The notes under the pieces were generated by a model, which was not told the origin of the DNA, searched no databases, and saw only the letters and a program-made list of their open reading frames with translations. From assembly GCA_034670405.1 (NCBI GenBank), contig JAXDDX010000043.1:3302501-3366500 (forward strand): a stretch of DNA of 64,000 bases, written 5' to 3'. Numbering within the stretch: the first letter of the stretch is position 1; each line of letters begins with the position of its first letter. A program made the position numbers and the translations under genes. The DNA comes from Hoplostethus atlanticus (Eukaryota; Chordata; Actinopteri; Trachichthyiformes; Trachichthyidae). Below, in pieces: positions 1-64,000 of this stretch.

Positions 1-1454
1 CACCAGGTCAGCTCCAACGTTTGACTATGTGTAAACGTGTGCAGGGCATGGCTGAAAAACAGCATGCATGCTCAGTCAAGCTTCCCTGAACACACAGAGC
101 CAGGGGAACCCATAGCAGCGCTCTCGTCCCATACAGCAGCAGTCATTGTACAAGTCCTCCTTCATGTATCTACACTGCATCTACCGTGCAATAATACTGC
201 AGACAATTGTTTCTTGAATGTTACACAGCGTGACAAATTGGTGGACTGTGTAACGAAACTCTGAAATAAGAACAAAACTTTTTCAGACAATTCTTCTTGA
301 AGATGGATCAAAAGTAATCCATCAAGTATGCAGTAAAACGTGGGACTGGGCTACTGAAAGTCCATGGTTTGGACCCAGGGTGTGCAGAGGAGGGTCAAAC
401 CTCTCATCTGGCCTCAGCCAAGAAAAGAGGAAGCTAGGGGTTTAGGATGTGAGATGCAGTGGCCCTCAAGTCAGCTGAAAAAGGGTGCTGCGGTCAGCTC
501 TCCTAGCTACCTCGGTTGTCGCCCACACAAGTTCACAAGACCACAGTGACCCTGAGGAGAAAAGCTGCTTTCATTTTGAGGCATTCCCCCTTTAATCCAG
601 TATTCATTCATTTTTTTCAATAATTGCCTTGATAGAGCCTATATACGCTGACCACCTGCTGTCTGACACCCATTTTGTGTGTTTCAATGCCTCTTCTAGT
701 GCAAAATAAGATCAGGATCAGGCAGGATAGCAGCTGGCGGTCAGGGTCACTCCCAGGCTGTAGGACCCCTATGATGCTACGTACAAAGCTAAACCACGTA
801 GGACAACAAGACTTGTTTTCATGCCTTCCTGTTCCCATGGCCAACATGTCAAGAGCTTTAAAAAGCTCTTGCAAAACGTCTTCATGTGGTTAGGCTAAGT
901 TTTGTCAGGCAAGGACTCCATCCATTACTTACCATCCTGCAAAAACTACCGTGATTGGTTTAAATTTTGTGTTATCAATCATTTTGTAACGGTAGGAGTC
1001 ACTTTTTACGAATGGTGGATCTCTCTCTTGAATCAAAAAATACATTCAGCTTCAAATCTGAGCCAGACTATGATTGTGGGAGGAAAATGCGAGAGAGGGG
1101 GGCTTGACTAGGACCGGCCTATGAGGAGAGGGAAACATCTAATGAATTGCCTTTCATCAGAGTACAAAAGCCAGAGTGCCTTGAGGAATGTCCCCTCTCT
1201 CTCTCTGTCGGGGACAAAGGGGGCAACCCTGCTTCATGGAGGCAGGGTGGGAGGCAGTGGCGTGGGGGAATGTACAGAGGCATTTGTTGATTTGCGTCTG
1301 TTGATCCGTCTGTTTTTTACCCGCTCCCTGTTCTCACACTAGTAGTGCATCAAGCTGGCTGTGAAAGCCAAACTACCCCCTTGAAACCAATTAAAGCCAA
1401 ATTGTTTTCAATAGGAGAGTTGGCAGAGCGCCGCCATCTAAGTATTTAAGCAGC

Positions 1455-1472
1455 GGGGGGGGGGGGGGGGGG
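1455..1472. repeat. Poly-G run (18 G)
   Basis: Uninterrupted G run in the third ankrd13c intron, close to exon 3. Its length is likely polymorphic and prone to sequencing error. Confidence 0.9.
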
Positions 1473-1522
1473 CGGGGCTTGATGCCCCGTGGTCTCAGGG
1501 CCAGTCAGTCGTGGATGCTTAC

Positions 1523-13685
<12,163 letters not shown>

Positions 13686-14008
13686 TTTCTAAACAGTTGA
13701 CGGTGAGGCAGAGGGTGCCGTCGTCGACGATGACCCTCCGGGCGAGCAGATGCAATTCGCCAGTAGTACTTCACGCAAAAACGGTAAATTGCACAACATG
13801 AAAACAACGAAGCATCCACCGAACAGACAAAAACAACAATTCAATCGGGGACGAACAAGTATCTCCCATTCGCTGATTTAAAATTAATACAAAACTGTCC
13901 GCTTTCCTCTTGTTGCCGAAACTGTCCCTAGTTGCTGCACAACACAAGCGGCTCCAGCATCATTTGACTAGTACGGAAGACTCGCCCGCCGTCTTCCGCC
14001 TTACAGTA

Positions 14009-14017
14009 TCGCGAGAG
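14009..14017. promoter_or_regulatory. TCGCGAGA-type promoter motif upstream of ankrd13c
   Basis: TCGCGAGAG lies about 325 bp upstream of the ankrd13c start codon, in a locally CpG-rich stretch (about 13920-14030). It matches 8 of the 10 bases of the TCTCGCGAGA element common in vertebrate housekeeping promoters. Seen: the motif and its position. Inferred: that the ankrd13c promoter is here. Confidence 0.4.
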
Positions 14018-15412
14018 TTCGAAAGGTTACAATCGGTCATATCACTGTAAAATAATAATAATATACAATATCATATAATAATAAATATGTGAAATAAATA
14101 ATACAACGGATATCAATTAATTCTGCGTAATTTCTGAACTATTGTTATGATTATTATTAGTGGTAATATATATATATTTCTTTTACTTTAATAATTTTTA
14201 GTAGTGAGTTCTACTTTAATGCCAGCACGCTGTTTGTCCAAATAGGTCACGTTTTATATAATGGATGCATTATTGAATGAAACGAAAATGTGACTTCTCT
14301 GAGGATGTTTGGAAACCAGTCATTTAAATTTCTACTCTCTCAGGCATTCAGTTTCCACCACATATACGAGATTCATGTTTAGTTGACTAAATGTTTGACC
14401 GATTAAAATACTACATAACACATAATTCCTCAGCCCAGATTTCTGCTCATTCACAAAGCATTTATCATTCTCTTTTATTGAACCTTGAACTATTGAACCT
14501 AGTGAAATCTTCTTACAAAAAGAAACAACACCAGCAAAAGAAGACAAACACTAGCTGATCAAAGCAGTGCTGCAGTGCTGCTTAGAATGCAGATTGCCAG
14601 GCAGTGTTATAATAGACACAGATAAAGAACAAGAAAAACAAATGACTCCCTTTTGCAGTGTCAATGTTTTAAGATTGGTTTTTTTTGCATCTTTTCAGTA
14701 AATAAAATAGTTCAGCAGACCACTTACTGACATACATCTTAAATCATGAAATCTTCTGTATTGTTGTAGTAGTGTGAATGACACAGACACAACAGAACAC
14801 AGACAATTCCTCAGCCCACAGACAGGGAATGAAGAGATGAGATTTTACCAACATGGCTGCACTATGTTACATGACGGGTGCAGTTGGACAATTGTTTCCA
14901 GCCTCAGTTGACCTTACATTAAAGTAGCCAGGACAAGATTAAAGTAATCAACTTCTTCCATCTTCAGTGTAAGAATTGACCACTATTCTTTAACAAAAGG
15001 CAGCTCTCTGCAAGTCCACAGGAATGCTTGACAGAATGATTTGATGCCATGAGAGAGAAATTACAGGAGGCAAAATGGAACAAAAACCAACATCCATGGA
15101 AACTGAAAGGTCATGTTCATTTTTGAATTTTCCAAATACACGGAGTAGACAAAACATTGCTGTTCTTTCTATGAAACAGGCTGACCAGGTGAATCCAGGT
15201 AAAAGCTGTGTTTCCTTACTGATTCATCTATTAAATCCACGTCGGTCATGATGGACAGATGAGGAGATGTTAAAGAGAGTGTTTAGTCCTCTTGACAATC
15301 ATGGACATGGATTGTGCAGAATTAGGTGCAACTCAAGAGCAGAAAGGAATTCCTAATATTTTGAACACTGAGTGTATATAAGCATAGAACCTCCTAACTA
15401 CAGGACCACACA

Positions 15413-15560
15413 TATCTTACATTTAGCTGATGTTCTTACCCAGAGAGACTTATATAAGTGAGCAGGGAGGTGAGGGGGGTGATTGAGGCATTCAGTCTCG
15501 CTCAAGGACGCTCAAGGACAGGACTGAAAGGATGGACTCATTTGCACTTGCAGGGATCAA
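15413..15560 (-). repeat. SINE/LINE tail remnant
   Basis: TTACATTTAGCTGATGTTCT then AGAGAGACTTATATAAGTG matches the decayed tail shared with the SINEs near 27.3 and 28.0 kb (TTTAGCAGACGCTTTTATCC type). Confidence 0.5.
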
Positions 15561-15989
15561 ACCTGTGAAGTTACAGTTACAGGACAGTGTCCAACCACCA
15601 TAATAATTTCAGAGTTACAAAGTGCTTCACAGGAGTACAAAAAAAGAGCCGAGATAGGAATAAAAAGATAAAACAAAAATAGATACAAAAATACAAAGCA
15701 TTCTAGCACAGAAGGATATATCAAACAATCAAAATATAAGAAAATAGCAATTGAAAGCTGGACAGTGGAGACACAAGGTGAAGGCAATAAAAAAATAGAT
15801 GGGTTCAACATATTGGGTTGAAATCAAGCAAAACGAGATAAACTGGAAGCCAATAATAATAACTTCAGACTTTCCTGCATTAAATTGTAAAAAAAAAATT
15901 CTAAATTCTAAATAATATCCCTAAGATATTCTTGGAGAGTGTGCAATTGATTTTATGTTGTTTTGGTTGGAGGAGAGAAGCATCTACAG

Positions 15990-16181
15990 CAGTGGTGATC
16001 AAATCCGGGCCTCGGGGTCCTGACTACTGCTGGTTTTCTATTCTGCCAGGTAGTTTCCATTCTAGCTGTCTAATCAGGGATTGATTAAGACCTGGGATGC
16101 CAGGTGAATGCAATTAGCTTCCTGGTAGGAGAGAAAACTAGCAGCACTCAGGACCCCGAGGCCCGGATTTGAGGAACTCTG
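15990..16181. mobile_element. hAT-like MITE, copy 2 (192 bp)
   Basis: Terminal inverted repeats run from CAGTGGTGATCAAATCCGGG at the left to CCCGGATTTGAGGAACTCTG at the right. Perfect 8-bp target duplication ATCTACAG on both sides (15982-15989, 16182-16189). Lies in the ankrd13c-cth spacer. Confidence 0.9.
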
Positions 16182-16841
16182 ATCTACAGGAAGCGTGGAG
16201 TGGACAGTAACAGATACCGACAGGTTCCGGTCACAGGACGCTTACGCCCCCTATGGCTCAAGAAGGGAACTGTTGCAAGACGTTATGAAGAAAAGAGGTC
16301 TTGATTGTGTTCGCCTTGGGAACAGACCTGTGACAATGTGTGTCCTTGTTGGGTGAATAACAACAACAACCAAGCCGTGAAAGTACATTCAAATATGTTG
16401 TCAAGGGTTACGCGCTGATTTCAATTTGCAAGAGCGACCGATGAGGAAATAGTAGTCTTTATCAACTGAATTGGGAACCGAAACAGGGCGCGCTAACTGC
16501 CTCTCACTCCTCCCTCTGACTGGAAGTCCGAATAAGGAGATTTTGCTTCGTTTATTCTAAATTTAAACCGGTTTGGCTGCACTCGTGCCTTTTAAGAGTG
16601 TTTGTATATAATTATTTTACTTTGCTCTCTCTCTTTTATGTGACATGGACAGCTATGATTGTCGTGTTGCTGCTTTCTCGACCAGGTCTCCCTTAAAATA
16701 AAAAAAAGGATTATTCTGATATTTATCTCAGTGGGACTAACCTGGTTAAATAACGCGTCCATCAAATAAAATAAAATTAAAAGAAACAAAAGAAAAGTTA
16801 AACAACCATAAGTGACCGCCCTGACTCAAATCCTACGACAC

Positions 16842-16850
16842 ATTGCATCA
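16842..16850. promoter_or_regulatory. C/EBP-ATF response element (CARE/AARE) upstream of cth
   Basis: ATTGCATCA is the reverse complement of TGATGCAAT, the ATF4-C/EBP composite site known from the CHOP promoter. It lies about 218 bp before the cth start codon. CTH is an established ATF4 target in mammals, so location and gene agree. A 9-bp match can arise by chance. Confidence 0.55.
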
Positions 16851-16892
16851 GTGCCGATTACACGCGGAAGCAATAAAAAAATGTAAGCAAGG

Positions 16893-16900
16893 GTCACGTG
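16893..16900. promoter_or_regulatory. E-box in cth upstream region
   Basis: GTCACGTG contains the palindromic CACGTG E-box bound by USF, MYC/MAX and TFEB/TFE3 factors. It is about 168 bp before the cth start. Two CCAAT boxes follow, at 16924-16928 (forward) and 16953-16957 (inverted, ATTGG), a normal arrangement for a TATA-less vertebrate promoter. Confidence 0.4.
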
Positions 16901-17067
16901 CTTCTAGACGCCCCAACAGAACCACCAATCAACTGCCTGAAGACGAGCGCTGATTGGACGAGAGAGGACTGGCATAGCGCACCTCTCTGTTAAATGACTC
17001 GCTCCGACCATTTGACGTACACGTCCTGTTCTCTCTGGCTACCTGGGTTGAATTTTTTGAGAAACAC

Positions 17068-20000
17068 ATGGCTTCACCGCACAAACAACCCGAGCAGAAC
17101 GACGTGTTCGCCGGTTTTCGGACGGCTTACAAGTCATTTGCAACAGAGGCGATTCACGTTGGTCAGGAGCCGGAGCAGTGGAAATGTATGGCGGTAGTGC
17201 CGCCGATTTCCTTGTCTACAACGTTCAAGCAGTACGCACCTGGAAACCACGCTGTAAGTAGCAGCATCTGTCCACCTGTTGTTTTAGGGGGCGTTAAGTG
17301 GCCTCAGTAGCCGACAAGGCACATGTGGTGGACCCCTCTTGTGTGCAGATCGGGTATTGTACTCAGCTGAACAGCCACTGGGGGGTTTTAATTGTAATTG
17401 TCTCTTCTGGAAGCGTAATAATGCACCGATATGTTTGATTAACCCCGAACAGCGCCTTTCTATACAGACAACAGCTCTTTAGTGACCGTATGACATTTCT
17501 CTGGCCGTTGGAACATACTGCGTTATACAGTGATTGGTCTAGTAACGTCACTAGTGGTTTACTAATATGTAGTTGTTGTTTTTTCTGTAGGGATTTGAAT
17601 ACAGTCGGAGTGGAAACCCCACAAGGAATTGTCTAGAGAAGGCTGTGGCAGCTCTGGATGGGGCGAAACACTGTAAGTTAACCCGTTCGTCCCCAAATTA
17701 TTGCATCAGTTATCTCCCCAATACTTTGAGAAGCAGGAAGTAATAACACTATACAACCACTCAACATGGACAATTACGATATTAGACTGTAGAATGGAAG
17801 TGATGTTTTTTTAAAGTCAGGCGTTTGAACCAGTTCTCTGTTTAGACAAAACACTTTACCTTAACTAACTGTTTTCCCTGGCAGGCTTTGCGCTAGCCTC
17901 AGGGCTCGCAGCAACAATGACTATCACTCACATGCTCAAGGCTGGAGACGGGATTGTCTGCATGGATGATGTGTATGGCGGTAAGAGATGACTCCCCGTA
18001 AAGAGACTAATAATAATAATAACAATAATAATTATTGAGATGCCCACCATTTAAAAAAAAACTGACACTGATGAATGATTGCTGGCATGAAAGTAAAGCA
18101 CATTGTGTTTTTAGGACCGAATCATCTGTTTTTGAAGTATTGCGCTGATACATTTCAGAGCTTTTTATATATTTATATACCACCGGTCAACAGTTTTAGA
18201 ACACCCCCATTTTTGCAGTTTTTATTGAAATTTAAGCAATTCAAGTCTAGTGAATAACCTGAAATGGTACAAATGTAAGCTTGGAGAGTCAGCCATTGCT
18301 AAGATGGCAAGATAAGAAGAGGTTTGCCTAGGCCATGAAGCACCGTCAGTGGCCTACTGAAGACTGGAAGAAGGTCTTATGGACTGATGACTCAAAATTG
18401 GAAAAATGGGGGTGTTCTAAAACTTTTGACTGGTAGTGTGTTTATAGTCTGGAAGCAAAACCCTTGAGTTGTATGCTGTTTATCACTAGGCACAAACCGC
18501 TACTTCCAAAGGATCGCTGCTGATCTAGGTCTGGATGTTAGTTTTGCTGATTGTACCAAGCCGGAGCTGCTCCAGGCTGCTATCAAGCCAAATACCAAGG
18601 TAAGAACAGGGAAAAACAAGACAGTGCTGTGTGTTTGCCTGCAAATTTTCTGTTTGTCATCAATGCCACTTTTGTAGCCAGGCCTCTCTGCAGAAATAGT
18701 TTAAATCTTAAGGTGACTACATGGCTAATAAAGGTTTAACAAAAAATACCAAGTCTTAAAAGTGGCCCTCTTCCACTTTCTCCACGTCTACAAACTTTGG
18801 TATGATTCATACTTCAGTTTTCTTTGCTAACTGATGCAAGAATGGCCCTGTCATTGTGAATCAGCACTCTCATGATGTTTTTTGTGGTTCATGTTAAGTG
18901 CACTCCTTGACTCAGCACAGACTAGAGACTAACTTGGGCTGAAGAAAACCAGTAATACCACCTGTTGTGTCATCCGCAATTGACACATCCCAAATGTTGC
19001 TCTGAGTTAAATATTGGCAGCCCTAAGCCTTTTGGGCACTGAGCTAATGTTGCACAACCCAAAGATAAAAGCCATTCGCCCTCCTGAACAGAGTTGTAGT
19101 TCAATATGCTCTACTTTTTCCCTTGTAGCTGGTGTGGATTGAGACCCCCACCAACCCCACCATGAAAGTTGTAGACATCAAGACCTGTGCTGACATCGTC
19201 CACGAACACAACAAGGACATAGTGGTAGTAGTGGACAACACCTTCATGTCGGCCTATTTCCAGGTGAGTGTGTATGTACATGTAGTGCATGCTCTCTTGA
19301 CTCTAAAACACCACTTCAATGATTTCCAATGCTCACATTTCCGTTAATGTAGAAATACTTTGAGTCCATGTTAAACCCATGTTTACTGCTGTTTGCCTTG
19401 GGTCCTGTAGCGCCCCCTGGCTTTAGGAGCGGACATCTGCATGTATTCAGCCACCAAGTACATGAACGGTAGGTACACGTAGACCCATTTCCCAACATTA
19501 TGTTTGATTTGGACTTGATAAAATATCAACCATGGTAGCAGTCGTTAGGTATACAAACAGATTTTTCGGACAAATTTGGACTTCCTTAGATGTCAACCTT
19601 CTTCCTCATTTAATTGGCAGGTCACAGTGATGTGGTCATGGGCCTGGTCTCAGTGAATCGGGAGGATCTGTTTACGCGACTGAAATTTCTACAGAATGGT
19701 GAGTAGGAAGGGAGGACAAATTCAACATCAGCTAGCTTTGATGTTCAACAAAGGTCTTCTTTGGTCCATGAAAACGAATGCATTTTTACAGAAACTCTTC
19801 ACTTTTTTTTTTACACGACGAAGAGCCAATGGATCTTAAGTACCTTTCCAAAATGGCCACTTAAGTCAAAATGGCAACCCTGGTGGATTTAGTCCAATCA
19901 GAATATAGGTCAGTGTCTTGGATAAAACAAGACCTTACATTAACTCATATTAAAATCCAGGCCGGTAGGTAAGCGTTTGTCGGATGGTTGAAATGTCAAT

Positions 20001-23000
20001 TGGGTCAAGTGCCGAGTTTCTAGAAATCCAGTGCATGGCTCCTGTGTCAGACATTCCCTTATGTCTTGCTCTGCTACACTTATTCAGCGAAGTGGCTATT
20101 TTCTTCTGACCTACATTCGCTCATCAAACATCCAAAACACGCTCCTGAGGCCAAGCTTCTGCACCCAGCTATAAACCCTCTCAGAAAGGACTCTTTGTCT
20201 ATGTTTGCCAGTGTTAACACGCCTGATCCGAAGTTTTGTGAGGCTTTGTAACCCTTCTTCATGTGATCTTTCCCCCGGTTCAGCCCTGGGTGCAGTGCCG
20301 TCTCCCTTCGACTGCTTCCTGTGCAACCGCGGACTGAAGACGCTACACCTGAGGATGGAGCAGCACTTCAAGAACGCCATGGCCGCCGCCAAGTTCCTGG
20401 AGGCAGACCCCAGGGTGGACCGTGTCATCTTCCCAGGTGACCTCCCAGGGCTGGAGCGTAGCGTTGTGAACATGACAAGTGCTATTCATTACTCTTATTA
20501 CAGCTTATTGTTACTCTGATAGAAGCCTATTACTATAGCCAAAACTATAAAAGACTTATTTTGTGTGTGTGTATATAGTGATACAAACTGGTGTATCATA
20601 CACTGTGTGGAGCAATGAAATGTCCTACAAACAAAAGGGCACCTGAAGTTACTAGTTTCATGGAATGTCTCATTTCTTTTGGTCATCCTGTGGTGAAATG
20701 TTGTACGACTCCCTCAGGACACATACACAATGGACAAGTACAGATGGCAGTAACATGAGACGACACTGAACAAAATGTTTAAGATACATAACCGTGACAA
20801 AGCATATTTTACGCAAACATCCTGCGAGGTTACAGATTTTGGGGGGGGTTTGGGGGCAGAGTCTAAACAAAATCCAATCGCAGGCCTTTAGCTAAGCATG
20901 GTGGACTTGTCTGCGCTCTTTGCTGTAATTTAGCATTAGAACACATGAAGAAATGGCTGAATATGAACAACAGACTGGTTTTCCCTCACTTCATTTTGAT
21001 ATGCTAGGCTTTCCAAGCACAAGCAACTGCTGGCTATCAGATGTCAAAATCAATCACCCTTAAAACCTTGGATTTGGTGCGTACCCGAGCCGTGACTGGC
21101 ATCACTCTCACCTGCCCAGAACTGAAGGAGTTTAGACTCTAGAGCAGGGGTGTCCGATCGTGTGCCGTATAGGGCAGAGTGTATGCAGGCTTTTGTTCCA
21201 ACCGAACAATACACCAGGTGCTTCGACTGGTTGTCACACCCTCAACCAGAGAGGAGGGACTAATCCGTGAAACCACCTGGTGTAGTCTTTGGTTGGAATG
21301 AAAACCTGCATGGCACATGGTTCGACACCCCTGCTCTAGAGTTTGAATTACCACTCCAACATGCAAAGACATGCCGATAAAACCGAATGTTTACCACATG
21401 AATCAACCAAATAAACAATGTGTTAGAACCTGCACAAACTCTTAAAATGCTCTTCCACTGCCACCAACATCACCTGCATCTCCAATTACCGCGCCATTCT
21501 CTTCTTAGTTGAATTTGCTGGCAATTATAGGCTTTCCTAGTTGACAGACTGGTTCTTGACTGGTTCCCCCCCCCCCCCCCCCCCCCCCGATGTAGGCCTG
21601 CCCTCTCATCCCCAACATGAGCTGATGAAGAGACAGTGTACCGGATGCCCAGGGATGATTACCTTTTACATCAAGGGAAAGCTGGAGCACGCCACCACCT
21701 TCCTCTCCAGCCTCAAGGTGATTTCACAGTTGAGGCTTTATTTGGACTGAACTGAACCTGTTAAGCAGAAGTCAGGGTCAGTAGTGGCTAATCCTAAAGT
21801 CTTCCTTTTTAAAACAGCCATGGTTTACTGTAAGAGAGACCTTTCTGTCAGTATGTCTGAATTAAACTGAATATTATAGTAGTTGGTTACTTCTCATCCA
21901 GCCTATGCTTTGATTTTCGATTCCATCTTAGAGTTAAACAGGACACAAGTAGTAAGCATATTATGTCCAAATCACCTCATGCTCCCTGTTGTCTTTTGAT
22001 TTCAGTTGTTTGCAGTCGCTGAGAGCCTTGGAGGTTATGAAAGTTTAGCAGAACATCCGTAAGCATATCGGGAGGGGAGGGAGGGGGGGGGGGGCATACT
22101 ACTGAAAACAAATTCCTATTAGTACAGTGTCAATTTTTCCATATAATTTATCCAAAAGTATTTAAAAGCTTAGTTTTCGTATTTATTGTAATTGTACAGA
22201 ATATTTTATTTGTAAAAATAAAACTTTTCTAAACAAAGTTCTATAGTGAAAACTAACAAATTAAACAATACTTTAAGTATACAGTGTATTTCAGCCTGTC
22301 TCCGCCCAGCAGATGGTTTTGAAAAATGACAATTTTGAGTGTTGGGGGAGAGAAGAACGTATTGGAGATTAGCCTGCTAGCTAGCTAAAATGACACAATG
22401 GACTGATGTTGAGTCTCAGAGGATTTGGGGGAGGATTTCGCTCAATTTCTTCACCATCTCCACTGGGGGGGGGCATCGGCATTATTTCAAATTTCTTCCC
22501 ACTCAATTCATACTAGCCCTGAATTATTCTGTATTGCACTGCCTACTTTTGTACTTCAGGGCAATAATGACCCATGCGTCGGTGCCAGAAAACGAGAGGG
22601 TTGTCCTGGGGATCAGTGACACGCTCGTCCGACTCTCTGTGGGCCTGGAGGATGAGGCAGACATCATTGAGGACCTGAAGCAAGCACTGAATGCTGCTGT
22701 AAGTAGTACCAGTTTGTTTCTTCACAACTTTTCTCACTAATGTATATTCTCGCTCGCTTGCATCACGACCTATTGCATATGCCAACAGGGGAGATGCAAC
22801 AGTATATGGTTTGCAACTCCCTCTACTCAGGATGCACATGATGTCTCTAAAGCGCTCTGCTGCCCATCTGTACCAAATGGAAATGAAATGCTGAGACCAG
22901 TATCTGTAATACCAGGCGTCCGGCATCTCTGATGGGTGAAGCGTTTAATTGGATGGGGCGGCAGGTCAGATCAGGGCATAAGGTTTTCCGGTAATCAGAA

Positions 23001-26000
23001 ACGTGGACGACGATCATTTGGAACTCCCAAAAGGCTAACTACCGGGGTTTTAGGATTTTATAGCTGTAGATGCACATTCTGGGCCGCGGCATTGAGCCCT
23101 TTTCTCTGCAGTATAATAAGTATAATACGTTTTTTTTTCTTTTATTACTCACCAATTAGTGCATTCATAAACAGACAATATGGATGTACTAAAGCAACAA
23201 CAAATGATACCGACTTACAAGACACAAAGACAAGTAATGGGGGGGCAGAATGTGTTATGGGAAAATAAAAATGTACTTTTTTTTTTTAACTTTTTTTTTC
23301 CCAATTCTTTATTTATAGGATAGTTGAGAACATTACAGAGTTGCTTTCCCTTGCAGTTAGAGTATCAAATATACAACAAATGCACAGCATGACTTGATAC
23401 CCTTCCCTTCTCATTATCCTTTTTCTTAAACAATATGCATCCTATAAAATTTTAATAACTATTTACATTCTGAAAAAAGGGATGTAGCAGAAATATACAT
23501 TGGTATGTTGGGAGACAATCCAATAAGTTATCTAGATTGGTTAGGAGACCAAGCCACCTTTTCCTTAGACAGTAGAGCTGTGTATCAGATTATAAAAAAT
23601 CACAAAAAACCACCACAACAAAATCTATCAATTTGTTAACTCCACGAAGTCTGGCCGTGACTGTTGTACATAAGAGACCCATTTTGACCATAACTTAATA
23701 AATCTGTTCATTTGTAGGCGAAGTGAAAAAGTAATTTTTTCCATTATGTATACTTCATTAACTATATCTATCCATTCCTCTATTGTGGGGGAGTCAGGAA
23801 GCAGCCAGCGCCTAGTGATGTTTTTTTTTTTTTTTTAACAAACAGATATCAGAACGCCAAATAAATATTCGTTGAAGTGCCCTCGGTGAAAGTCAGCTTT
23901 CCCTAAAATAAGAATGCAGAACTGGAAAGGTATTTTCACATTAAATATGCCTTCCAATGTTTTGTGTATCTCTAACCAGAAATGTCTTAGTACTGGACAT
24001 TCCCAGAATATATGCCAGTGATTTGCATCCTGGCTCCCACACAGTCTCCAGCACCTTGAATCCTCTCCTGTAGTGTGTGTGCTTTCTGCTTTGGGGTAAT
24101 AAAAAATCTAATTAGACACTTCCATCCAAATTCTCTCCATGTATGCGAATTGGTGCATTTCCATTGAAAGATGCAATAGTTGTACCATTCCTCCTTCGAA
24201 ATCTCCAAGTTACCTTCATTTTCCCATTTATTTTTAACATACTCTGTGGAATGAGATTTTTTTTTTTTGTCATGAAGCCCTTATACAGTCTAGATATAAT
24301 ACCTCTGTTTAACTTTGATAGATAGGCTCCTAAAATTTATTTCAGCACTGGGTCATCCATATCTAGTGGGTATTCTTTAATAACTTGGTCAAAATAATGA
24401 CGTAATTGTAGATACCTATAAAAGTCTTGTTTTTCCAGAGCATATTTTTCTTTTAAAGTTTGGAAATCCTTTAATTGTCCCTTATCTGTTATTGAGTAAA
24501 ATGTTGTTATTCCTTTGGCTATCCAGTTTTTAAATGTAGAGTCCAAAATCTGGGTCATAGGCGCACCATCTAAGTTTTCTTAGTTTATCTAGTAATTTAT
24601 ATTCCTCCCTAACAGAGTTCCAGACTAAGTGTGTTTTTAATATGTATGCAGACGTATAGTCACAGCCAGTGGAAAACTACTGAGCTAAGAGGAATGTGTG
24701 TGTTCATTACCTCTTGACCTGGCGGAAAGTTTGACCTGGGAAATGAGCAGGTATTGGGGTCAAGGAAGGTCAAGTCGTAAAGAGTTGGAGCAGAACGTTT
24801 CTATTACGATGGGATATAACCCCTTTACGGCCAGGTGATTGTGTATGGCCTTGTTTAGTTTAATAAGTTTAGTTGTACAGGGACAATGCACATCAATTAA
24901 CATTTCTGTATATGTGCCAGTTTTAGCTGGGTAGCTAGTTTTCAACTGTAGTCCCTGGGCAAGGTGTTGATTGCCGAATAAAAGCACAATGGAAACAAGC
25001 AATTAGTACCGGTAAGTATAACAATGGTACATACAACACGGTAAAAGCACATTGAACACATTACTATACAAAGTTATGGTTCATGCAGACAGACAAACAG
25101 TGCAGCTATGCAGACAGAAAATGCAGCCATATACAATACAGCCATACAACCTCTTGAGAGGAGAGGAGAAAAACAAAAAACGTCAAAAACAAACAATTAA
25201 GCAATATGCAGGCAGGCAAAGAAGGGCTAATGGTTATGGTTACAGACCTGATTATCTATTAACCATATTTTCAGAGTGTGTTTGAAGGTTTTGTATGTTT
25301 GAATATTACGAATGTGTAAAGGTATGGAGTTCCAAAACTGGGCAGCTCTCATCGAGAAGGCTGACTGGCCAAAGGAACTTTTCCTCAGCGGGACAATAAG
25401 ATCGCCTGTTGCAACAGATCTGGTGAATCTGCTGCTCAGTGTGAAAAAATCGCTAAGTCGGGGTGGGGCAAGACCATGGAGGATCTTAGACCAAACTAGC
25501 ATCGCTGAACATCGTCAACGTTATCGATGACGTATCAGGGTCTTGAAGGGTTGTCCCATTTCATAGGGAGAGATTTCAACCACTACCCCTTGTAACTCTG
25601 TTCCGAGGGCCAAGCCGAAGGGCGAGGGAGCCCTCGAAAACGAGCCGTAGGGGTGAAAATGAGAAATGGGATTCGACTTAAATGTAGAAGAGACTTTGGC
25701 ATTGTTTCATGAACTGGGTGAAGGGGAATCTGTTGGTGGACGTTGCAGTACGTGTTTCCCAGTGGACCTTTGAGGGAGTAACACAGGGGTCGGAGTCCAG
25801 TCGAAGACTGTCGCGTGAGTGATACAGTTGTACTGTCTGAGATATGTTTGATATCAGTCAGGTGTTTGAAGATACGTCGTTGTTTGTACTTATTGATATA
25901 ATTAAACACTTATTGAAACAGTGGAGACGTCTCAGACTTGAGCGATGTGGACTGGAGCGAGGAGGAGTGTTCGTCCAGTCGAAGTGCAATTGACTTAAAT

Positions 26001-26563
26001 TGACCTGACATGTCAAACAAAAAATAATAATTATTACAGAATAGATCTAAGAATTGTTGAACATATTTCAAGTTTTGTTTTTCTGTATAGCTAGATGGTG
26101 TTAGGAGATCCAACCATTGTGAGATGTTCAGTAGACTTGTTTTCTTGGCGTTAGTTAGTTAGGGCTACAGAGGTATTGTGATTTGTGTTGCGTGTATCCA
26201 ACTCACTGAGTATGGAGCATATAGAGGGGTATAGTGGCATGCTGTATCTAAGGAACAGAGACAGTGTGGTGGTTACCCCTGGTTACCTCTGTCTCGGTGG
26301 ACAGGGCCAGCGGTGCATGGAGGTAGTCGTCAGTCTTGAATGCACATGTCGGGTCCAGTAAATCCCATTATGTGCACCTTGTACTGTGTGTTCCGTGTTC
26401 TTTGCTTATTGGAATACAAGATAGGGGGGGGGGGGGGGTTTGTGTATGTTAAGCCTTTTTGGTTTTGTCAACTGGATTGAATACTGGTTTCACTCACCAA
26501 TTTATCTTTCCCTGTTTTTTTTTTTTTTTGTTTTTTTTCTTTGAACAGCATCCAAAGAAGTAA
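17068..26563 (+). CDS. cth: cth, cystathionine gamma-lyase, complete, 12 coding exons
   Basis: PLP enzyme of transsulfuration: it cleaves cystathionine to cysteine, 2-oxobutyrate and ammonia, and makes H2S from cysteine; cytosolic homotetramer. Coding exons: 17068-17253, 17591-17672, 17885-17980, 18490-18599, 19129-19263, 19411-19468, 19621-19698, 20284-20436, 21596-21717, 22006-22058, 22560-22698, 26549-26563. Phases agree throughout and give 408 aa (human 405). Visible residues: FEYSRSGNPT with the PLP-phosphate Tyr66 and Arg68 of the neighbouring subunit, DVYGG with Tyr120, VVDNTFMS, and SATKYMNGHSD with Schiff-base Lys219. The C-terminus LVRLSVGLED is followed by AAHPKK. The start is the first in-frame ATG; about 35 N-terminal residues are weakly conserved. 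The last exon holds only four codons plus stop, after a 3.85-kb intron full of retrotransposon debris. The exon 9 acceptor uses a 23-C tract. Confidence 0.97.
18178..18440 (+). mobile_element. Tc1-like element remnant in cth intron 3
   Basis: Left end near CACCGGTCAACAGTTTTAGA, right end near TTTTGACTGGTAGTG, inverted repeats. The interior encodes a scrap readable as [20 protein letters not shown], a Tc1 transposase motif. Internally deleted and non-functional. Confidence 0.8.
21145..21333. mobile_element. hAT-like MITE, copy 3 (189 bp)
   Basis: Starts CAGGGGTGTCCGATCG and ends TTCGACACCCCTG. Perfect 8-bp target duplication CTCTAGAG at 21137-21144 and 21334-21341. In cth intron 8. Confidence 0.92.
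21566..21588. repeat. Poly-C run (23 C) serving as polypyrimidine tract of cth exon 9
   Basis: 23 uninterrupted C residues, followed by GATGTAG and then the first base of cth exon 9. It takes the position of the 3' splice-site pyrimidine tract. Confidence 0.9.
23280..24660 (-). mobile_element. L1/Tx1-like LINE fragment, reverse transcriptase C-terminal part
   Basis: Minus-strand reading pieces include FQTLKEKYALEKQDFYRYLQ followed by LRHYF (near 24400), and WREFGWKCLIRFFITPKQKA (near 24110). Further on comes a decayed motif in the style of CWR-C-G, H-HIFWECP. These are typical of the C-terminal region of fish L1/Tx1 ORF2. Frames are broken, so it is a fossil. It fills part of cth intron 11. 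Confidence 0.8.
24830..25910 (-). mobile_element. Rex/CR1-like LINE fragment with 3' tail
   Basis: A minus-strand frame at 25227-25502 reads KILHGLAPPRLSDFFTLSSR and then AQFWNSIPLHIRNIQTYKTF, the classic C-terminal end of non-LTR reverse transcriptases. The 3' tail (about 24830-24970) contains TACAGGGACAATGCACATCA, common in fish LINE tails. A MITE at about 25546-25677 is inserted in it. The 5' limit is uncertain. Confidence 0.75.
25546..25677. mobile_element. Small TIR element nested in the LINE
   Basis: Left end GGGTTGTCCCATTTCATAGG and right end GAGAAATGGGATTCGAC are imperfect inverted repeats, continued inward by CCACTACCCCTT against GTAGGGGTG. About 132 bp, no coding capacity. Confidence 0.7.
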
Positions 26564-27302
26564 AATGTCTTCAGGGTGTCTCCGAGACTGAATCAGACAT
26601 GGATGACAAAGAGGGGCGGGGCCAGAGGTTTTGAGCTGTGGCAGGTTGATAGATGGTACCTCAGTTCAATGCACAGTGTCGCTGTACTCATCAGGGAACA
26701 ATCTGTTCTTAAAAAATTACGTTCTGTGAATCATTAACACCATTTTTACATGATTTTCTTTTTAATGCAGGTTTTACTAGAACATCAGTTGTCATCTTTC
26801 TTATTTATCTGATGCTGCTTTTGCTTTGTTTTTATGTTTGTGTGTTTCTTTGTTTGGAGGGCATTGATGGGGCAAAGCGACAGAAAGTTCACAGCAAACA
26901 TCCATAGAATCTTTCTTGTTTCCTTTCGGATGGCAGCAGGCTGGTTTCATGTAATTACCCATGTGTCAGTGCGGTAAGGGCCAAACATCAGCAATGCATA
27001 AAGAGTCCATTACGAGCCGCGGTAGTTGGGAAATGCATGACTGAGAACGTCTATGATATGTAAACATATTGATTATTTGTGATTTCTCCCCATGGGCTTG
27101 ACTCTGATGATGATGATGATGATGATTGGCACGTTTAGCTGTCATAACTGAACCAATCACAGCACATGTAGGACCACCTACAATCATTCATATTTGAGAT
27201 TACCACTCATTAATAGTTAATATTATAGAGACCAAGCTCGTATCTCGACCTGGTGTCCTAAAGTCAGAAGTCGTTCACTCTTAAAATAACTGTATGAACT
27301 CA

Positions 27303-27405
27303 ATATGGTGCTCTACTGGACAGCTCAGTCGGTAGAGCATGAGGCTCAGGGTCGTGAGTTCGATCCCAACATAAAAGCGTCTGCTAAATTACTGTAATGT
27401 ATGTC
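27303..27405 (+). repeat. tRNA-derived SINE, plus orientation
   Basis: The head GGACAGCTCAGTCGGTAGAG then GTCGTGAGTTCGATCCC shows tRNA A and B boxes. The tail AAGCGTCTGCTAAATTACTG is the usual fish SINE/LINE tail. Anticodon-arm and acceptor pairing are not tRNA-like, so it is a SINE and not a tRNA gene. Confidence 0.8.
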
Positions 27406-27665
27406 TTGTAAAGGGAAGGAGGGGAAGCATAGCCCTCTAGTTTGAGTCCTAATGGGAGGGAGCATCAAGGACACACAGATGTTCCTGGTGATTAAGTATG
27501 TTGGAGGTTTTTGAAGTGACAGTTGAAATGACAACTGAGGGCTGTTGAAGGATTATTTCTCAGAATAATGTTTAAAAAGTTCCATTTGTTTTCCTGAACT
27601 CAACACAAAACCTTTTGAGGTAATGACAAACAATGTCTCACTGTTCAGGACGTTGAGTAATGCCA

Positions 27666-28473
27666 GGGGCCTGCACTACGACGCAAGTTCACCATATCCA
27701 GGATATCTGTGCAGTAGCTGGTTTATCTAACGTGACTAACCGGTATGACGAAGGTGGTTATCAACTTGCTAATTCTATCCAGGGTTTCCCCACTTGAGAT
27801 GTCTGTGTTCACATAGAAGGGGCGGGGTTTGTAACAAACAGCCAATCACATGCAACATGGACAGATCCAGAGTAGCTAAAAGATAAGCTAAGATAAAATG
27901 AACTATTGATGAAATTGGATCATTAGCAGCAACAGTAAAACGGTTCAGCAGGGAAAATGAAATGGAGTATAAGCACACCTATAGAATATAACATAGTCAT
28001 TTAGCAGACGCTTTTATCCAAAGCGTCTTACAAAGGTGATAGTTAACACTGTGGGGATTGAACCCACAACCCTTGCTCTACCAACTAAGCTGTCCAGGCC
28101 AAATAAAAAAGCAATGGCGTTCTGCCCTTCTTACGATCTGTTAATTCAATAGTGTCCCTCTGTGCACTTGTGTTTTTTTATTTTAATGCAATGTTTTTGT
28201 TCAAATCTGGTTTTGTTGATAGGCTTGTTTTTAAAAAGTCCTCGGTATCCTGTAGGAGTGACGACACCAATTTTTCCTGTCAGCTGATTGGTGAGGAGGC
28301 GGGCTTTTTATCAGTTTTGATCCAATAACCTACTCTGGAGCAGGTTTGCCGTTCAGCAAAAGTTGCTATGGCGACATACTAAAAAGTAAACCACCTTCGT
28401 GACACCGAAAACCCTGGATTAAACCCGACGTTACCTTGCTAACCCCGTGATCCAGTGTCGTAGTGTAGGCCCC
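27666..28473. mobile_element. TIR DNA transposon (non-autonomous) with a SINE inserted
   Basis: Left end GGGGCCTGCACTACGACGC and right end GTCGTAGTGTAGGCCCC are inverted repeats. Inner motifs, such as the TATCCAGG/CCTGGATT types, also mirror each other. No transposase frame. A minus-strand SINE lies inside at 27985-28105, so the SINE is younger. Superfamily uncertain (PIF/Harbinger-like end). Confidence 0.75.
27985..28105 (-). repeat. tRNA-derived SINE, minus orientation
   Basis: Read on the minus strand: GGACAGCTTAGTTGGTAGAG, then GTTGTGGGTTCAATCCCCAC, then AAAGCGTCTGCTAAATGACT. Same family as the copy at 27303, about 600 bp away and inverted. Confidence 0.8.
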
Positions 28474-29346
28474 AGGTTTTTATTGTTGGTGAGAAAAGGT
28501 TTTGCTTAGGTGCGCTCTCTGTTTGCCCTGTCACATGTTCATGCTTCATTTGGGACATGCTGCTCTCAATCAAAGTCATTTGTGTGACAATCAAATCCAT
28601 TAAAGTCAGCTTGCAGTAAAAGTCTCCGTGTCTCACTTCCTCTGAACCATCCGCTGTCCAAACACAAGCACTGTAATTGAGTTCACCATCTAAATGTATC
28701 TAAACCTATCATATCTAACGTAAACTACCACTACATGTGCAAAAACAAAATCACATCCTTGCAGCTTGTTTCCTCAGATGCCTTTCTCTCTCTTTCTAAC
28801 TTGCTGATATTCACTCTGTCTAAATCGACTTGCTGTTATCCCCAAAGCTATTTCAGCCACTTTTCGAAAATTGTGAGATGTTACCTGCATGCACAAGCGG
28901 ACTAAAATTAATAACACAACTATGTCTTGTGAAACACTGAGAGCCGGCTAGACAGACAGACAGATAGACAGGGAAACTAGGGGAACATACAAAGCTAGGA
29001 AATTCAACATATCCTTTCAATGAACCATCAGCATTTCTTCAGTCCTTTTTGGATTCATCTCTCCTCCAGTTGGTTTTGGGGTCAGTTTGGTGACTCTGCT
29101 CCTGTTTTTCCCATCTTCACTTTTCAATACGCTGAAATGAGTGTGACAGAAAGTGGCATTACTCATCCAGAGAAGCTTTGGGTTTTGATATATTTTGGGA
29201 ATGTTATCTTGTACAGCGTTAATCCAATATAATCCAACATCCTTGCCTATAGACCTGTAAGTGTATTTTGTGGGCATTATTGCTAATAGACTGCTAAAAC
29301 GTGTGCATAAATGGGAATGAATACATCTAAATGCACCTTTTACAAA

Positions 29347-29560
29347 TTATAAGTACATTTTAAACAAATGGCCAGAGGCCAGAGTTTTGTGAAGTGGGTG
29401 AGAGGCGCTGTCCATGATGGCCAGCAGTTTGACCAACATTCTCCTCTCAGCCACCACCTTCACTGGGTCCAGGCTGGCCCCCAGTCCAGACCCCGCCTTC
29501 CCCAGCAGTTTGTCTATCCTGTTGGTGTCTGCGGCTTTTATGTTGCTGCCCGGCACACAA
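29347..29560 (-). mobile_element. LINE reverse-transcriptase C-terminal fragment
   Basis: The minus-strand frame reads ADTNRIDKLLGKAGSGLGAS and then VVAERRMLVKLLAIMDSASH followed by PLHKTL. I recognise this as the region after the reverse transcriptase in a common teleost Rex-type LINE. No other part of the element was seen nearby. Confidence 0.75.
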
Positions 29561-31937
29561 CCACAAAGAAGACCGAGAAGAAGCTAGCTGTTTTGGCTCC
29601 TGCACGTGTCTCAAATATGATTAAAAAATTCTTCCACAACACAGCATCACATCAATCTACTAACCACTTTGAGTGTCACATGAACATGAAGCTGTGGAGA
29701 TTTGGCGCCACCTAGTGGTCTTAACGCCGCTACTGCAACCAGGAATGAAGACCCAGTCCAGGCTTGTAGTCAAATAACTACATTGGTTTGTTTTTCCTTC
29801 TTAGAGTACCATACGTGGGGTTAACCACACCAGGACAAATCAGACAGTGTCAGGTAATTTGTCAGTCACAGATAAATTATCTTTATCAAATATGTTCCTG
29901 TCATTCAATTAGCGGACTCCGACCCAGAGAGGAATCGATACGGACCGGAAGCATGTCATATAAATATATAATGTGCTTAATTGCTGACGGCAAGGAGGTT
30001 ATACAGAATAACCGTTGTGAAATGCAAACCGGCTAACGGTGTGAACTCGTCACTTCTTCATTTTCTATTCTCGGTCTTCTGTCGAGCTTGAACCGCAGTA
30101 GCTCCACCTGCGGCTGATATTAGCAGCGTTAAACCACCCGGAAATACTAAATAAGGTTTCCGGCCACAACCTTCACAATAAAACGCGTATCCCCTTATTA
30201 AATGAAGACAGGCCGTAACTACCCTACCCTAACGTGAATAAAGACTTTGTGCGCCACACACGAGTTATGATACACACATCATCATAACTGATCTGTTTTC
30301 GTCATTATTAGACCTCAGTTCTAAAGAAAATATGACCTTCAGTTAATTTGTTGGAAGAATGCACTACTCAAGATAAATCATCATCATCATCTTCTTGTTC
30401 TCAAGAGGACTGAAATATGCACTTTTTTTTTGCTTTTCCAAAAAGAGAAACTGTTTATTTTGATATTTCGTTTAAGATTACATACAGTTAAAAGGTACAT
30501 TTCTGCATGACTGCATGACATTGAACAGTCACAATAAAAAAAGTTTGTAAAATCCCTAGTTGGTTTCACCTAATGCTTTAATAGTCATACAATAACCTCA
30601 TAGGCCTCCGAATCATAGAATGATGCACTATTGTTAGATATCCAGACAGTCTGGACCTTTTCTATGGAGGAACTTTGGGTGACTGGACCTCCGGGAATTT
30701 TGATTGAATACCACAGGACTAAACTTTCACTCATTGTATTGGTCTATGTGTCTAGACCCACCTATCTGACTCCTACGGCACTAAACTGCACTACACTAAA
30801 ACACACCATGAAACGTATCTGCAATATTATTTCCCTTAGAAGATTAGAGTTTTAGTTATGCAAAGCTTTCTCAGAGGAGGAGCAGCTCTGGAGGCAGAAC
30901 TGATCTGGAGGCCAAAGAACCACAGTTTTTCTGGTTATGTAATATTAAACTGAAACCCAGTGAAAAGGGCAAGGGATATGAGAGGAGGTAGCTAATTTTA
31001 TTAGTAATATTATGAAGCCTAGTGCTCTTGCTACAAAAACATGAAATCTAGCTATACTAAGATATCTAGGTGAGCTGACAAGTACAAACCAGCCATACTA
31101 GCATATATCTATCTAGGTAAGCTAGTTAGCCTGCTGACATTTCCAAGATCATAATGCCATGGTCATGAATAAATAAAAAACAGAAGGTATTGCCATTCAT
31201 ATTTTTTATTTATATTTTAACCTTTGGGACCTTTGACCTTTTGTCACCCCCCTCTCACTTTCTCCCAACCTTCCCTGTCTCTCTCTAGTGTATCTATCAA
31301 ATAAATGCAAAGGAATTACCGAAAAATAATAACAAAGATTGGACCCCTATATGAGAACGAAGTAGTTGAATGTGGTTTTGACAAAAAAAGATATGATTCT
31401 GTGTTTGACTTTTGGAGTTGACCCACACATCTCCACCGAGACCAGAAGTTCCCAAACGTTGTCAAACCAAGGAGCCCCAGATAGACCACAGACCCACCAT
31501 CTGACAAGACTGCGCCCCAAGGAACCCCACCCGAGAAGAGTTTAGTTTTTAGATATTACTACAGAATTACATTACAGTGTGTGCAGTAGGTGGAGCAATG
31601 ACACCAGTGGGAAGAGTGAAACCTACGACCTGAAGAGTCATTCTCATACATTATGTCACTAGGGGTGAAATAGAATTAAAACATGCTTATTTTTACTGGG
31701 GACCTCGTGGGACCTTATCAGTGACCCCCCGGTGCCCCCCTGGACCATAGCTTGGGACCCGCTACACCGTCTGAAACTCATTACCTGATTGGCTGACGGG
31801 AGGCTGCGTGGTCGCGCAGCAATCGACTCATCTACTGTAACTTTCTTCCACTATGTTCCCGCAACTGATCACTCAACCCGTTTTTACCAGTAAACTCCGT
31901 TAATACCGGTGTTCCCGTGTGTCTAGTCACAGATACA

Positions 31938-34900
31938 ATGGAATTATTGTTGCGGTATCTGGACAGGCGCGACTCAACTAGGTGAGTTTTTGACATTTAG
32001 TTGTCACCAATACTTCAAAATAGCTTCATTTCACTTATACTAACGAAGAGTTTAGGGATATGTTTTAAAATGTACATATGTGTGTATATTGTATGTATAT
32101 ATATATGTGTGTGAAATTATATTTTTCCCGTTTCAAGAGTTATGTTATCCCCTTCTACAATGACAAATGAACTTTCTTAAATCTACTTAAATGCAGGTTA
32201 TAACCGCACCTAACCTCTAAGTAGCCAAATGAAACGAAAACTTGTTGTAGTGGTCTCATATAAACAAATATAGTAGCCCACCATCAAATATAAGAGTATA
32301 ATATAATATATAAATATAAAGATAATCTTCCACAACAACAGTAAAATAAAGCATTGGGAGGTTTATGCTGATCTGATACAGTGAGAGCTTGTAGGCTGGA
32401 CACAAGAGGGGGGGGGGGGTATTGAAAATGCACTGGGTTAACCTTGGACTTAAACCTGGCTACATGAATGCAGGCAGTGTGCTCAGTACACTCAGTTCTT
32501 CCTGTCAGAGAAGCCCAGTTTGGTGCACTGAAAAAACATGCTGATGAAATTAATCACACAGTTTCACTTCACTCTTTTCATCCTGAAACTTCACAGTAGT
32601 TCACAGTAGCAGTTACACCCGCATGAAGTGTGTGTGTTGCTTTTCCGGTGTCCCCCTTTTTTTGTTTTTAGCTCAGTAATGCCTCAAGACATGATCAAGG
32701 AGAGGAACCTGAGAGATGACCTGAGGTACTACTTCATGAGTCCATGTGAGAAGTACAGGGCCCGGCGTCAGTTACCCTGGAAGTTGGGGGTGCAGATTCT
32801 GAAGATCATCATGATCACCACACAAGTACGTTACAGCGGGTTTAATGTTGCGTCATTAAAGACTTGGAAAGAAGAAGAAGCACGTAAATCTGTTTTTGAA
32901 ACGGTCTAATTGCAAATGTCATCGATCCAAGTCATGCGGAGTATGAAGATTATTCATTATGTGAGAGAAGACGTCTTCTGTCTGTCTGTCATTCTGACTT
33001 GTGGTTTTTCTCTCTAACGATTCAGTCATTTCCATCAATCTTAGAGGCTTAAATAACATTATCTCAAGTTAAATTCTTCTTGGACACATTCTGATCATTT
33101 TCTCACTTTAGTAAAACCTGTAATAAGAATCCCTTCAACTGCCAAGTCCAGTAAATGTACATGAACTTGCCTTGCTGACCCAAATGTTTTGCATCTGTGG
33201 CTTCAAACGGCTCTGTGGCTCTGAGATGAAGGGACCCAACCCGTGGCTCTGGCCCTTGCACTGCTCACTGCTGGTTGCTTGTAACATTGACAGTCTAGGA
33301 ATTTTAGGTTTTTCTACTTTTGCACTCGTAAGTCTCTCTTGACACGAGCGTCCGTTGAATGCGGTAAATGTAAAAGCTCGCTCGTTGGTTCCCGTCTTTC
33401 CGTAGCTCATCCTGTTTGGCCTCAACAACCAACTGGTGGTGTCCTATAAGGAAGAGAACGTCATGGCCCTCAAGAACCTTTTCCTCAAGGGCTATAGCGG
33501 AGTGGATGAGGACGACTACAGCATAGCTGCCTACACCCAGCAAGACGTTTATGACAGTCTCTTTTATGTCCTGGATCAGGCAAGTGACCCCCCCACACAC
33601 ACCCACACACTTCCTGCTTTTGCTTTTCTCTTACTGTCTTTATTTCTACTCTTGTTTCTCTTATCATGTGTTTCATTATCAGCCCTGTTTCAGCTGTTCA
33701 TTTTATTCACCTGATAATCGGTTATAAACATGAAAGGTGATGGTTGTAACATTGTGGTCAGTGTTGGTCTGAACTACATTACTGTAGGCTTGAATGTGTG
33801 CTGAGTTGAACTGTACAGCAGGGTTAGGGTGACTGAGGTTTCCTAGTCTGAAACTCGACCCTATCAATTATTTAATTGAGAAAGAATCTGACCCAGGTAC
33901 TCTCTACCTGAGAGGAGTTTTGCTGTAGTATACTGGAGGGTTGCATGCCTATGCTGCAGGTAGGGAGGTTGGGGAGAGTGGAGCCTGTGATCGGTCCTAA
34001 TGAATCAAATGGTAGTGAAATAAACCAATTCCTAATTTTGCTGGGGACCTTGGAGAACATGCTCACAGACCCCTTAGGGAACCGCTGCTGTTTTTCAGTT
34101 GCTTATCATCAGCTTGAGGTGGGCTGATAGCAAAGTTGGGTGGGGTTGGGTGTCTCTCTCTGACACCATGCAAATGGCCCAGAGATGGTTTGTTTTTTAC
34201 CCCAGGCTTTATGTTCTTTACAGTACAGCCAGTTGGGCCGGCTCTCTGTTGGTCCGATCAGCTATGCTGAGGATGAGGGTGGGGGGCTTCTGCCTCTTGT
34301 CATCTGTAAGGAGTACTACAAGAGAGGCAGCGTGGAGCCTTCAGATGAGGCCTATGACATAGATGCCCAGCTGGAGAAAGGTGAGGGGGAAACACTTAAC
34401 TGAGCAACCAATCGTAACAAATGCAGGAATCAAAACAAAAGTGGCCAGACTAGAAAAATAACAAATATTCCTCTGTCCCTAGAAGTCCCTAGTCATATAT
34501 AATAGCAAGTGTTAAGGTAAAGAAATGATGATGCTGATTTATTATGAATTTGTTTCTGTTGTTTAGTGGTGTGAAGATCAGTATGTGTTACATTATGTGC
34601 TACTCCCACGTCAAGGTCACTGTAATGCGCTGTATTAAAGAGAACTGTAAAGTCAATGCATTGAGAAGCAACAGAACTAGAAACGAGATCTGTGACAATA
34701 TTTCAAAGTCATTTTCTCAATCAGTCCATCTCCCTCTCAGCTTGCATGTCACATGATCCAAAGACTGCACACCAATGGAGGGCTGAGAATTCATCGTTTT
34801 TTGATCTGGAGTTTTACAGGTATATAATCCCATCAGTTACTAACAATATCATCGACCTCTCCTGATGTCCATTAACGTCCACGTCTTCCCTACTCAGGCT

Positions 34901-37900
34901 GGTTGGCATCAAAATAACCTTCCAGCTGAAAGGAATCAACCTACAGACGGTGCGCTCGCACGAGTTACCTGACTGCTACTCTTTCTATGTCACGGTATGG
35001 TTCAGCCAACAGAATATTAGCGACAGGTGAAAGCTAGCATCCTTTGATTGATTAATTATTGATTTTACCTCTTAAGTCCACTTTGTTTATCAAGGAGAGA
35101 CGAGGGATCAAGACATTGATTTGGATGAATTTGAACTGAGGGTTTTCAGCTCATTTGACAGGCGATCCCGATATTTTGTACACCAAAAATACACTACCGG
35201 TCAAAAGTTTCAGAACACCCCCATTTTTCCAGTTTTGATTAATCGGTCCATAAGACCTTCTTCCAGTCTTCAGTAGTCCACTGGCGGTGCTTCATGGCCC
35301 AGGCAAGCCTCTTTTTCTTATTTTGCCATCTTAGCCATGGCTTCCTTACTGCCACTCGACCTGTCAACCCTGCAGCTCCAAGTCTTCTCTTCACAGTTGA
35401 AACTGAGACTTGCTTACTTCCACCAGTGTTAAGCTGTGCTTGAAGCTGTTATCCTGTGAGCCACCTATCACACAAGCTGTTGATTCTCAGTAACTTGTCT
35501 TCTGACTCTGTTGTGGCTTCGGGTCTGCCAGACCTCTTCCTGTTAGAGTTTCCTCCAGTTTCCATGTGTCTTTTGATGGTGCAGGAAACTGTACTCACTT
35601 TTTTATCTTTTAACCCTCAAATTTACATTATTTTCCAGTTTTTTTTAACCTCTAGCAGTTTACTGCTCACATTTGTACCATTTCAGGTTATTCACTAGAC
35701 TTGAATTGCTTAAATTTCAATAAAAACTGGAAAAATGGGTGTGTTTCTAAAACTGTTGACCGGTAGTGTAGACTTCACTACTGTTAACTCATTGTTCATA
35801 CAAAGTTGTGGGACTGCTTATAATATTGTTTGTAGAAATCAAACATCTTCATAATCTATTTTCCCTTGTCCCCAGATAACATTTGACAATCAGTGTCACA
35901 GTGGAAAGGTGAAAATATTCCTGGACATAGACGCCCTGAGCAGTGCATGCCGAGACTGGAAGATATCGGGGACAGGTAAGGCACACCTTTGTGTCTTTGT
36001 CATTTTTCTTAACTTTCTTGTACCAACCGCTCTGATATTTCAAACAGGCGAAAACAAATGTTAAGAATTATTTAGAAGCAGGACTGCAAGTTAGTTTTCC
36101 TCCTTCAAAATGCCAGTGAGGAGACAAATGAGGCGTTTTCTCATAAACTTGTGGTTATCAGTGCTGGGGGAGATAAACACACACACACACACACACTTTG
36201 TATCTGTTTCAGCCCAGAAGAACACACACTATCTTCTGGTGTTTGACGGCTTCGTCATCCTGGTGTGCCTCACCTCAGCCGTGCTGTGTACACGCTCCAT
36301 CGTACTGGCTGTCAGGTTACTCCAGGTGGGTCAGTCATTCCTGATTCTCTATTTTTTCTCTTCTTTACATTTCTTGCTTACTCAGTTTCTAGATTTCCAT
36401 TATTCTTCTGCATTTTCTTCTTCTTCTTCTTCTTTTTCTTTTTTCTTCTGCTTCTGCTTCTGCTTCTGCTTCTTCTTCATCATCATCTTTCTTGCTTGCT
36501 CAGTTTCTAGATTTCCATTATCCTTCCTTTTCTCTCCCATCCCTTAATAACCAAGTTGCCCAGTAAGCAGAAGTCAGTCACATCTTTACAATATCTCATG
36601 TGACCTTCACTATCAGCTGTAGCTGTGGGAGAATTGAAAGGCCCAGCACTTAGATTTGTCTCATAAGGTGACCCATCATAACATTTACACTGTTGGTCAT
36701 CTGGGCCTATTGATTTATTTTAAGAGATTGACTTGCATCAGTGTCATTACAGAGATTCTCCAGATTCTTCCAAGAAAACTACAATCGTAAAGTATGTGAA
36801 GACGACCAAAGCGAGTTCCTGAATGGCTGGTACGTGCTGGTCATCATCAGCGACCTCTTGGCCATAGTGGGATCCATACTGAAGATGGAAATACAAGCAA
36901 AGGTAAAGTTAATCATGTCCTTCTGTCTCTAACAGGACAGTTACTGTATAGCATCCAAAACCAACGTAACCTATTACACAGCATCACTCAGTTAAATGTA
37001 GTGAGGAGAGACTCTTGGGTTAGTTTTATTTGTGTACTGAGTTGTGGGCAACGTGGTAAAACTGGGGACACCGACTACTGTTTAATATCTTATGTCCCAT
37101 AGGCAGTCTGTGTCATCAGATGTGGAACAAACTTGCTTGGCTGTCCAATTTTATTTTAGTATCTCCTGATAACACGAGCAGTTGAGAAATAAAATGACCG
37201 GAGAAGGATGGTAAATGAAAGTGTCCCTTCAGTGGCCGGTGGACTTTGGAGCGAGGCGCCTGAATGTAGACGCTGTAAAGAGCCTGTTGACTTTAACCTG
37301 AGTGTGACTTCTCAGGCTGTCCTTTTACAGCCCCCATGTTAAGTATTTACCTCAGGTCTGACACGGGTAGAAATGAACTCTCTCTTTATATACGCTCGGC
37401 CCTGACTGAGGCTTGTGTTTGTGAGGGAAGCGGCTGCCAGTCGTCAGTGGTGAGCTATGTGCTCTGACTGTGCTTTGCGAGCAGACCTCTTTGAAGCAGT
37501 AGTAGAATTTGTTTTTGGAGTAGCGCTGGTATTTTTTACTCCTTAACTGATAATCCATCACCGAACACAGAGTTGAGGTTTCAGTCAGAATGTGACGTCA
37601 GTAAACTGCACACGGCGCGATCATGTTTACCAACCCAGCGGGTCAGTGACCTCTTGATACCAAAGGAACGAGAGAGCCAAAAGATCTCTAGTGACATCTA
37701 GTGAGTCCAGCTTTCTCTGGACGGAGAGCTTTCTTGCCGCTGTTTCGGAGACAGTTTGTATTTCACTCTTAATTTTTGATTCATTACTTCCTGTGGGCAG
37801 AGGAGTGTACATACCTGACGCCAGAATTTTATTTGGGGCAACAGTGCAAATCTACGGGGTCTCAATTAAGGGATGTGACGCTCTTCTGTATGGCAGCTCC

Positions 37901-40900
37901 ATTTTGTGATTCAGGCTGATACGACGGGTGTATCTTTACATAAAATCTTGCCTAGTGCAGCTTTAAGATGACTTCAACATAATCTAACCTCTCTGTCACT
38001 CATTGTAAACCCCAACCATCTTGTGCCCCAAGTAGGTTAAAACAAAACACTAACAAGTATTTGCTAATCCTGTCGTACTTGACAGTCCTGACCCCCCCCA
38101 AGTAAGACGACACGCTAGGCTAACCACGAACTGCTCTTTCCTGTCTGTGTGTGATTTGGTTCTCTCCGTCCGTCCTGCAGAGCCTCACCAGCTATGATGT
38201 GTGTAGCATCTTCCTGGGAACGTCTACACTGATGGTATGGGTTGGTGTGATCAGGTACCTGGGCTACTTCCAGAAGTACAATGTAAGTATGAACCTTCGT
38301 TGTACCGGCCTTTCCTTTCACTTGCACTTACATCTCAGGCATTTTAGCTAACTCTCTTATCCACGACAGCTTATAATGAGTGCAGTTGTAGAATAAGCAT
38401 GAATTTCTGGATCACCGACATTACAAGCATCAAGCTGTATGGAGAGTAATGTTCACTAGTAGGGTCCCCTCAACCTGAGAACCATAGATCCACTTTAAAA
38501 CATGGCACAATACAGTTATGTCAGTATATAATCTATACTCTGTATACTCTCACTTTAATTGCCAATAAATGTGAAAAAGATGGAGTTGAGGCATTGATGT
38601 AGACATATTGACAACTTACAGTCTTTAGAAATTGTCTTGGAGTTGTGGAACACCTATTTTCTCAAATTGTTCATGAACATGTACACACATTTATCTCAAC
38701 AAATCGAATGAATGTCTGCCTCTCACATTTTCATCACGGCTGCATATTTCCTGTGTGTCTAGGTGCTGATTCTAACCATGAAAGCGGCCTTCCCCAAGGT
38801 GCTGCGCTTCTGCTGCTGTGCTGGCATGATCTACCTGGGCTACACCTTCTGCGGGTGGATCGTACTGGGGCCATATCATGAGAAGGTAACTGAGAAAGAC
38901 TTAAAGTTGCAATGAAATTCACCATGGTAGCTAATTCTCCATATCATAACATACACGTATTTAACTACAAATGCCAAAAAAATATGAAACCTCTATCCCA
39001 TTTTTACTTCCTGGAAAATGCTGTACTTCTATTGGTTACATCATGGCATACCAGTAGGCGTACATAATTCCAACCAATAAGGTCAGGGAAGGGAAACTGC
39101 AATAATGACCTTGGAATCAGTTTCTAGGGGCAACTACATTTCTAAAAAGCACATTTGGCTCATATTTCTCTGGATATATATATATACAATATACAGCCAC
39201 TAGGTGGCAGTGTTTGTGCCTGTAAAATCTCCAAAATCGAGGACAGCAGCCCACTATCCTTTCAAAAGCTAAATACCATCAGAGAAGTATGTGAGTGTGT
39301 TTAGCTGTCCTCTCCGGTTAAGATAAATTATTTACGGAAGTTCATAAAGCAGTAGGCGTCTAAACAAGGCCACGCTCATAGGAGACACAGATGTGAGAGA
39401 GATTGAGCTCTGGGCGAGGTGAAGCCTGACTGACCAGATGGAGATTGTTGATAGTCTCAAGACGAATAACCAAATACATGTTGGACCTGTTTTTCCTCAT
39501 TTTGCCTGATGAGTTCACTGGAGATCCACATGCTCATAATTCAGAGACCATAACTCAATGATATGATAAAATCCAGTATTGTAATTCCAAACATGAACAG
39601 TGCATACTGTCAGTTCTATATGTATGCTTTCATATCCAACCCCCAAGAAAGATCTCTATATCTTCTATAAATATCAATAATTCATATTAATTGCAGTTTG
39701 AATTTACGTTTTGAGTTGACTGAGCTGTAAATGAACCGACCTCAACCCTGCCACACATGCTATCAAGTAAGGGCAACAAGCCGGCTTCAGTACCTTCTGC
39801 ATCCAACGCCGCAGCCTATTTACATTGCCGTGGCCGGGGGAGTCCCCTGTCATGACAGCCCGTCCAGGCTCCTCTCTGTGTATTTACTGAAGGAATAAAC
39901 AGAGGATGTTCCAGGACTTGCCATCCCACACGTCCTCAAAAGTGCTGTGCCTTGGATCCATACCGTCTGAGTGGGTTGTTGTGTTTAGATGCTATCGTAG
40001 CCTGGGCGATCCTTGCTCTGTCCTAGGCTGGGTTTCTCCCTTGTAGTTGTCTGTCCCTCTTTCTTTGCCTTCCTGTCTGTACCACTCGCTCTCTCTCAAC
40101 CATGTCCCTCTTTCTTCTCTTTCTGTCGCTCCTCTGCACCTCTTTGTTTTTGATATCTGTCTGTTACTGGAGGGAAAAGTCCATAAATTATTTTAAATGA
40201 ACAGCACAGTTAGTTATTGGAAAGGTTTTGTAGATAGACACATTTGAGTTTTTGTTGTTCTGTGGTTTTCATGTCTTATGCACCATGATTCCACCCTGTC
40301 CTTCTTCATTCCTGATTCATTGCACTTGCGTGAACTATTTGTGTTTTCACTTTCAAATAAATCACCTCTCTCCTCCTCCACCCAGTTTGAGGGCCTGAGT
40401 CGCGTGGCGGAGTGCCTGTTCTCCCTGGTGAACGGGGACGACATGTTCACCACCTTCGCCCAGCTGAAGAACGAGAACATCCTGGTGTGGCTCTTCAGTC
40501 GCGTCTACCTCTACTCCTTCATCTCCCTCTTCATCTACATGGTGCTGTCGCTCTTCATTGCGCTCATCACCGACGCTTACGAGACCATCAAGGTACACGG
40601 GGTGGTCAGAGTGGATGTTTGTCCCCAGCATGGCTGTGCGGCGTCACGGTCAGGCCAGAATGAGGGCACCGTATGCTCCAAATGGTGAAGCCGTATCACA
40701 CATCACCTGATAGTATTAGTGTACAAAATAGGCTGCATTCATGCCAATCTTTTCTTTATGGTGACTGTTCATATCTATTTGAAAATGTGACTTATATCCA
40801 ATACCAATATGGACAAAGGGGAATTGTAAGGAAGGCTTGAGACAAAATTTACTGACCGTTTCATTTGAATTCTTAACATAATAATCCAACATTTTCTTAT

Positions 40901-43900
40901 ACGTTAATGTCCATTTTTTGTTTTTTCCCCTTTTGTTTTTACTGACAGAATTACCAGAACGATGGATTCCCACTGACAGACCTGCAGAAATTCCTCAGAG
41001 AGCAGAACGACTTTCCTTCTATTGAGGACGGCAGCCACGCCGACACTCGCGTGGGATACTCCGTATTCGACTGCTGCAAACGGTATGGTAGCGTTACAGT
41101 AAAAATATAATAAATAAAATAGATATTTAACCTTTATTCACCCAGCGTCAGTCTGGTGATCATGCATCATCTTTCTCAGTGACACCCTGCCTCACACACA
41201 TTCACACCTGGGAGCCACAGGGGCGGTTGGAGGGTTTAAATGCCTTGCTCAAGTGCACTGTGTCAGCAGGGGGCGTAGAACGTTTACTCCCTCACTTCTC
41301 TCCACCCGTATTTTCCCAGTTGGTCTGTGGATTCAAACCGGCAACCTTCCAGTCACAAGCCCACAAAGTTAGTGTAATGTTAGAAGAATGGTAATGCAAT
41401 CAAAACAATTAACTGATGGTTTGGTAACTGGCTGAGTAACGATCTGACTGCAGCCTTGTTATCCTGGTGTGTTTGTGTCATATTACAAAAACCCATTTAG
41501 TGACTGGTGGTGGAATTAGTCTAGTCTGCAACTGACGTGTTAAAGTGGTACCCTGTGAGACCCTTTTTTTTTTTTTTTCGTCTCCATATTTAGTCCTAAT
41601 TGGTCATTACTGTGGTGTTTCTCCACTGCACTTCCCAGAGATCACCTGTCAATCAAACAGTGTGTCCAGCACTGTGACGTCTTTCTCCTTGGATTTTCTG
41701 TTGTTGGAGTTTGAGTTCCTGTAGGTGGTGCTCTTTTCTTTGTCTGTTCAACCATGGTGGCTATCGCTGCTCATGCTAACTACCCAGTTCTTCTTCTATT
41801 TATTCTAAACAAACTGTTGTTGCTGCTAAAACGCATCACTTCCTGTGTGCCAGAGGGTTTTTTTCCTGGGAAAGATCTACCTGACACCTGATGGGCTGAA
41901 TCACTATTGTGTTCTATCAATCAGCAAAGTTTCCATTAATTTATATGAAAACGTTGTGGATTATTTAATGTGTTCGCATCTGTAAATCCAACACAACACA
42001 ATGGAAATACAATGTTACTTGCACATAATGCATCAGTATCTGTCACAATGTAAAAAAAAAAAAAAAGTTTAAGTTGGAAAAAAGTTTGCACCTTGTTGCT
42101 CCAGCAAGACGTTGTGCTTCTCTATACGTCCCTTTCTGCTCATTCCTTTTCTCTGAGCCAATCTCTATGATCAGCAGGCAGCAGACCGGAGTGGAGTTTC
42201 CTCCACGCTGTGGTTTGGCCTTCTCCTATGTGGTCTGAGAGCAATGAAATTAGTGGTGGGAGCTATGCAGACACACCCAGTGATGGGCTGATTACAGAGA
42301 AACTGAGGCTGAACGCTGGGAAGAGCCCCTTCCCTCCCCTCTGCCTGTGCTGGCTCCCAGATAAACAAGCCATAGCCAACGTTGAGACTCAGTCAAATTG
42401 AGCTAGAAAACGTTTGTGTAAGCAAGGCTGGTTGTTAATTACAATGTGTTTTTTGGACTCGAGGGCGACGAGTGAAAGTTTACCTCCATTGGCTTTCTAG
42501 TGGTGTATAGTTCAATGTGTCTGTGTGTACTGAGGTACTGAGGTAATATCGTTGAATATTATTTTACAACATGCGTTTCTCTTCTAGTTGTATTTTACCT
42601 CATCCCCCTTGAAGCTTCCTTCCTGTTCCTTCCTTTTCAACCTTCTGTTTGTTACAAAAGTGAAAAGTTACAAGCCATAACAACCATTTAAGCAGACTGT
42701 TAAGTTACCTTGACTTTCCTATATTTTATAAGTTTTTAATATATTATGACATGGAAAAGGCCGAGCGTGAAAAACTAGCAGGCTTTGTTTCCTTTCACAT
42801 CAGATGCATCAAACCATTTTGTAACTGAGCGCAAAAGATTCATTATTTATCCCTCTGGAACAGAACAGCCAGTACTGTATCGAGATTTCTGTGTTGTTGT
42901 GCAGTCATCAAGCCATGTTTCTGCCAGCGCAGGCCTCAAACGAGCGTGGATGCATTGTGAGCCACCTGTAACCAGAGTGTAGTATTGATGGGTTTTTCCT
43001 TCTAGGGGTCTTGTTGGCTTTGCAGTCAGGACCTGCTGTTGTTTCACGACACTAAAACTGATCTAAACATGTTAACTTTGACTAGACGTTTCCTCCTCTG
43101 TGTTTCATGGCCTTCTTCTTCCACCGGGGCCAAATAGCTTCCCATCATCCGGCTTTTCCTCTCTCGTTGTCAAACTGTTAGGGGAAGTGCCGTCTCAGTT
43201 ACAGGGCCATTATTTAATAAGGCAAGAATCCGGATTGAGTATTCTTCTGCTTTCTGGAGATAGTCGCTAGTGGCTTTTTGGGATAAAGTGACTTACTTAC
43301 ATTAGCATTGCCCTCGTCAAGTTTCCCAGATTTTGCAAATGCAGTCATTTGCAGACTCTTTATCTTGTCCAAATTGCATTTTTGTGAGTATCTTTCACTC
43401 ACTGTGCTCGCACAAATTGGATCAATGAACATGTTAGTGTCTTATTGGATGAAATTCCATCCACATGCAATCAGCCTCTCCCTACTGTTATCGCCTTCCA
43501 TTGCAGTTCACTTTCCTTGTTTGTGAAACAGGTTGAGGACTGGGCCTCTCAGAAGAGTTTTAACATTGATTAGATAGAAAGTATATGGATGAAAAGTGTT
43601 TGAGGAACAGAATATAAGACACAACAGTAAGTTCAACCCATCGGTAGAGTGTGTGTGCTGATTGTGGCAGATGTTAAAGGTAAAACGTCAGTCATATCTT
43701 TTCCATCTGTGCTTTAAAACAGAAACATGCACTTACTACTCCACTTGAGACAGGAAAGTGTTCAGGAAGCGACGTGACAAGGCTATCATTTTCAAAGTGC
43801 TCGTTGTTGGGATTTGGGGTACACGCCAGAAATCCTTTTCCAACCTGCCTCTACTGTCTGTGTCTCTCTATGCCCTGTATCTCTGCACTCTGGCCAATCC

Positions 43901-44381
43901 TGTGTGCTGGTGGGAGCGTAGAGGTAAAAGGCTTGTCACTGAAAGGTTGCTAGTTTGAATATCTGAAAATCTTGAATGCTCTGTCCTCACTCAACAACTC
44001 AACTCAACAATTACCGCTGAGGCGCCCTTAAAGAAAAAAACCCCTCTCTGATAATCTCACACTCATATCACCAATCTGTGATGTCCAATCCGTTCCATGA
44101 GGTATTTTGTGATAAAGTGTTGCTGCTCAGTCGGCCGCAGTAGGAAATTGAGGTTTTACTGAGTGTGAGACAGAAAACGAGCTTGTGTGTTACAGTCAAC
44201 CTATGGATAAATAAAGGTTAAATAACTCACTCACATTTGCACCTGAAGTCTGTTTTAAAAAGATGCATTGTAAGAGATTTCATTATTTGTGATCATAACC
44301 ACATCAAAGGCATTCAACTTTTTTTGTGGATCATGTTGTTGCAGAGTTCCAGAAAGTGACGATCTCATACTCATCAGATGA
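31938..44381 (+). CDS. mcoln2: mcoln2, mucolipin-2 (TRPML2) cation channel, complete, 14 coding exons
   Basis: Endolysosomal TRP channel, activated in the family by PI(3,5)P2. Exons: 31938-31981, 32672-32825, 33406-33579, 34224-34380, 34741-34819, 34898-34994, 35876-35975, 36213-36325, 36753-36902, 38181-38282, 38763-38885, 40386-40592, 40949-41082, 44345-44381; 556 aa (human about 566). [15 protein letters not shown] and [12 protein letters not shown] favour mucolipin-2 over mucolipin-3. S1 is at about 50-72, followed by a large luminal domain containing [11 protein letters not shown] and ELPDCYSF. S2 to S5 lie in exons 8 to 11. Exon 12 has the pore motif NGDDMF (447-452) and S6. The tail FDCCKR then [10 protein letters not shown] has paired cysteines (palmitoylation in relatives) and an acidic dileucine pattern, ESDDLI. 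Intron 3 begins with GC, not GT. The last exon is read in the frame that keeps this tail; a longer frame there does not fit the phase. Confidence 0.95.
35192..35768 (-). mobile_element. Tc1-like element in mcoln2 intron 6
   Basis: Terminal inverted repeats CACTACCGGTCAAAAGTTTC and AACTGTTGACCGGTAGTG, flanked by TA on both sides (35190-35191, 35769-35770). The minus strand contains broken Tc1 transposase-like coding (regions readable as [34 protein letters not shown] and [20 protein letters not shown]), truncated before the catalytic end. Same family as the copy at 18178-18440. Confidence 0.88.
36405..36490. repeat. CTT-rich microsatellite
   Basis: Pyrimidine tract of TTC, TTCTGC and CAT units in mcoln2 intron 8. 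Confidence 0.85.
41125..41375. repeat. LINE 3'-tail-like repeat
   Basis: ACCTTTATTCACCCAGCGTC through TGCCTTGCTCAAGTGCACTG to ATTCAAACCGGCAACCTTCC carries phrases common in teleost LINE/SINE tails. In mcoln2 intron 13. Confidence 0.5.
43905..44228 (+). repeat. SINE-like remnant
   Basis: A degenerate head, GGGAGCGTAGAGGTAAAAGG then AAAGGTTGCTAGTTTGAAT (B-box-like), and a tail GATAAATAAAGGTTAAATAA. It ends just before the last mcoln2 exon. Confidence 0.5.
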
Positions 44382-45044
44382 CAGCAGTCCCGACTCCAGA
44401 CGAAACCGTAAAGAGAGGAGGATGCTGGGAACAGGGATTCACACGTCTGAGATACGGACTTCCAAAATGGAGATGAACGTTCCCAACGGAGAATACTGCA
44501 AAGTGCAGGTTTATGGTTCCAGCCAAAAGATGTTGTGTTCTGTGCAGGGGAAAGTAAAGTGCAATATAAAATGCCAAATGGGTTTCTTCTCTTAAACGTG
44601 AAACCTAAGCTGGAGCAAAAGAGTTGGGGCTTGGACTCTGGCCGGATGGATTCCACTGTTGCTAAGTTTTACATTATCCAATGAAGTCGGGGTTGTCGTT
44701 GAGAGGTTTACTGGGCCTTTTTCAGGCATGCACATGAGTTTGGTTGCCACAGAATGGGATTCTTATGCACTCTTGCAATGATGCAATGTTTTCCCAATTT
44801 GAAAGTTAATGGTGTAAATACTAGAACTATGCAAAACTACATTTTTAGTAGTTTATCTTTCAAATGTTGTGCGGGTTTGTTTTTCTGCGTACATTAAAGA
44901 AAAAATTTCGTTTGACCGTCATTAATGTTGTTGCCGATCTTTGTTGCATCTATACATATTGAGCCGTTCAGTCACAGGTCACAGGTACGCAGTCCAGATC
45001 ATATTGTACTACTTGGGTTTATATATGGTGTTATTTCTTTGTGC

Positions 45045-45058
45045 AATAAACCAATAAA
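45045..45058 (+). terminator. Tandem AATAAA poly(A) signals, probably mcoln2
   Basis: Two AATAAA hexamers (45045-45050 and 45053-45058) lie about 665 bp after the mcoln2 stop codon. An ATTAAA occurs earlier, near 44893. No gene on the plus strand intervenes, so one of these probably ends the mcoln2 3' UTR. Confidence 0.5.
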
Positions 45059-45949
45059 ACAGAGGCATATCTGCCTCCGAGTACGATCTTGGGTTGGTGG
45101 AGGACATGTCATGATGGAAGTGAAATCTTTCTGAATAGGCTGACAATACATGAGAGATAATCTATTTATTGAGTGATCTTCACCTCCATCAAATAAACTA
45201 CAGGATTCCCAAAAGCCTGCTCAGACACACATTCAAAACTGCTCAACAAGATTCCCACACTGCAGTAACTGATTTACCTAAGTAAAGATTGAGTAACAAA
45301 GGGGTATTGAGTAGAACGATTGTTGTATGACGACTGATATGAATAAGCTTTATCTTCATAAGATCTGCCTGCATAAAGATGTTGGGACAAGCTGGAACAC
45401 AACCGCTCAGCTACTGTGCCTATAACTCAATAAAAATCGGAGGATCGTATTTACTTACACGCCAACAACGAACCTTCAAATTCAAGGAGTTAAATGGCAT
45501 TGGCAAAGTATTGTACACGAGTCCGTACCTCATGTTCACGTCCAACCAAATAATCTATTGACTGATTTCAGTTGATGTGCCAATTTAAGTGCCTGAGGTG
45601 GAGGTGGTTACACATCCCTGAGCTGGCACGTCAGTACCGCACCTTTTGTAGTATTTTTCCTCTGCAGTAATACTCTCCATGTATTTATTCATGTTGAACT
45701 TTGTTTTGAGATTGAGACTTGTTGACTTTTAGCTGGGATTTTACTTATTTTATTTTTATTTTTTTAATAAATAAGCCTTAAGCTTAATGTCAGTCTAGAG
45801 CAGGCAACTACACAGGACCCAGTCAAGTCCAAGACCGGGTCCAAAGGAGATCTGGACCAAGTCAAGACTGAGACCAGAGCAAATTAAGTCCTATTCAAGA
45901 CCAAAACAGGCAGTATACACTATAAGGATGTTCTTTTCAACACTGCCTG

Positions 45950-46155
45950 TCTAATGTGGATCAACAACACTGTCATTATTGACACAGCGACCAAGGAAAA
46001 GGGCAGACCGCAGCGTCATTCGCCCTGCTGAGAAGGTGATTGGCTGCAATCTGCCATCTCTCCAGGACACCTCCGGACCCTGAGGCGTGCAGGTAGGATT
46101 GTAGCCGACCCTGGACACAAACTCTTTGAGTCACACCCCTCTGGCAGTCCATCTT
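45950..46155 (+). mobile_element. LINE reverse-transcriptase C-terminal fragment, plus strand
   Basis: Broken plus-strand reading with RRAGRIVADPGHKLFESHPS followed by G. This is the segment just before the conserved end of a teleost Rex-type LINE and belongs to the same general family as 29347-29560. Confidence 0.65.
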
Positions 46156-47167
46156 CATGTTAGGGTATGTTGAAAAGTGACATCAGTGTGTATTGTCCCA
46201 AACTAACACACGTGTTAAAAATAACATCCACTTTACAAGTGTACACTGTACATGTCTTCCCAAAGGTAAAAAATAATAAAGGAGTAGATCTATCTGGAAA
46301 TCCGCTCTGTCCTACAGTATACCCTTCAACTTCCAAGTAATCAATGCTTAGGAATTGCCTTATCAATACATAGGAGTTTGAGGCCCATTAGCTATATACA
46401 CGGGTTTCCACAGGTGAAATGTATTTATAGATAAGCACGAGACCGAGACGAGTCCACAAAAAAAGGGGGTTTCGAGGCCGGTGTGAGTAGCTCGGGGCCT
46501 CGCGCGGTCAACCACGCAGATACGGAGGAATTCAGATGCGAGCCTCCGTGGCACACGCCCTCTACGTCACCGAGCTTCAGCCTCAAACTTTTCTTGCCTT
46601 TGGTTTCTTCACTCAGTGTCTGCTGTCACCTCCCTCCGAGAAAGCCGCACTGGCAGAATGGTGGAGAAAATCAACTCGCTTACAATAACACGGCACGGAA
46701 TGAATCGCAGCTTTCAGTGACGGACAGTTGATTCCTCAGGTAAGTTTACCTGGGTCATCAGGAGAGTGACTTTGGTTTCCGAGCATATGTGAAGTAACTC
46801 AGTATCTTCCTTGTACAATTACAATGTACAGTTTCAGTTGCACTATCGACGAAAGATTCGAAGATTTCATTTTTTTCTCCTCTACTTTATTTTTTGTATT
46901 CTGTATTTGGATGTTTATCTCAAGAGCATATCGATGTTTGCCAGCCGCAACCCGGTCCAGTGTGGGAAATTGTCTTCCCTTTCAAGCCCCAGCTAATAAA
47001 GTTAGGAGCATAATAAGGGAAAAGGAAAAAAATATGTTACTTTGAAGCCTTATTTGTTTTTCAACATCCTGTAGTTTATTGTATATATGTTTTATTATAG
47101 GCTTTTAGTTTTAGTTTTAGAATTGTAGTTATTAAATCTGTGGGCATGTTTGTTATTTAATTTGACT

Positions 47168-47360
47168 AAAGATTCAAGATTCAACTTTATTTGTCACATA
47201 CACACACAGGGTGTGCAGTGAAATTAAAAGTGGCAATGCTCAGCAGGAATGTACAGTACACAGTATTTACAATAAAAAACCAACACAATATTTACAGTAT
47301 TACAGTAAGAGCACTAAAAATAAACAACACAATATTTACAGTAAGAGCACTATAAAATAT
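47168..47360 (+). repeat. Fish retroelement tail, copy 2
   Basis: AAGATTCAAGATTCAACTTT then ATTTGTCACATACACACACA and GTGCAGTGAAATTAAAAGTG. Collinear with the copy at 5821-5985. About 430 bp before the lpar3 start codon. Confidence 0.7.
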
Positions 47361-47794
47361 AGTAAAATATGAGAAATTTGTATATATGTAATATAAATTA
47401 TGTGTAGTCACTATTTTTGCACTAATTTCACATTTTACTTATTTTTTATTTTTTATAAGATACATTGCTATTGTGTAAAACTGTATTGAAGGGAGGCAAC
47501 TGTGTGTTTAATCGTATTCAAGGCAGCTTCTTCCAGTAAAAGGATTTTTAAATGTGAACTTCCCTTTGGCGTTAGATCATGTAATCTCAGAAGTTATTTG
47601 GCCTTGAAAAAATTGGCACAATACAAAGACCTGGTGTATTAAAACATTTCAATCTCACCACTCCTATCGTCCCATCCCCGTCTCGTTACAGTGTAATAGA
47701 TTGATGTGGCGTTCTGAAATGCAATCCAACAGTTTAATAGGTTTTTGTACCCATTCATTCTTTTCATTCTCATCCCTACAGACTCCCCATCAAA

Positions 47795-50700
47795 ATGGAC
47801 AGGCAGAACCAGTGCCACTATGGCGAGCTCATGGGCTTCTTCTACAACAACAGCAACCAAACCAAAGATGAATGGGACTCCACCCAGCTCATCCTGGTCC
47901 AGGTGGTGGGCTCTCTCTTCTGCTGTTTTATCCTGGTCTCCAACGCCATGGTCATAGCTGCTATCATCACCAACAAGAGGTTCCACTACCCCTTTTACTA
48001 TCTCCTCGCCAATCTTGCCGCCTCGGACTTCCTCGCGGGGATAGCGTACGTGTACCTCATGTTTAACACGGGTGAAGTGTCCAGAAAACTGACGGTCAAG
48101 GGCTACTTCATCCGCCAAGGTCTTCTGGACACCAGTCTCTCGGCCTCGCTGGCCAACCTGCTGGTGATCGCTCTGGAGCGCTACATCTCCGTCATGAACT
48201 GGAAGGTTCACAGCAACCTGACCAAGAGGAGAGTGACCCTGCTGATCGTGCTGGTGTGGGCTATCTCCATCTTCATGGGGGCAGTGCCAAGCCTGGGCTG
48301 GCACTGCATCTGCAACCTGGAGGACTGCTCCCAGCTGGCGCCCCTCTTCAGCAGGAGCTACCTGATCTTCTGGTCGGTGTCTAACCTGGTAGTGTTCCTG
48401 GTTATGGTGTCCATCTACTTGAGGATCTACACGTATGTCAAGAGGAAGACGTCGATGCTGACTCCACACACCAGCGGCTCCATTACCCGCAAGAGGACGC
48501 CCATCAAGCTCATCAAGACGGTCATGGCTGTGCTTGGTAGGTGTCCAGCACCGCACAAAAATGTTGTCAGTGCAGCACTTTTACTGAAACAGCTGTGAGT
48601 TACAATCTCTTCAGCAGCGAGTGAGTGCGAGTTGTTGTGCTGTCGTATGCTTTTGCGTCAGAGTTAAAGGGCATGCACAAGCTGGTCACAAAGTCCAAGC
48701 AACTGAGTCACTGCTGAACACGTTGGATTGTAATCTGTGTTTTCCTGATAGGAGGTAAAGCCCTGAGCAACTTTGCTAATGTCTAAATACTGTTTATGCT
48801 TTCAGTGAATGTGCTAAGTGCTTGCCCAGTATCTTTTAAAGGCACATGAGTTTCACCTTCTAAGTGGGGCTTAAAAATGCTGTTACTCAACAATAACAAT
48901 GAGAAGGATACAGAATAGAGGAAACATTCAGTCGTAGGCTAGCAGAGGGACATGTAGCTCCAGAGGTAGTGGCTCTTACCCAGTTAACATACTGTTCCTT
49001 GGGAAGTCTCTCAGATCATATTACCTCGTTTTTATACCTCAGGTGCTAAAAATAAACACTAATTTTTCCAAAACAAATCACGGGTTTCCGGGGCAAGGAA
49101 GTGCGAAAAGGCTGACGTTTACTTCATCGTATGCATTTTCATCCTACATGAGGCTGGCAGATATGCTGTCCTGGGTGTCTCTGTCTAGGTGTATATGGTG
49201 TTGAAACAGGATACGCTGCAGTGAACACAATGCCCAGATCACCCCTCCCTCCCTTTCACACAGCTCTCAGGTGACTTTGATCACTATCTGCCAAAGTTTA
49301 AGATGTTGAATTTGCTCAGCGTTTTGTTATAACACTTTTTTGTCATTGTTCTTTGTATTTTTGTGTGCTCTGCTTCCCCGGCCGGGTGGCTAGATAGCGT
49401 AGCATAGGAGCTATCTACCTCTGTACACAGTGTCTTCCAGGCTGCTGTGTAATTATCTCTACCTGCAAGGACACCGTCTGTGCGGCATACCGGCCGCACC
49501 ACACTGAGACTGCATGCTCTGTGGCCTTCACTGGAACCCCCCCCACCCCTGCTGAAGAACCTGTACTTGACGGCTCTGCAACGAGTCAGCAAATGCTTTC
49601 AGATGCCCCATTGTCCCCTTTAGCCGGTTAACCTGTTGTTGCTCTGGTGTCTTCCTTGAATTTCCAGCTCAGATTGTTGTGACTTTCCATTGTGCGTTTC
49701 ATTGTATTTATTTGGAGCCAGCAGGAATATGTCCACACTGATCTATGAGTGCCATCAGTTCTATTTCCAAATAGAGGAAATGCTGCTGCAGAGAATGATG
49801 ACCAGACATGCTCTATAAATGGTGAAGATTACATTTTACGTGCCAACACAGAAATTGACTTGACAAATTGAACGACTTAATCAGACAAAAAAGGGAATAT
49901 GGGGAGAGAAAGGAATCTCAAAATCAGGTCAGGCCCATTATTAGGGTTACATTAAGCAGAAAAACAGTTTGTTTGGTGAATAGCAGTCTGCTACGGTGGA
50001 AATGGCAACTGGATAAACCAGTTTAGTGACACATAACCCAGCCTTGCTTTACTGGAACTAGATTAAAATGAATGAGTGCAGAAATTGGATGTGCATATAT
50101 ACAGATTACTAGTCATGGAGAGGTGATAGTAGCATTGTAATTGTGGGTGACCTGTACTGAAGAACAAATAACCTAGAAGTGAACATGTTCTTGTTTATAA
50201 ATGTACCTTTTAATGAATGATTAATGCTACGGTAATGTAAAAGAAAAAAAGCACTATTGCACTATTTTGCACGACAGACCTAATGCACTAGGCGTAAGCG
50301 AGTGAGAGCATCACACTGCAATATGTAGGTTTTAGAGATTCTGTTTCTCGAGGAGCAACCACTATGCTTGTTGAATGAACACTGCCTAACTATAGGAGCA
50401 CATGTGCTAGAAACATACTTCCCTCCAAAACCCAGATGTTTTTTTTTATGTCAAAGATTACAGGGAAAGAAAGTGCACTTTTAAAGGGGGGTATTATATC
50501 ATAAACTGCCAGTGGAACCCCATTTGATGGGGTTTCACAGTAAAATCTGTAGAATTTTTCATTATCAGTCTTAATGATGGTGGAAAACTATGAGAATAAG
50601 AACTGAGGTCAGCACTTCCATCAGACCCTTTCAGTTGGCGTGGGTGTGAGTGTGTGAGAGAGACAGTTACAAAAGCACAGCATTGTATTCAAATGCAATA

Positions 50701-51971
50701 TAAAATACAAGTTAAATTTCACACACACAAACAAAGATACAGACACACGTTTTATTTGATGTCTTACACACAGTATAACACAGGCATGGACACAACAACG
50801 ATTTAAGGGTAGAGTTACCGCCTATCCTTTATATAATCAATAAAAGGTTGCTACGTTTTCTGAAACTTCTCAGTGGAATCTCGTAATGTGAATTTTTCTC
50901 TTTTTTTTAACCTATTTAGCACAGCTCTTTTGTTCTGCCGACGCACTGAAACTGTAGAGATGCAGGTAGCACAGACAAGTTGCTACTTGTGGCTTCTGTT
51001 CAGTCCCAGAAGTCCCTGCTCTGTGCCCCAACATGTTTGAATGGGGTGACTAATTGGCTGGGAATTCTGCTCAAATTGCACAAAAATGGGAGCCACCATA
51101 TTATTTACCAAACACATCAATATGCCAAGAAATGTAAAAGTTTCCATTCCATTTAAAACGATCGTGGCATTGCATCCCTATTAACATTTCATTAACAGCA
51201 GCTCAACAGCGCATCTTTGATGCTGTTCATTTTAATGTGACGTGTCTAAGTAATCTAAGTAATAAAAGTATCCAGTTTCTATGTTTCAGCTTCATTAGTG
51301 GAAGTACAAATAGATCCCGAGTTAGTTTTCATTAGTTCATATATTTGCAAAAGGTGTTTTGCTTACTTACCTATGTGAAGAGCTTGTTCCTCTCAGGCGT
51401 TGAGTGACAGTAGCCTAGAGGAAGCAGGCGTGGGACCGGTAGGTCGTCGTTTTGAATCCCTGAACCGGCTGGGAAAGTCTGGGAGGGGAAAGTAATTGAG
51501 CAAACACAACTGTGGTTGTTCTGGGCAGCTCACAGGTGTGAACGCATGTAACTGTATGAGTTAAAAGTGTGTTGCTGAAAACACATGTTGCTTAAATAAA
51601 GGTTAGCTGTCTAACTGTGTTTTGGTGTTATTTTTCCTCTAGGGGCATTCGTGATTTGCTGGACCCCCGGCCTGGTGGTTCTACTGCTGGACGGCCTCCA
51701 CTGTGAGAAATGCCGGGTCATGGTCTTCAAGCGCTGGCTACTGCTCCTGGCTGTACTCAACTCTGTCATGAACCCCTGCATCTACTCCTACAAGGATGAG
51801 GAAATGTGGACAACCTTCAAGAACCTCCTGCGCTGCATAGGCAATGGCACTCGGCGGCAGCGGTCATCAAGGGCCAATGCCAGGCCACTCAGCTCTGCTC
51901 AGGACACTGGCACCAGTCAGCCTCCCTCAGAGGAGGCTAAGGGTGACGATCAGGGAATGCTCAAGACCTGA
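47795..51971 (+). CDS. lpar3: lpar3, lysophosphatidic acid receptor 3, complete coding region in two exons
   Basis: Class A GPCR of the EDG group; mammalian LPA3 couples to Gq and Gi and prefers unsaturated LPA. Exons 47795-48536 and 51643-51971 join in phase 1 (G|GG) and encode 356 aa. The N-terminus has sequons at Asn18 and Asn21. TM1 starts near residue 31. LLANLAASDF marks TM2. RQGLLD carries the LPA-head-group pair Arg107-Gln108, ERY (128-130) replaces DRY, CWTP (253-256) is in TM6, Lys277 fits the TM7-side ligand lysine, and NPCIY (291-295) is the NPxxY motif. RKTSMLTPHTSGSI in loop 3 is typical of LPA3. The intron after TVMAVLG is in the expected place for LPAR1-3. An acceptor AG at 47780-47781 implies a noncoding 5' exon. 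The C-tail after NPCIY is divergent. Confidence 0.96.
51400..51606 (+). repeat. tRNA-derived SINE just before lpar3 exon 2
   Basis: The head AGTAGCCTAGAGGAAGCAGG and GACCGGTAGGTCGTCGTTTT then GAATCCCTG fit degenerate A and B boxes. The tail ends TTAAATAAAGGTTAGCTG, about 40 bp from the exon's acceptor. Confidence 0.6.
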
Positions 51972-54366
51972 AATCGGAGAACCAAAACCAGTTCACTCTG
52001 GAACTTCTTAAGAACTTCCTGGGACTCTTCGGCTCTGGTTGGACATCCTTTGTGATGATCTAGATAGGTGTTGACTTCAGACAAGCCAAACACTTCATCC
52101 TCAGTCTCAGTAGGTCATCAAGAGATACTACAGGTGACCTGCTCCAGTGTAGGATAGTGACCTTTGATGTGTTATTAATGCCCAAATTGGGTTCAGGGGT
52201 GTGATTCTTCAGGGTTTTTTCCTTCAGGATTTCCTGTTTTTTGGACACATAACTCCCATTCATGTTTAATGGAAGACACTTGTTCCGGTTTCTTCCTGCT
52301 TTTTGTGCTCCTGATCACATCCCTGTTGGTTATTTAAACTTGGAGGAGGACTGAAGAAAGATTCTGATATGAAATACAGAACGGTACATTTCTCCTTTTA
52401 TCTCAAAGTCTAAAAGGGTAAAAGTGATGCACAGGGTGGCTTCGCTTGCTCCCCAAAGTAAATCTTCAATGAAAAAAAGTTCAATGAAATTTTGCTGTAG
52501 GTTTACTTCTTGTATATGCTTTTAAAGGAAGCAGTACTGTAATGGATGAACTAGTTAAGAAGTGTAACTCGCTTATAGTCAGGTACTATAAAACTGTAGG
52601 CTTGCTTGGGGAGGGAGCAGTTTAAATGATGAAACATACTATAAACTACTGTACTATATCTGTCTACTCGTACATTTAATGAAGAAGTGACTAACTGTAA
52701 CACAACTAGCATAGACGGCGCTATTCTGGGCTCTAGTCACAACTCAGATCGGATAATCACACATCATCACCTTGCTTTGTGCAACAGTTTTGCTCTGGAG
52801 TAGATAACAAGCTCACTGCGGTTCCTACAATCTGTCTCCCTTTATTAACTCAACTAAACAAACAGACAGAGTCCCCAGCTGCAGCACCTCACCAAGGCAA
52901 ACCTGTTCTGCCTGTGGCATTTTTACACATCTTGTCCGACTCCTTCAGTGGCCGCTGGATCTCCGACGAAATGGTTGCTCACCAGAGAGCGCAGGGGTTG
53001 TGATGAAATGATGTTGCGACACACTGGATTCCTGCTGGAGATATAAGCCGTGTACCTGCAGGACCAGGCAAAGATATGACTGAAGTAGACTGGAACTCCC
53101 CACAGCCCAACCCCCCCCCCCCCCCCGAGCTGCCCTGAAGACGCCAATGATGAATCATTGGCCAAATGGCACTCTCTTCAACCTGCTGTACAGTATTTAT
53201 GCTAGTTCAACCACTCCTTCTGTAAAGGAAATGACTTCATTAAAGCCGTTTTGGTTTCAGCTAGGGTGTGTAGGAATGCTACATATGTGAGTTGCGTAAA
53301 AACTCAAAAAATGGTCACTGGTGTTTCATTACCTTTTGGGCCTGTGAAACCATGAGCCTACGTGAGCGTTCTTTAATTAATTTCTGAAAACCTTTTGGAG
53401 ATCTGTGGTTTTCATCCAACAACAGCAATGTGTCATGCATGTGTGTTTATGTTTGTGCGCATGAACTTGATAAGATAAATGTCGTATACGGTGTCTATGA
53501 TGATTGAATTGTGAAAACACTAGCCGCATGCCACTGAGATAAATTATATAGAAACCGCAAGAGGCAGAGAGGCTTGAAAACCATACTGCTATAAAAATGG
53601 TCTTTGACCACATAGTTGACCTTTGATATGACAGTCAAGATGACCATGACTCCCTCAAAATACCACACCTGGTCTTCTGTATTCCATCAGGATTATTCAG
53701 TTAGTGTCAGGTAGTCATCAATAAAAGATTCAAAGCAACTTTGAAAGAAACCTTCAAGGCATTTTCCTGTAATTTTATACATTTTCTGGCATTCATTGTA
53801 CTTGGCCACCTATCTCAATGTGTAAAAAGGACCTGCAAATACATTTGACCCACGTCTGTCTCCTAATTCATATTACACACGTCATATTACACAAACAATA
53901 TCGGCCGCGATTTGCTCTAAAGTAACCATCGTAATTGCAGTCTATGAAGAACTGCTGCCCTAGATTGCATGTGCTCAAGAGGTGGTACTTCAGGGTGATT
54001 TACTCTGCTCAGACCAATTGGTTTTCATTGAGTCAATCAAGTTATTGGCTGAAGTGCTTGAGAGAAAAGACGTGGCATTTAAAGGAGAGGTCAAGATCCT
54101 CTTTGGGATTAGACTGTACTGCACTTGCACCAGTAATAACAATCACGTAACATTATTTGAAGGTAAATTTAGTATTTCTGTGATTAACAATTCACCTGAC
54201 ACTATCTGAACTGTCCTGATACAGTAAACAGTCACCCATGTATTACTCAGAACATGTTAAAACGGGCTGAAAACTGTTTCAACAAGGTGTGGTAGTAGTA
54301 ACACTGAAAGAAGCTGTTGTCTAAAGGGAGGGAAATCTAACGTTAAACCACGTAATGTAGAGCGTA

Positions 54367-54699
54367 CACCCAGTGGCCGCTTTATTAGGTACACCTGGAT
54401 ACCTGCTTGTTAAAGCAAATATCTAATCAGCCAATCATGTGGCAGCAACTCAATTCATAAAAGCATGCAGCCATGGTCAAGAGGTTCAGTTGTTGTTCAG
54501 ACCAAACAGACTTGGGGAAAAAATGTGATATATGTGACTTTGACGGTGGAATGGTTCGTTGTTGTGGGATTTTCACACACAACAGTCTTAGAGTTTACAG
54601 AGAATGGTGCGAAAAGTGACAGTTCTGTGGGCAAAAATGCCTTGTTGTTGGTCCTACCCAGTACTAGAAAGGTATACCTAATAAAGTGGCCACTGAGTG
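54367..54699. mobile_element. TIR element, CAGTGGCCACTTTATTAGG family
   Basis: Ends CACCCAGTGGCCGCTTTATT and AATAAAGTGGCCACTGAGTG are inverted repeats of about 30 bp with few mismatches, with TA on both flanks. No coding capacity. A widespread family in fish genomes. Confidence 0.85.
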
Positions 54700-56423
54700 T
54701 ATATGCATGTATTCTGTGCATCTAAATATAAATGAAAAATGATACAATCTGTCTACCTATTTCATTTTTGCTCTTTCGTCTCTATACTGTTAATATCATG
54801 GAGATCCAGTGACCTCCCAAGAGCCCTTGAATCCTGTTACAGTTTCAGACTTCCCCTCTAATTTGCCCGAGTCTTTAAATCCAACTGATGCACCCGAATC
54901 ATTCGCTTGCAAGTCTATTGTTCACAATCATTCATTCTTTGCAACCACAAAACCACAATCACTGTTTCATTTCCCCTCATATTGTGGGTAATATGCTTTT
55001 ATGATATTCCTTTTAAAATCCTTCTATGCATTAAAATTAAAGACATCATCAAGGATTTAGTCACCTAAACCAAACCAGTATCTTATGACTGACAACAGAA
55101 AAGAGAAAGTGAAAAACTGTACTGGGGACTTTAATGATATATAAGTTTCAGGGTAAACTTTGACTCAATTGAAGTTCGGTCATGTGGTTTCCATTAAGAA
55201 CATAGTGTAGGGAGTATGTCATCAGCAGAGCCCACCAGAGACCTATCGTGACTGTTGCCCGCTGCTCTGGTTTTACATTCCCAAAAACATGAACTGTAAA
55301 CTGTGGTGTGGCGCGCTTTTTTCTACAGCTGTGCTGTAATTATGCCTTCTTGAAAAGCCAATTAAATTTCACAGATGGTCGGAAATGCTGTCTTTTGGTT
55401 GTTGTTAATTTCAGTGCAGGCAAACAGTTGGAGGCAGAGATGGGGAGTGTATGAAATTGCTTTATTCATACATTTATTTTCAGCAGCACGTACAGCAAGT
55501 CATTGAAATATGCTTCAAAGTCAAACTTTCCATGACTTCTGCAGTCCCAGGACCCACGATCACACAGTGAATAGAATCACCACTGGTTTAAGAATCACCA
55601 AATATAATAAATGTTCTTGGTACACGGTGCCATGGAGACATATCGACACCTTTCAGAGTTTCACAGCTCATACTGAGCTCATAGGAGCTCATAAACAGCA
55701 TACAGGGACAGGAAGATATATGACAGATGGCACACTATACAAATCTTATACTTGTTCTGGGAAGTTATACTGTGTTTACATGCCGTTCGGTGGATGCTTA
55801 CAATTCCATGAGTGCATACACTTACAACAGGGTTGGCCCCAGTGGAAACCACACCCCTAACCCTGGCAGTGTTAGTGCCATGCTCTACACATTAAGGTAT
55901 ACACAAGGTTTGATCCTTGTGACAGCCAATGTTTCCATGTGTCCTGTTGACCCTGAACTCCTACCTGCATTGGTGCATTGGTGGACCTACATTCATGTTT
56001 ACCAGGATCACTGGCCAGGGTTGCATGATCATATTAAATTTCCAACATCACTTGATAGAATTTATATTTATCTTCTATTATAAGATAATGAACATGGAAT
56101 CAGATCACATGGAAGATCTGCAGGACTCTGCAGGACTCTGTAGCTGTGCTATTTTCAAACAGTGCCTGAGTGTACAATTCAGGTTCAGCTCTTTAGTTCT
56201 GTCTGTGGCGTCACCCGACAGGGTGATGAAGGTGAATTGAGGCACCTTGCGAAAGTGCCCATGCTCAAACTCTGATTGGAGAGCCTCTTCTACTGATTGG
56301 AGAATTAGGAGGAGAGGGAGGGGAAGGGAGGGGAAGGGAGGGGAGGGAGAACGGGGGAGGCTTCAGGAATAGAAGGCATGGTGGTGCAGCGATAAACCAT
56401 ATGTACATGCATTTTTGCCCACA

Positions 56424-56425
<2 letters not shown>

Positions 56426-56472
<47 letters not shown>
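56426..56472. repeat. (CA)n just upstream of the guanylyl cyclase start codon
   Basis: CA dinucleotide repeat ending about 60 bp before the proposed start codon at 56534; probably within the 5' UTR or proximal promoter. Confidence 0.9.
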
Positions 56473-56475
<3 letters not shown>

Positions 56476-56533
56476 GTCACTCGGTCACCCAGTCAGTCAG
56501 CTCAGAACTCCTACGACCACAGCAGCAGTCCTC

Positions 56534-58317
56534 ATGGCTCTATCGACAGTGGCATCCCTCTACCTGTCTTTCCTGCTGGTAAGTTGTCGGCACTGTGGAT
56601 GGCACTGGGAGGATTTACAACTGGGGCTATGATGAAGGTAATTCCAAAGGGGAATACGAACCAAGAGCCATGGATGTTTGAGGTTAACCTGTAACTGTAC
56701 TGCAACGTGAGGTGGCGTGGAAGTAGGGTCGAAGCGAATGAACTGCATCTTCCTTTGAGGATATTGAACAGAGAAAGGAAGGCAAACATTTGTAGAAATG
56801 TAGTCTATAAAATTCACTTTTCCTCAATTGCCGAGGAACCCCCCCATGCTTTTGTTGTCTTGTCAGAAACACTTGTTGCTGCAGACATGGCTTGTGTTCT
56901 TTCAGTGTATCGCTTGGTTACTTGCTGCTGTCTGGGAAAGGATTTTTGGGGCTGATTGTTGAGATTCTAAGATATCCTAAAATCTATCTGTTTTTTTTTT
57001 TTCTGATTCAAAGATAAATTTATGATTTTGAGTCAATTATGTTATCAAATCATTAACACACCAGCCTGCTTTTGGTGGGGGGGGTGGCTTTATTGGTGGT
57101 TTTATTTCGGCACTAGTGTCATTATCATTTGGACTTACAAGCAAAGGGACTCTACAGAGGGGAGTTATGTATTTCACTTATTTACACATAGCCAGCACTG
57201 ACTCTTTAGACAAATCACTGTACACACATTGCACCTGTGGCATATCAACATAACATCAAACTTCATTGATCAGTGCAATAAAATCCCCTTGCATAGATCA
57301 GCTTGCTGTCTTGCCTGCAGGGAGTAAATTGCTGGCATGATCTGGACAACACAGAGTATGACTGTTGGCCGATCAACAACCCAAATGATTACAACATGAT
57401 TAGCTGTGGTGGTAAGTCCTTTTACATCTGTATGTCTGTCTGAGTCTCTATCTGATTGATTGTGTCACTGACTTGCTTTATCAGTGAGTTAAAACAGCTG
57501 ATGTTTCGTTTCAAGTTTCAAGTTAATTGTCAAGTCAATTTACACAAGAGAGTGAAATTCTTCAGTGTTGGTTTAAGTGGAGATATGTGATGATTTACTG
57601 GACGTGGATGGATGTCTAGTTCTGGCTGAAAAGGAAGGAGAGGCACTTATCCAGAGTGACTTAAAATGAATGTGCAGATTGTGGTTCATTGTCTCAAGGA
57701 CACTTCAACTGAATGTATGGCTGTCGATGGACACACGCTAGCTGTTAGAGGAATTGAACCTGAAATCGAAAGTGCATGCGTGTATATCTGCATGTGCAAA
57801 TGCACTGCATGGTATCCCTTTATGCATGCATGTGCTTGCGGTATGAGGCGTGCATCGTAATGTTTTGATGTTTGTGTGTGCACGCCCCTTTGTGTGTATC
57901 TACTGTATGCATCTATGTGCCTGCATGTTCACATGCATGTGTGTGCCTGCAGGTCTGGAAATGGCTTGGGTGCAGCGTCCTCCAGAGAAAGTATCCAACG
58001 GGGAGGAGTTCAATGTCACCTACACGGTGACGGCTTCAGATTCCTTCTACGAGTATGCAATCAAGAACAAGATCTTCCAGTTCAGGTGAATGTGCTGCAT
58101 AAACCCTGGAATCCTGACCGCCTGCCGTGCCCAGACAGGGATACAAGCACACATGCATGCACGGACACAAACCTTCCCTCACATAAACATTTGATTTATT
58201 GATTGTAATTTGGAAGGAAGATGCTGGGGAAAGTCAAAAGAAAAACATCAAGGTCTTAAAGGTGACAGTCAATTATACAACTTGGCGAGACATAGAACAA
58301 ACAAGATCAAACTCTAT

Positions 58318-58378
<61 letters not shown>

Positions 58379-61300
58379 CAGGTATGTGGCACAGTGGGTC
58401 ACCACTACAGCGCCAGGAAGGAACTAGTGTGTTCCTTTCAGGAATGTTCAGGAACAAACATTTGCCAATAGTTGACCACAATCTATCCATGACAGATTCT
58501 ATTGTATGGTTATGGATGATCATGTTCACTGCCTTCAAATCTTTCATCTTCATTCATCCGTTTTTCTACTGACCCATCTTCCCTTCCAGTGTTGCGTCAG
58601 AGGCCAAAAGATTCTGTCATGACCACGAGTGCCCAGCAAACTGGAACAACGCCAATGAAATGAACTGCTGTGTGTACCATGCCAACATCCACTCCTGCCC
58701 CCTCGCCCTCATGGTCAGTAGCCACCAGAGTACTGATCATCACTGTGTTTTTCTTTACTCTCTTCCTCTGTAAAACCTGTGTGTCTGTACTGCATTCCAC
58801 CACCTCCACCACCACTTCCCTGCCAAGCCACATCACCATCACCTCCACACTCGCAGCTTACACCTGTAATCAAATACTGACTTCAGCTCGTCGCGTCAAA
58901 GACTTCTTTCTCTCTGCACCAAAGTCAATATCTTTATTACTTTTTTCCAGCCCGAATATGACGAATCTCAAACTAGTGAGTATGAGATTACTCAAGAGTG
59001 ACTTTAGACTACAACACATTCATCAGTTTTTGCCCAGTGATGTTTTAAGGTATATTTCCTTACAAGGGCAACATGACCTTGTGAAACCTTGGTGGAGACG
59101 GCAACTTTAGTGAATGAAGGAAGAAATCCACATTTATGAATTTATGAAGAATTTCAAAAACACTTCGGGGGGAAAAAATCTGAACTTAATCATACTAGAT
59201 TTAAAAGAAATTGAAAATCAAGCATGTTTAAGTGTGATTTTACCTTCTCTCCTAGAGTGCCATAAAACGTTTTAATGTTGTGCACTCTAGGACACTGGAT
59301 ATCATATTGCAAGAGCAGCGGTCACATTTTGGAATGAAACCCTCCAAATAGTTTTCGTGTCTTCACAGAGACAAGGTGGAATATGTGGCCCATGGATTCC
59401 TGACGACGGGAAGATAGTGACTCACACTGTGTCCAAAGCAGGCACGATGACCCAGAAATACTGGACTTCAAAGGTAAGCCAACCCAAACATACCCTCTTC
59501 ATGCTGTTCTGTAGCCTGATGGTTCAGAAGAGCCACTGAGTCAATGAGTGGTGTTTATAAGAATCTGTTTCATTTTTCTACTTGTTTATAAAAGTCACCG
59601 AAAATGACCCGATTATTTTGTTGGCTTGATTCACAATTCTGTCCAGTTTTGTTTTGAGTCAGAAAAATACAAGAAATCGAAATGACAGAAATTTGTTTTG
59701 GTGACATTGAGAGTGCCAAGACGTATTTACTCCATGGACAAGGATACAAGGACATTTTGGTTCTTTCATTCTGTCGTTTCATTTAGGTGGTGCTGGTCCA
59801 CTTGGGAGTCACTTCGGTCATTGCCCATATCAAAATCGGCCAAATGCATGCAGCCCTGGAGTCTAAGGTGCTTGTTGTCAGCGCCCAAGGTCAGTCAGAC
59901 TAACACCCATGAAGTATCCATTTGTTGTTATGCTGAAGAAAACTTTGGCTGCTGAGCGGTGGTGAGGTATTTCTAACCACATTGGTGTTTTATACAATAA
60001 TAGAAAAGAGACTTTTAACCAGGCATCATTTCAAAACAATTGGTATATTAGCGTAACACATTAAAGTGTGTGTGTGTGTGCGCATGTGCATGTTTTTTTC
60101 ATCCTTAAACGTCTTTAAAACATGCTGTAATATTTGAATCTAATACAGTTCAATTCACTGGGAGGAAATAAAGAGTCTAAAACGTGTGAATGTGTCTTAG
60201 TGTGCGGGGACGATGTCTGCGAGCTGGAGGAGAACTGCCTCAACTGCCCTGCAGACTGTGGCATCTGCCCAATGTCCATCACTATCAAGGTGGCCATAGG
60301 GCTGCCTGTCACCCTCTTCTGCAGCGGCTTCATCTTAACCATGGTGGTGAGCCTCCAGAACACACACACACACACACACACTCACACACACACATAGACA
60401 CACACACATGTGCTTCCAGATGTTTGGCACTGCTGTTTTTTTGCCAACTTCATTTCTTCTCTACAGTGGCTTCAGTACCAGAAACAGAAGATGTTTTGGG
60501 ATGAGAGTTGGATCATCAACTACAAGAACATAATGTTTGGTAAAATCTCTGACATGGAAGGTGCCAACAAATACTGACGTTATACAGACTAGAAAATCTG
60601 ATGTTCCGTTCTGTGAAACCTCAAGACTTCAATATTCAGTATACTTCAAGGTTGGGTCACTATTTATTTCCCTTCAGTCAATCCAGGAAGTGACTATTCT
60701 TCAAAAAGAATAACTGAGAACAAAGGCTTTATCATTATTATGTGAATTGCAGTCTCAATTCAATTTTGTTTTTGAGTGAATTGAAAGTAAATTCAAAAGA
60801 AACCCTTACACTTGGAGTGTGACCTGGATTTTTGTACTTTCACAATCATTCCATTTTATTTTTGAATTGCAAGTAAATGGATCCCGTCTCTGATATACGT
60901 ACGTTTAATACACGTATTGTCTGGGCTCCACAGGTAAAGTGTGCTATATGGGCTTCTGCAGTACCACCAGTCTCCAGCCAGTCAAGAGTAACTCCAGTGT
61001 CAGCCACAACACTGATGTGACGGTGTGCACTGTGGTCAACACCTCCTTCAAACAAGGCTTCATCCAGCCAGGCATCTAGTGAGACACTTCATCATTAGTT
61101 TATTTAGTTTATAAGTAATAGAAGTATAAAGATGCCATGCATGACTTTATTCATTCAGCCTACTAGTGAGACACTCCACTTGACTCCTTTACAGCTTATC
61201 AATCAGTAACATACAATCAATAGCAGTGTAAAGATTAACAAGTGGGCCTCACTTATAAAATCTTCTTTGACTTCATCCATTGTATAATATTTAAAAGAAT

Positions 61301-64000
61301 ATGGTAAAAGTTGCATATATCGCCTTCATACTGTCAATGACTGAACCAGTGAACCCAGGAGCAGACACAAGGCAGGAGACAAGGGTAGAACAGGTAGCAC
61401 AGATCAGGGCACACAGACAGGTCATCTACTACTGATAGCTACTAGAGCAGTGGTAGTGACTATGAACGTAACACGACGAACTAGCAACAACAAAGGGGAC
61501 AGCAGGGCTTAAATAGGTGACGGTGGCGTGATTGGGATGGGTAGCAGCAGGGCAGCAGCAGCAGGGCAGCAACCAGTGACACTCCTACCAACCTGCAACC
61601 GAGGGAGACAGAGATACACACAGATCACAAGCTGAGACAGAAAGACACTAGGGAACAGGGGTGGAGGAGGATGCAGGCCGGGCAGGTGTGACACATACCT
61701 TCAATGTTGGTTTTTGATATAAAACAGAAAACTGAAAAAAAACGATGTAACCTGTTGATTTTTGACTTGGTTTGACTTGGATTTGTTTGAACCTAAGAGC
61801 TTTTTATTAAGGAGGCCCCCTGATCACTATTTCAGTTTAATAAAATGTCCATTATACAGTATGAGAAGTGTCATATACACAAAACGATTGATAGCACAAA
61901 ATTAAAACCTTTATAAAGGATAGAAAGTAATTTTATTCTATGGTTGACAAATAATATTTGTACAGACTGGATATTTGCTGATGAATTTAGCATCTAACCA
62001 CGTGTTCACTTGTTGATTGTAATTATCTTTAAGTGATGGGAGGACGGTGGCAGTGAAACACATCCAGAAGAAGCATTTCGCCCTGTCTAAAACCATCAGG
62101 AAGGAGGTGAAAGAAGTTAGGTGAGGAATATCTTCCCTATTAAGCACCTGGTTAAGTTTGTGTATACAATATCGGCTCTTTATACTACCAAGAGGTACTG
62201 AGTTGAATTTGTTGAAAGTCGAAGACTGAGTTGAAATGAAAGCTTCTGCACGGTGCATATGAGCTGATTTGGTTCATGTTTCATTATGACTAGGGAACTG
62301 GATCACCCCAATCTATCCAAGTTCATTGGTGGCTCCATCGAGGTGCCCGACATCAGCATCATCACAGAGTACTGCCCCAAAGGAAGCCTGTCGGATGTCC
62401 TGCTGAATGAGGACGTCCCCATCAACTGGGGGTTCAGGTGAGACAACCAGACGGCTTCACAGTAAATATGTTCACAGTCGAGTTTTACATCCACATTTAT
62501 TTTGGCATTTGGTTGACATTCTGAACCATATTTGTATTATTGTTATTAGTTGTTGTAGTAGTAGTAGTAGTAATACTAGTAGTAGTGGTGGTAGCGGTAG
62601 TAGTAGTTATTACCACTTGTCTTTTATTTACCTCTATCAGCAACGCCCTGCTCCTCACATTCATACAGTTAGAAATATTCTCACTGGGCGCCGACGGGTC
62701 GATGTACTGCAGGTCCACTGAGTAGCTCCATTGGCGTGGCTGAGGGGTTAGGTACCTTGCTCAAGGGGGTCAAGCAGTTGAGGGCTAAGTGACTTGCTAA
62801 AGGGCACAACCTGTCACTGAAGTCTGACATGTGATATCCGGTCATCCCTGCTGTCCGTCAGGCTGTCCTTTGCCACCGACGTCGCCCGTGGGATGGCCTA
62901 CCTCCACCAGCACAAGATGTTTCATGGGAGACTTCACTCCAGGAACTGTGTCATCGACGACCGCTGGGTCTGCAAAATCTCAGGTAACCAAATACTGACA
63001 TCATACACCTCACGCAGACGCAATGCAATCACAGATACTTGTCTGTGGACCCATGTGTCATTTGTGGGGTACTGGCCAGTAGATCCTGGGTAAGTTAAGT
63101 CAAATCTTTATTGTCCCTCTCTTTATGAGGGCAAATTCTATTTTCAGCAAATGACACATACATGGCAAACAAGAGTGAAACATACACAGAATTTGACAAG
63201 GACATTAAGAAAAGAGGGTTCTCCTCAGGAGTCGTTGTAAAAGATAGTGTCAATACCAAGGCAAAGTACAAAAACAATATCCTGAATCACAGTAACACTG
63301 CCTTTTTATTTGACTGTGTGTTTGGCTCCAGACTATGGGCTCACAGCCTACAGAAAGGAGGACTTTGAGGCTGTCAGTAATGGCTTCCATTGTGGGGATA
63401 TAAATCGTATATACTGTGCCCCAGAGGTCCTGCTAGGAAGCAGCTCCAATATCACACCAGCAGCAGACATCTACAGGTGTGTTTGACTGGTATAAGAAGT
63501 TTGTTGTATGTCTTAGACTCTGCTAATTGGACCACATGAACATCATTGTAGGGTTGAAGCATTGTTTAATTAAAGTAATGGCAATGGAGGTATGGTGTCC
63601 AGGCGTTTTCCTTCATTACTTCATTCACGGCACCCCCCCCTCAGCCAAGAGCCTTCATGGTGATGTATGTATGCCCCATTCCTACACCCCTGAGTCATCT
63701 TCCATTCACATACATGAACAGTTTTTATTTCATTAACTGAATCTAAAACAAGTTACTGGACTGCACTGCAATAGGTAATGAAAATGATATAACCTCTCTG
63801 CTGTGCCTTCCTCTTCCCAGCTACTCCATGATCCTCGTTGAGATTGCAACTCGCTCTGACCTCATTTCAGTGAGTATGGCGAGCTCTTTCTGTAGATTAC
63901 AACCTTTGAAACCCCTTTGATGTTTGCTTTGTAACTGGCAGTCCTCCCTAACAGGACCAGGCTGCGGGAGTGAAGATGGATATTATGTGGCGTCCCCCTC
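56534..64000 (+). CDS. Membrane guanylyl cyclase with short Cys-rich ectodomain, 5' part (cyclase domain beyond window)
   Basis: Exons, all in phase: 56534-56578, 57321-57411, 57953-58085, 58590-58713, 59369-59473, 59787-59889, 60201-60346, 60467-60539 (or -60560), 60934-61078, 62034-62120, 62294-62437, 62862-62983, 63332-63476, 63821-63869, 63955-64000+. Exon 1 is a signal peptide, MALSTVASLYLSFLL. The ectodomain is about 230 aa with about 15 cysteines and ends in CGDDVCELEENCLNCPADCG. One TM helix follows (IKVAIGLPVTLFCSGFILTM), then WLQYQKQKMFWDESWI and a kinase-homology domain: VAVKHIQKK (Lys kept), ITEYCPKGSLSDVL, HGRLHSRNC (catalytic Asp absent) and DYGL in place of DFG, as in receptor guanylyl cyclases. 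The usual natriuretic-receptor ligand fold of about 430 aa is missing. Ligand unknown; cGMP production is inferred, because the catalytic domain is not in the window. Confidence 0.85.
58320..58376. repeat. (CA)n microsatellite
   Basis: CA array in guanylyl cyclase intron 3. Confidence 0.95.
60360..60409. repeat. (CA)n microsatellite
   Basis: Interrupted CA array starting 13 bp after the donor of the TM-domain exon of the guanylyl cyclase gene. Confidence 0.9.
62555..62606. repeat. (TAG)n trinucleotide repeat
   Basis: GTAGTAGTAG-type tract with interruptions, in an intron of the guanylyl cyclase kinase-homology region. Confidence 0.85.

Follow-up and report, generated by a model that had tools for sequence, protein, structure and literature searches.

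A receptor guanylyl cyclase gene with a short, cysteine-rich ectodomain in the fish Hoplostethus atlanticus

Results

A receptor guanylyl cyclase gene of 23 exons

We analyzed a window of 64,000 nucleotides (C43:3302501-3366500; contig JAXDDX010000043.1) from the 632.8-Mb genome of H. atlanticus and additionally read the next 20 kb downstream. The gene order along this region is ankrd13c-like, cth-like, mcoln-like, lpar3-like, the cyclase described here, and ssx2ip. Two of the neighbours have Pfam support (ADIP, 3.4e-23, for ssx2ip; 7tm_1, 7.5e-8, for the lpar3-like gene), while the other names were given by eye to open reading frames. The receptor guanylyl cyclase gene comprises 23 exons (C43:3359034-3372150), which after GT-AG splicing of the genomic DNA form a single frame of 838 residues. 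The window covers exons 1-14 whole and part of exon 15, and the remainder lies just downstream. The encoded domains are, in order, a signal peptide, a short ectodomain, one transmembrane (TM) helix, a pseudokinase domain, a linker, and a cyclase domain. The features are listed below in window positions unless a contig is named; exons 1 to 14 were assigned by frame and splice sites, with further evidence in brackets.

13134-13688, minus strand: ankrd13c-like (open reading frame by eye)
from 16978, plus strand: cth-like (open reading frame by eye)
40248-40688, plus strand: mcoln-like (open reading frame by eye)
47741-48598 and 51615-51971, plus strand: lpar3-like exons (open reading frame by eye, 7tm_1)
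56534..56578, plus strand: exon 1, start codon and signal peptide MALSTVASLYLSFLL (hydropathy)
57321..57411, plus strand: exon 2, N-terminal Cys block (CWHDLDNTEYDCWP..ISCG) (73% identical exon at C247:349723-349812)
57953..58085, plus strand: exon 3, ectodomain, one N-glycosylation sequon NVT
58590..58713, plus strand: exon 4, ectodomain, NEMNCCVYHANIHSCPL
59369..59473, plus strand: exon 5, ectodomain, GGICGPWIPDDGK
59787..59889, plus strand: exon 6, ectodomain, TSVIAHIKIG
60201..60346, plus strand: exon 7, six-Cys membrane-near block CGDDVCELEENCLNCPADCGIC and TM helix in the same exon (hydropathy)
60467..60539, plus strand: exon 8, juxtamembrane
60934..61078, plus strand: exon 9, start of the kinase-homology domain (alignment to PDB cyclase sequences)
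62034..62120, plus strand: exon 10, kinase-homology domain, VAVK lysine (Pfam)
62294..62437, plus strand: exon 11, kinase-homology domain (conserved on C247)
62862..62983, plus strand: exon 12, kinase-homology domain, HGRLHSRN replacing the catalytic HRD
63332..63476, plus strand: exon 13, kinase-homology domain, DYG replacing DFG
63821..63869, plus strand: exon 14, kinase-homology domain
63955..64000, plus strand: exon 15, cut at the window end, continuing to C43:3366562
C43:3366693-3372150, plus strand: exons 16-23, linker, cyclase domain, and stop

A 25-base exon at 58951-58975 in an earlier gene model broke the frame and was dropped.

The intracellular part carries the residues of a guanylyl cyclase

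In the whole protein, Pfam detected two kinase families, HNOBA, and Guanylate_cyc at E<=0.1. The kinase match (3e-40) spans residues 324-563, HNOBA corresponds to the linker (2.8e-6), and the cyclase domain that had been expected downstream was found beyond the window (Guanylate_cyc 9e-68, residues 629-813). Among PDB sequences, GC-A (atrial natriuretic peptide receptor 1) scored best with 478 bits, followed by guanylyl cyclase C with 347 bits; both human proteins aligned over the kinase-homology domain, the linker, and the cyclase domain. The motifs SDIVGFT, VETIGDAY, and CLFGDTVNTASRMES align to GC-A. Presumably, SDIVGFT and ETIGDAY bind metal, and the glutamate of VETIGD and the cysteine of CLFGDTVN recognise guanine; all are present in the protein. 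On these presumed roles, the class III guanylyl cyclase domain carries the metal, guanine, and triphosphate residues.

The kinase-homology domain lacks the catalytic aspartate (HGRLHSRN, DYG), which together with the VAVK lysine fits an ATP-binding pseudokinase. GC-A has a known phosphorylation-site region after the TM helix. The first 64 residues past the TM helix did not align to GC-A, so a region of this type may be absent from the new protein and its regulation may differ.

An ectodomain without a match in the libraries searched

As in receptor guanylyl cyclases, a signal peptide and a single TM helix precede the kinase-homology domain. Exons 1-7 (56534-60346) share one reading frame across GT-AG junctions, and the signal peptide, the 225 residues before the TM segment (signal included), the 15 cysteines, and the TM helix come from this stretch as originally predicted; the kinase-homology domain, which had been counted among the same exons, begins past 60346 (exons from 60467 on). 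The cysteines lie at positions 19, 30, 44, 99, 104, 116, 117, 126, 137, 202, 207, 213, 216, 220, and 223, and NVT is the one sequon. Hydropathy peaks at residues 1-19 (1.57) and 231-249 (2.12), with the TM helix at approximately residues 227-249. A lower peak at residues 167-185 (1.46) was read as a beta-strand, and by eye we would guess that the middle of the ectodomain resembles a beta-sandwich. All four membrane-near blocks quoted earlier are present in the spliced protein; CGDDVCELEENCLNCPADCG, described as a repeat, occurs once.

Residues 1-249 matched no Pfam family at E<=10, and the ectodomain matched none of 177,635 distinct PDB sequences at E<=10 (phmmer), nor did the six-Cys block alone match a PDB sequence at this threshold. 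The ectodomain is new to the Pfam and PDB libraries searched. Relatives of it were also absent from IMG/VR and prokaryote contigs in a search that detects close relatives, and the cyclase query matched nothing in IMG/VR.

Exons of the ANF_receptor type were sought genome-wide, yielding 125 matches with 115 of 247 candidates scored. None of the matches listed was on C43 or C247. The cyclase locus on C86 has ANF_receptor exons, yet it is missing from this listing, which indicates that the search overlooks weak exons. We therefore used five ANF-type ectodomain pieces from other loci (C18, C25, C282, and two from C86) as tblastn probes. As controls, the C86 locus was matched by the retinal pieces from C18 (3.7e-6) and C25 (1.4e-6), and the C18 locus by the two pieces from C86 (1.8e-5 and 2.1e-6), while the C282 piece, evidently in a wrong frame, matched neither. 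In the window from 50000 to 64000, the best E value of these probes was 0.57. As the lpar3-like 7tm_1 exon ends at 51971, just about 4.5 kb remains for hidden upstream exons. Neither the genome-wide listing nor the tblastn probes found an upstream ANF-receptor exon set, named in the original prediction as evidence that would count against it, and the short, Cys-rich ectodomain without an ANF-type match is borne out by the Pfam, ANF_receptor, and tblastn searches. Among the matches listed, a dense ANF_receptor cluster was seen at C3:9839544-10158523, which we take to be probably fish V2R/OlfC-type olfactory receptors.

A conserved paralogue on contig C247

Outside its own locus, the ectodomain query matched one exon, namely exon 2 on C247 with 71-73% identity; a further match on C15 was at chance level (E 0.6). 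The C247 gene has similar kinase and cyclase exons (72% identity over 340 columns). C247:350001-355000 reads N, which leaves exons 3-9 of the paralogue unreadable, so that within the ectodomain exon 2 alone was compared. The ungapped nucleotide identity of exon 2 is 0.74, compared to 0.37 over 60 bases of the following intron, and its 29 codons show 9 synonymous and 8 non-synonymous changes. Judged by this comparison of sequences, the conservation of exon 2 is more than chance. Over 344 exon-bounded codons, the two copies differ with a pS of 0.76 (saturated) and a dN of 0.14; exon 2 by itself gave 0.82 and 0.17, respectively. Saturated synonymous sites along with the dN of 0.14 point to purifying selection over a long time.

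The path length between the copies is 0.39, compared to 0.29 for the pair C66a-C341 and 0.39 for the pair C18-C267. This would fit the teleost genome duplication, to which ssx2ip linkage adds no support. Pieces of ssx2ip, lpar3, and mcoln had no match in C247:340001-372000 as far as it is readable. A second ssx2ip-like gene, with exons 54-78% identical, is located at C31:260336-261027 and is unlinked to the C247 cyclase; an interpretation of the C247 copy as an ssx2ip-linked duplicate is unsupported.

The paralogue also bears on whether the gene model might be an artefact, or the gene decaying, with ectodomain and cyclase exons stemming from different genes. The exons were joined by eye and script on genomic DNA alone, which leaves room for such an error. 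However, exon 7 itself unites the Cys block and the TM helix, the 23 exons run in one frame with no stop, and the paralogue likewise carries an exon of the exon-2 type in front of a cyclase of the same kind and intron pattern. We consider an artefact very improbable: the gene is real and complete, and the enzyme, known here from genomic DNA, is probably active.

Position in the cyclase tree and introns of the cyclase domain

The genome gave 129 cyclase-domain matches, from which 15 loci were chosen by exon pattern as single-cyclase genes. The remaining matches were taken as adenylyl cyclases; individual checks of L001-L004 gave a reading for L002 and L004 (C98), large-exon genes whose long frames presumably resemble adenylyl cyclase 9. 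The 15 loci comprise two of the class described here, three natriuretic-like, one GC-C, four retinal-like, and three soluble-like loci as well as C86 and C133, the class names being putative and based on resemblance to GC-A and GC-C. The tree covers 441 columns and 17 rows, that is, one genome and two PDB sequences; the rows of the other genes were assembled from tblastn exon matches and fill between 154 and 456 of the 468 columns.

The window gene is 40-55% identical to the other rows and 72% identical to C247, with which it forms a clade of its own (100/100), outside the natriuretic (99/99), retinal (100/99), and GC-C (100/100) groups. C86 is a weak sister of the pair (81/88), with two long branches of 0.58 and 0.76; C133 and C3 also sit on long branches. 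A tree without the three soluble-like rows and C133 showed the same groups, with C86 as sister at 85/88. In AU tests, a joint clade with the natriuretic group was not rejected (p 0.075), while a joint clade was narrowly rejected for the retinal group (p 0.049) and for GC-C (p 0.029). Placement inside a known vertebrate subfamily, which had been named as speaking against a separate class, was not seen for the natriuretic, retinal, or GC-C clade in the two trees.

The C86 gene (C86:19001-29000; L038) is a receptor cyclase outside the NPR, retinal, and GC-C clades, whose ectodomain pieces match ANF_receptor (3.7e-11 and 1.6e-9). It is perhaps GC-G, which is a guess, and a GC-G placement of the window gene has as its only candidate this locus of unsure identity and weak sister position (81/88, 85/88). 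At C133:1116001-1139000 (L042, L036, L037), a cyclase-domain gene shares 55% identity with the window gene across 232 columns and shows no kinase-homology match within the 15.7 kb read before its linker exon; it is either a cyclase of different build or one with distant exons.

All 13 other cyclase loci compared have an intron directly before V-ETIGDAY and are unbroken between YF and SDIVGFT. In contrast, the window gene and C247 (2/2) lack the intron before V-ETIGDAY and have one after GDA and another at YF/SDIVGFT, so that both positions occur in 2/2 copies and 0/13 other loci. Since the soluble-like genes have the common pattern, the change most simply occurred on the line to the window-gene class. 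The pattern marks a separate history and says nothing on age.

These data allow an alternative to be weighed in which the gene is no old class, and is instead a fast-evolving GC-G-like or natriuretic-lineage relative whose ANF-type ectodomain was swapped within fishes. The ANF_receptor ectodomain of the sister C86 and the unrejected joint clade with NPR are in line with this. However, the sister support is under the usual threshold with both branches long, the cyclase-domain introns differ at two positions from C86 and the 12 other loci, and the ectodomain contains no ANF domain that we could find; overall, we regard a swap as rather unlikely.

Discussion

A candidate further class of receptor guanylyl cyclases

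Domain order, signature residues, a separate tree position, and a conserved paralogue characterise the gene described here. From its sequence, we consider it likely that it encodes a functional receptor guanylyl cyclase that crosses the membrane once and stands apart from the GC-A/B, GC-C, and GC-D/E/F classes in a class of its own. Most likely, it would represent a further vertebrate class with its own ectodomain. An ectodomain without library match, together with a grouping with no compared class, suggests that the protein may be an extra, little-studied hormone-type receptor.

For receptor cyclases, the proposed steps of activation include ligand-driven rotation, derepression of the kinase-homology domain, and pairing of the cyclase domains, as outlined in the parts of the literature consulted (PMC5225109, PMC2754085). 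The window protein has every part needed by this mechanism. The receptor would probably work as a homodimer, in which the compact, putatively disulphide-rich ectodomain may bind a cue from outside the cell, most likely a small protein or a peptide. The change could then be relayed via the six-Cys block abutting the membrane, the TM helix, and the pseudokinase, which would release the linker and allow the two cyclase domains to pair and produce cGMP.

Alternatively, the cyclase might be controlled from inside the cell, with a merely structural ectodomain. In retinal cyclases, activation comes from calcium-binding proteins inside the cell, the GCAPs (PMC5225109), so that a cyclase of receptor shape does not necessarily need a ligand from outside. 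However, the window gene lies outside the retinal clade (100/99; joint clade p 0.049), and the conservation of ectodomain exon 2 between the copies is weak evidence for a ligand. We hold intracellular control to be improbable and favour an extracellular cue.

Regarding age, human MCOLN2/3, LPAR3, and SSX2IP presumably lie in this order on 1p22 with no cyclase between them, which would mean a loss in the human line. In the literature searched, guanylate cyclase, ssx2ip, and lpar3 came together in one paper, by its title a mouse colon expression data set. An ancient origin and a loss in mammals would be plausible, the age being judged from a one-genome tree with two PDB sequences, the introns, and the presumed human gene order. 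Similar ectodomains may exist in invertebrate deuterostome cyclases, as the original prediction suggested. We tentatively suggest, as a possibility slightly less likely than not, an eighth vertebrate class whose ectodomain has a fold of its own and binds an undiscovered ligand outside the cell; this class would predate the vertebrate genome duplications, persist in two copies in this fish, and have been deleted in the mammalian line from the LPAR3-SSX2IP interval.

We did not find a description of the gene in the literature searched, and the statement is confined to that literature. Automatic fish-genome annotation probably already has the gene under a generic name; the novelty therefore lies in the ectodomain and the class rather than in the presence of a cyclase gene. 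If a further class with a sensor domain of a different kind is conserved, fishes would have a cGMP input that has so far gone unread and a new receptor awaiting deorphanisation, and the way in which receptor cyclases acquired their ectodomains could be approached anew.

Comparison with known receptor cyclases

The portion of PMC1435932 consulted lists natriuretic, retinal, sensory-organ, and enterotoxin/guanylin classes in vertebrates and no further one. The ANF_receptor-type ectodomain of the GC-A to GC-G classes was not detected in the window protein by the searches above. According to PMC2754085, an extracellular domain is not predicted for some receptor-cyclase-related pseudokinases of the human, mouse, rat, and fly sets, and some likewise lack a predicted ANF domain; ectodomains lacking an ANF match are accordingly not unheard of. 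Coral sperm GC-A was dropped as a match, as the excerpt of PMC6787079 describes a protein of 1,049 residues with a ligand-binding domain.

Compared to GC-A/GC-B (NPR1/NPR2), the window protein has the same signal peptide, single TM helix, pseudokinase, linker, and class III guanylyl cyclase, with 48% identity to PDB NPR1 over 468 columns from the kinase-homology to the cyclase domain. It differs in its ectodomain of approximately 205 residues without an ANF_receptor match, where GC-A/GC-B have an ANF-type domain, as well as in its juxtamembrane stretch, two cyclase-domain introns, and its separate clade. GC-C (GUCY2C) shares the general intracellular plan, with 41% identity to the PDB sequence, but falls into a separate clade (100/100; joint clade p 0.029). 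The same intracellular plan is found in GC-D/E/F, where the four retinal-like loci are 45-47% identical and form a separate clade; ANF_receptor matches occur at three of these four (C18, C25, and C282), with none at C267 among the matches listed. The C86 cyclase is the weak sister in both trees, but has an ANF_receptor ectodomain and the intron pattern of the other loci.
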